The notes under the pieces were generated by a model. It was not told where the DNA came from and made no database searches. It saw only the letters and a program-made list of their open reading frames with translations. Below are positions 1 through 64,000 of a DNA stretch of 64,000 bases, piece after piece; position 1 is the stretch's first letter, and every line of letters begins with the position of its first letter. Made by a program: the position numbers and the translations under genes. The DNA is from Oryzicola mucosus. GTDB taxonomy: Bacteria; Pseudomonadota; Alphaproteobacteria; Rhizobiales; Rhizobiaceae. The stretch spans positions 310,001-374,000 of the forward strand of contig NZ_JACVVX010000001.1 of assembly GCF_014534685.1 (NCBI RefSeq). Reading direction: 5' to 3'.

Positions 1-2562
1 GGCAGTGTGCGCTTCCTCACGCCGCTTTCTTATCACCCAAGGCAGTTTTGACGGCAAAATCGCTTCCGTCGCCTCGATTTGTGCGAGCGTACCCAGTGCC
101 CGGTCGCGGGCATCGACAGCATCGCGCAACCGCACATCGCGGGTGATGCTGTTTTTGATCGCGGTCTGTGTGGCAAGCGCCGTATCGCCGAGCATGGCGG
201 ATTGCAGGTCGGCAAAGGTCCGTTCCACCGCATCCGGCAGTTGCTGTCTGGCGGTCATGTCACCCGCGACCAGAAAGCGTAGCTCCGCCACATGCTTCAA
301 CGACGGCTGGAACGCCTGATACAACAGACCAGCCTGGTCGTTGCCGACCTGCCACTCCTGCTTCAATCGGGCAGACATCAGCTGACTTGCCTGGTCCAGC
401 CGTGCCGAGGCCTTTCTCCAGTCTTGGTCTGCGACAGCATAGCCACCGAGACGGGCATAAGCGGGAGCCAGCACTCTTGCGATCTGCAGGCGCGCATTCG
501 CGTCCGGTTCGGTCCAGGCCTTGATGTTATGCCCAGGCTCATCGAGCCGAGCGATGTTGTCGTCGACGGCCTGCGCGGCGATGGGGAAGCGCAGTTCGGT
601 CAGCGCTTCCGCAAAGGCCGACAACGTCTCGAAAATGGCGGTGTCGATCCCGAAATTGGAATAGTGAGCTGCCATACTGGACACGATCGGGTCGAGCACA
701 CGCCGGACGCCGATGACATCTTGGTCGGTCAGCATCGTCAAAACACTGCTGCTTGAGATTTCCTGATCGGCAAACCTTCTCGACGCGACAAGCACGCGCT
801 CGCGTTCATTCGGATCGAGGCTATCAAGAATTTCAGCCGCTTTCGGATAGGCTTCCACCTCCGTACGCTGCAGAGCCAGGATGCGAAGGATTTCCTGTTG
901 TGCGTCGGCTTTCAACGGCTGAGCTGCCGCCGCATCGGATTTTAAAATTTCGAAAGTCATAGGCTCGGAGGTCTTGTTCCCCGTCTGCCGGTCCGCATCG
1001 ACGGCGGCCCGCCACCACCTCTCTACCATGGGACGCATCAGGCCCCCGCAGCCGCCGCAAAAGCGGTTGCGCAGATGATCTACAACCAGACGCGAAATGT
1101 CCTCGTCGTACAAAGTGGTTACGTTACCGGCATCGCTGACGTTTTCGTACGGCGTCGACGCCAGATCGATGGCCTGTCCGAGAGCGGCGGCAGCCTCGCG
1201 ATCCTCCAGCCGTGAGTCGTAAAACTCTGCCTCGAACACGGCGAACTGGATGCGCTGAACCGGATCGATGCGGTCGCCATGGGCGGCCAGGATTGCGCGG
1301 GCCTCGGCAATATCCGCATCCAGGCGGGATGCGCTGCCGGCGCGCCATTCGAAGCGCAGAGAACGCTGCAGCGTAAGGAACCGCACGGCTGGATCGTCGA
1401 TGCCGGCCGACCAGGACTTGGCGTCGCGAAACAGTTCGCGGGCGAGATCGGGCACCATCATGGAATCGAAAATGTCGGCGCCCGATATCGCCATGCCGAT
1501 CTCGCCGGACTCCGCATCGTTAGCGCCGGGATTGATCCGGGCAAAGTATCGCATCAAATCGCGGTAGCTGGCATCGTCGATGGCGCGTAGACCGAGAAGT
1601 TCGGCATAGGGCTGGGAAGCCCCGGCATAGTCCGTCGCCAATTCGCCGAACGTGACCGTCTCCAGCGCCTCCAGCCGATAGTTGGCTTCCATCTCGGCTT
1701 GCGGCAGCGTGTCCTTCAACAGTTCGTTGATCGCCGCAACAACGCCTTGTTGCGCAAGACATCGGCCGTCCACCGAATCGATTTCGCCGTTCTCAAAATC
1801 CGCCCGCCAGCGTTCCAGCCGCGACCTTGCTACCGGCAGAAATCCAGAAGCGATTGCCTTGGCATCGCTATCGACTGCCGCTTCCGCCGCCGCGATCACG
1901 AATGCCGCATCGGCATCGTAGACTGCACGAGCATTGCCGGTTGAGGGGGCAATCTCTCGCATCGCGCGCGCAAAACGCAGGCGATCCCCGGCATCCTCAT
2001 AGCCCGATCCCATTCTATCGAGCGCTGCGACCTGTCGTATCTGCGCGCCGGCAACGCTGTAATGCCGCTTGACGGCGTCGATCTGCTCGGCTGCGTTATG
2101 TGCCTGAGAGGAAGCGAGGTTGACGAGGTAGTCCACCTCCACCACATCGGATGCGTTCGACAAAAGCAGTTCGAATACTTTCCGCAGCGCGTCGTCGGCA
2201 GCTTTTCCATACTGCTTGGGGTCTGCGATCTTCGCGAGTTCCGCCAGGTCGGCGGTCAGAATGGCAACGCGATTTACCTTTGCATCCGGCGCGTGCAGGA
2301 GCTCTTTTACTGTTTCATGCAGTCTGGGCAGCAGCTCTTGCGCACGCTGCTCACGATCGTCCCTGGTGAAGTCGAAGCTCAGCCTGACCGCTTCGCGATG
2401 CAGTTCGTTGGCGACAAAACGCTTGGTTATGGCAAAATCGTCGAGCGCATCGCAAACGGTGGCCTGATCCGCCTCGGCACGCGATGTCGACGTGAAAAAA
2501 CCTCCCAACGTCATGCACAACGCCAGGACGTGAAAAAACCCGCGCAAACCGCTCTTCGGCAT
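1..2562 (-). CDS. secreted helical-repeat protein, probable CHAT-domain protease (C-terminus beyond window)
   Basis: An 854-codon frame without stop runs from ATG at 2562 to the left edge, so the C-terminus is missing. Residues 1-29 look like a Sec signal peptide (basic MPKSGLR, hydrophobic core, SRA cleavage site), so the product is exported. The visible part is almost entirely alpha-helical in character, with a small CGGCGG cluster near residue 500. The last ~100 residues (FADLQSAMLGDTALATQTAI followed by a charged helix) resemble the linker that precedes the caspase-like CHAT domain in large alphaproteobacterial TPR-CHAT proteins. The catalytic domain itself is not in the window, so CHAT is an inference by family resemblance. 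It lies 106 nt downstream of the codA-like gene on the same strand. The gene itself is certain; the family is moderately supported. Confidence 0.6.
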   Translation of the reverse strand, partial: MPKSGLRGFFHVLALCMTLGGFFTSTSRAEADQATVCDALDDFAITKRFVANELHREAVRLSFDFTRDDREQRAQELLPRLHETVKELLHAPDAKVNRVAILTADLAELAKIADPKQYGKAADDALRKVFELLLSNASDVVEVDYLVNLASSQAHNAAEQIDAVKRHYSVAGAQIRQVAALDRMGSGYEDAGDRLRFARAMREIAPSTGNARAVYDADAAFVIAAAEAAVDSDAKAIASGFLPVARSRLERWRADFENGEIDSVDGRCLAQQGVVAAINELLKDTLPQAEMEANYRLEALETVTFGELATDYAGASQPYAELLGLRAIDDASYRDLMRYFARINPGANDAESGEIGMAISGADIFDSMMVPDLARELFRDAKSWSAGIDDPAVRFLTLQRSLRFEWRAGSASRLDADIAEARAILAAHGDRIDPVQRIQFAVFEAEFYDSRLEDREAAAALGQAIDLASTPYENVSDAGNVTTLYDEDISRLVVDHLRNRFCGGCGGLMRPMVERWWRAAVDADRQTGNKTSEPMTFEILKSDAAAAQPLKADAQQEILRILALQRTEVEAYPKAAEILDSLDPNERERVLVASRRFADQEISSSSVLTMLTDQDVIGVRRVLDPIVSSMAAHYSNFGIDTAIFETLSAFAEALTELRFPIAAQAVDDNIARLDEPGHNIKAWTEPDANARLQIARVLAPAYARLGGYAVADQDWRKASARLDQASQLMSARLKQEWQVGNDQAGLLYQAFQPSLKHVAELRFLVAGDMTARQQLPDAVERTFADLQSAMLGDTALATQTAIKNSITRDVRLRDAVDARDRALGTLAQIEATEAILPSKLPWVIRKRREEAHTA

Positions 2563-2668
2563 GACGCCCAAACCCTCAACCGCCCGGCGCAGCCTATAGG
2601 TGCGAAGGCCTGCGGACAATCGGTCCGATGCGGGTTGCCCAATCGACAACGTCTGTATCGACGGCCGG

Positions 2669-3949
2669 TCAGCTCGCCTCATGCCGGCGGTTGACGCCGG
2701 CGGGGCGGCCGGGGATCGACAACGCGGTGTCGCGCTTTTCGCGGCGGGCAACGACCTTGCCCTTGGCGACGACGCAGAGGCGTTCGGCGCGCAGCCGCAC
2801 CGCTTCGATGGGATTGCCGGCATCGAGCACCACCAGCGACGCATCCTTGCCCACGGCAAGGCCATAGTTTTCCAGGCCCATGATCGCGGCGTTCACATTC
2901 GTCACCATGTCGAAGCAGCGCCGCATGTCGTCCGGGCTCGACATCTGCGCGACATGAAGGCCCATGAAGGCGACGTCGAGCATGTCCGCCGTGCCGAGCG
3001 AATACCATGGGTCGAGCACGCAATCCTGGCCCCATCCGACGCGGATGCCGTGCTTCAGCATTTCCGGCACGCGTGTCATGCCGCGACGCTTGGGATAGCT
3101 GTCGTGGCGGCCCTGCAGCATGATGTTTATCAGCGGGTTGGGAATGATGGACACATCGGCCTCGGCAATCAGCGGCAACAGCTTGGACACATAGTAATTG
3201 TCCATCGAGTGCATCGACGTGCAGTGCGAGCCCGCCGCCCTGCCCTGCAGGCCAAGGCGCTGCGTTTCATAGGCGAGCTGCTCGATATGGCGCGAATGCG
3301 GGTCGTCGCTCTCGTCGCAATGCAGGTCGACCATCAGCCCGCGTTCCGCGGCGATCTCGCAGAGGTCCGTGACCGAGCGGGTGCCGTCGGCCATGGTGCG
3401 CTCGAAATGCGGAATGCCGCCGACCACGTCGACGCCCATGTCGAGCGCGCGGATGGTGTTTTGGCGCGCGGTCGGATCGCGGTAAAGCCCGTCCTGCGGA
3501 AAGGCGACAAGCTGCAGGTCAATGTAAGAGGCGACCTCTTTCTTCACCTCCAGCAGGGCCTCCACTGCCAGCAGCCGGTCGTCGCAGGTGTCGACATGGG
3601 TGCGGATGGCAAGCAGCCCCATCGACACGGCCCAGTCGCAATAGTCGAGCGCGCGGCTCTTCACCGCCTCATGCGTCAGCAGCGGCTTGAGTTCGCCCCA
3701 CAGCGCGATGCCTTCCAGAAGCAGACCCGATGCGTTGATGCGCGGAATGCCGTAGCTGAGCGTGGCGTCCATATGGAAATGCGGATCGACGAAGGGTGCG
3801 GATACAAGATCGCCGGAGGCGTCTATGGTTTCGCCCGCCTCGCCCATGATCGACGGCTCGATCGCCATGATCTTGCCGCCCGCGATGCCGATATCGGCGA
3901 CGCGTCCATCGGGCAGCGTGCCGCCTTTGACCAGGATATCGAAGCTCAT
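2669..3949 (-). CDS. codA: cytosine deaminase-like amidohydrolase
   Basis: A 426-residue metal-dependent amidohydrolase very close in length and sequence to E. coli CodA. The metal and catalytic residues occur with a constant offset of four from CodA: HFH (57, 59), Gln152, His210, Glu213 (HCDE), His242 (SHCTSMHS) and Asp309, plus LQGRHDSYPKRRGMTR. CodA converts cytosine to uracil and also acts on isoguanine. The residue after the catalytic Asp, equivalent to CodA Asp314 that shapes substrate choice, is Cys310 here, and the preceding His is Gln, so the preferred base may differ. ATG at 3949 follows a strong AGGAGGT ribosome site. It is the last gene of a minus-strand series with a BMP-type base/nucleoside importer, fitting salvage of imported bases. 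Confidence 0.88.
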   Translation of the reverse strand: MSFDILVKGGTLPDGRVADIGIAGGKIMAIEPSIMGEAGETIDASGDLVSAPFVDPHFHMDATLSYGIPRINASGLLLEGIALWGELKPLLTHEAVKSRALDYCDWAVSMGLLAIRTHVDTCDDRLLAVEALLEVKKEVASYIDLQLVAFPQDGLYRDPTARQNTIRALDMGVDVVGGIPHFERTMADGTRSVTDLCEIAAERGLMVDLHCDESDDPHSRHIEQLAYETQRLGLQGRAAGSHCTSMHSMDNYYVSKLLPLIAEADVSIIPNPLINIMLQGRHDSYPKRRGMTRVPEMLKHGIRVGWGQDCVLDPWYSLGTADMLDVAFMGLHVAQMSSPDDMRRCFDMVTNVNAAIMGLENYGLAVGKDASLVVLDAGNPIEAVRLRAERLCVVAKGKVVARREKRDTALSIPGRPAGVNRRHEAS

Positions 3950-3984
3950 CGTTCACCTCCTCGGTTTGTCGCTCTACGCCGACA

Positions 3985-4016
3985 CCGTCATCCTCGGGCT
4001 TGTCCCGAGGATCTGC
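3985..4016 (+). repeat. REP-type hairpin, left copy
   Basis: A 32-nt element containing the stem TCCTCGGG-CTTGT-CCCGAGGA (8 bp, 5-nt loop). It is a perfect inverted copy of 4431-4462. Read through, this repeat gives the peptide PEDDG that is common in misannotated alphaproteobacterial ORF tails, which marks it as a widespread dispersed repeat. The two copies bracket the GIY-YIG gene. Confidence 0.9.
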
Positions 4017-4140
4017 GGCCTTGTCGGCTGGGCGCGGCCTTTCAGCCGCATTTCATGATCCCAACGCTTCAGTTGTAGTCGACCCACATTTTTGTGTTGG
4101 GGTGTGGGCGATATAGATTGTCGATCTCGTCAATGCGATC

Positions 4141-4410
4141 TTACAGATCCAGCCACGTAGGGTTCAGTCCCTTGATCAGGCTGGCTTTCCATTCGCGGCG
4201 ATATCTCTTGAGAGACTTCTCGCGCTGTATCGCCAGAACGATATTCGGATGCCTCTCAAACCAGACCAGATTTTTCACGTTGTATTTTGCAGTGAAGCCT
4301 TGGTGAACTTCGTTTCGGTGCTCCCAGACACGATTTCTCAGATCACTCGTGACACCGATGTAAATCACGCCACGCGGCCTGTCTGACATCATGTAGGCGA
4401 AGCCGGACAT
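4141..4410 (-). CDS. GIY-YIG domain endonuclease (small, COG2827-like)
   Basis: An 89-residue single-domain GIY-YIG protein. The first half carries the two motif strands (FAYMM and VIYIGVT), followed by the catalytic Arg region (RNRVWEHR), a Tyr-rich segment (HQGFTAKYNVKNLVWFE) and the Glu-bearing helix REKSLKRYRREWK; it ends NPTWLDL, typical of stand-alone GIY-YIG proteins of this group. Family members are predicted to be small nucleases and have no settled role. The gene sits between codA and an ABC permease gene, inside what otherwise reads as one operon, and is bracketed by two identical inverted REP hairpins about 125 and 20 nt away. That arrangement suggests the gene and hairpins arrived together as a unit. 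Confidence 0.88.
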   Translation of the reverse strand: MSGFAYMMSDRPRGVIYIGVTSDLRNRVWEHRNEVHQGFTAKYNVKNLVWFERHPNIVLAIQREKSLKRYRREWKASLIKGLNPTWLDL

Positions 4411-4430
4411 GGCCTTTCTTTCACATGTCG

Positions 4431-4462
4431 GCAGATCCTCGGGACAAGCCCGAGGATGACGG
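4431..4462 (-). repeat. REP-type hairpin, right copy (inverted)
   Basis: This 32-nt element is the exact reverse complement of 3985-4016, with the same internal 8-bp stem and 5-nt loop. It begins 20 nt upstream of the GIY-YIG start codon and ends 11 nt before the stop codon of the upstream permease gene, so it may also act as a transcript-stabilising hairpin at that gene's 3' end. Confidence 0.9.
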
Positions 4463-4473
4463 GCGGCACGGCT

Positions 4474-5415
4474 TCATCTCTCCCCCTTCTGGTAAGGCAC
4501 CATCAGCGCCTTGGGATAGGAGGCGCGGCGCGCCACGAGGATCAGCGCCAGGATCGACAGCGCATAGGGCATCATCAGGAACAGCTGATAGGGCACGACA
4601 CCGCCGGACAGCTGCTGCAGGCGGATCTGATAGGCGTCGAAGGCGGCGAACAGGATGGCGCCCAGGAGCGCCTTGCCGGGCCGCCAGGAGCCGAACACGA
4701 CGAGCGCGATGCAAATCCAGCCGCGCCCGTTGATCATCTCGAAAAAGAACGAGTTGAAAGCCGACATGGTGAGAAACGCGCCGCCGACGGCCATCAGCGC
4801 GCTGCCAACCATGACGGCGCCGATGCGGATGGCGTTGACGCTGATGCCCTGCGCTTCCACGGCCGAGGGGTTTTCGCCGGCGGCGCGGACGGCAAGGCCG
4901 AGCGGCGTGCGGTAGAGCACCCAGGCGACCAGCGCCACCGTCAGGAAAGCCAGGTAGGTCAGCGGCGTCTGGTTGAAAACCGCGTCGCCGAGGAAAGGAA
5001 TGCTCGACAGGCCGGGGATGGCGAAGGGCTGGAACGGCTCGATCTTGGGCGGAGACGTGACCTGCGGCAGCGCCAGCCGGTAGGTGAAATAGGTCAGGCT
5101 GGTGGCAAACAGCGTGATGCCGATGCCGACGACATGCTGCGAGAGACCGAGCGGCACCGTCAGCGTGGCGTGCAGCAGGCCGAACATCGCGCCTGCGAGG
5201 GCAGCAACCGCGACGCCGGTCCACAGATCCCCGCCGGAGTAGACGGTGAACCAGCCGGCAAAGGCACCGACGGTCATAATGCCTTCGATACCGAGATTGA
5301 GCACGCCCGCCCGCTCGCAGATCAGTTCGCCCATGGTGGCGAAGATCAACGGCGATGCGATGCGGATGGCGGCGACCCAGAAACTCGCGGTGAAGAGGAT
5401 GTCGAGCGCGTCCAC
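4474..5415 (-). CDS. BMP-type nucleobase/nucleoside ABC transporter, permease 2
   Basis: A 313-residue inner-membrane protein of the BPD_transp_2 family (YufQ/NupQ group), about 9 hydrophobic segments. Diagnostic stretches are the N-terminal PLIFATMGELICERAGVLNL with GIEGIM, and RAAGENPSAVEAQGIS, the cytoplasmic coupling loop for the ATPase. With permease 1, the double-ABC ATPase and the BMP lipoprotein-type binding protein it would import purine or pyrimidine nucleosides/bases. The start is GTG at 5415; its Shine-Dalgarno (GGGGGAGGG) lies inside the arm of the palindromic repeat at 5419-5591, so the hairpin could mask the ribosome site. Followed downstream by the GIY-YIG gene and codA. Confidence 0.9.
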   Translation of the reverse strand: MDALDILFTASFWVAAIRIASPLIFATMGELICERAGVLNLGIEGIMTVGAFAGWFTVYSGGDLWTGVAVAALAGAMFGLLHATLTVPLGLSQHVVGIGITLFATSLTYFTYRLALPQVTSPPKIEPFQPFAIPGLSSIPFLGDAVFNQTPLTYLAFLTVALVAWVLYRTPLGLAVRAAGENPSAVEAQGISVNAIRIGAVMVGSALMAVGGAFLTMSAFNSFFFEMINGRGWICIALVVFGSWRPGKALLGAILFAAFDAYQIRLQQLSGGVVPYQLFLMMPYALSILALILVARRASYPKALMVPYQKGER

Positions 5416-5418
5416 GGC

Positions 5419-5591
5419 CTACCCTCCCCCTTGAGGGGAGGGTCGCGGAACAATCGGCGTGCCCTGCGCGCGATTGAGACGCGGGGTGGGGTTGCCGATG
5501 AAGTGCTCGATCCTGACACAACCCCACCCCGTCTCACGAACTTCACTGCGTTCCGTTCTCTCGACGACCCTCCCCTCAAGGGGGAGGGTAG
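5419..5591. repeat. long palindromic intergenic element (type A)
   Basis: A 173-nt imperfect palindrome that fills nearly all the gap between the two permease genes. The outermost 27-nt arms (5419-5445 and 5565-5591) are perfect reverse complements and each holds its own small stem (CCCTCCCCTTGAGGGGAGGG type). Inner arms pair again (GAGACGCGGGGTGGGGTTG with CAACCCCACCCCGTCTC). The architecture matches the RIME-like mosaic elements of rhizobia. No coding signal. Confidence 0.9.
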
Positions 5592-5609
5592 AACCGGCGC
5601 ATGTCATCA

Positions 5610-6659
5610 TCACCTCCACCTCACCCTGAACCGCGCCAGCAGGATCGCCACGACCATCGACAGCAATGCCGTCGCCACCATGACGTCGGCGATGTAGCTC
5701 GGCACGCCGGTGCTGCGGCTCATGGCATCCGCGCCGACGAAGATTCCGGCGACGAAAATCGCCGAGACAACGACGCCGAGCGGATTGAGCATGGCGAGCA
5801 TCGCCACCACGATGCCGGAATAGCCATAGCCCGGCGACAGATCGAGCGTCAGATTGCCCTTGAGGCCGGAAACCTCGGAAAAACCCGCCAAAGCGGCAAG
5901 CCCGCCGGACAGAAGCGCCGTCTTCATCAGCACTCGATTGACGGGGATGCCGACGAAGCGCGCGCCTTCCGCATTGTTGCCGGCGGCGCGCATTTCGTAA
6001 CCCAGCGTCGTCTTTTTCATGATGACCCAGACGATGACAGCGGAGACCAGTGCCATCCCGAAGCCGCAATGCAGCCGCCGTCCGGTGACGATGCGCGGCA
6101 GCCGCGCTTCGGCGATCAGTTTTTGCGATTGCGGCCAGCCCAACCCCATCGGGTCCTTCAGCACGCCTTCGAGCAGCATCGACACGAACAACAGCACGAT
6201 GAAGTTGAGCAGCAGCGTCGTCACCACCTCATCGACGCCGAAGCGCGTTTTCAGCAGCGCCGGGCCGAGCAACAGCAGCGCGCCGGCCGTCATCGCGGCA
6301 ATCACGATCAGCGGAATGAGCAGGATCGAGGGTAATGGCAAGGCACCGGTGCCCAGCACCACCGTGACCACTGCGCCGATATAAAGCTGGGCTTCGGCGC
6401 CGATGTTCCAAAGCTTGGCGCGGAAGGCGACCGCCACAGCCAGACCGGTGAAGATCAGCGGCGTGGCGCGCGTCAGCGTCTCGAAAAGGGCGAATTGCGA
6501 GCCGGCAGCGCCCTTTGCGACCAGGAAGAACACCGAAAACGGGGATGCGCCGGCAAGCAGCACCAGCAAGCTGGCGAAGACCAGCGTGAAGACGATGGCG
6601 CCGACCGGATAGAGCAACAGCATGACGAGCGACGGTGCGGGTTTCGGTTCAAGCCGCAT
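5610..6659 (-). CDS. BMP-type nucleobase/nucleoside ABC transporter, permease 1
   Basis: A 349-residue inner-membrane permease (BPD_transp_2, YufP/NupP group) with about 8-10 hydrophobic segments. It carries FRAKLWNIGAEAQLYIGA and the coupling loop MRAAGNNAEGARFVGIPVNR, both typical of this permease partner, which is longer at its N-terminus than permease 2. ATG at 6659 (MRLEPKPAPS) is chosen because the frame upstream consists of translated palindromic repeat. It acts as a heterodimer with permease 2, 194 nt downstream. Substrate is inferred from the family (nucleosides) and from the linked deaminase. Confidence 0.9.
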   Translation of the reverse strand: MRLEPKPAPSLVMLLLYPVGAIVFTLVFASLLVLLAGASPFSVFFLVAKGAAGSQFALFETLTRATPLIFTGLAVAVAFRAKLWNIGAEAQLYIGAVVTVVLGTGALPLPSILLIPLIVIAAMTAGALLLLGPALLKTRFGVDEVVTTLLLNFIVLLFVSMLLEGVLKDPMGLGWPQSQKLIAEARLPRIVTGRRLHCGFGMALVSAVIVWVIMKKTTLGYEMRAAGNNAEGARFVGIPVNRVLMKTALLSGGLAALAGFSEVSGLKGNLTLDLSPGYGYSGIVVAMLAMLNPLGVVVSAIFVAGIFVGADAMSRSTGVPSYIADVMVATALLSMVVAILLARFRVRWR

Positions 6660-6697
6660 GGGATCGTTCCGAAAATTGGCGGGAGGATTGCGGGACA

Positions 6698-6857
6698 GCG
6701 CCCCCCTCTGTCCTGCCGGACATCTCCCCCGCATGGGGGGAGATTGGATGTCGCGTCGGCTTTCGCCAATCGCCAGCGCTGCAGAACGGGCGGTGAGCCT
6801 GAAGCTGCCGATCTCCCCCCATGCGGGGGAGATGTCCGGCATGACAGAGGGGGGCGC
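6698..6857. repeat. long palindromic intergenic element (type B, copy 1)
   Basis: A 160-nt palindrome between the ATPase and permease 1 genes. The 47-nt arms (6698-6744 and 6811-6857) differ at a single position; each contains a nested stem (CTCCCCCGCATGGGGGGAG). The central part holds CTTTCGCCAATCGC. A clearly related copy lies at 40431-40590 inside the lytic transglycosylase gene. Confidence 0.92.
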
Positions 6858-6890
6858 CACAGAGCGCCTTTCTGTTCAAGCTTGCCATGC

Positions 6891-8396
6891 TCACGCTGCC
6901 TCCCCATGCCCGGCCATCAGTTCGCCGAGTTCTCGGATCGAGCGTTCGCCGCGCTTCGAGGGCGCCGACACCTGGCCTTTCGAGATGACCACGACCGTAT
7001 CCGACAGTGCGAGGATTTCCTCCAGATCTTCCGAAATCAGCAGAATCGCGGCACCCCGCTCGCGCGCTTCGAGAAGCCTGGCATGAACATAGGCGACCGC
7101 GCCGACATCGAGCCCGCGCGTCGGCTGGCTGGCGAGGATCACCACCGGATCGGGATCGAGCGCCCGGCCCAGCACCAGCTTCTGCATGTTGCCCCCCGAC
7201 AGGAGCCGGATGCGCGTTTCGGGCGATGGGCATTTGACGTCGTAGTCCCTGATGATCTGTTCGGCGAAGCCGCGCGCGGCCTTCCAGTCGATGAAGCCAT
7301 GGCGGCTGAAACGGGCGCTGTCGTAGCTCTCGGCAATGACGTTTTCGGTGATGCTCATATCGCCGATGGTGCCGACCGCGTGCCGGTCCTCAGGTACGCG
7401 CGCGATCCCTTTGCCAAGTGCTGCCTTGGGCGACCAGTCTGCTATCGGCGAGCCGTTGACGGCGACGGTGCCGGCCGTGGGCCTCTCCGTTCCCGACAGA
7501 AGGGCGGCAAGTGCCGCCTGCCCGTTGCCGGACACACCGGCCAGGCCGGTGATCTCGCCGCCGCGCAAGGTCAGCGACACGGCATCGAGCCCCGCGCCGT
7601 TGACGCGGCGGGTCGACACGCCCTCCAGCACCAGCAAGGGTGCTCCGCTGCGCACCGGCGACACATCAGCCGCCTTGACCTCCTGTCCCACCATCAGAGC
7701 GGCGAGTTCCCTACGATCGGTGTCAGCGGTCAGGCGTTCGCCAACCAGTTTTCCGCCGCGCAACACCAGAACCCGGTCGCTGGCGGCCATCACCTCATGC
7801 AGCTTGTGCGAGATGAAGATGATCGACAGGCCCTTGGCGACGAGCAGTTTCAGCGTCTTGAACAAAGCGTCGGTTTCGCCCGGCGTCAGCACCGCCGTCG
7901 GCTCGTCGAGGATGAGGATACGCGCCTCGCGATACAGCGCCTTGAGGATTTCGACCCGCTGCCGCTCGCCAACCGACAGGCTGGCCACGGCAGCGCCGGG
8001 ATCGACCGTCAGCCCGAAGTCGCGCGACAACGCAACGATACGCTCGCGTGCATTGGCGCGGCTCAGCGTCGGGCGCCACAGCGGCTCGGTGCCCAAGGTG
8101 ATGTTTTCCTGCACCGTCATCTGGTCGGCCAGGGTGAAATGCTGGTGCACCATGCCGATGCCGGCTTCGAGTGCGGCGCGCGGATCGCCCTGCGGCAGCA
8201 CCTTGCCGAATGCTTCGACACTGCCCTCGTCGGGAAAGTAGTGCCCGAACAGGATGTTCATCAGCGTCGTCTTTCCCGCCCCGTTCTCGCCCAACAGCGC
8301 GATGACCTCACCGCGCTTGAGCTCGAACGAAATGGCATCGTTGGCCACCAGGGGGCCGAAACGCTTGGTGATGCCGGAAAGTCTGAGGACGGTCAT
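6891..8396 (-). CDS. BMP-type nucleobase/nucleoside ABC transporter, double ATPase
   Basis: A 501-residue cytoplasmic ATPase with two ABC domains in one chain, as in sugar/nucleoside importers. Domain 1 has Walker A GENGAGKTT, signature LSVGERQRVE and Walker B ILILDEPTAVLTP; domain 2 has a degenerate Walker A (GVSGNGQAAL), signature LSGGNMQKLV and a Walker B with Gln/Ser in place of the usual Asp-Glu (VILASQPTRGLDV). That asymmetry is normal in this family: one competent and one degenerate site. ATG at 8396 gives the standard N-terminus MTVLRLSGITKRFG; the frame upstream is repeat sequence. Energises permeases 1 and 2. Confidence 0.93.
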   Translation of the reverse strand: MTVLRLSGITKRFGPLVANDAISFELKRGEVIALLGENGAGKTTLMNILFGHYFPDEGSVEAFGKVLPQGDPRAALEAGIGMVHQHFTLADQMTVQENITLGTEPLWRPTLSRANARERIVALSRDFGLTVDPGAAVASLSVGERQRVEILKALYREARILILDEPTAVLTPGETDALFKTLKLLVAKGLSIIFISHKLHEVMAASDRVLVLRGGKLVGERLTADTDRRELAALMVGQEVKAADVSPVRSGAPLLVLEGVSTRRVNGAGLDAVSLTLRGGEITGLAGVSGNGQAALAALLSGTERPTAGTVAVNGSPIADWSPKAALGKGIARVPEDRHAVGTIGDMSITENVIAESYDSARFSRHGFIDWKAARGFAEQIIRDYDVKCPSPETRIRLLSGGNMQKLVLGRALDPDPVVILASQPTRGLDVGAVAYVHARLLEARERGAAILLISEDLEEILALSDTVVVISKGQVSAPSKRGERSIRELGELMAGHGEAA

Positions 8397-8410
8397 GTAG
8401 CAGGACCTTC

Positions 8411-8551
8411 CCTTCTCCCCTTGTGGGAGAAGGTGTCGCCGAAGGCGACGGATGAGGGGTGTTGCACGGATTGAGCGGCTGGCGTGTCTTCCAACACCCC
8501 TCATCCGTCTCGGCCTTTGGCCGATCCACCTTCTCCCACAAGGGGAGAAGG
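8411..8551. repeat. long palindromic intergenic element (type C)
   Basis: A 141-nt palindrome between the binding-protein and ATPase genes. Outer arms are built on CCTTCTCCCCTTGTGGGAGA and its complement; the inner arms pair GGATGAGGGGTGTTG with CAACACCCCTCATCC. On the minus strand it ends about 14 nt before the ATPase start, just ahead of the GAAGG ribosome site. Confidence 0.9.
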
Positions 8552-8568
8552 CAGGCGCTGCGCTGTCA

Positions 8569-9594
8569 TCAGCTCGACTTCGGCTCGCCGTCGTTGATCT
8601 CGACGGTGAACGAGCCGTCCTTGATGGCTTTTTCTTTCTCCGCCACCATGGCCTTGACCTCGGCGGGCACCTTGTCCTCGAACGTGCCGAGCGGGGCGAG
8701 CGAGCAGCCGCCCTCCTTCATAAAGGAATAAACGCCATAGTCGGCCGCCTTGAAGGTGCCGGCCTTGACCTCGGCAATCGCCTTGTCCAGCGTCGGCTCG
8801 AAATGCCACAGCGCGGAGGCGACGACGGTCTCGGGATAGTCGGCTTGGGTGTCGATGACGTTGCCGATGGCCAGGACGCCCTTTTCCTTGGCGGCATCCG
8901 AGACGCCGAAACGCTCGGCATAGAGCAGATCAGCGCCGCCATCGATCTGGGCGAAGGCGGTTTCCTTGGCCTTGGGCGGGTCGAACCACGAGCCGATGAA
9001 GGCAACCTGGAACTTGGCGTCGGGCGCGGTTTCCTTCACGCCGGCCATGAAGGCGTTCATCAGCCGGTTGACCTCGGGGATCGGATAACCGCCCACCATG
9101 CCGATGGTCTTCGACTTGGACATGGCGCCGGCGACGATGCCGGACAGGTAGGATGCATCCTGAATGTAGTTGTCGAAAACCGAGAAGTTGGGCACCGCGT
9201 CGTCCGGCTTGAAGCTCGACCCCATCAGAAAAGCGACATCAGGATAGTCGGCGGCAACGGTGCGGGCAGCATCCTCGACGCCGAACACCTCGCCCAGGAT
9301 CAGCTTGTTGCCGGCCTCCGCATATTCGCGCATGACGCGCTCATAGTCGCTGTTTGAGGTGTTTTCCGAATAGACATATTCGATGTCGCCGCGTTCCTTG
9401 GCAGCCATGGCGGCCTTGTGGATGCGGCTGACCCATTGCTGTTCGACCGGCACGGTATAGACGGCGGCGACCTTGATCGGATCGGCGGCAAACAGACGGG
9501 TCGGCAGGCCGGCCGCCGCCAGCGTAGCGGAAGCGCCCGCCGCTTTCAAAAGCGTGCGGCGTGACAGGCCGGGAAAAAGGAACGAACTGGACAT
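8569..9594 (-). CDS. BMP family substrate-binding protein of the nucleobase/nucleoside importer
   Basis: A 341-residue periplasmic binding protein of the BMP/PnrA-like family. The N-terminus holds a twin-arginine-type signal (SRRTLLKAAG, then ATLAAAGLP) with probable cleavage near LFA-ADP; there is no lipobox, so it is likely free in the periplasm. The body has PVEQQWVSRIHKAA, a MGGYPIPEVNR-like loop (VGGYPIPEVNRLMNAFMAG) and GSWFDPPKAKETA typical of the family. First gene of the minus-strand operon that continues through the ATPase, two permeases, GIY-YIG and codA. AGAGGTGG precedes ATG at 9594. Confidence 0.92.
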   Translation of the reverse strand: MSSSFLFPGLSRRTLLKAAGASATLAAAGLPTRLFAADPIKVAAVYTVPVEQQWVSRIHKAAMAAKERGDIEYVYSENTSNSDYERVMREYAEAGNKLILGEVFGVEDAARTVAADYPDVAFLMGSSFKPDDAVPNFSVFDNYIQDASYLSGIVAGAMSKSKTIGMVGGYPIPEVNRLMNAFMAGVKETAPDAKFQVAFIGSWFDPPKAKETAFAQIDGGADLLYAERFGVSDAAKEKGVLAIGNVIDTQADYPETVVASALWHFEPTLDKAIAEVKAGTFKAADYGVYSFMKEGGCSLAPLGTFEDKVPAEVKAMVAEKEKAIKDGSFTVEINDGEPKSS

Positions 9595-9663
9595 CGAGAA
9601 CCACCTCTGGCTGTTGTTTTTGGACGAAGATCACCCGTCGTTTTATCTTTTGGTCAAAGCTAT

Positions 9664-9678
9664 GCGAAATTTTTTCGC
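9664..9678. promoter_or_regulatory. short perfect inverted repeat upstream of the BMP operon
   Basis: GCGAAA-TTT-TTTCGC lies 70 nt upstream of the binding-protein start, in the AT-rich gap where the operon promoter must be. It could be an operator for a regulator of the importer; no regulator gene is adjacent, so this is only a candidate. Confidence 0.3.
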
Positions 9679-9751
9679 GCAGCAATCGATGTCGGGACGC
9701 TATTTCATCGCGTCCCGAAACAAACTCTTTCTCGGAAAACCGTGAGGCCGA

Positions 9752-10396
9752 TCAGTCGAGCCGGGGACGTTCGAAATCGCCGGTGACGGGGTTCATGGCC
9801 CACAATTCGCCAGTGCTGATGTCGAACCAGGCGCCGTACAGGTTGAGCCGGCCCTTCTTCTCGAGAATGTCGACGCAGGGGAAAGTGCGCAGATTGGCCA
9901 GAGAGAAACGGATCGAAATGCGTTCCAGCGCGGTCTGGCGTTCGCCCGCCGTCATCATCGTGTTGCCGGAGACGGCTTCCGCCGCCGGCCCGAGCAGGCT
10001 CATCCATTTGCCGATGAAATCGCCCGGCGACAGCGGCTCATGCGTGGGTCCGAGCACGGATTTGATGCCGCCGCAGCGGCCGTGGCCCATGACGACGATG
10101 TTCTTGACCTTCAGGCCCTGCACGGCAAATTCCAGGGCGGACGAGGTGGCGTGATACTCGCCGTCCGGCGCATAGGGCGGAACCAGATTGGCAACGTTGC
10201 GGACCACGAACAATTCGCCGGGACCGGCGTCGAAAATGGTTTCGGGCGCCGAGCGCGAATCGCAGCAGGCGATCATCAGCGTTTCCGGTGTCTGTCCGTC
10301 GTCGGCCAGCGTGCGGTAGCGGCTGGTTTCGGACGCGTAGCGGCCGGCCATGAAGTTCCGGTAGCCATTCAGAAGTTTCTCAGGAAGATGAACCAT
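9752..10396 (-). CDS. can: beta-class carbonic anhydrase
   Basis: A 214-residue beta-carbonic anhydrase (CO2 + water to bicarbonate). Zinc ligands are visible as Cys44-x-Asp46-x-Arg48 (CCDSR) and His105-x2-Cys108 (GHGRCGG); the Asp-Arg dyad is intact. VVRNVANLVPPY and YHATSSALEFAV are standard family blocks. Cytoplasmic, no signal peptide. Monocistronic by appearance: it is followed by the BMP operon upstream region and preceded by a convergent-free gap of 88 nt after the SDR gene, on the same strand. Confidence 0.96.
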   Translation of the reverse strand: MVHLPEKLLNGYRNFMAGRYASETSRYRTLADDGQTPETLMIACCDSRSAPETIFDAGPGELFVVRNVANLVPPYAPDGEYHATSSALEFAVQGLKVKNIVVMGHGRCGGIKSVLGPTHEPLSPGDFIGKWMSLLGPAAEAVSGNTMMTAGERQTALERISIRFSLANLRTFPCVDILEKKGRLNLYGAWFDISTGELWAMNPVTGDFERPRLD

Positions 10397-10484
10397 TCAG
10401 GCTCCCTTATCATTGAACCGGCCGGCGGCGAGCCGAGCACTCATGCATGCGCCTAGGGCGGCAAGCCCGGACGACGCGCACATG

Positions 10485-11240
10485 CTATTGCGCGGAATAT
10501 CCGCCGTCGACAAGATGATAACTGCCGGTGATGAAGGATGCACGGTCCGAGAGCAGGAAACAGGCGAGTGCAGCCACTTCCTCGGCGCGCCCAAGCCGAC
10601 CGATCGGATGGAGCGACGATAGATGCTCCATGGTCTCGGCATCGGTCTTTCGCGTCAGCAGCGGCGTTTCGATGAAGCCCGGCCCGACCGCGTTGATGCG
10701 GACGCCCTGCGCGGCATATTCCAGCGCGCTCGATTTGGTCATGCCGACCAGCGCATGCTTGGTGGTGACATAGGCCGGGGCGTTGGCAAAGCCGTTGCTG
10801 CCGAGGATCGAGGACATGTTGACGATGCTGCCGCCGCCCGCCTCGATGATCGCGGGTATCTGGTATTTCAGCCCGTAGAACACCGAATTCAGGTTGGTGT
10901 CGATGACGCGCTGCCATTCCTTGACCGTGTAGTCGGTGGTCGGCTTGTTCGGGCCGCTGATGCCCGCATTGTTCACCGCGCAATGCAGCGCGCCATAGGC
11001 TTCGATCGTGAACGTCACGGCGGCATGCACTTCGGAGGGATGCGTCACATCGACCTTGAACGCCTTGGCTTCGCCACCGGCGTCATGAATCTTCTTGACG
11101 ATGCGCTGTGCGCCGCGGCTGTCATGGTCTGCAACGACGACGGAGGCGCCCTCTTCCGCAAGCTGAAGAGCGATTGCCGCGCCGATACCGGAAGCCGATC
11201 CCGTCACGAGAACAGACTTGCCTTCGAACTCCCGCGCCAT
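10485..11240 (-). CDS. short-chain dehydrogenase/reductase
   Basis: A 251-residue classical SDR. The Rossmann nucleotide motif TGSASGIG (about residues 13-20), NNAGISG, the catalytic Ser in NMSSILGSNG and YVTTK (Tyr-x3-Lys) are all present, and the C-terminus ends with SYHLVDGGYSAQ as in many SDRs. An acidic residue after beta-2 (VVADHD) favours NAD over NADP. ATG at 11240 is preceded by AAGGAGAGACGGTCG, a good ribosome site. The substrate cannot be told from sequence; neighbours give no pathway. Confidence 0.92.
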   Translation of the reverse strand: MAREFEGKSVLVTGSASGIGAAIALQLAEEGASVVVADHDSRGAQRIVKKIHDAGGEAKAFKVDVTHPSEVHAAVTFTIEAYGALHCAVNNAGISGPNKPTTDYTVKEWQRVIDTNLNSVFYGLKYQIPAIIEAGGGSIVNMSSILGSNGFANAPAYVTTKHALVGMTKSSALEYAAQGVRINAVGPGFIETPLLTRKTDAETMEHLSSLHPIGRLGRAEEVAALACFLLSDRASFITGSYHLVDGGYSAQ

Positions 11241-11771
11241 CGACCGTCTCTCCTTACTCAACGCCGCCACAGCGCTCCGCGTCAATCCCGGCACTGCGGC
11301 CTCGCGCCCCACTTCAAAACCACCGCGGGCCGCAGCCCGCCGCGGTTTGCCCCTGCATGACGCCCAGAAGCCAGATTATCCCGTATGCGAAAGCGCCCCG
11401 CTCCGGCAAGGCGGCGATTGCATGAAGGTTGTCCCCAAATGGCTTAGACGAGACATCACCCAGTGATTCCAAACATTTCCCTTACATTTAAGCGCGGGTC
11501 GAGCATTGGATAGCCGAAACCTCGCAGAAAGCGAGGTTTCCAACAAGAAGCAAGACGAAAGCTGCGCCAGGTCGAGCCAGAAGGGATAGTTACCCGGCCT
11601 TGGAAAGGAAAATCGTCGACATGCTGCCTTCGGGCACAAACCTCCAAAGTCGAATACCCCCCGGCAGCCAGTGTCGATCAAGGCCGCGCCTATGTCGCTT
11701 ATCTCGACGCGCGAGAACCGGGCACGACGCATAACGGAAAAACAGCAATGCGGCCGAGGCGCCGCAAAACG
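11241..11771. other. gene-free region with two hairpins
   Basis: About 530 nt without a credible gene; the short open frames here have no codon bias or recognisable product. It holds a GC-rich imperfect hairpin at 11317-11350 and a perfect 10-bp stem with 5-nt loop at 11516-11540 (GAAACCTCGC-AGAAA-GCGAGGTTTC). Neither is followed by a clear T-run on either strand. The region ends at the 3' end of the alpha-r14 sRNA. Confidence 0.6.
11516..11540. other. perfect 10-bp hairpin in intergenic space
   Basis: GAAACCTCGC, loop AGAAA, GCGAGGTTTC. No poly-T tract follows on either strand, so it is not a standard terminator; it may belong to an untranslated RNA or be a protein site. Confidence 0.45.
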
Positions 11772-11882
11772 AAAAAGCCCGCCGCGGGAGGAGGTGCGGC
11801 GGGCTTAATTCGAAATACGCCGCGGGAGGAGGTGCAGCGCATTCTGGCGTCGGCGCGTCTGGGAGGAGGTAGACTGCCGACA
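11772..11882 (-). ncRNA. alpha-r14 family trans-acting sRNA (NfeR1-like)
   Basis: On the minus strand three consecutive hairpins each display the loop ACCTCCTCCC, an anti-Shine-Dalgarno motif: hairpin 1 closes with GTCGGC/GCCGAC and GTCT/AGAC, hairpin 2 with GCGCTGC/GCGGCGT, hairpin 3 is GCCCGCCGC-loop-GCGGCGGGC followed by TTTTT, a Rho-independent terminator. This three-loop design with CCUCCUCCC is the hallmark of the alpha-r14 sRNAs of rhizobia (Smr14C/NfeR1), which bind ribosome sites of mRNAs, many for ABC transporters. An upstream promoter with 17-nt spacing puts the 5' end near 11881, giving about 110 nt, the expected size. No ORF overlaps it meaningfully. Confidence 0.9.
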
Positions 11883-11887
11883 CGCAA

Positions 11888-11916
11888 TATTTACGAAACA
11901 CCCCTTTTTGCTGCAA
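11888..11916 (-). promoter_or_regulatory. sigma-70-type promoter of the alpha-r14 sRNA
   Basis: Minus strand TTGCAG, 17-nt spacer, TAAATA; the first nucleotides of hairpin 1 follow 6-8 nt downstream. The -35 is overlapped by one arm of the 13-bp inverted repeat at 11903-11952. Confidence 0.7.
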
Positions 11917-11952
11917 CGCACAATTTTGCATGGAACCTATGCAGCAAAAAGG
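11903..11952. promoter_or_regulatory. 13-bp inverted repeat flanking the sRNA promoter
   Basis: CCTTTTTGCTGCA (11903-11915) and TGCAGCAAAAAGG (11940-11952) are perfect complements separated by 24 nt. One arm overlaps the sRNA -35 element, the position expected of a regulator such as a LysR-type protein (the S. meliloti nfeR1 promoter is reported to have LysR-type features). Regulator identity is inferred only. Confidence 0.45.
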
Positions 11953-11983
11953 TATCAGGCTCGCTGACGAGCAAGAAAAGGCT

Positions 11984-12307
11984 TCAGGTGCAACGGCGGT
12001 TTCTCGCCGCGGTCAACGCCGTCTGGGACGCTTGAAGGCTTTCGATCTGCGCCGTACGGCGTTCGACGATCAGCGAGACCGCTTTATCGGCGCCTGGCAC
12101 CCATGAGGGGATGTTGCGGTTGCGGATATTGCCGCGCCGGATGGCAGCCGAACTGATCTGGGCTGCCGTGCTGCCGATCTCGGCATTGAGCTGAGTGCAG
12201 GTCATGCTCTCGATCGCCGCCACGTCGACGGGGGCGATCCGTGGCGAGGCGCAACCGCCGATACAGGCCGAGACGAGGAAAAGGGCGGCAACTGACTGGA
12301 TGTTCAT
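11984..12307 (-). CDS. small putative lipoprotein
   Basis: A 107-residue protein with a short hydrophobic leader and a lipobox-like IGGC at residues 16-19 (MNIQSVAALFLVSACIGGCAS), so probably lipidated and anchored to a membrane. The mature part (ESMTCTQLNAEIGSTAAQIS, then a Ser/Ala/Gln-rich helix) has one Cys pair that could form a disulfide. I recognise the type (small rhizobial lipoproteins with a Cys-Thr-Gln-Leu motif) but no function. Monocistronic, downstream of the tRNA-Ser gene on the same strand. Confidence 0.72.
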   Translation of the reverse strand: MNIQSVAALFLVSACIGGCASPRIAPVDVAAIESMTCTQLNAEIGSTAAQISSAAIRRGNIRNRNIPSWVPGADKAVSLIVERRTAQIESLQASQTALTAARNRRCT

Positions 12308-12516
12308 CGCGCCAAACTAGCAAGAGGTTTTCCCATTGCAAGCCGACACCGATCAGCGAGCGTCGCGATTATCCAATCGCAAAGGCCGGGCTGGCGATCT
12401 GGCGGAGCGTTCGGACGCGAGTTCGAACCCTGAGCCCAGCGTGCGACGGTCCGCCGGCCGGTCAGGCCGCCCCATCGGCGCCGTGAGTGAAGCGAACTGG
12501 CGTGAGATATGGAAAC

Positions 12517-12606
12517 TGGCGGACAGGGCGGGATTCGAACCCGCGGTACGCTCTCACGCACACACACTTTCCAGGCGTGCGCCTTAAACCACTCGGCCAC
12601 CTGTCC
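12517..12606 (-). tRNA. tRNA-Ser (anticodon GGA)
   Basis: Class II tRNA on the minus strand: acceptor GGACAGG pairs with CCTGTCC, anticodon loop CTGGAAA gives GGA, a long variable arm (GTGCGTGAGAGCGTACC region) and the T-arm GCGGGTTCGAATCCCGC follow. A genomically encoded CCA is present at 12519-12517 after the discriminator G. Reads UCC/UCU serine codons. Confidence 0.96.
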
Positions 12607-12746
12607 GTATACGGCCGCAAGCGCGAGGGCTGGCGGACGCGGGGCTGATCTAGTCGATCCTGCCGCTCTTGCCAAGCCGTGCGCCGCCGAATTCTTTGCA
12701 AGTTTTCGACCGGCGCCGGCTCAGCAACTGCAAAGGCATACGCTGA

Positions 12747-12775
12747 TTGACTTCGCGGCACCTTCTTTCTATAAG
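12747..12775 (+). promoter_or_regulatory. promoter of rpmH-rnpA-yidC
   Basis: TTGACT, 17-nt spacer, TATAAG, a near-consensus housekeeping promoter 120 nt upstream of the rpmH start. The gap from the tRNA gene (12607) to rpmH otherwise shows no gene. Confidence 0.7.
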
Positions 12776-12895
12776 CCCGCACACGCTCGGGCCCGCGACC
12801 CGGCGCGATTTTTATCGTGCCAAGCGCAGCCCGGCATAGCTCCTGTTACAGCGTGACAGAATTAAGAAGGGCCGCACCCCGCGGTATTAAAAGAA

Positions 12896-13030
12896 ATGAA
12901 GCGTACCTACCAACCGTCCAAACTCGTCCGCAAGCGTCGGCACGGCTTCCGTGCTCGCATGGCTACCAAGGGCGGCCGCACAGTCGTTGCAGCCCGCCGC
13001 AATCGTGGCCGCAAGCGTCTGTCGGCATAA
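12896..13030 (+). CDS. rpmH: 50S ribosomal protein L34
   Basis: A 44-residue highly basic protein, [20 protein letters not shown] at the start and GRKRLSA at the end, the standard bL34 sequence and length. It is a structural protein of the large ribosomal subunit. First gene of the rpmH-rnpA-yidC order conserved across bacteria; rnpA begins 15 nt downstream. Unlike the ancestral arrangement, no dnaA is on the other side. Confidence 0.98.
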
Positions 13031-13045
13031 CCGAAAGACGAGACG

Positions 13046-13399
13046 TTGCCCGCAAGCTGCAAGCCACGGGGCCCAGGCCCCCAACGGCTTCTCAAGCGCG
13101 CCGATTTCCTGGCCGTCCGCCGCGGTGAAAAGCGGCGCGGGCGGTTGTTTCTCATGGAAGTCCTTGACCGCGGCGACGATCATGCGCCGCGCGTCGGTTT
13201 CACCGTCACCAAGAAAGTCGGCAATTCGGTCGTCCGCAACCGCGTTCGCCGCAGATTGCGCGAGGCGGTCCGCACACATGCCGCAGGTGACATGGCCAGC
13301 GGCCACGACTATGTCATCGTCGGCCGCGAAGATGTCCTCACAGCCCGGTTCGAGCAATTGACGGCCGAGCTGTCCAGACGTCTACGCGGAACACGCTGA
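13046..13399 (+). CDS. rnpA: ribonuclease P protein component
   Basis: A 117-residue basic protein that assists the RNase P RNA in maturing tRNA 5' ends. The RNR box is clear ([17 protein letters not shown]), preceded by [13 protein letters not shown]. The start is probably the TTG at 13046, 15 nt after rpmH; no ATG is better placed before the conserved [13 protein letters not shown] block. Translational coupling to rpmH is likely. Confidence 0.95.
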
Positions 13400-13486
13400 G
13401 GCCGCGCCAGAGCCGCGCTGTCCAGCGACAATTGGTTTACTCGGGCGTGGTCCAGCCAGGGCGGGGCCACCGAGCAAGGGTTTTCG

Positions 13487-15325
13487 ATGGAAAACAATCG
13501 TAACTTCTTCATCACGATCGCACTGTCGGTGCTGATCCTTGCCCTGTGGCAGTTTTTCTACATGGGCCCGCGCATGGAAGCGCAGCGCGAGGCAGCGCGC
13601 ATCGAAGCCGAGCGTTCGCAGGCCCAGGACAGCGCAGCCGCCACGCCGGGGAGCAACGTGCCGCTTCCGGCAGGCACGGCTGCGCCGCAGACCGGCGTCC
13701 CCGGCGTGCCGGGTTCCGACGGCGTGGCCGCAGCCACCCGCGACCAGGCTTTGGCCTCGTCCGGCCGCGTCAAGCTCGAGACGCCCAGCCTGTTCGGCTC
13801 GATCAACCTGACCGGCGCCCGCATCGACGACATCAGCCTCAAGCAGTACCGGCTGACCGTCGAGCCGAATTCGCCGAACATCCAGCTCCTCAACCCTTCC
13901 GCGCTGCCGGCCGGCTTCTACACCGAGATCGGCTATGTGAAGACCGACAACAGCGGCGACGTTCCCGGTCCCGAGACGGTCTGGCAGGTTCAGGGCACCC
14001 CGACCCTCACGCCCTCGACGCCGCTGACGCTGAGCTACACCAACAACACCGGCCTGACCTTCACCCGCAACATTGCGGTGGACGACAACTACATGTTCAC
14101 CGTCACCGACACGGTCGCCAATTCCGGCACCGCGCCGATCTCGCTGTTGAACTACGGTCGCGTCACCCGCTTCGACAAGCCGCAGCATGCGGCCGCCTAT
14201 GTGCTGCACGAAGGCCTGATCGGCGTCACCGGCACCGAAGGCCTTCAGGAAATCGGCTACGGCAAGATCGAGGACGAAAAGCAGATCATCCCGGGCAAGT
14301 CGGAAGACGGCTGGCTGGGCATCACCGACAAATATTGGGCGGCGACCCTCGTCCCCCCGACCGGCCAGCCGTTCCAGCCGCGTTTCGCCTTCTTCGGCGA
14401 GGGCCGCAGCCACTACCAGTCCGACTACCTGACCGACCCGATAACGGTCGCGCCCGGCCAGTCGACCGAAGTGAAGGCGCTGGTCTTTGCCGGCGCCAAG
14501 GAAGTCGCCAAGATCAACGCTTATGAGACCGAGCGCGACATCCGCCAGTTCAACCTGCTGATCGACTGGGGCTGGTTCTACTTCATCACCAAGCCGATGT
14601 TCTGGCTGATCGACAGCCTCTACACGATGCTGGGCAATTTCGGCCTGGCCATCCTGGCCACCACCGTCGTCGTCAAGGCCGTCTTCTTCCCGCTCGCCAA
14701 CAAATCCTACAAGTCGATGGCGAAGATGAAGGTCGTGCAGCCCAAAATGCTGGAAATCCGCGAGAAATACGCGGACGACAAGATGAAGCAGCAGCAGGCG
14801 ATGATGGAGCTGTACAAGACCGAGAAGATCAATCCGGTGGCGGGCTGCTGGCCCGTGCTGATCCAGATCCCGGTTTTCTTTGCGCTCTACAAGGTGCTCT
14901 ACATCACCATCGAAATGCGCCATGCGCCGTTCTTCGGCTGGATTCAGGATCTGGCGGCGCCCGATCCGACCTCGATCTTCAACCTGTTCGGCCTGTTGCC
15001 GTTCGACCCAGGCGCTGTTCCGGTTTTCGGTCACTTCCTGATGCTGGGCGTGTGGCCGATCGTCATGGGCATCACGATGTTCCTGCAGATGCGCATGAAC
15101 CCGACCCCGCCCGATCCGACACAGGCGATGATCTTCACCTGGATGCCGGTGATCTTCACCTTCATGCTGGCGTCGTTCCCGGCGGGCCTCGTCATCTACT
15201 GGGCATGGAACAACACGCTGTCGGTCATCCAGCAGGGTGTAATCATGAAGCGCCAGGGCGCCAAGATAGAGCTCTGGGACAATCTGGCGGGGCTGTTCAA
15301 GAAAAAGCCCAAACCGGCGGAATAG
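13487..15325 (+). CDS. yidC: membrane protein insertase YidC
   Basis: A 612-residue inner-membrane insertase of the Gram-negative type: an N-terminal TM (ITIALSVLILALWQFFYMG), a Pro/Ala/Ser-rich linker to about residue 90, the periplasmic beta-supersandwich domain, then the conserved five-TM Oxa1 core from about residue 360 with the hydrophilic groove region (KSYKSMAKMKVVQPKMLEIR) and a C-terminal basic tail (KKKPKPAE). It inserts proteins alone or with Sec and works downstream of the SRP whose RNA is also in this window. ATG at 13487 lies 87 nt after rnpA; a terminator follows. Confidence 0.97.
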   Translation: MENNRNFFITIALSVLILALWQFFYMGPRMEAQREAARIEAERSQAQDSAAATPGSNVPLPAGTAAPQTGVPGVPGSDGVAAATRDQALASSGRVKLETPSLFGSINLTGARIDDISLKQYRLTVEPNSPNIQLLNPSALPAGFYTEIGYVKTDNSGDVPGPETVWQVQGTPTLTPSTPLTLSYTNNTGLTFTRNIAVDDNYMFTVTDTVANSGTAPISLLNYGRVTRFDKPQHAAAYVLHEGLIGVTGTEGLQEIGYGKIEDEKQIIPGKSEDGWLGITDKYWAATLVPPTGQPFQPRFAFFGEGRSHYQSDYLTDPITVAPGQSTEVKALVFAGAKEVAKINAYETERDIRQFNLLIDWGWFYFITKPMFWLIDSLYTMLGNFGLAILATTVVVKAVFFPLANKSYKSMAKMKVVQPKMLEIREKYADDKMKQQQAMMELYKTEKINPVAGCWPVLIQIPVFFALYKVLYITIEMRHAPFFGWIQDLAAPDPTSIFNLFGLLPFDPGAVPVFGHFLMLGVWPIVMGITMFLQMRMNPTPPDPTQAMIFTWMPVIFTFMLASFPAGLVIYWAWNNTLSVIQQGVIMKRQGAKIELWDNLAGLFKKKPKPAE

Positions 15326-15342
15326 CCGCAGACTTCAACGAG

Positions 15343-15367
15343 AAACCCCGGCATGTCCGGGGTTTTT
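15343..15367 (+). terminator. Rho-independent terminator after yidC
   Basis: AAACCCCGG, loop CATGT, CCGGGGTTT followed by further T residues, 18 nt after the yidC stop codon. Confidence 0.88.
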
Positions 15368-15409
15368 CATTTCTGGTGGTGCGGCGGTACTTTGCGCGCT
15401 AGCTTCTTT

Positions 15410-15551
15410 GAGTCTGTCTGAAAACACGTCAAAGCGTGGCGAAAATGGTGCTTTCGAGACCCGGAGCGCAGCGTACAGTCGGTACGTGAGCACCGGAAGC
15501 GCAGAAAGGGCCATTTGCCGACCGCTTTCACGGGTTTCCAAACAGGCTCTC
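15410..15551. repeat. long palindromic intergenic element (type D)
   Basis: A 142-nt imperfect palindrome centred on GTAC-AGTCG-GTAC. Outer arms pair GAGTCTGTCTGAAAACACGT with the complement of ACGGGTTTCCAAACAGG..CTC; inner arms pair GCGAAAATGGTGCTTTC with GAAAGGGCCATTTGCCG. Different sequence from types A-C but the same layout. A 76-codon open frame on the minus strand crosses it and is not considered a gene. Confidence 0.75.
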
Positions 15552-15576
15552 AGTTCCCTCGACATGGCGGCTCCTG

Positions 15577-16374
15577 ATGCTGATTGCCCATCTTTCCGAC
15601 CCGCACATCATGCCGCGCGGCGAACTCTATCAGGGGCTCGTCAATTCCAACGCCATGTTCACAGAAGCAGTCGCCCAGCTTCGTAGGCTGACGCCCAGAC
15701 CCGACATGGTGATCCTGACAGGCGATCTGGTCGAAAACGGCAGTCCCGTCGAGTACCAGCATGCATTGGAATTGCTGGCGGCGATCGAGCAGCCGCTGCT
15801 GGTCATTCCGGGCAACCATGACGAGCGCGAGGCGTTCAGGTCGGCCTTCTCCGACCACCCCCTGATGCCGCGGACCGGACCCTTGCATTTCGTCGCCGAC
15901 ACGCTCGGGCCGGTGCGCATCGTCGGCCTCGACATCACCGTGCCCGACGACCATCACGGCGATTTCGACGCAGCGGCCGGCGATTGGCTGGAAGCCGCTC
16001 TGTCGGCGGAGCCTGATCGGCCGACCATCGTCATGATGCACCAGCCGCCATTCCTGAGCGGAATTCCTTTTATCGACGACTACAACTGCCGAAACAGTGA
16101 GCGGCTGGCCGCCATCATCGCCCGTTATCCGGCCGTTGAGCGGGTGTTGACGGGGCATATCCACCGCTTCATGCAGGTGCGCTTCGCCGGCACGCTGCTG
16201 TGCACGGCGCCCAGCACCACCACTGCGATTGCGCTCAGGCTGTCGCCCGATGCGGAGCCCGCTTCCTATATCGAGCCGCCGGCGCTGCTGCTGCATCACT
16301 GGAAGGCCGATACCGGCCTGATCACGCACCACGTGCCGATCGGAACCTTTCGCGGGCCACTGCCCTTTTTCTGA
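15577..16374 (+). CDS. calcineurin-like metallophosphoesterase (CpdA/GpdQ type)
   Basis: A 265-residue cytoplasmic dimetal phosphodiesterase. All five metallophosphatase motifs are visible: SDPHI (Asp8, His10), GDLVENG, GNHDE, MMHQPPF and GHIHR. The length and order match class III phosphodiesterases such as cAMP phosphodiesterase CpdA and glycerophosphodiesterase GpdQ; the actual substrate cannot be told. Together with the next acetyltransferase it separates yidC from engB, which are often adjacent in rhizobia. Confidence 0.9.
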   Translation: MLIAHLSDPHIMPRGELYQGLVNSNAMFTEAVAQLRRLTPRPDMVILTGDLVENGSPVEYQHALELLAAIEQPLLVIPGNHDEREAFRSAFSDHPLMPRTGPLHFVADTLGPVRIVGLDITVPDDHHGDFDAAAGDWLEAALSAEPDRPTIVMMHQPPFLSGIPFIDDYNCRNSERLAAIIARYPAVERVLTGHIHRFMQVRFAGTLLCTAPSTTTAIALRLSPDAEPASYIEPPALLLHHWKADTGLITHHVPIGTFRGPLPFF

Positions 16375-16544
16375 ATCAAGGCGCGAGGTGGACGCCTGCC
16401 GGCTCAGCCGCTATAAGGCCGCAACCGCAAGGAGACCCGTTTCGACATGATCCAGTAGGAAGACCAGCTCCAGCCTTCGCCCGTAGCCTTTGCGGGTCGC
16501 CTCAAGCAGTCATCCTCCTTCCATCGATCATCAACGGACCTGCC

Positions 16545-17183
16545 ATGAACGGACCCAATCCCGACATCAAACACCCGCTCCCGCTGCACAAGCGCGTCGG
16601 CTTCCTCAAGCCGCTGGTCGATGCCGAGAACATCGAGATCGGCGACTTCACCTATTATGACGATCCGGAAGGCCCCGATCTCTTCCAGCAGAAATGCGTG
16701 CTGCATCACTACCCCTTCATCGGCGACAAACTGATCATCGGAAAGTTCTGCGCCATCGCCGAAGGCACGCGCTTCATCATGAACGGCGCCAACCACGCCA
16801 TGTCCGGCTTCTCGACCTATCCGTTCAACATCTTCGGCCACGGCTGGGAAAAAGGATTCGACGTTTCCAGCTGGGAACGAGAGAACCGTGGCGATACCGT
16901 CGTGGGCAACGATGTGTGGATCGGCATGGAGGCGGTGGTCCTGCCGGGCATAAAGATCGGCGACGGCGCCATCATTGCAGCCAAATCCGTTGTCAGCCGC
17001 GACGTCGAACCCTACACAGTGGTTGGCGGCAATCCGGCAACGCAGATCAAGAAGCGCTTTGACGACGCCATCATAGGCAGGCTTCTCACCATCGGCTGGT
17101 GGAACTGGCCGATCGACAAGATTACCCGCAACCTCGACGCCATTCGTGGCGCCGACATCGACGCACTGGAGCAGGCGGCTTGA
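16545..17183 (+). CDS. CatB/Vat-type hexapeptide O-acetyltransferase
   Basis: A 212-residue left-handed beta-helix acetyltransferase of the xenobiotic acyltransferase group. The active-site block [20 protein letters not shown] (His in NHAM) and the hexapeptide repeats [40 protein letters not shown], followed by [12 protein letters not shown] and WWNWP, match chloramphenicol/streptogramin acetyltransferases. Chromosomal homologs are common and usually of unknown natural substrate, so resistance should not be assumed. ATG at 16545 is preferred over earlier in-frame codons. Its TGA overlaps the engB start. Confidence 0.9.
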
Positions 17184-17845
17184 GCGAACAGATTTTCACC
17201 GCCGACGAGATCGTCACCGGCATCTTCACGCGCCCCTGGGTGTTCATCCGCGGCGTACCCGCAATGAAGTTCCTGCCGCCCGAGGGACCGCCGGAAATCG
17301 CCTTTGCTGGCCGGTCCAATGTCGGCAAGTCATCGCTGATCAATGCGCTGGTGGGTCAGAACGGGCTTGCACGCACCTCCAACACCCCAGGCCGCACGCA
17401 GGAGCTCAACTATTTCGTTCCCGACGGCTATTCCGGCATGGAGGGCGACATGCCACCCATGGCGCTGGTCGACATGCCGGGATACGGCTACGCCAAGGCG
17501 CCCAAGGACCAGGTTGACCTCTGGACCAAGCTGGTTTTCGATTATCTCAAGGGCCGTGTGACGCTGAAGCGCGTCTACCTGCTGATCGATGCCCGGCACG
17601 GCATCAAGAAGAACGACGAAGAGGTCATGGCCTTGCTCGACAAGGCCGCCGTCTCCTACCAGATCGTGCTGACCAAGACCGACAAGATCAAGGCAGCTGG
17701 CGTGCCGAAGCTGATCGAAGACACGCTTTTGAAGACCAAGCGCCGCCCCGCCGCCTTTCCCGTCGTGCTCGCGACATCGTCGGAGAAAAACGAAGGCCTG
17801 GACGAGTTGCGCGCCGCCATGGTGCTGGCGGTCAACGGCGGCTGA
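17180..17845 (+). CDS. engB: ribosome-biogenesis GTPase EngB/YihA
   Basis: A 221-residue TRAFAC GTPase needed for 50S assembly. G1 [10 protein letters not shown]2 Thr in [11 protein letters not shown]3 [11 protein letters not shown]4 TKTDK and G5 ATSSEKNEG are all present. The likely start is TTG at 17180, which overlaps the stop of the acetyltransferase gene (TTGA), indicating coupling; no ATG lies before the conserved [18 protein letters not shown] block. A hairpin that looks like a terminator follows at 17862. Confidence 0.93.
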
Positions 17846-17861
17846 CGCTCCAAGAAAAGAG

Positions 17862-17888
17862 CCCCGCGCCGCGTTTTCGGCGTGGGGC
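17862..17888 (+). terminator. hairpin after engB
   Basis: GCCCCGCGCCG-CGTTTT-CGGCGTGGGGC begins 17 nt after the engB stop. The stem is strong but not followed by a T-run, so it may be a transcript end stabiliser rather than an intrinsic terminator; it also faces the convergent fasciclin gene. Confidence 0.5.
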
Positions 17889-17950
17889 AAGTCGCGATGG
17901 GCGGCACTGGAGGGAGATGCCGCCTCAAAGCGGCTGTGGCCTGAGACGGC

Positions 17951-18508
17951 TCACATCTTGGGAAGCAGAACCTTGTCGACGACGTGGATGACGCCGTTGG
18001 ACTGAACTACATCGGCGGTGGTGACATTGGCGACGGTGCCGTTTTCGTCGGTCACGGTGACCTTGCCCATGTCGTCCTTGAAGGTGAGTTCGCAGCCGCC
18101 GACCGTCTTGGCCTTGTGCATGCCGCCATCGTCCTTGACCATCTTGGCAACGTCCGCCGCCATCGCCTTGGCGGCAACGACGTGACAGGTCAGAATCTTG
18201 GCAAGCTGATCCTTGTTCTCAGGCTTGAGAAGCGTGTCGACAGTGCCGGCCGGAAGGGCTGCAAAAGCCTCGTTGGTGGGTGCGAAAACCGTGAACGGAC
18301 CCGTCCCCTGGAGCGTTTCGACCAGTCCGGCTGCCTTGACGGCGGCCACGAGAGTGGTGTGGTCCTTGGAGTTCATCGCGTTTTCGACGATGTTCTTGTC
18401 CTCGAACATGGCGGCGCCGCCGACCTTGGGGTTCTCGGCATAAGCAACGCCTGCAAGGCTGGAGAATGCGAGAGCGCCGGCGAGAAGAACAGTTTTCATC
18501 TTGGTCAT
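17951..18508 (-). CDS. secreted fasciclin-domain protein
   Basis: A 185-residue exported protein: signal peptide MTKMKTVLLAGALAFSSLAG..AYA, a short linker, then one FAS1 domain (NIVENAMNSKDHTTLVAAVK, FTVFAPTNEAFAALPAGTV, and the C-terminal GVIHVVDKVLLPKM). FAS1 domains mediate adhesion or matrix contacts. ATG at 18508 is used (18499 is an alternative). On the same strand, 193 nt upstream, ends an ECF sigma/anti-sigma pair. Mycobacterial SigK/RskA controls FAS1 proteins MPT70/MPT83, so regulation by the neighbouring sigma factor is an attractive inference. Confidence 0.93.
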   Translation of the reverse strand: MTKMKTVLLAGALAFSSLAGVAYAENPKVGGAAMFEDKNIVENAMNSKDHTTLVAAVKAAGLVETLQGTGPFTVFAPTNEAFAALPAGTVDTLLKPENKDQLAKILTCHVVAAKAMAADVAKMVKDDGGMHKAKTVGGCELTFKDDMGKVTVTDENGTVANVTTADVVQSNGVIHVVDKVLLPKM

Positions 18509-18621
18509 TTTTCGTGTTTCCCTGGTTGTTCTACCTCCCGATGAGGTGATGGAAGTCACGACAATGAGAATCTTAAGTTTCACCCAGTCTCATAATTTTT
18601 CTACAAACAGCTCGACTTCAC

Positions 18622-18657
18622 AAAAAAGGAGACCGGCGAAAGCCGATCTCCCTTTTT
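18622..18657. terminator. bidirectional-looking terminator between anti-sigma and fasciclin genes
   Basis: AAAAAAGGAGACCGGC-GAAA-GCCGATCTCCCTTTTT: a stem with one mismatch, flanked by A-run and T-run, so it can terminate on both strands. It ends the sigma/anti-sigma transcript on the minus strand before the separately transcribed fasciclin gene. Confidence 0.8.
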
Positions 18658-18701
18658 CTATACATGACTTGCGTCATCCTGCTTTATAGATGAGCCAATC
18701 C

Positions 18702-19415
18702 TTAGATCTGCCGCAGGTCTCCGGAGGCCACGACCGGACCGGTCGGGTCTCCCGTCGGCGACCCACCCGGCGGCTCCAAGGTGATGGCGAGAACCGCGCC
18801 GCCTGCCAGCTTGGCGAGCGTCGCCTGGTCGAGCGTCATGTGCGCGGTGCTGCCCACCGGAATGACACCCATCGATACCGGGGCTTTGTTGGGTTCGATC
18901 ATCCAGAGTTCGAAGTCGTGGTTGGCCTCGCGCTCACCCGAAACATGCGACAGGCCAAGCTCCGCCTTTTGCGCATCGAACATGGCGAGATACTGGACGT
19001 CGGTTCCAGGCGCTGCGAGCGAGGCGACCATCCTGACCGGCGGTGTCTGCGAGCGGTTTTCGAGCATGTAGGGTACGGCCAGAGCCAGCGCAAAGCCAAG
19101 CACCGCCATCCCTGCCAGGCCGCGCCACAGCACCAGGCTGGACCAGAAGCCGGCGCGCTTCCTGCGGTCGTTCCGGCTCAGGCGGCGGTCGATCGCCTGC
19201 TTGACGGCGAAGGGCGCCTCGATCTCGGGATAGCCGGCGGCGAGCGGCGAGAGCCGGACCTCCCATGCATCGACGAGACGAGCAAAGTCGGGTTCGGTGT
19301 CGACACGCCGTGCCGCCTGCTGCCGTTCATCCAGCGGCTGGACGCCGAGCACGTATTCGGCGGCGACCATATCGTCGCCTCCGGGTACTGCTCTGTCTTC
19401 TTCCGCGGACGTCAT
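18702..19415 (-). CDS. anti-sigma factor, RskA family
   Basis: A 237-residue membrane-bound anti-sigma factor. The N-terminal cytoplasmic segment (VAAEYVLGVQPLDERQQAAR) is the anti-sigma domain, one TM follows at about residues 100-120 (WRGLAGMAVLGFALALAVPYM), then a periplasmic RskA C-terminal domain (DFELWMIEPNKAPVSMGVIP, LAITLEPPGGSP). No zinc-finger HxxxCxxC is present, as expected for RskA rather than ChrR-type. The start ATG overlaps the sigma stop as ATGA, typical for sigma/anti-sigma pairs whose stoichiometry matters. Confidence 0.92.
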   Translation of the reverse strand: MTSAEEDRAVPGGDDMVAAEYVLGVQPLDERQQAARRVDTEPDFARLVDAWEVRLSPLAAGYPEIEAPFAVKQAIDRRLSRNDRRKRAGFWSSLVLWRGLAGMAVLGFALALAVPYMLENRSQTPPVRMVASLAAPGTDVQYLAMFDAQKAELGLSHVSGEREANHDFELWMIEPNKAPVSMGVIPVGSTAHMTLDQATLAKLAGGAVLAITLEPPGGSPTGDPTGPVVASGDLRQI

Positions 19416-19951
19416 CGTTCCAGGCACTCTCTCAGTTTGATCAGGCTGCGGCGCAGCCAGGTCCTCATGGTGTTCAGCGGTACGCCATGGCGTTCCGCAA
19501 GCTCCGCATAGCTCTCGCCTTTCAGATAGGCACCGCGAACGGCGGCTGCGCGGTCGTCTTCAAGCTCGTCCAAGCAGCGATAGACGCGGTCGCCCTCCCC
19601 CGCCGAAAGCGCCTGCTGCTCCGGTCCGGGCGTAGGATCGGCCACATCCAGCGCGGTATCGATGTCGACGGTCGGTTTGCGTCGGGCACGGATGCGATCG
19701 ATCGCATGATTGCGCGCCACGGCCACCAGCCATGAAATCGGACTGAGATCGGAAATCGCGAAACGGTCGGCCTTCGTCCAGATCTTGACGAAGACTTCCT
19801 GAAGCGCTTCCTCCGCCTCCGCCCTGTCGTTCAAGACACGCAGGCAGACGCCAAAGAGTTTCGCATTCGTCGCGCGATACAGTTGATCGAACGCGGCTCG
19901 GTCCTTCAAGGAGGTCCGCACGATCAGCTTTGTGATGTCCTGAGGCGTCAT
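19412..19951 (-). CDS. ECF RNA polymerase sigma factor (SigK-like)
   Basis: A 179-residue ECF sigma factor: region 2 with FDQLYRATNAKLFGVCLRVL, EEALQEVFVKIW and SPISWLVAVARNHAIDRIR; region 4 with AYLKGESYAELAERHGVPLN and TMRTWLRRSLIKLRECL as helix-turn-helix. It directs polymerase to a stress regulon when released by the overlapping RskA-type anti-sigma. ATG at 19951 gives the usual N-terminus. Divergent from argB. Confidence 0.94.
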   Translation of the reverse strand: MTPQDITKLIVRTSLKDRAAFDQLYRATNAKLFGVCLRVLNDRAEAEEALQEVFVKIWTKADRFAISDLSPISWLVAVARNHAIDRIRARRKPTVDIDTALDVADPTPGPEQQALSAGEGDRVYRCLDELEDDRAAAVRGAYLKGESYAELAERHGVPLNTMRTWLRRSLIKLRECLER

Positions 19952-20031
19952 TGGCCACAAACTAGGCCGTCGCGCCGGTTTTGCAACGGTCCATCTCGCT
20001 TCTTCACACCCCTGTCACCGTCACGCCGCAG

Positions 20032-20043
20032 GGTTCCGGAACC
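20032..20043. promoter_or_regulatory. perfect 12-bp palindrome between sigma and argB genes
   Basis: GGTTCCGGAACC. It contains GGAAC on both strands, the -35 core of many ECF promoters, but no matching -10 at the usual distance could be seen, so the role is open. Confidence 0.3.
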
Positions 20044-20091
20044 ATTTGATCCCCGCAGGTTTTCCGGTTAAGACGCCGCGTCCTCGATGTT

Positions 20092-21003
20092 ATGGGAATG
20101 ATGCCAATGACGACGGATGTCGCCGCCACCGCAGAAATGCAAGCCGCCCTGCTTTCCGCGGCCCTGCCCTACATGCAGCGCTACGAGAACAAGACGGTCG
20201 TGGTGAAATATGGCGGCCACGCCATGGGCGACATCGCGCTGGGCCGTGCGTTTGCCCGCGACATCGCGCTTCTCAAGCAATCCGGCGTCAACCCCATCGT
20301 CGTCCATGGCGGCGGACCGCAGATCGGCGCCATGCTGAATCGCATGGGCATCGAGTCCAAGTTCGAAGGCGGCCTGCGCGTCACCGACCAGAAGACGGTC
20401 GAGATCGTCGAAATGGTTCTGGCCGGCTCGATCAACAAGGAAATCGTCGCCCTCATCAATGCCGAGGGCGAATGGGCCATCGGCCTGTGCGGCAAGGACG
20501 GCAACATGGTCTTCGCCGAAAAGGCCAAGAAAACCATGATCGACCCGGACTCGAACATCGAGCGGGTGATCGATCTCGGCTTCGTCGGCGAGCCGGTGGA
20601 AGTCGACCGCACGTTGCTCGACCTGCTCGCCCGCTCCGAAATGATCCCGGTGCTCGCACCCGTGGCACCTGGCCGCGACGGCCACACCTACAACATCAAC
20701 GCCGATACTTTCGCCGGCGCCATTGCCGGCGCGGTGAAGGCCTCGCGCCTGCTGTTCCTTACCGACGTGCCCGGCGTTCTGGACAAGGACAAGAAACTCA
20801 TCGACGAGTTGTCTGTGTCGGAAGCCAAGGCGCTGATCAAGGACGGCACGATTTCCGGCGGCATGATCCCCAAGGTCGAGACCTGCATCGAGGCCATCGA
20901 GCGCGGCGTCGAAGGCGTCGTCATCCTCAACGGCAAGACGGCCCATGCGGTGCTGCTCGAACTGTTCACCGAGCACGGCGCCGGCACGCTGATCGTGCCG
21001 TGA
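20092..21003 (+). CDS. argB: acetylglutamate kinase
   Basis: A 303-residue cytoplasmic kinase phosphorylating N-acetylglutamate in arginine biosynthesis. Visible blocks: [12 protein letters not shown] (Lys of the phosphate site), [53 protein letters not shown] and [20 protein letters not shown]. The N-terminal helix [16 protein letters not shown] is the extension typical of arginine-inhibited enzymes. ATG codons at 20092, 20098, 20101 and 20107 are all possible starts; 20107 ([11 protein letters not shown]) may be the true one. Confidence 0.96.
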
Positions 21004-21015
21004 AATTTGCCTGCA

Positions 21016-21258
21016 ATGCCGGTCGTCTTTCGCGAAAAGGGTTTCCGTTTCCTCTTCTACGCAAATGAAGGCGATCCGCGCGAACCGGTTCATGTCCATG
21101 TGATCAAGGACGGGATCGATGCAAAGTTTTGGCTGTGGCCGGAAATTGTGGTAGCCTACAATGACGGCTTCAACGCCAAGACTTTGCGTGAGCTGACGGA
21201 GATCATCGAAAGCAGGCGACCGGAAATCGATCATGCATGGAACGACTTCTTTGGTTAG
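21016..21258 (+). CDS. DUF4160 domain protein
   Basis: An 80-residue protein, MPVVFREKGFRFLFYANEGD then REPVHVHVIKDG and AKFWLWPEIVVAYNDGF, the whole of a DUF4160 domain (the PPHVHV-like His motif is kept as EPVHVHV). Function unknown. It overlaps the next gene (DUF2442) by 26 nt; the two domains occur side by side in many genomes and resemble a small paired module, possibly toxin-antitoxin-like, which is unproven. Located just after argB. Confidence 0.85.
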   Translation: MPVVFREKGFRFLFYANEGDPREPVHVHVIKDGIDAKFWLWPEIVVAYNDGFNAKTLRELTEIIESRRPEIDHAWNDFFG

Positions 21259-21496
21259 GCCGACACACGTCACATTTGCAGCGGACAGCTTTTCTGTTGA
21301 GCTGTCCGATGGGCGTGTGCTGAGCGTGCCGCTGGCCTGGTTTCCACGACTTCTTCATGCCACCCCGGAGCAGCGCGAAAAACTCACGCTGAGCACCCGC
21401 GGTCTGCATTGGGAGGACCTTGACGAGGACATTTCGGTCGAAGGGCTTCTGGCAGGTCGCGGCGACGCTACAAGGCTGAAATCGAGCGCAGCCTAA
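21233..21496 (+). CDS. DUF2442 domain protein
   Basis: An 87-residue protein with the DUF2442 signature: VELSDGRVLSVPLAWFPRLL, ATPEQREKLTLSTRGLHWED and LDEDISVEGLLAGRG. These are small, widespread, possibly DNA- or partner-binding proteins; none has an assigned reaction. Starts inside the DUF4160 gene in another frame and ends overlapping the convergent exporter gene by 4 nt. Confidence 0.87.
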   Translation: MHGTTSLVRPTHVTFAADSFSVELSDGRVLSVPLAWFPRLLHATPEQREKLTLSTRGLHWEDLDEDISVEGLLAGRGDATRLKSSAA

Positions 21497-22398
21497 CGCC
21501 ACATCAGCAGCAGCAAAATGCCGCTGACGATCAGCACGCAGCCCGTCGCCTCCATCCTGGTGATGCGTTCGCGGAAGAAAAAGATCGACACGGCAAAGGT
21601 GAAGACCAGTTCGATCTGGCCGAGCGCGCGCACATAGGCCACTTGCTGCAGCGCCATGGCGGTGAACCAGCAGGCCGAGCCGACGACGCCGGCAAGCCCG
21701 ACCATCGCCGAAGACCGCCAGGCCCTGGCCACGCGGCCGAATTCGCTGAGATCGGTCGCGGCCATCCAGGCGATCATGATGACGGTCTGGAATGTGGTCA
21801 CCACGGCAAGCGTCACCGCCGCCTGCATGATCGGATCCGGCCCGCCGAGCGACAGGGCAGCGGAACGATAGGCCACAGCCGATATGCCGAACAGCGCCCC
21901 CGAGGCTATGCCCGTCAGCGCCGTCCGTCCGAACAAAGCGGCGAACAGATTGCGCCACGACAAGGGCATGCGGGCCACCGAGATCATCATCACGCCGACC
22001 ACGCCGACAAAGATCGCCATGACGGCGCCTGCCGTGATCCGCTCGCCCAGCAGCACGAAGCCGAAGATCGCCGCCTGCACGGGCTCGGTCTTGGAATAGG
22101 CGGTACCGACAGCAAAATTGCGCAGCGAGAACATGTGCACCAAAAGGATCGTCGCCATGATCTGGGCGACGCCGCCCACCACGGCCCAGAGGGCGAAGGG
22201 CAGCGACATCAGAGGAAACGGGCGGTCCGTCAGCACATGCAGGAGCAGGACATAGACGATCGCGACGGGAAAGCCGAAGCCGAAGCGCACGAAGCTGGCG
22301 CCTGTCGTTCCCAGCGCGCCCTGCAGATGCTTCTGCAGCGCCGAACGCAGGTTCTGACAGAACGCAGCAGCGATGGTGATAGGGATCCACAGTTCCAT
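21493..22398 (-). CDS. EamA/DMT family exporter
   Basis: A 301-residue inner-membrane protein with ten hydrophobic segments in two EamA repeats (residues ~1-135 and ~155-300). Characteristic short motifs: VRFGFGFPVAIVY, GTAYSKTEPVQAAIFGFVLL with LGERITAGA, and in the second half RALGQIELVFTFAVSIFFFR with ERITRMEATG. Likely exports a small metabolite or amino acid; substrate unknown. Monocistronic. Confidence 0.9.
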   Translation of the reverse strand: MELWIPITIAAAFCQNLRSALQKHLQGALGTTGASFVRFGFGFPVAIVYVLLLHVLTDRPFPLMSLPFALWAVVGGVAQIMATILLVHMFSLRNFAVGTAYSKTEPVQAAIFGFVLLGERITAGAVMAIFVGVVGVMMISVARMPLSWRNLFAALFGRTALTGIASGALFGISAVAYRSAALSLGGPDPIMQAAVTLAVVTTFQTVIMIAWMAATDLSEFGRVARAWRSSAMVGLAGVVGSACWFTAMALQQVAYVRALGQIELVFTFAVSIFFFRERITRMEATGCVLIVSGILLLLMWR

Positions 22399-22474
22399 GG
22401 GCAGGCGCTTTCGGGCATGAAATAGCCTGCGCTATAGTCTCGCCCAGCCGGCCACGCAATCGCGGTCCATAGGG

Positions 22475-23236
22475 TCAGGCCGCAGCGACAATCCGATTGG
22501 CCATGGCGACACGGTTGCGCCCGCTGTTCTTGGCCTCGTAGAGCGCCTGGTCGGCCAGCCGCATGACGTCCGAAACCGCGGCGTCGGCGCCGCAGACGGC
22601 CCCGCCGATCGAGACGGTCAGAGTAAGGACCTTTTCGTCATCGGGTTTAAAGCGGATTCGCTCGACTTCCACGCGAATGCGCTCGGCCACCTCTGCTGCC
22701 TCTTCCGCCGATGCACCGACCAGCAGCGCGCCAAACTCCTCGCCGCCGATGCGACCAAGCAGGTCGCCGCTGCGTATGCCGCGCTTGATGGCGTCCGACA
22801 CCAGCCGCAGAGCCGTGTCCCCGGTCAGATGGCCATAGGTGTCGTTGATGCGCTTGAAATGATCCGCATCGACGATCAACAGGGCGCCACGGTCCGTCCT
22901 GCGGCGCGAACCGTCGAGCATGGAAAAAAACGTCTCCCGGTTGAGCATGCCGGTCATCTCGTCCCGCCGGGCCTTTTCGGCCAGGCGCCGGTGCGCGGCG
23001 GCAAGCTGCGCATGGGTGCGGGCAAGCTCGCGATGCGCTGCCTTGAGCCGCCCGCTTTGCCAGAAGGTGAAGGCGCTGGCCGGCCAGGAAATGAGGAGCG
23101 GGCAGACGATGCACATCAGCCAGGCATTGCCGTCTACGACGCCGCCAAGCGCGGGTACGATGGTGACGGCCAACAGCAGGGACACCAGCACGGAAAGCAC
23201 GGCGACCGCACTCGCCTTCAAGACTATCGTTGCCAC
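22475..23236 (-). CDS. membrane-bound diguanylate cyclase
   Basis: A 253-residue GGDEF protein making cyclic di-GMP. Two N-terminal TMs (residues ~8-30 and ~38-60) are followed by a short coiled coil (LKAAHRELARTHAQLAAAHR) and a complete GGDEF domain: DEMTGMLNR, DADHFKRINDTYGH, active site GGEEF at 164-168, and the inhibitory I-site RSGD at 155-158, so product feedback should work. There is no periplasmic sensor domain of any size; signal input is probably via the membrane segment. Confidence 0.95.
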   Translation of the reverse strand: MATIVLKASAVAVLSVLVSLLLAVTIVPALGGVVDGNAWLMCIVCPLLISWPASAFTFWQSGRLKAAHRELARTHAQLAAAHRRLAEKARRDEMTGMLNRETFFSMLDGSRRRTDRGALLIVDADHFKRINDTYGHLTGDTALRLVSDAIKRGIRSGDLLGRIGGEEFGALLVGASAEEAAEVAERIRVEVERIRFKPDDEKVLTLTVSIGGAVCGADAAVSDVMRLADQALYEAKNSGRNRVAMANRIVAAA

Positions 23237-23391
23237 ACCACGCCTCCGGGACAGATGAGCCGAAATGATCTATCCCTGATCGGTTAAAATTAGCCTTTTC
23301 AAAAGATTTTCGGCACCGTGCCTTGAAATAATCCGCAAAAGCCCGTCCACCTTTCGCGCAAGATTACTCCGAAACGTTAGCAAAGCCATCT

Positions 23392-24102
23392 ATGACAGAT
23401 TTACCCGATGCCAGCCACTTCAGCCATGTGACGGACTGGGTGTTCGACCTCGACAACACGCTCTACCCCCACCACACCAATCTGTTTTCGCAGATCGACG
23501 TCAAGATGACGGCCTATGTCTCGGAACTGCTCAGCGTTCCGCGCGAGGAGGCACGCGCGCTGCAAAAGGCACTCTACCTCGAATACGGCACGACGCTAAA
23601 AGGGCTGATGGAGCGGCACGCCATCGATTCCGACGACTTTCTCGAAAAAGTCCACGACATCGACTATTCCTGGCTGGTGCCTGACCCGGTTCTGGGCGCG
23701 GCCATCCGTCAGCTTCCCGGCCGCAAGTTCATCTTCACCAATGGGGATCGCGGCCATGCCGAACGCACCGCGCGCCAACTCGGCATACTCGACCATTTCG
23801 ACGATATTTTCGACATCGTCGCTGCCGGCCTGACGCCCAAGCCCGCGCGGGAAACTTACGATAAATTCGCCGAACTGTACAAAATCGTCGGTCCGAACGC
23901 TGCTATGTTCGAGGATCTGGCGCGCAATCTTTCAGCGCCCAAGGCGCTGGGTATGACCACCGTGCTGATCGTGCCGCGTAATTTCGAGCCGACTTTCGCC
24001 GAGATATGGGAGCGCGATCTGGAACGTTCGGACGACGTGGATTTCGTCACCGACAATCTTCCGGAATTTCTCAACAGCCTGGTCGACGCGTTCAACGCCT
24101 GA
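23392..24102 (+). CDS. HAD-family pyrimidine 5'-nucleotidase
   Basis: A 236-residue HAD hydrolase. Motif I is DLDNTLYP (nucleophile Asp19, acid Asp21), motif II FTNGD, motif III Lys in TPKPARETY, motif IV FEDLARNL. The pattern matches the SDT1/PPM1-type pyrimidine 5'-nucleotidase family (UMP/CMP dephosphorylation). In rhizobia this gene commonly lies close to dapD, as here. It would hand pyrimidines to salvage, alongside the codA-like enzyme. Confidence 0.92.
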   Translation: MTDLPDASHFSHVTDWVFDLDNTLYPHHTNLFSQIDVKMTAYVSELLSVPREEARALQKALYLEYGTTLKGLMERHAIDSDDFLEKVHDIDYSWLVPDPVLGAAIRQLPGRKFIFTNGDRGHAERTARQLGILDHFDDIFDIVAAGLTPKPARETYDKFAELYKIVGPNAAMFEDLARNLSAPKALGMTTVLIVPRNFEPTFAEIWERDLERSDDVDFVTDNLPEFLNSLVDAFNA

Positions 24103-24120
24103 AGGCAGTCGCAGAGGCAG

Positions 24121-24351
24121 CTACTTGCCCCGCCTCTCCAGCGCCCGGTCGACCGCCTTGTGAAGCTCATCGCGTCGCTCATCCGGTCCATGGCTTGACC
24201 GTACATGCGACGCGCCCTTTTCGGTCAGCGTTTCGTCGAGCCGCTTTTCAAGCCGTTCGACGCGCTCTTCCAAAGCACGCTGCTTCTCGTCCTTGCTTTC
24301 GGGAACCGGGTCGGGATGAAGAGGTCCCGGTGCTTTCGTCGTGCGCGTCAC
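24121..24351 (-). CDS. small charged coiled-coil protein, unknown function
   Basis: A 76-residue hydrophilic protein. The centre is a coiled coil with heptad leucines (EKQRALEERVERLEKRLDET), followed by RDELHKAVDRALERRGK; the N-terminus is Pro-rich. No family recognised. It fills the gap between the nucleotidase and hemoglobin genes on the minus strand, and the composition looks coding, but the evidence is only an open frame and amphipathic pattern. Confidence 0.5.
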   Translation of the reverse strand: MTRTTKAPGPLHPDPVPESKDEKQRALEERVERLEKRLDETLTEKGASHVRSSHGPDERRDELHKAVDRALERRGK

Positions 24352-24449
24352 GGCCTGTCTCCTGGTCGCCTTGGACGGAAGAGAACGCGCGGTGCCGCGC
24401 GACGTTCCGCGCGCTCGTCAGACCGGCTTCATCGCGGCGATTCGACGGA

Positions 24450-24938
24450 TCAGGCGTCGCCCAGGCTGTCTTCGACAATGGGCTTAACAGCCAGCGTGTC
24501 CTCGCCCCGGCTAAAGGCGATGGCCAGGCGAAAACTCTGCGCCATGCGCAAAGCGCGCCCCATGAAGAGCTTGCGAACCTCGGGCGGGCAGGTTTCGCGC
24601 AGCGTGGCGCGGAACAGTTCGAGCCAACGCCGAAAATGCTTTTCGTCCAGGCCGGGCAACCTCAAATGCGGCGGCAAGGGGCGACCTTCGTAGCGACCGC
24701 TGCGCAGCAGGCTCGAAGACCAGAAATCGCACATCTTGGCGAGATGCACCGGCCATGCCTCCGGCTTGATCGCGCCGCCGAAGACAGGCCCCAGCAACGG
24801 ATCGGCCTGGATCGCATCGTAGAAGCGATGCACCACCGTGTGGATCATCGCCTCATCCAGCGCAGGTGGAAGCGTGCCGCCATCCACCACGATCGTCGTT
24901 CTGTCTTCCATCGTTCCTGTCGTATCCGTTGCGCCCAT
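24450..24938 (-). CDS. group III truncated hemoglobin
   Basis: A 162-residue 2-on-2 hemoglobin of group III. Typical blocks are VVHRFYDAIQADPLLGPVF, WPVHLAKMCDFWSSSLLRSG and RYEGRPLPPHLRLPGLDEKH with HFRRWLELFRATL; the proximal His is in the LDEKHF region. The family binds oxygen or NO under low oxygen; a precise role is not known. An N-terminal stretch of ~20 residues before the first helix may mean the true start is downstream (ATG at 24911). Confidence 0.9.
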   Translation of the reverse strand: MGATDTTGTMEDRTTIVVDGGTLPPALDEAMIHTVVHRFYDAIQADPLLGPVFGGAIKPEAWPVHLAKMCDFWSSSLLRSGRYEGRPLPPHLRLPGLDEKHFRRWLELFRATLRETCPPEVRKLFMGRALRMAQSFRLAIAFSRGEDTLAVKPIVEDSLGDA

Positions 24939-24982
24939 ATAGGCGAACTAACCCGCTCCGTCGTCGCGGGCGTTGATTTCGG

Positions 24983-25822
24983 TCAAAGCGAGTAAAAGCG
25001 CCGGATGATCTCCCAGGCCTCTTCGGCCGTGTCGACATAGTCGATGATGTCCTGGTCGCCTGGCGTGATCGTGCCCTGCTCGGCGAGGAAATCGAGGTCC
25101 ATGGCGCGCTCCCAGAACGATTTGCCGAACAGGATCACCGGTACGCGTTCCATCCGGCCGGTCTGGATCAGCGTCAGCGTCTCGAAGAACTCGTCCATGG
25201 TGCCGAAGCCGCCCGGGAACACCGCGACGGCCTTGGCGCGCATGACGAAATGCATCTTGCGTATGGCGAAATAGTGGAAGTTGAAGCACAGTTCGGGCGT
25301 CACATAGGGGTTCGGCGCCTGCTCGTGCGGCAGCACGATGTTGAGCCCGATGGACGGTGCGCCGACATCTTTCGCGCCACGGTTTCCCGCCTCCATCACA
25401 CCCGGTCCTCCGCCGGTGACGACGACATACTCGCTGTAGTTGGAAGCAGACGAGTGCTCCGAACAGATGCGGGCGAACTTTCGTGCCTCGTCGTAATATT
25501 TGCTGTTGGCGAGGAGGTTCTTGCGCTGCGTCTCGTTCTTGGCCGCCCAGGCCTCCCCGCCCGGTTCGGGCAGACGCGCGCCGCCGAACAGCACCACCGT
25601 CGAGCGGATCCCCCTTTCGGTCAGAATCAGGTCGGGCTTCATCAGTTCGAGTTGCAGGCGCACCGGCCGCAATTCGCGGCGGGTCAGGAAATCCGCGTCG
25701 TCCCAGGCCAGGCGATAGCTCGGCGCCCGTGTCTGCGGGGTATCCGGCACGCTCTTGACGCGCTCCATATCCTCATCGGCATGGGAGAGCGGCGTCCAGC
25801 CTGATTTTTCCATTGGGGTCAT
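24983..25822 (-). CDS. LOG-family protein (TIGR00730, cytokinin riboside phosphorylase-like)
   Basis: A 279-residue Rossmann-like protein with the LOG motif PGGFGTMDEFFE and the preceding VVTGGGPGVMEAGNRGA; an N-terminal ~90-residue extension (LAWDDADFLTRRELRPVRLQ) marks the long alphaproteobacterial subgroup. LOG enzymes hydrolyse nucleoside 5'-monophosphates such as AMP or cytokinin nucleotides; for this subgroup the substrate is not established. Divergent from dapD with a 147-nt gap. Confidence 0.9.
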   Translation of the reverse strand: MTPMEKSGWTPLSHADEDMERVKSVPDTPQTRAPSYRLAWDDADFLTRRELRPVRLQLELMKPDLILTERGIRSTVVLFGGARLPEPGGEAWAAKNETQRKNLLANSKYYDEARKFARICSEHSSASNYSEYVVVTGGGPGVMEAGNRGAKDVGAPSIGLNIVLPHEQAPNPYVTPELCFNFHYFAIRKMHFVMRAKAVAVFPGGFGTMDEFFETLTLIQTGRMERVPVILFGKSFWERAMDLDFLAEQGTITPGDQDIIDYVDTAEEAWEIIRRFYSL

Positions 25823-25969
25823 TCAAACAAACTTCCAGTTTTCTCGATTGCGTCCGGCGATGCGGGGCTCATGCGATTGACCCCTGCACCACGCTGACAT
25901 ACGGTCCGCGCGATTTTAAGACCAGCCTATCGGCGTTAACCTTAACACCACGTAACGGAGCACCCACCC

Positions 25970-26824
25970 ATGTCGAAGACCGATCTCGCCAGCCTCGAAA
26001 AGATTGTCGAGAAGGCTTTCGACGAGCGCGACGGTGTTTCGACCTCGACGCGCGGCGAAGTCCGCGAGGCCGTGGAAACCTCGCTCGACCTGCTCGACCG
26101 CGGCACGGCCCGCGTCGCCGAGCGCGGCGAGGACGGCACCTGGACGGTCAACCAATGGCTCAAGAAGGCCGTGCTCCTGTCCTTCCGACTCAACGCCATG
26201 GAAATCGTCAAGGGCGGGCCTGGCGAATCGTCCTGGTGGGACAAGGTGCCGTCCAAGTTCGAAGGCTGGGGCGGCATGGATTTCGAACGCGCCGGCTTCC
26301 GCGCCGTGCCGAACTGCGTGGTTCGGCGTTCCGCCTATATCGCGCCCGGCGTCGTGCTGATGCCCTCCTTCGTCAATCTCGGCGCCTATGTCGATACCGG
26401 CACCATGGTCGACGCCTGGGCGACTGTCGGCTCCTGCGCCCAGATCGGCAAGAATGTGCATCTGTCCGGCGGCGTCGGCATCGGCGGCGTGCTTGAGCCC
26501 ATGCAGGCCGGCCCCACCATCATCGAGGACAATTGCTTCATCGGCGCGCGCTCGGAAGTTGTCGAAGGCTGTATCGTCCGCGAAGGCGCTGTCCTCGGCA
26601 TGGGCGTGTTCATCGGCAAGTCGACCAAGATCGTCGACCGCGCCACCGGCGAAATCTTTTATGGCGAGGTGCCGCCCTACTCGGTGGTGGTGGCCGGCAC
26701 CATGCCCGGAAAGAACGTACCGGGCGAAAACTGGGGCCCGAGCCTTTATTGCGCCGTCATCGTCAAGCGGGTCGACGAGAAGACCCGGTCCAAGACCTCG
26801 ATCAACGAATTGCTCAGAGACTGA
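25970..26824 (+). CDS. dapD: 2,3,4,5-tetrahydrodipicolinate N-succinyltransferase
   Basis: A 284-residue cytoplasmic trimeric acyltransferase in lysine/diaminopimelate synthesis (succinylase branch). The N-terminal helical domain (~1-100) precedes the left-handed beta helix of hexapeptide repeats ([58 protein letters not shown]). The C-terminus [10 protein letters not shown] is standard. The succinylase partner dapE lies 890 nt downstream with two DUF805 genes between them. Confidence 0.97.
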
Positions 26825-26894
26825 TCTTTAACCGAATTGGTCGCAACCTCCGCTTGCGTGTCGTGAGCACGTCTTGTGAGAGGGAAGGGTGGAC

Positions 26895-27248
26895 ATGGAC
26901 TGGAAATATCTTCTGACGAGCTATCAAGGCCGCATCAATCGCGCCAAGTTCTGGGCTGGCATCGGGATACTGATTGCCACCGGCATCGTCATCAACATTC
27001 TCGATGCCGCTCTCGGGCTGCATATCGGCGAGCATCCTATCGGTATCCTCGCCATCGTCTCGATGCCGTTCTATATCTTTCTGGCGCTCGCTCTTTATAC
27101 GAAACGCTGGCATGACCGGGACAAGTCGGGCTGGTGGTCGCTGATCGGCCTGGTACCTGTTATCGGCGGTGTCTGGCTGCTCGTTGAACTCGGCATCCTC
27201 GAAGGAACGCGAGGAGCAAATCGCTTCGGACCGGATCCTCTTGCCTGA
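26895..27248 (+). CDS. DUF805 membrane protein (first of tandem pair)
   Basis: A 117-residue inner-membrane protein with DUF805 features: N-terminal YLLTSYQGRINRAKFWAG, about four TMs, KRWHDRDKSGWWSLIGLVPV and the ending GTRGANRFGPDPLA. Function unknown; E. coli relatives are YhaH/YhaI. ATG at 26895 follows AGAGGGAAGGG. It overlaps the second DUF805 gene by 8 nt. Confidence 0.9.
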   Translation: MDWKYLLTSYQGRINRAKFWAGIGILIATGIVINILDAALGLHIGEHPIGILAIVSMPFYIFLALALYTKRWHDRDKSGWWSLIGLVPVIGGVWLLVELGILEGTRGANRFGPDPLA

Positions 27249-27606
27249 TTTATCGCTTTTTTTCTGGTTGTTCTTTGGCACATCCGGGCGTCTGGGCCGG
27301 GGCGTTTTCGCTCTGGCCTGCGCGTTTTCCTATCTGGCGCGGTTCTTCGCCGTCTATCAGGTGGTGCGTTACTCGACCGAGACGGAGCCGAGCACCGGCT
27401 GGACCACCGTGTTGCTGATCACCTTGCTCGTCTCGCTGTGGGCGAACGTCGCGCTGTCGATCAAGCGGCTTCACGATCTCGGACTTCCCGGGCTTTGGGC
27501 GATCCCGACCGTCGTTTTCGATATTCTCGCCATCATCGTGCTGGCCTTGCTGCCCGGAAATACCGGGCCCAACCGCTATGGCGAACGCACCAACCAGCCT
27601 CGGTGA
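27241..27606 (+). CDS. DUF805 membrane protein (second of tandem pair)
   Basis: A 121-residue DUF805 protein: FFGTSGRLGRGVFALACAFS, four TMs, IKRLHDLGLPGLWAIPT and GNTGPNRYGERTNQP. The likely start is TTG at 27241, overlapping the end of the first gene, which implies translational coupling. The pair appears to be an old duplication, as the two are dissimilar outside the motifs, and may form a heteromer. Confidence 0.85.
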   Translation: MPDLSLFFWLFFGTSGRLGRGVFALACAFSYLARFFAVYQVVRYSTETEPSTGWTTVLLITLLVSLWANVALSIKRLHDLGLPGLWAIPTVVFDILAIIVLALLPGNTGPNRYGERTNQPR

Positions 27607-27717
27607 TCAGCGGCCTCTCGGCGTTTTCGGCGCCGGGCTTTCCTGCGACGAAAGAGCAGCGTGTCCAGAAGCGGCTGACCCGGTGACAGCGGCATGTCTT
27701 TGGATTATCGCTACCGG

Positions 27718-28905
27718 ATGACCTTGCCAACCGACCCCGCCGAGAACCTCGCCACGCTCATTCGCTGCGCTTCCGTCACCCCGGAAGAGGGCGGCGCGCT
27801 GACCGCGCTGGAGGCGATGATCCGGCCCTTGGGCTTCGCCGTCGACCGACCGGTGTTTTCCGACGACGCTACGCCCGACATCGAGAATATGTATGCGCGT
27901 CGATCGGGCAATGGTCCGCATCTGATGTTCGCGGGCCACACCGACGTGGTGCCGGTCGGCGACGAGACTGCCTGGACACATCCGCCCTTCTCCGCCGAAA
28001 TCTCCAATGGCGAGATGTACGGGCGCGGCGCCGTCGACATGAAAGGCGGCATCGCCTGTTTCGTCGCCGCCGTTGCCCGGCACATCGAAAGGACCGGCGG
28101 CCTGAAGGGTTCCGTCTCGCTGCTGATCACCGGCGATGAGGAAGGTCCCGCCATCAACGGCACCATCAAACTGCTCGAATGGGCAGCCGGGCGCGGCGAA
28201 AGCTGGGACGCGGCACTGGTTGGCGAGCCGACCAATCCCGATGCGCTGGGCGACATGATCAAGATCGGCCGACGCGGCTCGATCTCCGGCGTCGTCACCG
28301 TCCATGGACGGCAGGGACACGCCGCCTATCCCCACCTAGCCGACAATCCCGTGCGCGGCATGGTGAGCCTGCTGGACGCGCTGCTCTATCCGGCCTTCGA
28401 CGAAGGCACCAAGGATTTCCAGGCGACCAATCTGGAAATCACCTCGGTCGATGTCGGCAATCCGGCGACCAATGTGATTCCGGCCAAGGCGACGGCTATC
28501 TTCAACATCCGCTTCAACGACAGCTGGACAGCCGAGACGTTGCAGCAGGAGGTCCACAACCGGCTCGATGCCGCCGCCCGGCGCGGCAAATACCGGCCTG
28601 GCCGGAAGGAACCCGTCGAGTTCGAACTGGTCTGGCGCGACCGCCCGAGCCACGTTTTCCTGACCCGCGACGACAAGCTTGTCGGCGCGCTGTCTGCCTC
28701 CATCGCCAGTGTGACGGGTCGCCAGCCGACATTGTCTACCTCGGGCGGAACTTCGGATGCGCGTTTCATCAAGGACTATTGTCCGGTGGTCGAGTTCGGT
28801 CTCGTCGGCAAGACCATGCATATGGTCGACGAGCGCGTCGCGCTGGCAGACCTCGAGACGCTGACGACGATCTATCAGAAATTCCTGGAAGACTGGTTCG
28901 GCTGA
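27718..28905 (+). CDS. dapE: succinyl-diaminopimelate desuccinylase
   Basis: A 395-residue dizinc M20 peptidase-family enzyme. Metal motifs: [12 protein letters not shown] (His), RGAVDMKGG (bridging Asp), ITGDEEG (Glu general base and ligand) and a C-terminal GKTMHMVDE His. The dimerisation domain spans ~175-290 ([10 protein letters not shown]). It releases LL-diaminopimelate for lysine and murein. ATG at 27718 ([17 protein letters not shown]) is preferred to 27694, matching usual family starts. Confidence 0.96.
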
Positions 28906-28912
28906 ACAGCGC

Positions 28913-29509
28913 ATGATTTCGGGCAACGACATCCAGAGAAATCTTAACGGCGCCTGGAGGCTGATGCTCGGCAAGCGCGACGGACTGCGCGCCTTCGACC
29001 TGAGCGCCGACGGGTTCTGGGATTCGTTCTTCGCGATTGCGCTTGCCCTGCCGGCTATGATGGTCAGCTGGATCGGCGTCACCGGCGACATCATGCTGGG
29101 ACCGGTCGAGATGAGCGGCTTGGGACTGATGCTTCGGCTGGCCGTCATCGACCTGTCGGCCTGGGTGCTGCCGCTTGTGGTGCTGATCGCGGTCGCGCCG
29201 AAACTCGGTCTCGGCAATCGCGTGGTGCCCTATGTCATCGCCACCAATTGGGGCTCCGTCATCTTGTCATGGATGATGCTGCCGGCATCCCTGGTGCGAT
29301 TGCTGCTGCCCGATGCGACCGATCTCGCCACGCTCGTGTCGTTCGTGCTCTTCCTGCTCGCCATGGCCTTGAGCTGGCGGCTGACAAACCACTCCATCGG
29401 CAAGGGGCCGGCGATCGCCACCGCGGTGTTCGTCGGCATGTTCGCCCTGTCGCTGATGGTGCTGTTTTCGCTTCAGTCGCTGCTGGGCATCTCGGCCCCC
29501 GCCGCGTAA
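28913..29509 (+). CDS. conserved membrane protein, unknown function
   Basis: A 198-residue protein with about five hydrophobic segments ([92 protein letters not shown]). I know it only as a conserved hypothetical found next to dapE/truA in rhizobia. It starts 8 nt after dapE and its end overlaps the convergent truA gene by 37 nt. Confidence 0.83.
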
Positions 29510-30246
29510 TCCACGCCGGTCAGGAACAGCCCGTCGGGCGGCGCCACCTGGCCGCAGGCGGCGCGGTCGCGTGCATCCAGCGCCTTGCGCATGTCCGCAG
29601 GCTCCCAACCGCCCTCGCCGACCCGCTTGAGGCTGCCGACCATCGACCGCACCTGGTTATGCAAGAAGGACCGCGCCGAGGAGCGGATTTCGATCATGTC
29701 GCCGGTGCGGCTGACATCCAGCCGCTCGAGCGTGCGGATCGGGCTGTTGGCCTGACACTGGGTCGAGCGGAAGGTCGTGAAGTCATGCCTGCCGAGGATG
29801 AGTTGCGCCGCCGCCTGCATGGCTTCGGCGTCAAGCCGCTTGGGCACCCACCAGACCTTGCCTTTTTCCAGCGCCGCCGGCGCCCGGCGATTCTGGATGC
29901 GATAGAGATAGTGGCGGCCGGTGGCTGAAAACCGGGCGTCGAAACCGTCGCCGACGCGACGCGCGGACAGAATGGACACCGTCTCGCCAGCCATTTGCAG
30001 ATGTGCGTTGATGGCATCGCGCACCTTGTCGTCCGTCCAGTCGCGGCTGAGATCGATATGCGCAACCTGGCCGGTGGCATGGACGCCGGCATCGGTGCGG
30101 CCTGCACCGCGCAGCGAGATGGCGTCGCCGCTGAACTTGAAGATTGCCTGTTCTATCGCCGCCTGGATCGAGTGGTTGTCGGCCTGCCGCTGCCAGCCGG
30201 CGTAGCCGCCGCCGTCATATTCGATATCGAGACGGAACCGCGGCAT
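29473..30246 (-). CDS. truA: tRNA pseudouridine(38-40) synthase
   Basis: A 257-residue enzyme that makes pseudouridine in the anticodon stem-loop. Motifs: [14 protein letters not shown], catalytic Asp in [28 protein letters not shown] and [15 protein letters not shown]. Start ATG overlaps the stop of the acetyltransferase gene upstream (TGATG). Last gene of the minus-strand def/TA/fmt/acetyltransferase/truA run. Confidence 0.97.
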
Positions 30247-30752
30247 CAGGCAAGCTCCGCAAACGCCGCCGCATAGACGAGGCGGCCCGCCGCCGGCGCG
30301 GAAGTACCCCAGGCCAGAGCCTGCAACGCGGCGCCCTGATAGTCGCTGTCGAAACCGGCGGCGCGTTCGTGGCTGTAGCCGAAGCGGCGGTAATAAGCGG
30401 GATCGCCGAGCACCACCGACAGGGTTTCTCCGGCCAGCCGCAGAAGGCGGTGCCCGTCCTCGATCAAGGCGCCGCCCACGCCCTGGCGCTGGTGATCGGG
30501 ATCGACGGCGAGCGGCGCAAGCGCCACGGCGGAGGCGCCGCGATTTCTCGTTTCGACGAGAAGCCGCGAGAACAGGATGTGCCCGACGATCAGGCCGCTT
30601 TTGACGGCGACCAATTCGAGTACCTCATCTCCGTTGGCGACGATGCGCTCCACCAGATCCGCCTCGTCGTTCCTGCCGAAGGCGCGGGTCTCGACCGCAT
30701 GGATCGCCTGCCGGTCGGCCTCCATCGCTTCGCGAATAAGCAGGCCGTTCAT
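30246..30752 (-). CDS. GNAT-family N-acetyltransferase
   Basis: A 168-residue GNAT protein with the acetyl-CoA motif [20 protein letters not shown] and the YhbS-like block [24 protein letters not shown] at 30752 overlaps the fmt stop as ATGA, so it is translated with fmt. Substrate unknown; the family acetylates small molecules or protein N-termini. Confidence 0.9.
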
Positions 30753-31684
30753 AGCAATCTGTCTCCGGTCGCCAGCTTGACACCGCGCAGGAACTCGCTT
30801 GCCGGCACGGCCTTGCCGCCGGCCCGCTGTACCTCGCCCAGCCGCACGGCTCCTTCGCCGCAGGCGACAGTCAGCGCATCGTCCAGCAGGAAACCCGGTT
30901 GTCCCTGACCTTTTGCCAGCGTCGACCGCAGCAGCTTCAGCCGCTCCGGCTTGCCGCCGGCATCGAACTCGCACCAGGCGCCGGGAAAGGGCGACAGGCC
31001 TCGGATGGTGTTGTGCACGTCGCCGGCAGGCCGGGTCCAGTCGATCCGGCTTTCCGCCTTGTCGATCTTCCGCGCGTAGAGCGCGCCGTCTTCGGGCTGC
31101 GGTGTCAGCGGCAGGTCTCCCTGCTCCAGCCGCCCGAGCGCCTCGACCATCAGCCTGGCGCCGACGGGCATCAACCGATCGTGCAATTCGGCAGCGGTCA
31201 TGTCGGGGCCGATCTCGACCTTGTGCGTCAGCGCCACCGGGCCGGTATCGAGCCCGATATCCATCTTCATCACCATCATGCCCGTCTCGGCGTCTCCGGC
31301 CATGATGGCGCGCTGAATGGGGGCGGCACCACGCCAGCGCGGCAACAGCGAGGCATGGCCGTTATAGCAGCCCAGCCTGGTTCCTTCGAGGATGGCCTTG
31401 GGCAGCAAAAGCCCATAGGCGACCACGACGGCCACATCCGCATCAAGCGCGCGAAACGCCGCCTGCTCGTCCTCGCCCTTGAGCGACAGCGGCGAGCGGA
31501 CCTGCAAACCAAGATGCTCGGCCGCGCGCTGAACCGGCGATGGCGTCAGTTCCAGCCCGCGCCGGCCGGCGGCACGCGGCGGCTGGGTGTACACCGCTGC
31601 AACCTCATGGCCGGCCTCGACAATGGCGCGCAGTGTCGCCACGGAGAAATCCGGCGTTCCCATGAAGATGACGCGAAGGGGCAT
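30749..31684 (-). CDS. fmt: methionyl-tRNA formyltransferase
   Basis: A 311-residue enzyme that formylates initiator Met-tRNA. Visible: [17 protein letters not shown], the formyl-folate/catalytic block [20 protein letters not shown] and [13 protein letters not shown]; the C-terminal tRNA-binding domain begins near residue 205. Normally paired directly with def; here a toxin-antitoxin module separates the two. Confidence 0.97.
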
Positions 31685-31723
31685 GGTCTTTCGAATCCGT
31701 TATCGCCGGCCGCGATGCCGGGT

Positions 31724-32146
31724 TCAGAGATGCGCTTCAAACGGGTTTACGAGCTTCAGGTCAAGCCCGTCGAAGTCACGGATGTTGCGCGTGGCCAGCA
31801 CGGCCCCATGCGCGATGCAGATCGCCGCGATCATGGCGTCGATCAATGCCATGGGCCGTCCAGACCGTTCGCGTTGGGCGACAATATCACCGAAGTGCTT
31901 CGCAGCCAGAAAATCGAATACAAGGATTCGGTCAGCATAGGCAGCGGCGACACGTTCGAAGCTCTTCGCATAGCGCGAACTCCCGTCTCTCAAAACGACT
32001 CGCTGCGCACCGGCCCACATTTCGGCCATCCCGGGCGCTGTCAGAAACAGCGAGGCTTCGGCTTGCGCGTTCAACCATGCGAGCACTGTGGCATTCGGCG
32101 ATGGCTTGGTCGGCTCCGAAATGATGTTGGTGTCGAGAACGATCAT
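31724..32146 (-). CDS. PIN-domain toxin, FitB/VapC type
   Basis: A 140-residue PIN ribonuclease: MIVLDTNIISEPTKP (first acidic residue Asp5), ASLFLTAPGMAEMWAG (Glu), PMALIDAMIAAICIAHGAVL (Asp) and ATRNIRDFDGLDLKLVNPF. The DTNIISE start and NxRDF motif are those of the FitB group. It overlaps its antitoxin by 4 nt (ATGA). Confidence 0.93.
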   Translation of the reverse strand: MIVLDTNIISEPTKPSPNATVLAWLNAQAEASLFLTAPGMAEMWAGAQRVVLRDGSSRYAKSFERVAAAYADRILVFDFLAAKHFGDIVAQRERSGRPMALIDAMIAAICIAHGAVLATRNIRDFDGLDLKLVNPFEAHL

Positions 32147-32433
32147 TCGAAATCGGGCACCGGACGACCAATGTCGTTCCGGCGCATTGCTTCGAGTTCC
32201 TTTTGAAAAGCCTCCGCTTCGTCGTCGCTCTCGAAAACGCCGGCGAAGATGGCTTTCAGCCGGTCACCGGCTGGCAATCTGTCATTTTCCTCGGTAGCTT
32301 TACCAACAGCCGCTACGCCCGCGCGAAGCGCTTCTCGCGCGGCCTCGGACAAGGATTGCCCCTTGCGACGTGCCAGGGCTTCGATATCGGCCCGCAAGGC
32401 CTCGGGAATGTTTCTGATCAGCAGGTCGCCCAT
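32143..32433 (-). CDS. FitA-type ribbon-helix-helix antitoxin
   Basis: A 96-residue antitoxin: MGDLLIRNIPEALRADIEAL and ARRKGQSLSEAAREALRAGV form an RHH DNA-binding domain as in FitA; the acidic C-terminus (NDIGRPVPDFE) would block the toxin active site. ATG at 32433 follows GGAGG by five nt; the operator lies directly upstream. Confidence 0.92.
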   Translation of the reverse strand: MGDLLIRNIPEALRADIEALARRKGQSLSEAAREALRAGVAAVGKATEENDRLPAGDRLKAIFAGVFESDDEAEAFQKELEAMRRNDIGRPVPDFE

Positions 32434-32449
32434 ATCAGCCTCCACCGGT

Positions 32450-32486
32450 TGATATCAATGATATCAGACCCCGCAACCCCCGGCAA
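32450..32486 (-). promoter_or_regulatory. promoter and operator of the FitAB-type module
   Basis: TGATATCA occurs twice (32450-32457 and 32459-32466) with one base between; each copy is itself a palindrome. On the minus strand TTGCCG, 17 nt, TATCAT forms a promoter whose -10 lies inside the operator, so antitoxin binding would shut off transcription. The placement is that of a FitA/VapB autoregulatory site. Confidence 0.75.
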
Positions 32487-32500
32487 ATATCCAGGAACAA

Positions 32501-33031
32501 TCAGCCGGCCAGTCGGCCCGACGGCTTGTCGCGCGCCAATTTCTTGAATTTGCGCAGCACAATGTCACGCTTGAGCCGGGAGATGTGGTCGATGAACAGG
32601 ACGCCGTCGAGATGGTCGATCTCGTGCTGCAGGCAGGTCGCCATCAGCCCTTCCGCATTCATTTCCTGCGGCTTGCCGTCGCGGTCGAGATAGGTGACGC
32701 GGACAGAGGCCGGGCGCTCGACCTCGGCATAATAGTCCGGAATCGACAGGCAGCCTTCCTCATAGACCGAACGCTCTTCGGCGCTCTGGACGATCTCGGG
32801 ATTGATGAAGACATGCGGCTCGGGCGTCTCGCCTTCCTTGGCAAGGTCGATCACCAGCATGCGGATGGGCTCGCCCACCTGGATTGCGGCCAGCCCGATA
32901 CCGGGCGCATCGTACATCGTCTCCAGCATGTCGCCGGCGAAGGCGCGCACGCGCTCGTCGACGCGTTCGACGGGCTTGGAAACCTGGCGCAGCAAGGGGT
33001 CGGGTAGGATGATGAGAGGCTTGATCGTCAT
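32501..33031 (-). CDS. def: peptide deformylase
   Basis: A 176-residue metalloenzyme that removes formyl groups from nascent proteins. The three motifs are complete: [18 protein letters not shown] (Cys ligand) and QHEIDHLDG (HExxH). ATG at 33031 ([15 protein letters not shown]). First gene of the minus-strand series; divergent from rmuC with about 100 nt between starts. Confidence 0.97.
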
Positions 33032-33133
33032 GCGCCTCACCTAATTCGTCGCCGTTCTATCGTCAACCGTCGATGCGACGGCATGTTCACGTTTTGATCT
33101 GGATTTACGGTCTGAATTGGGTATGCTGTGGCG

Positions 33134-34372
33134 ATGGAACCATCGCTTTTTGCCCAACCGCTCCTTCGACTTGGCAGTTCGACGATTACCGTGGGACAGG
33201 GCGTGGCTGTCGGCGGCGCTGCCGTGTTGATCGCCCTGCTGATGCTGGGCATGGCGCTTTGGCGGTCCGGACGCGCGCGGGCGGACGCCGCTTTCGAGGC
33301 GGCGGAGCGGGCGCGCGAAGCGGAGATGCGCATGGTGGGCATCCTTCGCTCGCAAGCCGAGATGCAGGGACGACTCGGCTCCATGGCCGAGATTTTCGGC
33401 GCGCGCCAAGCCGAACTCACCCAGTCGCTCAGCCAGCGTCTCGACGCCATGACCGGACGGCTCGGCCAGACCATGGCGGAGCAGACGAAATCCACGCATG
33501 AAAACCTTGCCAGGCTGCAGGAACGGCTTGCCGTTATCGACACAGCCCAAAGCAACATCCAGTCGCTGGCCGGTCAGGTCGTGCAGTTGCAGGCGATTTT
33601 GTCCAACAAGCAGACGCGCGGCGCCTTCGGCCAGTCGCGCATGGAGGCGATCGTCGCCGACGGCCTGCCGCAGGGCGCCTACGAGTTCCAGGCGACGCTG
33701 TCGAACGGCACCCGGCCCGATTGCCTCGTGCGCATGCCCAACGACACGCCGTCGCTGGTCATCGATGCCAAGTTCCCGCTGGAAGCCTGGAATGCGATTC
33801 GCGCAGCCGAAGGCCCCGATGCGCAGAAGGCCGCAGCGCAAGCCTTCCGTCGGGATGTCGAGGTTCACATAAGGGACATCGCCGACAAATATCTCCTGAG
33901 CGGGGAGACGCAGGACACCGCCTTCATGTTCGTGCCGTCCGAGTCCGTCTTTGCCGAGATGCACGAGAATTTCGAGACGCTGATCCAGCGCGCACACCGG
34001 TTGCGCATCGTCATCGTTTCGCCCTCGCTCTTGATGCTGTCCATTCAGGTCATCCAGTCGATCCTGAAGGATTCCCGCATGCGCGAGCAGGCGCATCTCA
34101 TCCAGGGCGAGGTCATCCGGCTGATGGAGGACGTGTCGCGGCTGGACGACCGCGTGCGCAAGCTGCAGGTGCATTTCGGCCATGCCGCGCGCGATATCGA
34201 CGACATCCTCGTCTCGTCCGGCAAGGTGACCAAGCGCGGCCAGAAGATCGAGGCGCTGGAATTCGGCGCCAACGACCCCGACAGGCCCTCCGCAAGCCCC
34301 ACAGACGTAGGCGCCCGGCCGGTGGAATCGCGCACCGGTCAGCTCAAACTGCGTGTGGTGGAGGAAGAATAG
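33134..34372 (+). CDS. rmuC: DNA recombination protein RmuC
   Basis: A 412-residue protein: one N-terminal TM (residues ~25-45), a long coiled coil to about residue 150, then the RmuC nuclease-like domain ([63 protein letters not shown]). The family limits inversions at short inverted repeats in E. coli, notable in a region so rich in palindromes. ATG at 33134; a GTG six nt earlier is possible. Confidence 0.94.
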
Positions 34373-34424
34373 GCGGCTTGGGGTCGGCCGCAGATGGGCG
34401 GATGGCTTGAGGCGCAGGCCATTA

Positions 34425-34453
34425 TTGATCCCCGCTCCTGCCCGGCCTATAAT
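34425..34453 (+). promoter_or_regulatory. promoter of the guanidine-II riboswitch/sugE transcript
   Basis: TTGATC, 17-nt spacer, perfect TATAAT. The predicted start (~34460) coincides with the first base of riboswitch hairpin 1, which strengthens both calls. Confidence 0.82.
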
Positions 34454-34460
34454 CGACGCT

Positions 34461-34507
34461 GCAAGGACGACCTTGCCTTTGCAAGAATCACGGCAGGACG
34501 GCCCGCC
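34461..34507 (+). promoter_or_regulatory. guanidine-II (mini-ykkC) riboswitch
   Basis: Two hairpins with ACGR tetraloops: GCAAGG-ACGA-CCTTGC (34461-34476) and GGCAGG-ACGG-CCCGCC (34492-34507, one A.C mismatch), 15 nt apart. This is the complete mini-ykkC consensus, and it ends just before the ribosome site (GGAGGG) of a SugE/Gdx exporter. In this class guanidinium links the two loops and frees the Shine-Dalgarno, switching on export. Confidence 0.88.
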
Positions 34508-34526
34508 ATCTCATGGAGGGCATGAT

Positions 34527-34841
34527 ATGTCCTGGATTTTTCTGGTTTTCGCAGGTCTCTTTGAGATCGGCTGGGCCGTCGGGCTCAAATATACCGACGG
34601 TTTTTCGCGGCCGATGCCGACCGTCCTCACCGTTGCCAGTATGATCGTCAGCCTTGGCCTTCTCGGCCTGGCTTTGCGCGATCTTCCGGTTGGAACCGCC
34701 TATGCGATCTGGACCGGCATCGGCACGGTTGGAACCGCGGTTCTCGGCATGTGGCTGTTCGGCGAACCTGCAACGGCGATGCGCCTGGCCTGCATCGGCC
34801 TGATCGTCTCGGGCATCGTCGGGCTCAAACTCGTCGCCTGA
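34527..34841 (+). CDS. sugE: SMR-family guanidinium exporter (SugE/Gdx)
   Basis: A 104-residue four-TM small multidrug resistance protein: [20 protein letters not shown] with the essential Glu13, [32 protein letters not shown] and [12 protein letters not shown]. The SugE/Gdx subfamily exports guanidinium with proton antiport rather than drugs; the upstream guanidine-II riboswitch confirms that assignment. ATG at 34527 after GGAGGG. Confidence 0.95.
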
Positions 34842-34856
34842 TCAAGACAGCACAAG

Positions 34857-34886
34857 ACACGCGGAAACCTTCCGGTCTCCGCGTGT
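34857..34886 (+). terminator. terminator-like hairpin after sugE
   Basis: ACACGCGGA and TCCGCGTGT form a perfect 9-bp stem with a 12-nt loop 16 nt after the sugE stop; the following bases are only mildly T-rich. It lies between convergent genes and may serve both. Confidence 0.6.
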
Positions 34887-34923
34887 TCGATCTCGTCGAC
34901 GTTGCGTTACTGAGGCCGCGCTA

Positions 34924-35370
34924 TCAAGGCCGAGGTGGAGGCGGCATGCGGCCGTTGCGCTGCTTGCGGGCAGCATAACGGGCGTCGCGCTTTGCCTTGC
35001 GCTCGGCGTCCTCGGCGAGTTCCTTGGCGAGACGCTCGGCTTCCTCAGCCTCGCGGATTTTCGCCTCCGCACGCGCCTGCTCTTCTGCCAAAGCGCGTTC
35101 AGCGGCTTCGCGCGCTTCGCGCTCGGCGCGTTCGGCGGCCTCGCGAGCCTGCTTCTCGCGCTTCAGCTGTTCTTTCTCGCGGTTGCGCTGCTCGCGCGCC
35201 TCGAGAATAGCCTTGCGCTCGGCCTGGCGAGCCAGCACCGCCGGGTCGTCTTCCGCCGGGCGGGACTTGAACTTTTCGAGAAGTGCCTGTTTTGCAGTTT
35301 GGGCGGCGGTGCGCCGGTCGAGAAAGTCTTTTTCCCTAAATATAGCCAATTTCCAGTCCCTGAAAGTCAT
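34924..35370 (-). CDS. DUF6481 family highly charged helical protein
   Basis: A 148-residue protein that begins [20 protein letters not shown] and continues [20 protein letters not shown], the start of the DUF6481 family, then a long Ala/Arg/Glu-rich single helix ([20 protein letters not shown]) ending in Pro. Function unknown; such charged helices often bind nucleic acid or ribosomes. ATG at 35370 is chosen because upstream codons do not look coding and carry a near-palindrome. Confidence 0.85.
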
Positions 35371-35391
35371 CTCGCGCAGTGTCCAGATCCA

Positions 35392-35407
35392 CCGATACCG
35401 GTATTGG
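35392..35407. promoter_or_regulatory. near-palindrome in the DUF6481 leader
   Basis: CCGATACCGGTATTGG is a 16-nt palindrome with one mismatched pair, 22 nt upstream of the DUF6481 start, in the 295-nt gap shared with the divergent flavoprotein gene. No regulator is identified; nothing else stands out in this gap. Confidence 0.3.
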
Positions 35408-35665
35408 ATAAGGAGCGCTCTTTTATCAATCCAGGTCATGATCATGAGCAACGGTATTGGACCGTCGCAGAAATTGTCCTGGCGAGGCTTACATACGCGG
35501 GAAACGGCAGAGTTCAAGCACCAAATCCGCATTGCTCTCATGAAATTGCAAAATGTTGCCGTTGGGGAACTGTCAAATTGGACAAAGACTGTTCAACGGA
35601 TCGCCACTGGCGCGGGGCGATATCCTTCATTACCTGTCCGAAAACAACGACAGGGACATTCTACG

Positions 35666-36733
35666 ATGGAACTCGGCCTCTATACATTCGGCGATGTCGG
35701 CACCAGCGCTGCCAACGGCACGATCGGCTGGCACGAACGCCTGCGCAACCTGATCGAAGAGATCGAGCTTGCCGACCAGGTGGGTCTCGATGTCTTCGGC
35801 CTTGGCGAGCATCACCGCCCGGACTACGCCGTGTCCGCTCCCGCCGTCGTGCTTGCCGCGGCGGCCGCCCGCACCAAGAGCATCAGGCTCACCAGTGCCG
35901 TCACGGTGCTGTCCTCGGACGATCCCGTCCGCGTCTTCCAGCAATTCGCAACGCTCGACCAATTGTCCGGCGGGCGCGCCGAACTGATGGCCGGACGCGG
36001 CTCCTTCATCGAGTCCTTCCCGCTGTTCGGCTATAATCTGGAGGACTATGACGACCTCTTCACGGAAAAGCTCGATCTTCTGCTCGCGCTCCGCGACAGC
36101 GAAAGGGTGACCTGGCAGGGTCAGCATCGCGCACCGATCAACGGACTTGGCGTCTATCCCCGTCCCTACCAGGACAAGCTGCCGATCTGGATCGCGGTCG
36201 GCGGCACGCCCAATTCGGTGGCGCGCGCAGGCGCCTTCGGCCTGCCCTTGGCGCTCGCCATCATCGGCGGCGAGCCTGCTCGTTTCGCGCCGCTGTTCGA
36301 GCTCTACCGCGAAGCCGCGCGCCGCGCCGGCCACGATCCGGCAAAGCTTGCGACCAGCATCAACGTGCATGGCTTCGTCGGCGAGACCACCCAGCAGGCG
36401 GCGGACGATTTCTACCTGCCGCAGGCGGAAGTGATGAACCGCATCGGTCGCGAACGCGGCTGGGGGCCGACGAACCGCGCTCACTACGACGCTTCGCGCA
36501 GCCCGCGCGGCGCGTTGTTTGTCGGCGACCCCGAAACCGTGGCCGAGAAGATCGTTGCGCAGCACAAGTTGTTCAAGAACGACCGCTTCCTGCTGCAGAT
36601 GGCAATCGGCATCCTGCCGCATGACAAGATGCTGAAGGCGATCGAGCTTTACGGCACCAAGGTCGCTCCTCTGGTCCGCAAGGAGCTGGGCGTTGCGGCG
36701 AAGACCGGCACCGAGGCCGCCGCCGCCAAGTAG
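35666..36733 (+). CDS. LLM-class (luciferase-like) flavin-dependent oxidoreductase
   Basis: A 355-residue TIM-barrel flavoprotein. N-terminal [12 protein letters not shown], the active-site-like [40 protein letters not shown], and [20 protein letters not shown] identify the bacterial luciferase-like family. These use reduced FMN or F420 to oxidise an unknown substrate. A second, differently grouped family member lies at 38160 with a permease gene between. Confidence 0.9.
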
Positions 36734-36759
36734 ACTGTAATAGTCATCTTCCCACGCAG

Positions 36760-36785
36760 GGCGCCGATGTTGAAACGTCGGCGCC
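36760..36785 (+). terminator. terminator-like hairpin after the first LLM gene
   Basis: GGCGCCGA-TGTTGAAACG-TCGGCGCC, a perfect 8-bp stem 26 nt after the stop. The T-run is weak. Confidence 0.5.
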
Positions 36786-36943
36786 GGCCGCAGCAAAACT
36801 ATCCTGTTTTTCTCCGATTATATTTGCCGTCGCTTTATCCGGCAAAGAGAGCGGATAGGAACTTTTTGGCCGCTTTGCCGTTCTCAACCGAAGCCATACC
36901 GTGCCTGTGCGGTGGTGATATTCCTGAGTTTGAGGGACGGTTC

Positions 36944-38080
36944 ATGAAACCCGAGACGGCATCCACGGGCAGCCCACAGCCGGTGGCGCTTTTCGCCGAT
37001 CTTAGGCAAATCCGGACGCTTTTGACCGGCCTGTTCATTCTGGGCAGCATCTATGCGCTGTATTTCAGCCGCGACTTCATCCTGCCGGTCATTTTGGCTT
37101 TTTTGCTCGCGCTGATGCTCACCCCGATCGTGCGCTTTCTCCGCAGAAGAGGCATTCCCGAGCCTCTCTCCGCCACCTTGTTGGTGGTGATTTCCGTGAC
37201 GCTCATTTTCGGCACCGGCTATTTCCTCAGTGGGCCGGTGATCGATCTCGCCAACAACGCATCCTCGATCGGTTACCGACTGACCGAACGCCTCGCCGAG
37301 CTGAGGCATCCATTCGACCGGCTGATGCAGATTTCGGCCGAGGTCCAGCGAGTCACCCAGTCGACGCAGGAGCCGGGCGTACAACGTGTTGTCATGGCTC
37401 AGCCCGGCATTCTGTCCCAAGCGGCAAGCAATGTTCTTTCCGCCGGCACGACAGCGGCGATCACCTTTGTCCTGTCCCTTTTTCTCATGGCCTCCGGTTC
37501 GATGTTCTACGAGAAGATCGTCCAATCCTTCGCCCGCATGAGCGAGAAGAAGCGCGCTCTGCGAATCGTCTATGACGTCGAACGCGAAATCTCGCACTAT
37601 CTGCTCACTGTTGCCCTCATCAATGGCGGGCTCGGCCTCGCCATCGGGCTCGGCCTGTGGGCCATCGGTATGCCCAACCCGGCCGTGTGGGGCGTCGCGG
37701 CGGCGCTCCTCAACTTCCTGCCCTATATCGGCGCTGCGCTGACCATCATCCTGGTGACCATCATTTCGCTCATCACCTTTCCGAGCTTTGCCTTTGCCCT
37801 GGTGGCGCCCGCCTATGTGCTGGCCTGCGACATCATCGAGGGCCAGTTCGTAACCCCGGTTGTCGTCGGGCGCCGACTGGAGATCAATGCGGTGTCGATC
37901 TTCATCGCAGTTGCCTTCTGGTCGTGGCTGTGGGGCATCATCGGCGCGCTGATCGCCGTCCCTCTGCTGGTCGTGATCAAGGTGTTCTGCGATCATTTCG
38001 ACAGCCTGCGCCATATCGGCAACTTCCTGGCCGCACAGCAAAGCCATGACAGCGAGGAAGTGGCAGAAGAGGCGAAATAG
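36944..38080 (+). CDS. AI-2E family transporter (PerM/TqsA-like permease)
   Basis: A 378-residue inner-membrane protein with eight hydrophobic segments: LLTGLFILGSIYALYFSRDF, FILPVILAFLLALMLTPIVR, then LRRRGIPEPLSATLLVV, and the conserved C-terminal GVAAALLNFLPYIGAALTII, EGQFVTPVVVGRRLEINAVS and WLWGIIGALIAVPLLVVIK. Family members export AI-2 or act as Na/H antiporters; role here unknown. ATG at 36944 fits the family start. Confidence 0.93.
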   Translation: MKPETASTGSPQPVALFADLRQIRTLLTGLFILGSIYALYFSRDFILPVILAFLLALMLTPIVRFLRRRGIPEPLSATLLVVISVTLIFGTGYFLSGPVIDLANNASSIGYRLTERLAELRHPFDRLMQISAEVQRVTQSTQEPGVQRVVMAQPGILSQAASNVLSAGTTAAITFVLSLFLMASGSMFYEKIVQSFARMSEKKRALRIVYDVEREISHYLLTVALINGGLGLAIGLGLWAIGMPNPAVWGVAAALLNFLPYIGAALTIILVTIISLITFPSFAFALVAPAYVLACDIIEGQFVTPVVVGRRLEINAVSIFIAVAFWSWLWGIIGALIAVPLLVVIKVFCDHFDSLRHIGNFLAAQQSHDSEEVAEEAK

Positions 38081-38159
38081 AGAATCCCTCGGAGCCTTTG
38101 TATCTCGCCGCCGCATGCCTATATGGACAGGGTACCCCCGCCCTGTCCGGAGCTGACCC

Positions 38160-39161
<1,002 letters not shown>

Positions 39162-39179
39162 CGGACGGACAGGTCCAGC

Positions 39180-40628
39180 CTATTTCGTCGCGTCGACGAT
39201 GCCTTTGTCGGGGAAGCAGGTCGGCTCCTGCCCCTTGCTATGCTGCCAATCGCCGATGGAGCGGCGGGTCTTGAAGCCTGGCAGTCCGTCGGCGCCGCCG
39301 ACATCGTAGCCGGCCTTTTCAAGGCCGCGCTGCATCGCAGCTATATCCGAACGGTAGAGGCCGCCGACCTGGCCCCACTGGCCGGAAAAGCGATGATCGC
39401 CCGCTGAAATCCGATCAGCGCCATGCCCGATGAACAGCGCGTACAGGTCGCTTTCATTGTATTTCTTCAGCACGTAGAAATTCTGCGTCACGATGAAGGC
39501 AGGTCCCCTGCGGCCGGCAGGCATCAGAAGGAAACCTTCGGCAGCCAGTTCATTGCTCGGGAACGGGCGACCGCCGACCCGCTTGACGCCGAGCGACGCC
39601 CAGTCCGAAATGCGCTTGCCCTGGTCGGGGCCTTCCAAAGCGCAGGACAGGCTGGCAGGAACGGCGACCTCGAAGCCCCAGTCGCGGCCCTTGGCCCAGC
39701 CGTAATGCACCAGATAATTGGCAATGGACGCCAGGCTGTCGGGTAACGAATTCCAGATGTCGGGCCTACCGCTGCCGTCGAACGCCACCGCATGCTCAAG
39801 GAACGATGTCGGCAGGAACTGCGGCTGGCCCAACGCGCCGGCCCATGACGATTTCATCTTGTCACGGCTCGCCAACCCCTTTTGCACGATCTGCAGGGCG
39901 GCAAGCACCTCCTTGCGGAACATGTCCTTGCGGGTGGCTAAAAATGCCTTGGTGCCGAGCACCTCGAAGGCGTCATAGGGCATTTTCGCCGCACCGAAGC
40001 CGGATTCGCGGCCCCATATCGCCAGCACGACCGAACCGGGCACGCCATATCTGCGCTCGATGGCCGTCAGCGTAGCTGCATGGGTTTTCGCCCTGCTGCG
40101 TCCGCCGGCCGCGACTGCGCCGATGGTCTTTTCAGCGAAATAATTGCCCGGAGAGCCGAACTCGGCCTGATGCTGGACCTTGGGCGTGTCGGGCTTCTGA
40201 CCCGGCAGAACCAGATCCGGCAGTTTGAGGTTGGGCTTGATGCCGGCAAACGCGCTGTCGAATGTGGCGCGGGACACCCCTTGCTTCTGCGCATCCGGCC
40301 ACAGGTCGTTGTCGAGCCAGGCGCGGAACTGGTCATCGACGGGGGTGGCGCGGGAGGGGGTTGTGGAAATGACTGCGGCAAGAAGTGAGGCAAGAAAGAA
40401 CGATAGTAGTCGGATATGCCACGTTCCTTCGCGCCCCCCTCTGTCCTGCCGGACATCTTCCCCGCAAGGGGGGAGATTGGCAGCTTCGCGCTCCGCATCT
40501 CTTTTGCACCGTCTGCGATTGGCGAAAGCCGGCCCGATATCCGATCTCCCTCCTTGCGGGGGACATGTCCGGCAGGACAGAGGGGGGCAACGTAGAGCGG
40601 GAAAGCTGAAAGCAGTTGAAAATCTCAT
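39180..40628 (-). CDS. lytic murein transglycosylase (MltB-type) with palindromic repeat in its 5' coding region
   Basis: A 482-codon frame. From about residue 72 it is a normal exported transglycosylase: signal peptide HIRLLSFFLASLLAAVISTT, SLT_2 domain with the catalytic Glu in IWGRESGFGAAKMPYDAFE, GALGQPQFLPTSFLEHA, SIANYLVHYGWAKG, and a C-terminal peptidoglycan-binding domain (IAAMQRGLEKAGYDVGGADG). It cuts glycan strands to 1,6-anhydro-muropeptides. No start codon exists near the signal peptide; the first usable ATG is at 40628, upstream of the type B palindromic element (40431-40590), which is open in this frame. Either translation runs through the repeat or a rare start is used. Confidence 0.9.
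   Translation of the reverse strand: MRFSTAFSFPALRCPPLSCRTCPPQGGRSDIGPAFANRRRCKRDAEREAANLPPCGEDVRQDRGGREGTWHIRLLSFFLASLLAAVISTTPSRATPVDDQFRAWLDNDLWPDAQKQGVSRATFDSAFAGIKPNLKLPDLVLPGQKPDTPKVQHQAEFGSPGNYFAEKTIGAVAAGGRSRAKTHAATLTAIERRYGVPGSVVLAIWGRESGFGAAKMPYDAFEVLGTKAFLATRKDMFRKEVLAALQIVQKGLASRDKMKSSWAGALGQPQFLPTSFLEHAVAFDGSGRPDIWNSLPDSLASIANYLVHYGWAKGRDWGFEVAVPASLSCALEGPDQGKRISDWASLGVKRVGGRPFPSNELAAEGFLLMPAGRRGPAFIVTQNFYVLKKYNESDLYALFIGHGADRISAGDHRFSGQWGQVGGLYRSDIAAMQRGLEKAGYDVGGADGLPGFKTRRSIGDWQHSKGQEPTCFPDKGIVDATK
40431..40590. repeat. long palindromic element (type B, copy 2) inside a coding frame
   Basis: About 160 nt with 47-nt arms related at ~90% to those of 6698-6857 (GCCCCCCTCTGTCCTGCCGG and its complement at the other end, nested stem CCCCGCAAGGGGGG). 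It lies within the 5' part of the transglycosylase frame. The centre carries GCGATTGGCGAAAGCC, the complement of the core in copy 1, so the element is inverted relative to it. Confidence 0.92.
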
Positions 40629-40653
40629 TCCGCCGTCTTCCCAACCAATTGAG

Positions 40654-41259
40654 TCAAAAAACCGTCCGCGATTTCAACGCCGCGGCCAATGTTCCATCAT
40701 CGAGATAGTCGAGCTCGCCGCCGACCGGCACGCCATGGGCGAGTCTGGTGACCTTGACGTCGAAGCCGGAAAGCTGGTCGGTCAGGTAGTGCGCGGTGGT
40801 CTGGCCCTCGACCGTGGCGTTGACGGCCAGGATGATCTCCCTGATCCCGCCTTCGGCCACGCGCGTCACCAGTTGCTTGATGTTGAGCTGGTCGGGGCCA
40901 ATGCCGTCGAGCGGCGACAGCGTGCCGCCAAGTACATGAAACTTGGCGTTCATCGCGGTCGCACGCTCCAGGGCCCACAGGTCGGAGACATCCTCGACGA
41001 CGATGATGGTGCCGGAATCGCGGCGGGCATCGGTGCAGATCATGCAGGGATCGGCCGTGTCGACATTGCCGCAGGTCGAGCATACCCGCACCTTGTCGAC
41101 TGCCTCGCCCATGGCGGCGGCCAGCGGCGCCAGAAGCTGCTCCTTCTTCTTGATCAGGTGCAGCGCCGCGCGCCGGGCCGAACGCGGCCCAAGGCCCGGA
41201 ACCTTGGACAGGAGCTGGATCAGGCGTTCGATTTCCGGGCCGGCGATTCGTTTGGACAT
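40654..41259 (-). CDS. recR: recombination mediator RecR
   Basis: A 201-residue DNA-repair protein of the RecFOR pathway. Helix-hairpin-helix [20 protein letters not shown], zinc finger Cys60/63/72/75 ([16 protein letters not shown]), then a Toprim domain ([34 protein letters not shown]). Part of the conserved dnaX-ybaB-recR order, but with a SleB-type gene between ybaB and recR. The transglycosylase start follows 25 nt downstream. Confidence 0.97.
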
Positions 41260-41303
41260 GGGAGGGGTATAAAACGAGCGGCGAAGCGTGAGTAGGAAAT
41301 TAT

Positions 41304-41328
41304 GAAGGCGCCACTTTTGGACGCCTTC
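41304..41328 (-). terminator. hairpin between the SleB-type gene and recR
   Basis: GAAGGCG and CGCCTTC flank an 11-nt loop; on the minus strand it is followed by ATAATTTCC. A weak intrinsic terminator or pause site in the 100-nt gap. Confidence 0.45.
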
Positions 41329-41359
41329 TTTCCCACACGCGTTGCTGCTCCCGCAACCC

Positions 41360-42115
41360 TTACTGGATCACCGGGCGGTCCTGGTTGAGGATCAGCGCGC
41401 CGATCTGATCGGCCTGGCTTGCCGTGGGCTGGAACGACATTGCGCTTTCCAGCGCCGCCTCGGCGGGTATCGCGGCAATGTCCGTCGATCCACTATCGAT
41501 CGGGGCCGGAGCCGGCACGGTGGCCGCGACCGAAGCGACAAGCTCGGCTTCGGCGACGCCTGGCAGCGTCTTCGGCTCTTCCGCCGCAGCCATCATGGTT
41601 TCAGCGACTTCAGGCGCGGCAGGCTGTGCCTTGCGGCGGCTGCGCTTTTCGTAGAACGCATTGCCACCGGCAACGGTGGTGTAATGCATGTTCTTGTAAG
41701 GGAATTTCAGACCCGCGGTGTGGAAGAACATGACGTTCTCCGGAACCTTGGGATGGCGTTCGCCCTTCAGCACCGCTTCCGCGGCGGCCGTCACGTCCGG
41801 CAGGGCCTTGGAATCCATCGGCCGCGTCATCACGCCCGGGGCGAACTGGCCCTTCTGGCCGACCACGTCGCAGACCGTTTCGCCATGCTCGCCGGATTTG
41901 AGCCGGTTCATGACCACCGAACCGACGGCGACCAGGCCGTCACGGCTGGACCGGTTGGATTCGAAGAACATCGCCCTTGCGAGGCATCCCTTGTCCTGGG
42001 CCGTGTAGCCATAGGACCGGACCGAACTGGTGGTCACGCCATCCGTCAATTTGCTGGTGCTGTTGCAACCCGACATGACGACAGGCGATGCGATGATGCC
42101 GATCACAATCGGCAT
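41360..42115 (-). CDS. SleB-like cell wall hydrolase, lipoprotein
   Basis: A 251-residue protein: a short leader with lipobox-like VMSGC ([17 protein letters not shown]), then a SleB/hydrolase-2 domain with the catalytic Glu in [39 protein letters not shown] and QFAPGVMT; the last ~80 residues are a low-complexity Ala/Pro/Glu tail. SleB domains cut murein glycan strands. ATG at 42115 is chosen for the lipoprotein leader. Sits between ybaB and recR with its own 388-nt upstream region. Confidence 0.9.
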
Positions 42116-42503
42116 CTTCCATCTCTTGGCTTTCAAAAGAGCCCCTCTCCAAAAACCCGCCACATCCCCTAGTGCTGAGCAGCATCGGATATTTTCAGGC
42201 GAAAAAATGGCGAATGTTGCCACAAAGCATCAACCGCGTTTCAGAAGGTCACACAGCGAGGTTAACAAATGCCGTAGATGCCATGACGGTGATGCCGTTG
42301 CATTAACCGTCTTGCCGCTGGGAATCCTGTAAAGACAAGAACTTAGCTGCGGCGAGGCCGTTCAGAGGCGTCCGAGACGGGAACGCTGTGCATAGACAAA
42401 CGGTTAACCATAAATTCAACACGTTTTCGCCACGTGCTGAAACAGATCGTTACAGCCTGCTGGCGGCCGGCCATAAAAGCCGCACCGCCAAAACGGACCG
42501 CGA
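42116..42503. other. upstream region of the SleB-type gene with TTAACC motifs
   Basis: A 388-nt gap without a gene. It contains TTAACCAT at 42404-42411 with TTCAA seven bases on, close to the CtrA consensus TTAA-N7-TTAA, plus TTAACC at 42303 and GTTAAC at 42261. As the downstream product is a murein hydrolase, cell-cycle control by CtrA is plausible but unverified. Confidence 0.35.
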
Positions 42504-42827
42504 TTAGAACGGCAGCTTCATGCCGGGAGGGATCGGCAGGCCGGCGGTCAGCGCCTTGGTCTTTTCCTGCATCTGCGCCTCAACCTTGGCCTTGGCGTCG
42601 TTGTGGGCGGCCACGATCAGGTCTTCGAGAATTTCGACCTCGTCGGCCTTCAGCAGCGACGGATCGATCTTGAGCGCCTTGAGGTCGGACTTGCCCGAAA
42701 GCGTGACGGAGACGAGACCGCCGCCGGACTGGCCGGTCGCCTCCATCTGCGCCACCTCGTCCTGCATGGCCTGTAGCTTGGCCTGCATTTCCTTTGCCTT
42801 GCCCATAAGGCCCAGAAGATCTTTCAT
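42504..42827 (-). CDS. ybaB: YbaB/EbfC nucleoid-associated protein
   Basis: A 107-residue DNA-binding protein: [60 protein letters not shown] and the Met/Pro/Gly-rich end [12 protein letters not shown]. Dimeric, coats DNA. 21 nt after dnaX, as in most bacteria. Confidence 0.96.
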
Positions 42828-42848
42828 GATCGGCTCCTGTCGTCGATT

Positions 42849-44672
42849 TCAGTTGTCGTCGTCTTCGTCGCTCCCCGGGTCGATGCCAGGATCGACGGGA
42901 AGTGCTGCATCTTCGAGATCGGCCTCGGGCGCATCCGGAATGCGCACGTCGATAATCTTGGAGCCCGGAAACTTCGCCAGGACGGCAGCGACCGTGGGAT
43001 CGGAGCGCGCATCCATGAACGCGGTTTCGCGCTTGCTTGCTTCCATCTCCGCCAGCGTCGGCCCGCCTTCCTCGCGCGACAGCGACACCATCCAGTGCCG
43101 GCCGGTCCAGGATTTGAGCCGCGCGGTCATGTCGTTGAGCAAGGTGCGCGGCGCCTCGTCGGTCAGGCTGACCTCGACCTTGCCCGGCTCGAATTTCACC
43201 GGACGAACGCAGCGCTTGATCAACACTTTGAAGGCCATGTCGCGGTTGGTCTCGGCCAGAGCCGCCAGTTCGGCCAGAGACCTCACAGGCACCTCGGGTT
43301 CCGGCTCGGCCACCGGCACAGGCGCCATGGCAGGCGTTTCGGCGGGAGCCGTGGTTTCGACAAGCCGCATGGCGGTGCCCACGCCGCCGGAAGGCCCCAT
43401 GCGCGTCTGCGACATCGCCGCCGAAACCGGAGCGGCAGGCGCCGAGATCGACGCGTTATTGCCACGAACGACCGGAGCAGCGGTGCCGGACGGGGCATCG
43501 GCCAACGCCTTCAGCGCCTCGTCCAGCGTCGGCAGGTTGGCGGCATGCGCCAGCCGGATCAGAACCATCTCGGCAGCGGATACAGGCCGGTTGGAAGACT
43601 GCACCTCCGGAATGCCCTTGAGCAGCATCTGCCAGGCGCGCGACAGCACCCTGACGGACAGCGTCTCGGCGAATTGCAGGCCGCGCTTGCGCTCTTCCAC
43701 CGATAGCGACGCATCGTCGGCCGCCGTCGGCACGAAACGCAGGCGTGTGACGAGGTGATTGAACTCGGCGAGATCGGTCAGCACAGCGGCCGGATCGGCA
43801 CCGGTGTCGTATTGGGTGCGGAACTCGTTGAGCGCCGCCGCGACATCGCCCTTCATGATATGCTCGAACAGATCGACCACCCGGGCGCGGTCGGCCAGGC
43901 CGAGCATGGCGCGCACCGCTTCCGCCGTAACGGCGCCGCCGCCATGGGCAATCGCCTGGTCGAGGATGGACAGCGAATCGCGCACCGAGCCTTCCGCGGC
44001 GCGCGCCACCATGGCCAGCGCCTCGTCCTCGACGGCGATGCCCTCCTGCTCCGAAATGCCGGCCAGATGGGCAACCAGCGCGCCGGCATCGACCCGGCGC
44101 AGGTCGAAGCGCTGGCAGCGCGACAGGACGGTAATCGGAACCTTGCGGATTTCGGTGGTGGCGAAGATGAACTTCACATGCGGCGGCGGCTCCTCCAGCG
44201 TCTTCAGCAGGCCGTTGAAGGCCTGCGTCGACAGCATGTGAACCTCGTCGATGATGTAGACCTTGTAGCGCGCGGAGACCGGCGCATAGCGCACCCGGTC
44301 GATGATGTCGCGGATGTCGTCGATGCCGGTATGGGAGGCCGCGTCCATCTCGATGACATCGACATGGCGGCCTTCCATGATCGCCTTGCAGTGCTCGCCG
44401 GGAAGGATGAGGTCGACGGAGGGGCGATCAATGTCGGCCGTTTTGTAGTTGAGCGCGCGCGCCAGGATGCGGGCGGTGGTTGTCTTGCCGACCCCGCGCA
44501 CGCCCGTCAACATCCAGGCCTGGGCGATGCGTCCGGAGGAAAAGGCATTGGTCAGGGTGCGGACCATCGGCTCCTGGCCGATGAGAGCCGAGAAATCGGC
44601 CGGGCGATATTTCCGGGCCAGGACGCGATAGGCGCCGCCGCCGGGTGTATCGGTTTGTCCGCTTTCGCTCAT
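42849..44672 (-). CDS. dnaX: DNA polymerase III subunits gamma/tau
   Basis: A 607-residue clamp-loader ATPase. Walker A GVRGVGKTT at ~57, Walker B YIIDEVHML, sensor 1 FIFATTEIRKVP, SRCQRFDLRR. The zinc-finger Cys cluster of E. coli DnaX is reduced to one Cys (GEHCKAIMEG), normal for alphaproteobacteria. The C-terminal third (tau-like, Pro/Ala linker then FEPGKVEVSL) binds polymerase and helicase. ATG at 44672; the SRP RNA gene is 134 nt upstream on the same strand. Confidence 0.97.
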   Translation of the reverse strand: MSESGQTDTPGGGAYRVLARKYRPADFSALIGQEPMVRTLTNAFSSGRIAQAWMLTGVRGVGKTTTARILARALNYKTADIDRPSVDLILPGEHCKAIMEGRHVDVIEMDAASHTGIDDIRDIIDRVRYAPVSARYKVYIIDEVHMLSTQAFNGLLKTLEEPPPHVKFIFATTEIRKVPITVLSRCQRFDLRRVDAGALVAHLAGISEQEGIAVEDEALAMVARAAEGSVRDSLSILDQAIAHGGGAVTAEAVRAMLGLADRARVVDLFEHIMKGDVAAALNEFRTQYDTGADPAAVLTDLAEFNHLVTRLRFVPTAADDASLSVEERKRGLQFAETLSVRVLSRAWQMLLKGIPEVQSSNRPVSAAEMVLIRLAHAANLPTLDEALKALADAPSGTAAPVVRGNNASISAPAAPVSAAMSQTRMGPSGGVGTAMRLVETTAPAETPAMAPVPVAEPEPEVPVRSLAELAALAETNRDMAFKVLIKRCVRPVKFEPGKVEVSLTDEAPRTLLNDMTARLKSWTGRHWMVSLSREEGGPTLAEMEASKRETAFMDARSDPTVAAVLAKFPGSKIIDVRIPDAPEADLEDAALPVDPGIDPGSDEDDDN

Positions 44673-44804
44673 TCGTCGTTCCGCTCCGGCGTCATCCCGT
44701 TGGGCCTTTCGGCCCGCTCGACCGGCCTCGTTCGGGCCGATTCCGCAAAACAAGTTTCGCCCGCGCCGCAATGCGTCGTCAACGTCGCGAAGAGGGGCAG
44801 AAGG

Positions 44805-44903
44805 CGGGAGGCTGGAACAATGACCCGTTCCGGGCTCGTTAGGGCTGCTTCCTTCCGGACCTGACCCGGTTGGCGAGTGGATCGTCCACCACCAACCTCC
44901 CAA
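44805..44903 (-). ncRNA. ffs: small signal recognition particle RNA (4.5S RNA)
   Basis: On the minus strand the universally conserved SRP tip GGTCAGGTCCGGAAGGAAGC is followed by AGCC, and the ends GGGAGG and CCTCCC pair to close the hairpin, giving about 98 nt. It binds Ffh to target membrane proteins. Upstream of dnaX as in many alphaproteobacteria. Confidence 0.97.
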
Positions 44904-44907
44904 CGTC

Positions 44908-44936
44908 CATATCGGCAATTCGAAACCGAAATGCAA
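44908..44936 (-). promoter_or_regulatory. promoter of the SRP RNA gene
   Basis: Minus strand TTGCAT, 17-nt spacer, GATATG, with the RNA 5' end 5-7 nt downstream. Confidence 0.65.
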
Positions 44937-45034
44937 GGCCCGTCCGAAACTGCGGCGATTAGGCCGTCTTCCGCAAGGAATCGCTTGCAGCCGCCCGACC
45001 GCCGCTCTAGCCTCGGGAAAAACGAGGCAATACC

Positions 45035-45454
45035 ATGATCGAGGCTCTGAAGCCGGGTTTTACGCTCGACGCGCGCCTGGACGCGGATACCGAGCAGTTG
45101 ATGTGGCTCGGGCTGTGCGAGTTGCGGATCATGAACGATCGCCGCTGGCCATGGCTGGTGATGGTGCCGCAACGCGCCGGCATCGAGGAACTCCACGACC
45201 TGACGCCGCTCGACCAGGCGATGCTGACCTTCGAAACCAACATGGTCGCCTCGGCGCTCAAACGGGTGACCGGCTGCATCAAGATCAACAGCGGCGCGCT
45301 GGGCAACATCGTGCGCCAGTTGCATGTCCACATCATCGCGCGCAACGAGGGCGACCCCGCCTGGCCCGGTCCCGTCTGGGGGCATGGGCTCAGGGAGCCC
45401 TATACCAGCGAAGAAATCCATGGCTTTACCGCCAAGATCAAGGCAGCGCTTTAG
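45035..45454 (+). CDS. HIT-family protein
   Basis: A 139-residue histidine-triad nucleotide-binding protein; the triad is QLHVHIIARNEGDPAWPGPV and the N-terminus has LGLCELRIMNDRRWPWLVMV. This Hit_1 group is common in alphaproteobacteria and presumably hydrolyses nucleotidyl conjugates. Six nt before nudC, so likely cotranscribed with another nucleotide-metabolism enzyme. Confidence 0.92.
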   Translation: MIEALKPGFTLDARLDADTEQLMWLGLCELRIMNDRRWPWLVMVPQRAGIEELHDLTPLDQAMLTFETNMVASALKRVTGCIKINSGALGNIVRQLHVHIIARNEGDPAWPGPVWGHGLREPYTSEEIHGFTAKIKAAL

Positions 45455-45459
45455 TCCCT

Positions 45460-46401
45460 ATGCCATTCAAACTTTTTGACGCTCCCGAGCGCGAGCCGAG
45501 CCAGTTCGTCGCTTTTGCCGGCAATCTCATCGACCGGCAGTCCGAAAAACGCAGCGACACGTCAACGCAGTCGGCCCTCGACGACCCGTCGGTGCGCCTG
45601 CTTGCGCTCGGCGGCGGACGCCTGCATCTGCGCTTTAAGGGCGACACCGCAAATGCCTGCTTTCATGCAAGAGAGATCGCCGCGCTGCAGCCGGATTTCG
45701 CGGAAGCCGTGCTTCTGGGCATGACGCCGGAGGGGCCGGTCGTGGCCGTACCCTGCTCCGCCCTGCCCGACACGCTGCCGGACGACATCAAGGCGGTGGA
45801 CTACCGCTCCGCCTACACGCAGGGCCTTCTGCCGGGCGCCGATCTGGCAGCCATGGCGCAGGCGGCCGCGCTGTTGGCCTGGCACGCCACGCACCGCTTC
45901 TGCGGCCGCTGCGGCAAGCCGACCGAAAACCGCGCGGGCGGCTACAAACGCATCTGCACGGGGTGTGGCGCCGAGCATTTCCCGCGAACCGACCCCGTCG
46001 CCATCATGCTGACGATCCATGGCGACCGCTGCCTCATGGGGCGCAGCCGGCATTTCGCGCCGGGCATGTATTCGGCGCTCGCAGGCTTCATCGAGCCCGG
46101 CGAAACCATCGAAGAGGCTGTGCGGCGCGAAACCTTCGAGGAAGCCGGCATCAGGCTTGGCCGCGTCGTCTATCACGCCAGCCAGCCTTGGCCGTTCCCC
46201 TACACGCTGATGATCGGTTGCTATGGCGAGGCGCTGGACGAAACCATCCGCACCGACCTGGAAGAGCTGGAAGACTGCCGCTGGTTCGACCGCGGCGATG
46301 TCCTCCAGATGCTTGCGGGCACCCATCCCGAGGGGCTACGCACCCCACCGCCCGCGGCAATCGCCCATCACCTGATCAAGTCATGGGCGGAAGGCGACTA
46401 G
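45460..46401 (+). CDS. nudC: NAD+/NADH pyrophosphatase NudC
   Basis: A 313-residue Nudix hydrolase that splits NAD(H) and can remove NAD caps from RNA. Zinc ribbon FCGRCGK and ICTGCGAEHFPRTDP, Nudix box GFIEPGETIEEAVRRETFEE with following AGI, and the NudC-specific SQPWPFPYTLM. ATG at 45460. Ends overlapping the convergent pheA gene by 4 nt. Confidence 0.96.
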   Translation: MPFKLFDAPEREPSQFVAFAGNLIDRQSEKRSDTSTQSALDDPSVRLLALGGGRLHLRFKGDTANACFHAREIAALQPDFAEAVLLGMTPEGPVVAVPCSALPDTLPDDIKAVDYRSAYTQGLLPGADLAAMAQAAALLAWHATHRFCGRCGKPTENRAGGYKRICTGCGAEHFPRTDPVAIMLTIHGDRCLMGRSRHFAPGMYSALAGFIEPGETIEEAVRRETFEEAGIRLGRVVYHASQPWPFPYTLMIGCYGEALDETIRTDLEELEDCRWFDRGDVLQMLAGTHPEGLRTPPPAAIAHHLIKSWAEGD

Positions 46402-47261
46402 TCCGCCGCATTCCATTCCTCGCGGGTCTCGCTCGCCGGATAGACCCCGAGAATGCGCACTTCCTTGGAGAAGAAGCGCAGTTCTTCCAAGGCACGCGCC
46501 ACATGGGCGTCGTCGGGATGGCCCTCGATATCGGCATAGAACTGCGTGGCGGTGAAGGCGCCCAACTGGTAGCTCTCCAGCTTGGTCATGTTGACGCCAT
46601 TGGTGGCAAAGCCGCCCATCGCCTTGTAGAGCGCGGCCGGAACGTTGCGCACGCGGAAGACGAAGGTGGTCATCATCTTCACCTCCGGATCGTTGCGCTC
46701 GGCCCATTGCTTGCGCTTGCTGAGCACGACGAAGCGGGTGATGTTGTTTTCCGTATCCTCGACATTCTGCTCGAGGATATCGAGGCCGTAGAGGCTCGCG
46801 GCCAGCTGCGGCGCGAGCGCTGCCATCGAGCGGTCCTTGACCGCGGCCACCAGCTTCGCCGCGCCCGCCGTATCGCCGGCGACGACAGCCTTCCAGCCGT
46901 TCTTGCGGATATATTTGCGCGTCTGGCCCAGCGCATGGATATGGCTGTGGATGGATTTGATCTCGGCGCGCTGGACGCCGGGCAGCACCATCAGCTGGAA
47001 ATGGATCGGCAGGAAATACTCTCCGACGATGTGCAGCTTGGATTCCGGCAGGAGATGGTGAATGTCGGCGACGCGGCCGGCGATCGTGTTCTCGATCGGG
47101 ATCATCGCCAGATCCGCCTTGCCGCTCTCCACCGCGTTGAATGCGTCCTCGAAGGTCGGGCACGGCAGCGGCTCCATCGTCGGAAACACGTTTCGACATG
47201 CCGTGTCGGAGTTCGCGCCAGGTTCGCCCTGGAAGGAGATACGGTTCGTCTTGTCTGGCAT
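46398..47261 (-). CDS. pheA: prephenate dehydratase
   Basis: A 287-residue monofunctional enzyme of phenylalanine synthesis (prephenate to phenylpyruvate). The catalytic domain has FQGEPGANSDTACRN, MIPIENTIAGRVADIHHLL and the TRF motif in ENNITRFVVL; the C-terminal ACT domain (VPAALYKAMGGFATNGVNMT, KLESYQLG) binds Phe. Starts 4 nt after kdsB, on the same strand, so cotranscribed. Confidence 0.96.
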   Translation of the reverse strand: MPDKTNRISFQGEPGANSDTACRNVFPTMEPLPCPTFEDAFNAVESGKADLAMIPIENTIAGRVADIHHLLPESKLHIVGEYFLPIHFQLMVLPGVQRAEIKSIHSHIHALGQTRKYIRKNGWKAVVAGDTAGAAKLVAAVKDRSMAALAPQLAASLYGLDILEQNVEDTENNITRFVVLSKRKQWAERNDPEVKMMTTFVFRVRNVPAALYKAMGGFATNGVNMTKLESYQLGAFTATQFYADIEGHPDDAHVARALEELRFFSKEVRILGVYPASETREEWNAAD

Positions 47262-47265
47262 GGTC

Positions 47266-47997
47266 TTAGTCCTGGGAAAGTATGTCGCGGGCGCGCTCGA
47301 GGTCTTCGGGCGTGTCCACGCCAAGTGGCACGGAATGAACGATTTCGGCGTCTATGCGCATGCCGGCTTCCAGCGCGCGCAACTGTTCCAGCCGTTCGCG
47401 AGTTTCGAGCGGCGACGGCTTGAGGCCGACGAAGCGTTCAAGCGCGGCGCAGCGATAAGCGTAGAGGCCGATGTGGTGATAAAGCGGGCCCTCGCCCCAC
47501 GGTGCCGTCGCACGCGTAAAATAGAGTGCCCGCAATCGGCTCTCCGATAGAGGCGATCCGACGATCTTGACGACATTGGGGTTGGCGCGTTCCTCCTCGC
47601 GGACGATCTCGACGCCGAGCGTGGCGATATCCACCGAGGCATCGTCGAACGGGCGCAAGGCGGCGCGGATCAATTCGGGATCGATGGTGGGCAGATCGCC
47701 CTGCACGTTGATGACCGTATCCACCGAACCAGCGGGATCGAGGCTTTGCAGGGCTTCGAAGATGCGGTCGGAGCCGGACTGGTGATCGGCCCTGGTCATC
47801 ACCGCCTCGAAGCCATGCGCACGCACTGCGTCCGCCACCTCGGCGGCGTCGGTGGCGACGGCCACGCGGCCAAGCCCGCTTCGGGCGGAACGCTCGGCGA
47901 CATGGACGATCATCGGCTTGCCGGCGATATCGGCCAGCGGCTTGCCGGGCAGGCGCGTGGAAGCCATGCGGGCGGGGATGAGGATCAGGATGGACAT
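47266..47997 (-). CDS. kdsB: 3-deoxy-manno-octulosonate cytidylyltransferase
   Basis: A 243-residue enzyme making CMP-Kdo for lipopolysaccharide. [75 protein letters not shown] and [10 protein letters not shown] are the family blocks. ATG at 47997; divergent from the cytochrome gene. Confidence 0.96.
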
Positions 47998-48197
47998 GGC
48001 GGTTGGACGGCTGTTCCGAAGCTTGGGCAAAGTGGCAAAAGGTCTCACTGGAAGCGCCCTTATATGTGTTGCAACGTCAGAGCAAAAGACCTAGTTTCCG
48101 CGCGATTTGGACCGGTCCGCCGGCCGAGAATTCTTTACCGACGATCGGACGCCAGCGCTGGAGGGTGCGGCAATCCGAAAAAGGGAGCCTGGGGCGA

Positions 48198-48887
48198 ATG
48201 GACTCTTTCGAACTGAACAAGGTGATCGGCGGGCTCCTGGGGACGGTCTTCATCGTCTTCTCGATCTCGTTGGTGGGCGATGCGATTTTTGCTTCGCCGG
48301 CGCCGGAAAAGCCGGGCTTCACCATCGAGGCTGCCGAAGAGGCGCCCGCGGGCGGAGGTGAAGCCGCCGCGGCGGAAGAGCCGATCGCCGTTCTCCTGGC
48401 CAGTGCCGATGCCGATGCGGGCGCTGCCGTGTTCAAGAAGTGCACGGCCTGCCATTCCGGCGAAAAGGGCGGCCCCAACAAGGTCGGTCCCGATCTGTGG
48501 GACATCGTCAACCGCCCGATCGCCACGCATGGCGGCTTCGCCTATTCCAACGCTTTGAAGGAATTCTCGGAGGGCGGCTCGGTCAAGTGGGACTACGGCC
48601 ACCTCAGCCACTTCCTCACCTCGCCGAAGGGCTATGTGAAGGGCACCGCGATGGGCTTTGCCGGCATCAAGAAGCCGGATGAGCGCGCCAACCTGATCGC
48701 CTACCTGCGCACGCTGGCCGACAATCCGGCTCCGTTACCGGACGCCGCTGCCGCGCCCGCACCTGAAAACACCTCGGCTCCCGAGAGCGGCTCGACGCCT
48801 GTCGCGCCTGGCGACGCGCCCGCGCAACCGGCAGCGCCGGCTCCCGAGACCCCGACGACGCCAAACCAGCCTGCGCCGGCGCAGTAA
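48198..48887 (+). CDS. membrane-anchored cytochrome c (CycM/c552 type)
   Basis: A 229-residue class I cytochrome c: N-terminal uncleaved TM ([20 protein letters not shown]), an Ala/Glu linker, haem site CTACH, axial Met in KGTAMGFAG, and [10 protein letters not shown], followed by a ~50-residue Pro/Ala tail ([13 protein letters not shown]). It carries electrons from bc1 to an oxidase on the periplasmic face, like CycM of Bradyrhizobium. A terminator follows at 48917. Confidence 0.95.
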
Positions 48888-48916
48888 CCTGACCAAATTG
48901 TAATATTAAGACCTTG

Positions 48917-48943
48917 AAAAAGCCGGGTTCAGCCCGGCTTTTT
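48917..48943 (+). terminator. Rho-independent terminator after the cytochrome c gene
   Basis: AAAAAGCCGGG, short loop TTCAG, CCCGGCTTTTT; 11-bp perfect arms with a T-run. Confidence 0.93.
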
Positions 48944-49041
48944 CATTTTCTGCATTCTGGTTCGTAACAATCGTGCGAGACCCGGTTTCCATGCACGGCG
49001 AATGCTCTAGACTGCTGCGAAATCTGCTTGAGAGGAAGAGA

Positions 49042-50925
49042 ATGACGCTACGCCGGATGACGAGATTTGCCCCCGCCGCCATCGCCGCCGTGTTTTTCAT
49101 CAGTCCCATCGTCGCCCATGCTCAGGACGAGTGGCACACATCTTATTCCCTCATGGCTGAGTCCAAATACGGCCAGGACTTCAAGCACTACGACTACGTC
49201 AACCCGGATGCGCCCAAGGGCGGCACGTTGAACAGCGTGGTGCAAGGCACCTTCGACAGCTTCAATCCCTATATCGTGCGCGGCACGCCGGCCGCGGGCT
49301 TCGCTCCGTTTGGCGGAGGCCTGATTTATGAGATGCTGATGGAACAGTCGGTTGACGAGCCGAGCGTCAGCCACCCGCTGATTGCCGAGGCGTTCAAATA
49401 TCCAGACGATTATTCGTCGGCCACCTACCGGCTTAATCCCGCCGCCAAATGGCATGACGGCCAGCCGGTGACCACCGACGACGTCATCTGGTCGTTCCAG
49501 GTGCTCAAAGCCAACAGCCCCTATTACAGCCGCTACTACGAGAATGTCACCGAAGCTGTCGCCGTCGGCGACAACCAGGTCGAGTTCCGTTTCGACCAGA
49601 AGGGCAATCGCGAATTGCCCAAGATTATCGGCGACATGATCGTCCTGCCCAAGCACTGGTGGGAGGGCACCGATGCCAAGGGCAAGAAGCGCGACGTCAC
49701 CCAGCCGACGCTGGAGCCGCCGCTCGGCTCAGGTCCTTACAAGATCGCAAGCTTCAGGCCCGGCCAGGAAATCATCTGGGAGCGCGTCAAGGATTATTGG
49801 GGGCAGAACGTTCCTGTGAATGTCGGCCGCAATAATTTCGACAAGCGCCGCTACACCTATATCCTCGATTCCAATGCGGCCTTCCAGGCCTTTACCAAAG
49901 GCGGGCTGGAAGACATCGAAGTCGAGATGAGCGCCCGCGACTGGATGACCAAATACAAGTTCCCTGCCCTCGATGCAGGCGACGTCATAAAGAAGGAGTT
50001 CAAGGCCACAGCCTCGGCCAATTTCCAGGGCTTCGTGCTGAACACGCGCCGCCCGCTGTTTGCGGACCGCAATGTGCGAAAGGCGCTGACGCTGGCCTAT
50101 GATTTCGAAACGCTGAACCGAACCATGTCGTTTGGTCTCAACAAGCGCGTGAGCAGCTATTTCGTCGGCGGCGATCTCGCTTCGAGCGGGCTGCCGGAAG
50201 GCAAGGAGTTGGAAATCCTGAGCCAGTACAAGGACCAGCTTCCGCCGGAGGTCTTCACCGAGCCGTTTACGCTGCCCGTCTATGCCGAGCCCAAGGATGA
50301 GCGCGCCAATCTGCAAGCCGCCGTCAAGGCGTTCGGCGATGCCGGCTGGCACATCAAGAACGGCCGCATGACCAACGACAAGACCGGGCAGGCCTTCGAG
50401 TATGAAATCCTGTCGGCAAACGAGGCATCGGAAGCCACGATCAATTATTACATCAGTTCACTGCGCAAGATCGGCGTCACGGCGCGGTTGAGACTGGTCG
50501 ATCCAACCCAGTATCTCAATCGAATCAACAATTTCGATTTCGATTCCATCATCATGCCGTTGTCTCAATCGGACTCCCCGGGCAACGAACAGCGCGATTT
50601 CTGGTCGTCGAAGGTGGCCGATGTGCCCGGCTCGCGCAACTATTCCGGCATCAAGAACCCGGTGATCGACGCGCTTGTCGACCGCGTCATCTTCGCCACC
50701 GACCGCGACGACCTCGTTGCCGCCACGCGCGCGCTCGACCGCGCCTTGCTGTGGAATTACTACGTCGTTCCGCAGTTCACCCGCGACACGCAGTGGCTGG
50801 CTGTCTGGAACAAGTTCGGCATTCCCGACAAGCAGCCGACCTATGTGGGCGCCGACATCGATTCCTGGTGGATCGACGTCGACAAGGAAAAGGTGCTGGC
50901 ATCCAAATACAGGAGCCAGAATTGA
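49042..50925 (+). CDS. yejA: Yej-type oligopeptide-binding protein 1 (SBP family 5)
   Basis: A 627-residue periplasmic binding protein, signal peptide MTLRRMTRFAPAAIAAVFFI ending near AHA-QDE. Markers: YVNPDAPKGGTLNSVVQGTF, LNPAAKWHDGQPVTTDDVIW, PPLGSGPYKIASFRPGQEI and DFDSIIMPLSQSDSPGNEQR. Delivers peptides to the YejBEF permease encoded downstream. ATG at 49042 after AGAGGAAGAG. Confidence 0.93.
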   Translation: MTLRRMTRFAPAAIAAVFFISPIVAHAQDEWHTSYSLMAESKYGQDFKHYDYVNPDAPKGGTLNSVVQGTFDSFNPYIVRGTPAAGFAPFGGGLIYEMLMEQSVDEPSVSHPLIAEAFKYPDDYSSATYRLNPAAKWHDGQPVTTDDVIWSFQVLKANSPYYSRYYENVTEAVAVGDNQVEFRFDQKGNRELPKIIGDMIVLPKHWWEGTDAKGKKRDVTQPTLEPPLGSGPYKIASFRPGQEIIWERVKDYWGQNVPVNVGRNNFDKRRYTYILDSNAAFQAFTKGGLEDIEVEMSARDWMTKYKFPALDAGDVIKKEFKATASANFQGFVLNTRRPLFADRNVRKALTLAYDFETLNRTMSFGLNKRVSSYFVGGDLASSGLPEGKELEILSQYKDQLPPEVFTEPFTLPVYAEPKDERANLQAAVKAFGDAGWHIKNGRMTNDKTGQAFEYEILSANEASEATINYYISSLRKIGVTARLRLVDPTQYLNRINNFDFDSIIMPLSQSDSPGNEQRDFWSSKVADVPGSRNYSGIKNPVIDALVDRVIFATDRDDLVAATRALDRALLWNYYVVPQFTRDTQWLAVWNKFGIPDKQPTYVGADIDSWWIDVDKEKVLASKYRSQN

Positions 50926-50927
50926 CC

Positions 50928-52787
50928 ATGCGACTGCCGCGGCGACAGTTTTTGGCGCTCGCGGCCTCCGCGATTGCCGCGCCGGCGATCCCGGCCTTTG
51001 CCGAGAGCCCGACGAAGACGAAGCTGCACGGGCTGTCGGCTTTCGGCGACCTCAAATATCCCCCTGACTTCTCGCATTTCGACTATGCGAGCCCGGAGGC
51101 GCCCAAGGGCGGGCGCTTTGTGTTCTCGGTGCCGTATTGGTATTTCAACCAGAGCCCGCTGACCTTCAACACGCTCAACACCTTCGTGGCGCGCGGCGAT
51201 GCGCCGCCGCGCATGGAGATGTGCTACGATTCGCTGATGACCCGCGCCCTTGACGAACCGGACGCGGTCTACGGCCTTTTGGCCGAAACCGTTGTTATCA
51301 GCGAGGATCGCAACAGCTTCGAATTTGCGCTGCGGCCCGAAGCCCGCTTCCATGACGGCACGCCGCTGACCGCCGAGGACGCGGCGTTTTCCTTCACCAT
51401 CTTCAAGGAGAAGGGTCACCCCAGCCTGGCGCTGCCGCTGTTGCGGCTCGAAAAAGCCGAGGCGCTCGATCCGCGCACCCTGCGCCTGACCTTCGACGGC
51501 AAGCAGTCGGCGCGCACCGTTCTCGATGCCGTGACCTTCCCTCTGGTTTCCAAGGCCTTTTTCGACGTCGCCCCTTTCGACGGCGCCAGCATGAAGCCCG
51601 TGCTGGGATCGGGCCCCTACAAGGTCGGCCGCGTGCGGCCGGGCCAGTCCATCGACTATGAGCGCGTGGCGGACTACTGGGCCGCCAATCTTCCGGTAAA
51701 CCGCGGCACCAATCACTTCGACACCATCCGCATCGAGTTCTACCAGGATCGCCAGGCAGCGTTCGAGGCCTTCAAGAAAGGCGATATCCTGCAGCGGCAG
51801 GAGTTCACCTCACGGCTGTGGGCGACCGGCTATGATTTTCCCGCGCTCAAAGAAGGCAAGGTCGTCCGCCGCGACTTCGACGGCGAGAAGCGGCCTTCCA
51901 TGCAGGCCTGCGCCCTTAACCAGCGGCGCGAGCGCTTCAAGGACCGCCGCGTCCGCGAGGCCATCGCGATCTGCTTCGATTTCGAATGGACCAAGCGCAA
52001 CCTGTTTTACGATTCCTACGAACGGTCGCAGTCCAGCTTTGAAAAATCCGACTATCGCGCGGAAGGTCCGCCCTCGCCGGCCGAGTTGGAACTGCTCGAA
52101 CCGTTTCGCGGACAGCTGCCCGATACCGCCTTTGGCGATGCCGTGATCCAGCCGGTCTCGGACGGCAGCGGCCGGGACCGCAAGCTTTTGGGCGCCGCCT
52201 CCAAGCTGCTTGCCGACGCCGGATGGAAACGCGACGGATCGTTCGTGCGCAACGCGGCAGGGCAACCGCTGACACTCGAACTGCTGGTCGATGACGAAGG
52301 GTTCGTCCGCATCTTCTCGCCATGGGTGGGCAATATGCGCGCCATCGGCATCGACGCATCGGTGCGGCTGGTCGATTCGACGCAATACAACGCCCGACAG
52401 AACAGTTTCGACTTCGACCTGATTTCCATGGCGCTGTCCTTTTCGGCGAGCCCGACGCGTGACGAGTTGGACGGCATCTTCCATTCGCGTTCCGCTGGAC
52501 TGGAAGGGTCGCGCAATTTTCCGGGCACCGCCGATCCGGCCATCGACGCCCTCGTCGACGCTGTGGGGCGCGCGCAGGACAGAGAAACGCTGACGATTGC
52601 CATGCGCGCGCTCGATCGGGCCTTGCGCGCCCGGCTCGACTGGATTCCAAATTGGTTTTCGGCGAATCACCGTGTTGCCTATTGGGACATGTTCGGCTTC
52701 AAGGAGCCGAAGCCCGACTTCGGCTTTCCCGTCGAGGCGCTCTGGTGGTTCGACAAGGATAAGGCGGCGGCGATTGGCAAGGCTTGA
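50928..52787 (+). CDS. Yej-type oligopeptide-binding protein 2 (YepA-like)
   Basis: A 619-residue binding protein, clearly a diverged paralog of the one upstream (FDYASPEAPKGGRFVFSVPY, KPVLGSGPYKVGRVRPGQSI, DFDLISMALSFSASPTRDEL). Its leader has a twin-arginine look (RRQFLALAASAIAAPAIPAF). Starts 3 nt after gene 1. In Agrobacterium a second Yej-associated binding protein (YepA) delivers murein peptides; this gene occupies the matching position, so that role is a reasonable inference. Confidence 0.92.
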   Translation: MRLPRRQFLALAASAIAAPAIPAFAESPTKTKLHGLSAFGDLKYPPDFSHFDYASPEAPKGGRFVFSVPYWYFNQSPLTFNTLNTFVARGDAPPRMEMCYDSLMTRALDEPDAVYGLLAETVVISEDRNSFEFALRPEARFHDGTPLTAEDAAFSFTIFKEKGHPSLALPLLRLEKAEALDPRTLRLTFDGKQSARTVLDAVTFPLVSKAFFDVAPFDGASMKPVLGSGPYKVGRVRPGQSIDYERVADYWAANLPVNRGTNHFDTIRIEFYQDRQAAFEAFKKGDILQRQEFTSRLWATGYDFPALKEGKVVRRDFDGEKRPSMQACALNQRRERFKDRRVREAIAICFDFEWTKRNLFYDSYERSQSSFEKSDYRAEGPPSPAELELLEPFRGQLPDTAFGDAVIQPVSDGSGRDRKLLGAASKLLADAGWKRDGSFVRNAAGQPLTLELLVDDEGFVRIFSPWVGNMRAIGIDASVRLVDSTQYNARQNSFDFDLISMALSFSASPTRDELDGIFHSRSAGLEGSRNFPGTADPAIDALVDAVGRAQDRETLTIAMRALDRALRARLDWIPNWFSANHRVAYWDMFGFKEPKPDFGFPVEALWWFDKDKAAAIGKA

Positions 52788-52833
52788 AAACGAGATGACG
52801 CGTTCCCTCATTCGGACCGGGGGGCTCTGAGCC

Positions 52834-53946
52834 TTGGGCGCCTATATCCTTCGCCGATTGCTTTTGATGATCCCGACCTTGTTCGGCATCATGGCGATCT
52901 CGTTCGTGGTGATACAGTTCGCGCCGGGCGGTCCCGTCGAGCGGGTTCTCGCACAATTGTCCGGACAGGGCGGCGACGCAGGCGACCGGCTTTCCGGCGG
53001 CGGCAGCCCCGACGCAGGCGTCACCGCCAATCCGGGAGGCGGAGCCGGGGCGGAGACATCCTCGCGCTATCGCGGCGCGCAGGGCCTCGACCCGGACTTC
53101 ATCAAGCGGCTGGAGGTTCAGTTCGGCTTCGACAAGCCGCCGCTGGAGCGTTTCCTGAATATGCTCTGGGACTATGCGCGCTTCGATTTCGGCCAAAGCT
53201 ACTTCCGCGACATCTCCGTGCTCGACCTGATCATCGAGAAGATGCCGGTCTCGGTCTCGCTCGGTCTCTGGATCACGCTGATTTCCTATGCGATTTCCAT
53301 CCCCCTCGGCATCCGCAAGGCGGTCAAGGACGGCTCGGCCTTCGACGTCTGGACCAGCGGCGTCGTCATCGTCGGATACGCCATTCCGGGCTTCCTGTTC
53401 GCGATTCTCCTGATGGTGCTGTTCGCCGGCGGCTCCTTCTTCGACTGGTTCCCACTGCGCGGCCTCACCTCCGAGAACTGGGAGCAACTGTCCTGGCCGG
53501 CCCGCATCCTCGACTATTTCTGGCACCTGACCCTGCCGCTGACGGCGATGGTGCTGTCGGCCTTCGCCACCACGACGCTTCTGACCAAGAACTCCTTTCT
53601 CGATGAAATCCGCAAGCAATATGTCGTCACCGCCCGCGCCAAGGGCCTGTCAGAGCGGCGGGTGCTCTACGGCCATGTCTTCCGCAACGCCATGCTGATC
53701 ATCATCGCCGGCTTTCCCGGCGCCTTCATCTCGGCCTTCTTCACCGGCTCGCTGCTGATCGAGAACATCTTCTCGCTCGACGGGCTCGGCCTGCTCGGCT
53801 TCCGTTCGGTGCTCGACCGCGACTATCCGGTGGTGTTCGCCAACCTCTACATCATGTCGCTCATCGGCCTGTTCATCGGCCTCGTCTCCGACCTGACCTA
53901 CACCAAGATCGATCCCCGCATCGACTTCGACCGGAGGGATGTCTGA
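52834..53946 (+). CDS. yejB: oligopeptide ABC permease YejB
   Basis: A 370-residue permease (BPD_transp_1). TM1 is [20 protein letters not shown]; between TM1 and TM2 lies a ~90-residue periplasmic segment with a Gly/Ser-rich insert (residues ~50-85), usual in YejB. The EAA loop is [20 protein letters not shown]. Ends overlapping yejE by 1 nt. Confidence 0.95.
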
Positions 53947-55079
53947 TGTCGGCGGTGGACTTCGCTCCCGAAACGGTGAAACGGCCCTGGCTGTCGCCGC
54001 TCAACATACGCCGCTGGCAGAGCTTCAAGGCCAACCGGCGTGGATACTGGTCGCTGTGGATTTTCCTGTTTCTCTTCGTTCTGACGCTGTTTTCCGAGTT
54101 CGTCGCCAACGACCGGCCAGTGATGGTTTCCTACAAGGGGGAAATCCTGTTTCCGGTTCTGGTGGATTATCCGGAGGAGAAATTCGGCGGCTTCTACGCG
54201 GTGACCGACTATCGCGACCCGGTCATTCAGGAGGAGATCGAAACGAATGGCTGGATGCTGTGGCCGCTGGTGCGCTACTCCTACCGCACGGTGAACACCG
54301 CGATTCCGCAGGCCGCGCCTGCGAAGCCGTCCTGGATGTACGACAAGCAGACGCGCTGCCAACGCCTGCCGCAGGGTGTCGACGATCCCAACTGCGTCAT
54401 CGGCAACTGGAACTGGCTCGGCACCGACGACCAGGCACGCGACGTGCTGGCGCGCGTGCTCTACGGCTTCCGCATCTCGGTGCTGTTCGGCCTGACGCTG
54501 ACGATCGGTTCGGCCCTGGTCGGCATCTCGGCCGGCGCCGTGCAGGGCTATTTCGGCGGCTGGGTCGACTTGCTGTTCCAGCGCTTCATCGAAATCTGGT
54601 CGGCCATTCCGGTGCTCTACCTGCTGCTCATCGTGGCCGCGATCCTGCCGCCGGGCTTCTTCATCCTGCTGGGGCTGATGCTGCTGTTCTCGTGGGTGGC
54701 CTTTGTCGGCGTGGTGCGCGCCGAGTTCCTCCGCGCCCGAAACTTCGAATATGTCAACGCCGCCCGCGCGCTCGGCGTGCCGAACCGCACCATCATGTAC
54801 CGCCACATGCTGCCCAATGCGATGGTGGCGACACTGACCTTCCTGCCGTTCATCCTGAACAGTTCGATCACCACGCTGACCTCGCTCGACTTCCTCGGCT
54901 TCGGCCTGCCGCCGGGCTCGGCCTCTTTGGGCGAACTGCTCAAGCAGGGCCAGCGCAACCTCAATGCGCCATGGCTCGGCCTGTCCGGCTTCGTGGTCAT
55001 CTCGATCATGCTGTCGCTGCTGATCTTCGTCGGCGAAGCCACCCGCGATGCCTTCGACCCGCGGAAGACGTTCAAATGA
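53946..55079 (+). CDS. yejE: oligopeptide ABC permease YejE
   Basis: A 377-residue permease with an N-terminal cytoplasmic part (SPLNIRRWQSFKANRRGYWS), a large periplasmic loop (~65-140) characteristic of YejE, and the coupling loop RNFEYVNAARALGVPNRTIM. Forms the channel with YejB. A toxin-antitoxin pair is placed between this gene and its ATPase. Confidence 0.95.
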   Translation: MSAVDFAPETVKRPWLSPLNIRRWQSFKANRRGYWSLWIFLFLFVLTLFSEFVANDRPVMVSYKGEILFPVLVDYPEEKFGGFYAVTDYRDPVIQEEIETNGWMLWPLVRYSYRTVNTAIPQAAPAKPSWMYDKQTRCQRLPQGVDDPNCVIGNWNWLGTDDQARDVLARVLYGFRISVLFGLTLTIGSALVGISAGAVQGYFGGWVDLLFQRFIEIWSAIPVLYLLLIVAAILPPGFFILLGLMLLFSWVAFVGVVRAEFLRARNFEYVNAARALGVPNRTIMYRHMLPNAMVATLTFLPFILNSSITTLTSLDFLGFGLPPGSASLGELLKQGQRNLNAPWLGLSGFVVISIMLSLLIFVGEATRDAFDPRKTFK

Positions 55080-55128
55080 CCGGGGCCGCATGGTATAATC
55101 CTGGCAATCTTCTACCTTGGAGATTGTC
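55071..55128 (+). promoter_or_regulatory. promoter and operator-like repeat of the VapBC-type pair
   Basis: TTCAAA (55071-55076), 17 nt, TATAAT (55094-55099) overlaps the end of yejE. Downstream, GGCAATCT (55103-55110) and AGATTGTC (55121-55128) form a nearly perfect inverted repeat just before the antitoxin start, which would suit autoregulation. Confidence 0.65.
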
Positions 55129-55377
55129 ATGGGCATGAACATCAAGAGCGAAAAAGCGCAGCGCCTGGCCAAACAGCTCGCCGCCGAGACCGGATTGAGC
55201 ATGACGGCGGCCATCGAGCAGGCGCTGGAAGCCGAGATTCAGCGGCTGCACAGCCAGCGCGACGTGGCCGAGCGGAAACGGCGCGTGCGTGAGATCGTCG
55301 ACAGTTTCGGGCCGATACCGGAGGGCGTGACGAGCGACCACTCCGATCTTTACGACGAGCGGGGGCTGCCCAAGTGA
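55129..55377 (+). CDS. vapB: VapB-type antitoxin (Rv0623/PSK family)
   Basis: An 82-residue protein: MGMNIKSEKAQRLAKQLAAE, then TGLSMTAAIEQALEAEIQRL, the DNA-binding N-terminus of PSK/Rv0623-type VapB, and a C-terminal toxin-binding segment ending DLYDERGLPK. ATG at 55129 (55135 also possible) after TTGGAG. Overlaps vapC by 4 nt. Confidence 0.93.
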   Translation: MGMNIKSEKAQRLAKQLAAETGLSMTAAIEQALEAEIQRLHSQRDVAERKRRVREIVDSFGPIPEGVTSDHSDLYDERGLPK

Positions 55378-55762
55378 TCGTCGACGCATCGGCCATTCTG
55401 GCCATCCTTTTTGACGAACCCGAAGGCCAGCAAATGGAGGATGCGCTCATTGCCGCAAAGGCACGTCCCGTCATCTCACCGGTGAATTTTCTCGAGGCAG
55501 CGGTGCGCGTTGACCAGCTCGGCTCTGACGCGAAGTCGCGCAAACTGGACGATTTGATCGAGAGCCTAGCGATCGAGATCACCACGGTCACGCCCGAGCA
55601 GGCGCGTCTTGCGCGGGAGGCCTACCAGACTTTCGGCAAGGGCAACCACAAAGCCAAGCTCAATCTCGGCGACTGTTTCGCCTATGCTCTGTCCAAGGCG
55701 CGGTGCCAGCCGCTGCTGTTCAAGGGTGACGATTTCCGCATGACCGACATCGAGGCCGCCCT

Positions 55763-55766
<4 letters not shown>
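55374..55766 (+). CDS. vapC: VapC-type PIN-domain toxin
   Basis: A 130-residue PIN ribonuclease: MIVDASAILAILFDEPEG (Asp4), SPVNFLEAAVRVDQ (Glu), KLNLGDCFAYALSKARCQPL (Asp) and LLFKGDDFRMTDIEAAL (Asp). It would cut RNA when VapB is lost. The yejF start overlaps its stop codon (TTGA), so the module has become part of the transport operon. Confidence 0.94.
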
Positions 55767-57391
<1,625 letters not shown>

Positions 57392-57408
57392 ATAAAAGCA
57401 GGTATAAT

Positions 57409-58350
57409 ATGGAAAAAGGGCGGATTCTTCTCTCGGTGACGGGATTCAACCCGCAGCGCTGGTACGAATTGCTTTCAGCGGAACGGGACGTGGTGCTGGA
57501 GCCGAACGGCCCAGCCGATCCGAGCATCACCTACGCGGTGGTCTGGAAGCAGAAGCCGGGCATCCTGGCGCAACTGCCCAATCTGCGGGCGATCTTTTCC
57601 ATCGGCGCCGGCGTCGACCATATCTTCAACGACACAAGACTGCCCGAGGCCCCCATCGTGCGCGTGGTCGCCGACAATCTGAGCCGGCATATGGTGGAAT
57701 ATGTCGTCTGGCGGGTGATGGACCATCACCGGCAAGGCATGCTCTATCGTTCGCAGCAGGCAAAGAAAATCTGGCGCGAACCGCCGCAGCGGACCGCGCA
57801 GGACATTTCCGTGGGCATCATGGGCCTTGGGAGCCTGGGCCTTGCCGCCGCCAACGCTCTGAAGACACTGGGTTTCCAGACCAATGGCTGGAGCCGTACC
57901 GAGAAACAGGTCGACGGCATCACCACCTTCCATGGCGATTCCGGGTTGATCCCCTTCCTCAACGCAACCGACATCCTGGTCGTCCTGCTGCCGCTGACAC
58001 CAGCGACGAAAGGCATCGTCAATTACGGATTGCTGAAGCACCTGCGACGCCGCAACGGACTAGGCGGAGCGGTGCTGATCAATGCCGGGCGTGGGCGACT
58101 GCAGAATGATGAGGACATCCTGCGCGCGCTGGAGGACGGGACGTTGAAGGAAGCGAGCCTCGACGTCTTCGAGGTCGAGCCGCTGCCCAAGACGAGCGGG
58201 CTTTGGAACAATCCCAAGGTTTTCGTGACGCCGCATGCCGCGGCAACGTCCGATCCGGCTCATCTGGCCGGACCGATGCTCAGGCAGATGGACGCCTTCG
58301 AGCGCGGCGAGCCGCTCGACAATGTCGTCGATCGCGACGCAGGATATTGA
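57409..58350 (+). CDS. ghrA: glyoxylate/hydroxypyruvate reductase A-type dehydrogenase
   Basis: A 313-residue D-2-hydroxyacid dehydrogenase of the GhrA group. IFSIGAGVDHIFND, GIMGLGSLGLAAANALKTLG (nucleotide fold), INAGRGRLQNDEDILRALED, SLDVFEVEPLP and a His in VTPHAAATSDP are visible. Starts 17 nt after yejF. Reduces glyoxylate or hydroxypyruvate; it could also act on keto acids from peptide breakdown. Confidence 0.93.
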   Translation: MEKGRILLSVTGFNPQRWYELLSAERDVVLEPNGPADPSITYAVVWKQKPGILAQLPNLRAIFSIGAGVDHIFNDTRLPEAPIVRVVADNLSRHMVEYVVWRVMDHHRQGMLYRSQQAKKIWREPPQRTAQDISVGIMGLGSLGLAAANALKTLGFQTNGWSRTEKQVDGITTFHGDSGLIPFLNATDILVVLLPLTPATKGIVNYGLLKHLRRRNGLGGAVLINAGRGRLQNDEDILRALEDGTLKEASLDVFEVEPLPKTSGLWNNPKVFVTPHAAATSDPAHLAGPMLRQMDAFERGEPLDNVVDRDAGY

Positions 58351-58376
58351 TCCCTAACGCCAGCCCTCACGCCGTT

Positions 58377-59237
58377 TCAGGGACGGCGGAAGCCGGTCGG
58401 CGCCCCATAAAGATAACCGATGCGATCTATCGCGGCGTGCAGCCCTTCGCGTGCGACGCTCATCGTATGGCCGTTGGCGTGGATCATGGATTCGGCGTCC
58501 GTCATGACGGCCACATGGCCCTTCCAGAAGACGAGGTCGCCGCGCTGCAGGCCGGAGTAATCCTTCCCGGGCTGCAGCGGCGTTCCCAGGCCTGCCGCCT
58601 GCATGTCGGAATCGCGCAGCGCCGATCTGCCTGCCATGCGCATGGACAGTTGCACCAGCCCCGAGCAATCGATGCCGAAGCCGCTGGCGCCGCCCCACAG
58701 ATAGGGCGTCTCGACCAGCCGCTCGGCAACAGAGACATAATCCGCAGCATAGTCGCCGATGGGCGCCAGATGAGCCGCGACCAATGTCTTGCCGCTGGAG
58801 AGATGGGCGTATTCGGTGCCGCGCGTGGTGCTGCGGTCGACAACCGTGACCCGCGAGCCCATCGAGACGACCCCGCCACGCGGCAGTTTCAGGTCCGGTC
58901 CGGGATAGAGAAAGGTGCGCGGGGCAACAACGACATGCGTGGTCTCGGCATCGTTGGCGCCGAGCGCGGCGAGTTGCACATAGCCGACATAGCCGTCGAA
59001 AAGGCTCTGGACCCAGGCGAAGCCCTGTCCTTCCTCGAAAACCAGCACGTCCTCGCCCAAAAGGAACTGCGTGTTGACGCCCGCATCGACACGCGGCGCC
59101 GCCAGCACATCGACGATCGAAGCACCGATGCGAGCGGCACGCCCTTCCACGAACCGTTCCGCCTGCACCTTGCCCTCCAGCCGGATGTCGGCCAGATCGC
59201 GGCGAAAGGCATGAAGGCGTGTATCGTGGACGGTCAA
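58377..59237 (-). CDS. cytoplasmic SH3/NlpC-P60 peptidase (YkfC-like)
   Basis: A 286-residue cysteine peptidase without a signal peptide. The first ~150 residues are beta-rich, SH3-like (LGEDVLVFEEGQGFAWVQSL, YVGYVQLAALGA, VSMGSRVTVVDRS); the C-terminal NlpC/P60 domain has TPYLWGGASGFGIDCSGLVQ (Cys191), KGHVAVMTD (His241) and MIHANGH (His253). Layout and motifs resemble YkfC, a cytoplasmic gamma-D-Glu-diamino-acid endopeptidase of murein-peptide recycling. Overlaps the upstream MarR gene by 4 nt. Confidence 0.9.
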   Translation of the reverse strand: MTVHDTRLHAFRRDLADIRLEGKVQAERFVEGRAARIGASIVDVLAAPRVDAGVNTQFLLGEDVLVFEEGQGFAWVQSLFDGYVGYVQLAALGANDAETTHVVVAPRTFLYPGPDLKLPRGGVVSMGSRVTVVDRSTTRGTEYAHLSSGKTLVAAHLAPIGDYAADYVSVAERLVETPYLWGGASGFGIDCSGLVQLSMRMAGRSALRDSDMQAAGLGTPLQPGKDYSGLQRGDLVFWKGHVAVMTDAESMIHANGHTMSVAREGLHAAIDRIGYLYGAPTGFRRP

Positions 59238-59584
59238 AGCGGCAACTCCAGTGCTTTTGCGATAATAACATCGCCGATGCGCTCGACATAGAGCGCACCT
59301 TCGACGGTGCGGCGGATGATGACGTTACGCCGGTCGAACTCGTCACGGTGGCGCGAAACCAGCTTCAGTTCGCCCATCGTGTCGAGCGCCCGGGTGATGA
59401 CGGGCTTGCTGACACCGAGATGCGCGGCAAGCCCGCGCACCGTATGCGGCGGCGGATCGAGATAGATGGTCAACAGAATGGCGGTCTGGCGCAACGTCAG
59501 ATCGGGCGCGTCGTCGCGCACCTCGGAGAGGGTGAACTGCTGCCACAGCCGCAGGGCCTGGCTCGGGCGCAACACGATCGGCAT
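59234..59584 (-). CDS. MarR-family transcriptional regulator
   Basis: A 116-residue winged-helix protein: LTLRQTAILLTIYLDPPPHT, VRGLAAHLGVSKPVITRALD (recognition helix) and FDRRNVIIRRTVEGALYVER (wing). Binds DNA as dimer. Shares an ATGA overlap with the NlpC/P60 gene, so it is a candidate regulator of that gene and the aminopeptidase upstream. Confidence 0.9.
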   Translation of the reverse strand: MPIVLRPSQALRLWQQFTLSEVRDDAPDLTLRQTAILLTIYLDPPPHTVRGLAAHLGVSKPVITRALDTMGELKLVSRHRDEFDRRNVIIRRTVEGALYVERIGDVIIAKALELPL

Positions 59585-59626
59585 TGCGCGACGGTATCAG
59601 CCATTCGTTTCGGATGCGTTTCGATC

Positions 59627-60997
59627 TTACTTCCCGAAACGCGTCGAAATGACGGTTTCCAGCGCACGGATGGCCTGCGCCTCGCCGCCGGCCGGGCTGT
59701 GCGGACGGTCCGCCGGGTTCCACCCGAAGATGTCGAAATGCGCCCATGACCCCGCTTTTTCGACGAAGCGCTTGAGGAACAGGGCGGCGGTGATCGAACC
59801 GGCGAAGCCGTCCGTGGTCACGTTGTTCATGTCGGCGACCTTTGACGACAGTTTCGCGTCATAGGGCATCCACAGCGGCATGCGCCACAGCGGGTCTTCC
59901 ACCGCTACCGCGGCCGATGCGAGTTCGGATGCGAGCGCATCGTCGTCAGTGTAGAAGGGCGGCAGATCGGGCCCGAGCGCAACACGCGCCGCCCCTGTCA
60001 GCGTCGCCAGGTCGATCAGCAGATCCGGCGTCTCCTCGTCGGCCAAAGCCAGCGCATCGGCCAGGATCAGCCGACCCTCAGCATCGGTGTTGCCGATCTC
60101 GACCGTGATGCCCTTGCGGCTGGTCAACACATCGCCGGGCCGGAAGGCGTTGCCGGCAATCGCGTTCTCGACCACGGGGATCAGAACGCGCAGCCTGACG
60201 TCCAGTTTCGCTGCCATGATCATCGAGGCGAGGCCGAGCACGTTGGCCGCTCCACCCATGTCCTTCTTCATCAGGAGCATGCCCGAGGCCGGTTTGATGT
60301 CGAGGCCTCCAGTGTCGAAACACACGCCCTTGCCGACCAGCGTGACCTTGGGAGCCGCATCCCTGCCCCACTTCATATCGAGCAGCCGGGGCGCATCGAC
60401 CGAAGCGCGGCCGACAGCGTGGATCATGGGAAAATTCGCCGCAAGAAGATCGTCGCCCCTGGTGACCGATATATATGCGCCATGCGCCTGCGCGAGATCC
60501 CGCGCGGCCTTCTCAAGCGCGTCCGGGCCCATATCGTTGGTCGGCGTGTTGATAAGGTCGCGTGCCAGCAGGCTGCCGGTGGCCAACGCTTTGACGCGCT
60601 CGGCATCGACACCTTCAGGCAGCGCGAAGCGGATCGCTCTGCCGCCTTTTTTGCCGTAGCGGGTGAAGACATAGCCGCCAAGCAGAAGTGCCAGCGACGA
60701 GAGTTCGGGGTTGGCGGGCCAAGTCGCAAAATGCCAGTCGCCTTCCGGCAAGGCCTTCGCCAAGGCACCGACAGCCATCGCGCTGGCGGCCTCAGCCCCC
60801 AGGCCGAACAAAGCACCGCCCGCGTCGCCCGATGTGGACGGCAGGATCAGAACCTTGCCCGTTTCGCCATTGAAGCCGTTGGCTTTGGCCCAGTTCTCGA
60901 CCGCAGCACCGAGCTTTGCTTGGGCCAGCCCGTCCTTGGCGATGAGATGGACGGGCAAGGCGCCTTCAGGTTTCCGCTGCAACAACTCGACGGGCAT
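59627..60997 (-). CDS. leucyl aminopeptidase family protein (M17)
   Basis: A 456-residue dizinc aminopeptidase. The N-terminal macro-like domain precedes the catalytic domain: VGKGVCFDTGGLDIKPASGM, MKKDMGGAANVLGL, the signature NTDAEGRLILADALAL and LIDLATLTGAARVALG. Shorter N-terminal domain than PepA, closer to PepB. Cytoplasmic; removes N-terminal residues from peptides. Leads the minus-strand aminopeptidase-MarR-NlpC group. Confidence 0.96.
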   Translation of the reverse strand: MPVELLQRKPEGALPVHLIAKDGLAQAKLGAAVENWAKANGFNGETGKVLILPSTSGDAGGALFGLGAEAASAMAVGALAKALPEGDWHFATWPANPELSSLALLLGGYVFTRYGKKGGRAIRFALPEGVDAERVKALATGSLLARDLINTPTNDMGPDALEKAARDLAQAHGAYISVTRGDDLLAANFPMIHAVGRASVDAPRLLDMKWGRDAAPKVTLVGKGVCFDTGGLDIKPASGMLLMKKDMGGAANVLGLASMIMAAKLDVRLRVLIPVVENAIAGNAFRPGDVLTSRKGITVEIGNTDAEGRLILADALALADEETPDLLIDLATLTGAARVALGPDLPPFYTDDDALASELASAAVAVEDPLWRMPLWMPYDAKLSSKVADMNNVTTDGFAGSITAALFLKRFVEKAGSWAHFDIFGWNPADRPHSPAGGEAQAIRALETVISTRFGK

Positions 60998-61093
60998 TTC
61001 ATATCCTTTTGGGAACTGTCTTGGTGATCAGGTGAGTGATACGTCTCGGGCCGCTCGGTGCAACGCTTTTGTTACATATAGGTGCGATTATGT

Positions 61094-61111
61094 GCTGCAC
61101 CTTCGTGCAGC
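61094..61111. other. 7-bp hairpin upstream of the aminopeptidase and unknown gene
   Basis: GCTGCAC-CTTC-GTGCAGC, a perfect stem with a 4-nt loop in the AT-richer divergent gap (60998-61197). It may lie in a leader of either gene; no further meaning can be given. Confidence 0.35.
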
Positions 61112-61197
61112 GTTGCTTGGGGCAATTTTTTGGTTGACGGGGATTTATGTGCGACGCACCATCAATTTGCGGCGTTGCACAATAATCCTACGAGGCG

Positions 61198-61497
61198 ATG
61201 ATGAAGACTTTTTTTGTCAGCTATAGATTGGACTTTGACAAGTATTTTCTCGAGCGGTTGCAATCGATCCGGTATGAACTCTCCGAGATTGGTGACGCTT
61301 GGACAGAGGTTCCTCAGTTCGCTGTCGTTCGATGCGACGATGAAGCCAACAGCGAGACGATAGAGTGGGCTTTTTATCGCGGCGGGTTCGACAAGAGCCG
61401 CGATTCGATGACGATTTTCGAAGCTGAGCCGACCAGCGCCGTGAGCATTGGCGACCGGCCCGACTACCCACTGCCTTCTCTCAGCTTCCAGGGTTGA
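61198..61497 (+). CDS. hypothetical protein, 99 residues
   Basis: MMKTFFVSYRLDFDKYFLER at the start, then a mixed alpha/beta body (FAVVRCDDEANSETIEWAFY, FDKSRDSMTIFEAEP). GAGGCG precedes two adjacent ATGs. Base composition is lower in GC than the neighbours, hinting at recent acquisition. The pattern of a short beta strand FFVSY, a helix, then a D-x-M-x-F strand resembles small single-domain proteins seen beside mobile modules, but I cannot assign a family. Confidence 0.65.
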   Translation: MMKTFFVSYRLDFDKYFLERLQSIRYELSEIGDAWTEVPQFAVVRCDDEANSETIEWAFYRGGFDKSRDSMTIFEAEPTSAVSIGDRPDYPLPSLSFQG

Positions 61498-61543
61498 TCT
61501 CCGCCCATCCTATTCCAGCCTGATTGTTATAGTTGCTGGGTTG

Positions 61544-61930
61544 GTGAACAAGTCTGCGCTCAGGCGGGCCAAGAAATGGAGATGGCAATTGCGATTTTGG
61601 CTTTTACTGGCAGCCCTGCTGTTTGCCGGCACGGTTGCGAACGCTCAGGCGGTGGACCTAAGCAACCGTGAGTTGGAAGACAGGCTGGACCAGGCGCGTG
61701 TACAACTCGTTGAGCTGCAGGACAAGCGCCAGGAACTCCTTGGTCCCTGGCGCGAGGCGAATGCTCTGCTGGAAGAGGCCAAGCTCTCACAAGACGAGGC
61801 GCGCATCGCGGAATGGGAGAAAAAAGTCTCGGCCATGAAACCCGCCTATATCGAAAACCGCGAGGCCTATTTCGCCACGGTGAAAGAAGTCGAAAAGCTG
61901 AAAGCAGAACGGGAACGCCGCGGTTTATGA
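61544..61930 (+). CDS. small exported coiled-coil protein
   Basis: A 128-residue protein, GTG start at 61544 (TTG at 61541 also possible). Signal peptide with basic SALRRAKKWRWQLR and hydrophobic FWLLLAALLFAGTVANAQA, then one amphipathic helix (LEDRLDQARVQLVELQDKRQ, EEAKLSQDEARIAEWEKKVS). Probably periplasmic and oligomeric; no family recognised. Confidence 0.7.
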   Translation: MNKSALRRAKKWRWQLRFWLLLAALLFAGTVANAQAVDLSNRELEDRLDQARVQLVELQDKRQELLGPWREANALLEEAKLSQDEARIAEWEKKVSAMKPAYIENREAYFATVKEVEKLKAERERRGL

Positions 61931-62131
61931 TGGTATCGAGGCTGTCTTTCGCACGCGGCGGCGATCTCAAATCCCAAGGAAATGAAGCGCTAGGATCCTG
62001 TGTGACAGCTACATGCTTAGGATCACAGTTGCACGCGTCCCACCCTCCCGCGTCGACACCTATCCGCGTCGAACCGATTGCCAAGTTCGAGCAGCCCGCC
62101 TATCTCTGACCCAAAGATTGGCAGGAGTTTC

Positions 62132-63373
62132 ATGGCGCGGGCATTTCTCTTCGTTCTCGATTCCGTGGGCATTGGCGGCGCGCCCGATGCCGAACGGTTC
62201 GGCGACGCCGGGGCGGACACGCTCGGTCATATCGCGCTGGCCTGCGCCGAAGGACGCGCCGACAGGTCCGGCCTGCGCAGCGGACCCCTGCGGCTGCCCG
62301 TCATGGGTTCGCTGGGCCTGGGCGAAGCGGCCTATCTCGCTGCCGGAGATCGTCCCGACATCGGCGCGGCTGTTCTTGCGCCCTCCTCGTTCCATGGCGC
62401 CGCCCGGGAAATCTCCAGCGGCAAGGACACGCCTTCCGGCCATTGGGAAATCGCCGGCCTGCCGGTGCGCTTCGACTGGGGTTACTTTCCCGAGACGGTA
62501 CCGACCTTTCCGCCCGAACTAACCGACATGATCGTCCGCGAGGCGGGGCTGCCGGGGATTCTGGGCAATTGCCACGCTTCGGGCACCGACATCATCGAAC
62601 GCCATGGCGAAGAGCACATCCGGACCGGAAAGCCAATCTGCTACACATCGGCCGACTCGGTGTTCCAGATCGCCGCGCATGAAACGCATTTCGGGCTGGA
62701 GAAACTTTACGATCTTTGCGCAACCGTCCGGCGTCTGGTCGACCCTCTCAACATCGGTCGCGTTATCGCCCGGCCGTTCACCGGCGAAGACGCGGCCCAT
62801 TTCGAGCGCACCGGCAACCGGCGCGACTACGCGGTGCCTCCCCCCGAAGCCACGCTGCTCGACCGTCTGGTCGAACGCGGAAGCACGGTCCTCGGCATAG
62901 GCAAGATCGGCGACATCTTCGCCCATCGCGGCATCTCCCGCCTGCGCAAGGCGCCCGACAACATGGCGATGTTCGACCAGGCCCTGGCCGCCATGGACGA
63001 GGCGGGGGATGGCGACCTGGTCTTTGCCAATTTCGTCGATTTCGACATGCTCTACGGCCACAGGCGCGATGTCGCGGGCTATGCCGCGGCGCTCGAAGCG
63101 TTCGACCGGCGCCTGCCGGAGGCGCTCGCCAAGCTGCGCGAAGGCGACCTGCTGATCCTGACGGCCGACCATGGCTGCGACCCGACCTGGCGCGGCACCG
63201 ACCACACGCGCGAGCAGGTTCCCGTCATCGGTCTCCTGCCTGGCCATGCCGGCGGTTCGATCGGCCTGCGCGGCAGCTTCGCCGATATCGGAGAGACGGC
63301 GGCGGAGCATCTCGGTTTGGCTGCCGGTCCCTACGGCGCCTCGTTTTACAAGGCGATGACAGCCGATGCCTGA
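62132..63373 (+). CDS. deoB: phosphopentomutase
   Basis: A 413-residue alkaline-phosphatase-fold enzyme interconverting (deoxy)ribose 1- and 5-phosphates in nucleoside catabolism. Metal motifs: [50 protein letters not shown] and [23 protein letters not shown] at 62132 after GCAGGAG. It links with the base/nucleoside salvage genes elsewhere in the window. Overlaps the mutM start by 8 nt. Confidence 0.97.
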
Positions 63374-64000
63374 GCTTCCCGAGGTCGAGACCGTCCGGCG
63401 CGGGCTGCAGCCGGTGCTCGAAGGCGCACGGATATGCGCCGTCGAGATGCGCCGACCCAATCTGCGCTTTCCGTTCCCGCCCGGTTTCGTCGAGCGGCTG
63501 GTCGGCAAGACCATCGTCTCGGTCGGCCGACGCGCCAAATATCTCGTGATGCATATAGAAGACGGGCCGATCCTGATCTGCCATCTCGGCATGTCCGGCT
63601 CCTTCCGCATAGAGGCCGATGGCGGTGCCGACATTCCCGGCGTCTTCGTCCACGAGCGCTCCAAGGCGCAGTTTCACGACCATGTCGTCTTCGACCTCGA
63701 GACCAAGGGCGGCGGCCTTGCCCGCGTCGTCTTCAACGATCCCCGGCGTTTCGGCTTTATGCTGTTTGCCGAGCAGGATGGCAGTGTCCATCCCATGCTG
63801 ACAGGCCTCGGCATCGAACCGACCGGCAACGCACTAGACGGCCCGATGCTCGCCAGGCTGCTCGAAGGCAAGAAGACGCCGCTCAAGGCAGCGCTTCTCG
63901 ACCAGCGGCTGATCGCGGGGCTCGGCAACATCTATGTGTCCGAAGCGCTGTGGCGAGCCGGGCTGTCGCCCAGGCGCCTCGCCGGCACGCTTGGCGGCCG
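63366..64000 (+). CDS. mutM: formamidopyrimidine-DNA glycosylase (C-terminus beyond window)
   Basis: Open for 211 codons to the right edge. Starts [20 protein letters not shown]: Pro2 and Glu3 are the catalytic residues of Fpg, the beta-strand Lys is in GRRAKYL, and [10 protein letters not shown] and [18 protein letters not shown] (helix-two-turn-helix) follow. The zinc finger lies beyond the edge. Removes 8-oxoguanine. ATG overlaps the end of deoB. Confidence 0.97.

Follow-up and report, generated by a model that had tools for sequence, protein, structure and literature searches.

The segment at positions 3985–4462 of the window, by which we mean the whole 64-kb stretch of DNA analysed here, is probably a minimal transposon-like unit whose GIY-YIG nuclease would be the cognate enzyme of the CGTC-tagged REP superfamily. 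The nuclease is a strong candidate for the mobiliser of CGTC REPs, and the best one so far. The assignment draws on the architecture of the unit, the enrichment of REP pairs around related genes, the pairing of two nuclease subfamilies with two repeat families, an empty site in relatives, the geometry of gene-less repeat pairs (REPINs) and purifying selection on the gene.

An earlier note on this DNA had described two perfect 32-nt inverted stem-loops on either side of a stand-alone GIY-YIG gene, the whole lying inside a nucleobase-transport/codA operon, and this description holds in all parts: the two copies are exact reverse complements (extended, they match over 40 nt at 93%) and thus form terminal inverted repeats, both fold as DNA hairpins when compared with shuffles, the intervening gene matches PF01541, and permease, GIY-YIG gene and codA follow one another on the same strand (Table 1). 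The repeat reads CCGTC-ATCCTCGGG-CTTGT-CCCGAGGAT-CTGC, a palindrome with CGTC at one end as in the CGTC-tagged REP superfamily, and the tags of both window hairpins point outward. Allowing up to three mismatches, the window holds two copies, against none expected from the shuffled window. The same note called the repeat a common alphaproteobacterial one, which is not true of this genome (4.9 Mb, 28 contigs), where four close copies, two at the unit and two as an inverted pair elsewhere, and one degenerate copy were found; like other members of the superfamily it is nevertheless multicopy, with about five copies here and up to 126 in relatives. A second inverted hairpin pair of another repeat family (ACCCTCCCCCTTGAGGGGAGGGT / ACCCTCCCCTCAAGGGGGAGGGT), REPIN-like in layout, lies between two permease genes at 5422–5590.

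Table 1. Features of the unit and its neighbours in the window (z, DNA hairpin folding compared with shuffles)
Feature	Position	Strand	Remarks
REP hairpin 3' of the gene, CGTC-tagged (CCGTCATCCTCGGGCTTGTCCCGAGGATCTGC)	3985..4016	+	Tag on outer side; exact inverted copy of 4431-4462; z -5.3
REP hairpin 5' of the gene, CGTC-tagged	4431..4462	-	Tag on outer side; stem ends 24 nt from start codon; z -4.2
GIY-YIG nuclease gene, stand-alone, 89 aa	4141..4410	-	PF01541, E 8.7e-10; alignment; AlphaFold2 model
C-terminal tail remnant (DRIDEIDNLYRPHPNTKMWVDYN, then stop) after in-frame TAA	4069..4140	-	Read through in relatives
Approximate insertion, without counterpart at the orthologous site of G001	3962..4476		Window net 528 nt longer
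ABC transporter permease, nucleobase-transport operon; left neighbour in transcription order	4474..5415	-	Stop overlaps codA start in relatives
codA, cytosine deaminase; right neighbour	2669..3949	-	NF005748, above cut-off

Bracketing of genes of this type (subfamily 1) by REPs is not a matter of chance. The survey of GIY-YIG flanks that the earlier note had proposed was carried out on two sets, the first comprising 80 loci with 10-kb flanks, which came from the top of a scan's hit list and are hence non-random, the second 299 genomes drawn evenly from the phylum, the loci of which include the highest-scoring places. The best inverted match between the 400 nt upstream and the 400 nt downstream of a gene was scored, and pairs scoring at least 20 were counted. 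Such pairs flank 45 of 79 GIY-YIG loci and 8 of 1062 other ORFs in the same loci; in the phylum sample they flank 44/70 subfamily-1 genes compared with 3/172 neighbouring genes (p 2.7e-26), and none of the 26 genes for PIN toxins, another small mobile gene. When GTC-tagged hairpins were called directly, both sides were occupied in 39/74 cases (controls, 12/977), and the nearest upstream hairpin had its tag outward in 39 of 52, often 19–32 nt from the ATG. About 37% of the subfamily-1 genes in the phylum sample are without a detectable repeat pair, and where a genome has extra copies of the gene, bracketing is less frequent in these than in the best hits.

The association is specific. Hairpin sequences vary between genomes, but the left and right copies of one unit match: their stems differ at 0.88 of nine positions, a figure that rises to 3.12 on shuffling the partners, and the distance between stems correlates with that between proteins (Mantel r 0.41, p 5e-4). 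Two subfamily-1 genes in one Rhizobium bangladeshense genome (L038 and L086) have different REPs, each matching at both ends. Subfamily 2 of the GIY-YIG proteins, a separate clade (support 0.97), has bracketing inverted repeats in 14 of 26 cases versus 0 of 108 control genes, most of these repeats being of the CCTGAGCTTGTCGAAGG type, which is unrelated to the CGTC repeat, and CGTC REPs occur on both sides of 0/26 subfamily-2 genes. We refer to the CGTC-type repeat of subfamily 1 as REP1 and to the repeat of subfamily 2 as REP2; genome-wide counts come from pattern searches, each pattern seeing one REP variant. Across 61 genomes, with phylogeny ignored, at least five REP1 copies were present in 15 of the 29 genomes with subfamily 1 and in 4 of the 32 without it (p 0.002); REP1 number was unrelated to subfamily 2. 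REP2 number tracked subfamily 2 (p 0.02) but had no such relation to subfamily 1. Four genomes with at least nine REP1 copies, among them G005 with 95, lack a subfamily-1 gene. In the same 61 genomes, carriage of at least five REP1 copies was unrelated to the presence of Y1_Tnp (2/9 with, 17/52 without). RAYTs are HUH (Y1) transposases, which the earlier note mistook for tyrosine-recombinase-like enzymes.

Several loci add detail on how such genes and repeats adjoin. The subfamily-2 genes L296, L297, L309 and L310 run at their 3' ends into the neighbouring repeat, which adds tails such as RPSTSSG; extensions of this kind are the likely origin of unusual C-termini among annotated GIY-YIG proteins. 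Two GIY-YIG genes on one contig (L255 / L209) lie about 0.9 kb apart, each flanked on either side by GTCATTCCAGC-type hairpins, and in a Neisseria gonorrhoeae record (L319, 2501–2767) a relative of the gene lies within an array of GTCATTCCC...GGGAAT (dRS3-like) repeats that extends to both sides.

REPs also occur as pairs without a gene, and the ends of these REPINs are the ends of the gene unit minus the gene. The window genome contains one such inverted pair of 102 nt (C25:164255-164356). In REP-rich relatives the tags of close REP pairs point outward in 39 of 39 cases, and REPIN length is constant within a genome, at 91–92 nt in G040 and 112–114 nt in G042; in G040 the gene itself (L029) sits between two whole REPINs. 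In the flanks of the G042 REPINs (L345–L354) a weak inverted motif runs past the tag (AACCCAC..TTC / GAAGAAGGATGGGTT), and the mobile ends may therefore exceed the hairpin. The second GIY-YIG gene of the window genome (L002) was considered as a clean case and rejected, as its REP differs from that of the window unit, the gene being preceded by a longer, GTCAT-type REPIN and followed by a truncated copy. At the spot orthologous to the REPIN of G000, a similar REPIN is found in G008, and G001 and G032 have other repeats there; it is a repeat hot spot and thus offers no clean empty site. The gap between sufD and sufS (L154, 2040–2270, and its orthologues) is a hot spot, holding different repeat families in G000, G001, G008 and G032.

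The unit is a recent arrival in the window operon, since the permease–codA junction is empty in a congener and in at least eight other genera. In the congener (G001; codA 98% identical) nothing separates the two genes, the permease stop and the codA start overlapping within an ATGA, and the same overlap recurs in those genera; the 528 extra nucleotides at this junction, which contain the gene and both hairpins, are found only in the window genome. This empty-site comparison, also proposed by the earlier note, shows gene and hairpins absent or present together, and no REP is present at the G001 site. An ATGA region lies on both sides of the insert, so that neither permease nor codA is disrupted; as several bases distinguish one side from the other, the arrangement is only TSD-like. 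The low G+C content of the gene also suggests recent acquisition: it is 51%, compared with 62.6% on average in the window, and 35 of 2361 windows of 270 nt are equally low.

Elsewhere in the clade the unit has a different address. Relatives 72–82% identical to the window protein lie between sufB and sufC in G003, G025 and G029, several further relatives are syntenic with these copies, and the window genome has no unit between sufB and sufC. The suf-operon unit has thus been inherited over several genera, which implies that movement is rare in the clade of the window unit, and because the clade otherwise sits at sufB–sufC, the unit has changed place, but rarely. On Shinella plasmids gene and REPs are jointly present or jointly absent, and in the gap between fnrL and a response-regulator gene on Sphingobium plasmids the unit is present in seven strains and missing from four. 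In two of the Sphingobium plasmids that lack the unit, TomTYG64 and TomTYG74, the place it occupies in their sisters holds just one hairpin, which bears a tag on either end; lone double-tagged hairpins of this kind are found at L322 1685–1857 (CCGTCACCCCGGGTCAAGCCCGGGGTGACGG) and L320 1593–1760, with the REP–gene–REP unit on sister plasmids. Such a hairpin is possibly an excision scar or a pre-insertion target.

The protein belongs to the GIY-YIG family (PF01541) by profile match and by its catalytic-type residues Y6, Y17, R27, H31 and E64, which are invariant across the family alignment. Its AlphaFold2 model (pLDDT 92) has UPF0213 (1zg2), Slx1, UvrC and I-TevI as neighbours at Z about 5 to 6 (1zg2, Z 6.3 over 74 residues), and a sequence search of solved structures returned weak matches only; the likeness seen in the predicted structure is that of the GIY-YIG fold and nothing beyond. 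The gene is under strong purifying selection (dN/dS 0.05–0.14 within the clade). The window ORF ends in a TAA at codon 90; relatives have a sense codon in this position, usually one for Tyr, and their proteins continue for about 23 residues. The frame after this TAA is still open to the usual stop.

In the mechanism that we favour, the element would comprise one GIY-YIG gene with CGTC-tagged REP hairpins as its terminal inverted repeats, REPINs would be the non-autonomous copies of the nuclease, and the second GIY-YIG subfamily would serve the CCTGAGCTTGTCGAAGG repeats. The REPs might be extruded, either as cruciforms or, in single-stranded DNA, as hairpins; the nuclease would recognise the hairpin and its GTC tag and cut at the outer ends, much as its structural relatives Slx1 and UvrC act at junctions and lesions, and the freed or copied segment could then be joined at a new site through strand invasion or repair. 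The earlier note had linked the GIY-YIG gene with REP spread, and this reading is supported in part, each subfamily matching its own repeat family and that family's copy number; binding and cutting of the hairpins by the protein, and any part it has in movement, are what we infer. Counting against a mobiliser, we know of no joining activity in a hydrolytic nuclease.

The main rival to this mechanism, to which we assign a clearly smaller though real chance, is homing: the nuclease would invade existing REPs or REPINs and be copied in by repair with the REP arms as homology, the REPs spreading by other means. GIY-YIG is a classic homing-nuclease fold, with I-TevI among the structural neighbours, and the position of the gene between whole REPINs, in G040 and in others, fits such invasion, as does the single hairpin retained by TomTYG64 and TomTYG74, although the latter is equally well a scar of excision or deletion. 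Against homing, the empty site has no REP in G001 or in at least eight genera, so that under homing a REP had to arrive first, and homing alone leaves unexplained why REP copy number follows the gene. Relatives of the protein are absent from 50,697 phage records and occur in 33 of 72,556 plasmid records, 32 of the 33 being non-mobilizable. A phage-borne homing gene, or one carried by an intron or intein, was rejected as an identity for the unit, given a stand-alone gene and no phage match.

Less probable still is a host factor, a nuclease that would act on REPs at cruciforms or breaks without moving them and be kept near its substrate, or a gene whose transcription the REPs regulate or terminate. 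The strong purifying selection, the long-lasting synteny at the suf operon and the kinship with the repair nucleases Slx1 and UvrC are all in keeping with a host function, and the hairpin near the start codon with regulation; yet action in trans needs no pair of inverted, tag-outward substrates around the gene, the unit has changed operons, and terminators are not found 24 nt upstream of a gene's own start codon.

That a RAYT or another transposase moves REPs and unit in trans, with the nuclease as passenger, is very improbable. RAYTs are known to move GTAG REPs, but CGTC repeats were not linked to transposase genes in the survey of Di Nocera et al. (PMC3733652). A RAYT was rejected as the mover in the window genome, from which PF01797 is absent; Y1_Tnp is missing from most REP-rich relatives as well (G003, G004, G005, G008, G015, G029, G040, G048 and G051), and its presence is without correlation to REP1 number. 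Least probable of all is that no functional link exists, REPs gathering between genes and small dispensable genes landing in REP-rich gaps: intergenic REPs can attract insertions, as is known for ISs (PMC1525189), but neighbouring genes, short ORFs and PIN toxins in the same or related genomes are unbracketed, and each of the two GIY-YIG subfamilies has a repeat family of its own.

The wider proposition, that GIY-YIG proteins are the missing mobility enzymes of CGTC REPs and CCTGAGCTTGTCGAAGG repeats and that REP–gene–REP units are a new class of mobile element, driven by a nuclease alone without a recombinase or HUH transposase of its own, seems to us evenly balanced. Both repeats are abundant throughout Proteobacteria and count among the most widespread repeat superfamilies of bacteria, and the pairing of each with its own nuclease subfamily is directly testable with a protein of 89–120 aa and a 32-nt hairpin. 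If the proposition is true, REPs gained mobility at least twice, from unrelated enzymes; a nuclease of a single domain is able to drive a mobile element, which would be of a new class should the nuclease alone move it; and thousands of ‘GIY-YIG family’ genes, at present classed among repair proteins, would have their annotation corrected.

REP–gene–REP units with a transposase are already known as REPtrons, which combine a RAYT (TnpA-REP) with GTAG-tagged REPs or REPINs (PMC3733652, PMC3116915, PMC8266576); what differs here is the enzyme and the repeat class. The earlier note took a GIY-YIG/REP link to be undescribed, and our literature search, to which preprints and most subscription papers were outside scope, returned no report of one. 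Like a REPtron, the window unit is small and chromosomal, with a single gene between inverted REP hairpins bearing tetranucleotide tags and gene-less REPINs in the same genome, but its enzyme is a PF01541 GIY-YIG nuclease and not an HUH/Y1 transposase, its tag is CGTC in place of GTAG, and its genome is devoid of Y1_Tnp. With the CGTC REP superfamily the window repeats share tag and palindrome, and are members of it; whereas the 2013 survey of Di Nocera et al. left these REPs without a dedicated transposase or other enzyme (PMC3733652), the present analysis ties a nuclease gene to them. The stand-alone COG2827-type or UPF0213-like proteins (1zg2) have the same fold and one-domain size, the window-type genes differing in their linkage to REPs, which that same search, preprints lying beyond it, did not find for such proteins. 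I-TevI and Slx1/UvrC, finally, have the catalytic fold and invariant residues in common with the window protein, but the unit described here is without an intron, an additional DNA-binding domain or occurrence in phages, and carries hairpin repeats at both of its ends.

Follow-up and report, generated by a model that had tools for sequence, protein, structure and literature searches.

A dispersed palindromic repeat sits inside the coding region of a lytic murein transglycosylase in Oryzicola mucosus, between the ancestral start codon and the signal peptide. The locus was analyzed within a stretch of 64,000 nucleotides, referred to here as the window. The best explanation, and a probable one, is that the palindrome was inserted in frame after the true start and that translation through the repeat is tolerated.

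The transglycosylase gene occupies positions 39180..40628 of the minus strand. The protein is of the SLT_2/MltB_2 type with a PG_binding_1 domain, as a Pfam search matched SLT_2 (PF13406, E 8.9e-90) and PG_binding_1 (PF01471), and the NCBIfam model TIGR02283 (MltB_2) scored 350.3 bits against a cut-off of 248.45. The gene upstream, recR (40654..41259, minus strand), terminates with a stop codon at 40654-40656 and served as the anchor for the comparison of orthologs. From the ATG at 40626..40628, located 25 nt past the recR stop on the minus strand, the transglycosylase frame is open for 482 codons, giving a protein of 482 amino acids if the start is at 40628. No ATG, GTG or TTG occurs in this frame between that ATG and the mature part of the protein. 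The initial annotation, which had found none of these codons at a useful distance ahead of the signal peptide, was correct on this point. The putative signal peptide region, RLLSFFLASLLAAVISTTPSRA, was judged by eye to lie at 40347..40412 of the minus strand, and the pre-signal extension amounts to 72 residues ahead of the Arg that opens the hydrophobic stretch. An AlphaFold2 model of the long form returned a mean pLDDT of 46 and was given no weight. The nearest genome among those compared is that of Corticibacterium sp. UT-5YL-CI-8 (L017, the sister), which is placed by taxonomy in Tianweitania, Phyllobacteriaceae, and its enzyme is 92% identical.

The palindrome is positioned between the ATG at 40628 and the signal peptide of the transglycosylase. 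According to the arm pattern and the reading of the frame, its core runs for 150 bp from outer arm to outer arm (40436..40585) and is free of stop codons in the gene frame. Together with the conserved outer ends, the repeat covers about 178 bp (about 40422..40599), limits that were drawn from the consensus of other copies. The frame is open across the element as initially described, although the element is slightly larger than the 160 nt first assigned to it. The arms are inverted with one mismatch to the pattern in each, and thus form terminal inverted repeats of the kind used to define MITEs. As RNA, the repeat is predicted to form a hairpin of -123 kcal/mol (z -9.3) just after the start of the transglycosylase.

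This repeat belongs to a multicopy dispersed family. There are 53 matching rows in its own genome, corresponding to fewer places since both strands match a palindrome, and between 61 and 92 matching rows per genome in each of 10 related genomes. A second full copy of the same palindrome is present in the window at 6701-6854. Three Rfam matches were obtained in the window (the ar14 small RNA at 11770-11887, a tRNA at 12520-12606 and the small SRP RNA at 44804-44900), none of them at the site of the palindrome and transglycosylase. Relatives of the window repeat also reside on plasmids of Sinorhizobium (65 records), Rhizobium (37), Shinella (10) and others, including Phyllobacterium. Among the plasmid matches listed, none of the 40 places had an annotated gene over the copy, with two of those records lacking annotation, and one copy on pSymB of S. 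meliloti is intergenic.

The recR-transglycosylase site was compared in 80 named contigs, in 137 of 146 genomes and in the window; the loci left out of the 146 genomes were at contig edges, weak or already included. This resulted in 218 loci, of which 156 were distinct by identical sequence. Using the arm pattern, both arms of the repeat were recognized at 69 of the 156 loci, one arm at 6 and none at 81, although three loci counted among the armless (L036, L067 and L210) still hold a remnant of the repeat in translation. The repeat-less orthologs start with ATG, or sometimes GTG, mostly at +13 to +30 after recR, and the same interval is found in the repeat-bearing ones. When 18 long forms were aligned, the repeat took the form of an insertion in the n-region. 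Because the start ATG occupies this same position in orthologs without the repeat, the repeat is inside the coding region and not upstream of the gene. The initial annotation had suggested comparing orthologs without the element and had placed the repeat in the coding frame of the transglycosylase, and the open frame from ATG 40628 to the stop agrees with this placement.

The occupancy of this site varies among relatives. On a recR/enzyme tree of 155 rows, at least 30 presence changes and at least 18 orientation changes are needed, counts that are possibly inflated by recombination and tree error. With at least 18 orientation changes among the repeat-bearing loci, the distribution is not the result of a single inherited event. 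A 15-nt in-frame addition was seen within a repeat arm in four loci; it is located in the left arm in L076, L080 and L202, and in the right arm in L189, where it is seemingly the reverse complement. The repeat of L037 is split by over 1 kb of additional DNA between recR and the transglycosylase, and only the right arm is still recognized.

The phase in which the repeat is read is strongly restricted. Across the 69 loci, phase 0 of the right arm (which then reads GEMSGRTEGG) occurs in 65, phase 2 in four (the window, L020, L026 and L082) and phase 1 in none. The gene frame passes through the repeat without a stop in 64 of 66 copies longer than 100 bp, the exceptions being L082 and L186. As controls, 79 copies of the repeat located elsewhere were read in the matching phase and orientation, once the five belonging to the transglycosylase site, those without both arms and any duplicates had been removed. 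Phase-0 copies in orientation 1 were stop-free in 33/33 cases vs 62/79 controls (Fisher p 0.0015) and those in orientation 2 in 28/29 vs 41/79 (Fisher p 4e-6), with both tests treating relatives as independent. Taken by itself, the open frame of the window is unremarkable: among same-orientation copies elsewhere, 41 of 79 are likewise open in that phase. The window copy also belongs to the minority phase (4/69), where openness alone is statistically unnotable. The significance of the open frame thus comes from the orthologs and not from the window as a single case. Nine internal-deletion derivatives that have lost the repeat's own ATG keep the frame from an upstream start (L036, L067, L090, L201, L210, L230, L253, L255 and L256), which in L230 is GTG or TTG. 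A frame-safe design of the repeat itself was considered and rejected, as copies elsewhere are only slightly more open than copies with shuffled middles (279 vs 249.8 of 474).

An in-frame start is present to the left of the repeat in 65 of the 69 loci (ATG in 56, GTG in 8 and TTG in 1). The mean energy of the Shine–Dalgarno duplex at this ancestral start is -10.7 kcal/mol in loci with the repeat (n=60) and -9.2 kcal/mol in those without (n=78); at the ancestral position, the value used was the best among several starts, a choice that favors this position somewhat. At the repeat's own ATG, the mean is -5.5 kcal/mol (n=55), and random sites in recR give -4.6 kcal/mol (n=465). Individual loci depart from these means, with a middling value at the window ATG 40628 (-6.8 kcal/mol) and a poor one at the ATG of L026 (-2.0 kcal/mol). 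Taken together, the open frame, the in-frame deletion derivatives and the retained Shine–Dalgarno sequence support translation through the repeat. It is these observations, along with the comparison of orthologs, that favor the extension before the signal peptide, put initially at about 70 residues, as a probable part of the precursor.

Selection acts very differently on the enzyme and on the inserted peptide. In the mature enzyme, differences from the sister at codon positions 1, 2 and 3 stand at 10:7:80, with a dN of 0.021, a dS of 0.358 and a dN/dS of about 0.06. Within the repeat at this locus, there is no excess at third positions, with counts of 141:145:146 over the 24 nearest pairs. Purifying selection on the repeat-encoded peptide was rejected on these flat counts, the corresponding CobN count having yielded no usable pairs. 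At this locus, the frame is kept and the peptide sequence is not conserved.

The proposed sequence of events is as follows. A dispersed Rhizobiales palindromic repeat would insert into the coding region of an exported transglycosylase, past the initiation codon but ahead of the hydrophobic core of its signal peptide. The repeat is GC-rich, stop-poor and most often 150 bp between the arms, such that insertion would often leave one frame open. Translation would begin at the ancestral ATG after recR and run through the repeat, and the signal peptide of the precursor would gain an n-region of ~72 residues, most of it repeat-encoded. This additional peptide would be tolerated with its amino acids not shaped by selection, a neutrality that we infer. 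The signal peptide would presumably still export the enzyme, and the extension would be cut off with it, if the long form is made and exported as supposed. Several observations count against this explanation: the flat codon-position counts, the middling Shine–Dalgarno sequence of the window, its minority phase, the loci without an upstream start and the -123 kcal/mol hairpin.

For this species, the main rival to initiation at ATG 40628 is an AUC start after the motif AAGGA, although on balance it is unlikely. Ribosomes would begin at the AUC at 40415-40413 or at the ACG at 40424-40422, both in frame on the minus strand, with AAGGA from the end of the repeat acting as the Shine–Dalgarno sequence; an ordinary signal peptide would result and the long frame would be a relic. 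The AAGGA lies 9 nt before the ATC (40413..40415), its duplex energy is -8.8 kcal/mol vs -6.8 at ATG 40628, and the Arg and hydrophobic stretch follow immediately after the AUC codon. The ACG (40422..40424) directly follows the AAGGA at a spacing unsuited to a start. The initial annotation had raised a rare codon such as ACG right before the signal peptide, and the AUC is a candidate non-canonical start of this kind, giving a short form. In the comparable place, L020, of the same phase, has an in-frame TTG preceded by GGAG, and L026 has an ATG. However, AUC and ACG are very poor start codons in bacteria, and the window, L020 and L026 have all retained the ancestral ATG in frame. A start within the repeat itself has also been weighed, whereby its own ATG, GGGGGAGATGTCC in the right arm (MSGRTEGG...), is portable and serves the signal peptide behind it. 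This ATG is in frame in 60 of the 65 phase-0 loci. No upstream in-frame start exists in L082, L145, L186 or L260, L035 has only a TTG, and L035, L037 and L048 have a broken frame upstream; because the upstream frame or start has been lost, these seven loci probably use a start within or downstream of the repeat. L145, L186 and L260, together with the three broken frames, thereby speak for a portable start. In the window, however, the repeat's ATG is out of frame. Its Shine–Dalgarno energy is near random (-5.5 vs -4.6), and a portable start would leave unexplained both the nine ATG-less derivatives and the region upstream of the inner ATG, which is open in 61 of 62 phase-0 copies. On the last three points the portable start was rejected as the main mode, and it is very improbable. 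A further candidate route, weighed on the sequence, would be a -1 slip on the G run after initiation at the ATG of the arm.

The remaining two alternatives are the most remote of all, each to an equal degree. One, raised in the initial annotation, is that the gene lost its start through the insertion and fell silent, which would fit with there being no ATG, GTG or TTG between the repeat and the signal peptide. The start of repeat-less orthologs is nonetheless the ATG before the repeat, and the catalytic domain is matched over its full length. The dN/dS of the mature part indicates that the gene is not silenced and so contradicts the earlier suggestion. The other is an assembly error or chance, in which the true arrangement of the species is phase 0 and the frame is displaced by an indel within the G run. 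The ATG of the window arm is one frame off and the sister L017 is in phase 0, as such an error would predict; against this, the G run has the usual length of the family and L020, L026 and L082 are likewise in phase 2. In-frame insertion with tolerated translation from ATG 40628 therefore stays the preferred explanation.

Other genes were searched for the same habit by scanning the flanks of the control copies and then protein families. In-frame copies of the repeat lie within CobN (two in L114, one in L312) and within a NasC-like reductase (L305). The two copies in the Aminobacter niigataensis CobN (L114:3-2384) are separate from each other. Across 31 CobN loci, the repeat is present with the frame kept and open in 29, in a biased sample where 30 of the 31 are the best matches to a repeat-holding query. 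The CobN of genome G083 gave a split match with a stop. In L404 and L405, a different repeat (PLPLEGRVRPQAGGG in translation) lies in frame at a CobN site used elsewhere by the present repeat. The IleS of the window genome (L338:418-3051, C23), a single copy that was the only match above the family cut-off, carries an in-frame insertion of ~41 residues that opens with the repeat-derived PISPHAGEMSAQPTEGG. This insertion is missing from all 30 aligned Mesorhizobium orthologs; the sister genome has a longer version with a second visible arm. The IleS repeat is a relative with a different arm, of another type than that of the transglycosylase. A large reading frame in L411 (1308 aa in the search row) holds the IleS-type repeat in frame with both arms visible. 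The repeat was also found near a signal-peptide-like stretch in the proteins of L275, L272, L297 and L321, plus L332 of the window genome. L332:636-1793 and L297:550-1356 are, by eye, apparent orthologs from two genera with the repeat just before this stretch.

In the interior of CobN, the NasC-like reductase and IleS, the in-frame copies are placed where an alternative start cannot help. Including the related repeat of IleS, the family is thus a multicopy dispersed palindrome found in frame within the genes of conserved proteins (the transglycosylase, CobN, the NasC-like reductase and IleS). The initial annotation had considered the protein-coding use of such repeats to be rare. This holds in general, but not within this group, where CobN and other genes contain in-frame copies of the family.

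A broader and rather doubtful proposal is that the position ahead of the signal peptide serves again and again for landing or exchange of the repeat. In dozens of Phyllobacteriaceae species, the palindrome would have come and gone, turned around and been shortened many times without loss of the frame, and synthesis or export of the wall enzyme would be tuned by the extended peptide ahead of the signal sequence and by the strong mRNA hairpin behind the start codon. These loci provide a free-living, culturable group with the same habit in several genes. A natural experiment at one site (with, without, in both orientations and trimmed) makes the tolerance of selfish DNA inside proteins directly testable. 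The findings also bear on the length of n-region that is compatible with a Sec signal peptide, and on gene annotation, as the start calls of many Mesorhizobium transglycosylases depend on the repeat question.

Rickettsia and Wolbachia are the best-known sources of protein-coding palindromes. The dispersed palindromic repeats of rhizobia include the Rhizobium-specific intergenic mosaic elements (RIME). The present family resembles RIME in that relatives of the window repeat occur on plasmids of Sinorhizobium, Rhizobium, Shinella and Phyllobacterium. It differs in that RIME, as cited in PMC3233446, are intergenic by name. Other REPs have been described in Bradyrhizobium, as given in the accessible text of PMC5082802. 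Titles and abstract openings in the literature searched yielded no protein-coding palindromes in Mesorhizobium, Aminobacter or Corticibacterium, which is weak evidence of novelty with subscription literature mostly outside the scope.

Rickettsia palindromic elements (RPEs) have been described in frame inside genes (reviewed in PMC10969869, accessible part). The available portion of a second review, PMC2229807, reports that an RPE-carrying Gmk is active, that other repeats (ERIC, YPAL and Correia) are fused to reading frames, and that predicted signal peptides partly formed by a repeat are known. REPs near N termini have been noted as well, with the warning, in the accessible text of PMC3733652, that N-terminal cases may be misannotated starts. 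The repeat described here is like ERIC, YPAL, Correia and REP, as far as these accessible texts describe them, in forming in-frame fusions, including near N termini. In contrast to the N-terminal REP cases of PMC3733652, as its accessible text presents them, the start here was checked by orthologs, Shine–Dalgarno sequences and deletion derivatives. Compared with MltB-type transglycosylases (TIGR02283), the domain content is the same and the score is over the cut-off, and the difference is the N-terminal extension before the signal peptide. The closest likeness in the accessible descriptions is to the RPEs and their Wolbachia equivalents, which are dispersed palindromes of similar size, in frame in unrelated conserved genes and translated. 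This likeness is one of description and function. The hosts here are Phyllobacteriaceae, and the best-sampled site, ahead of a signal peptide, holds the repeat in either orientation across many species. By analogy with Rickettsia, these repeats would represent a new host group and a new type of site for a known phenomenon, that of protein-coding palindromes.
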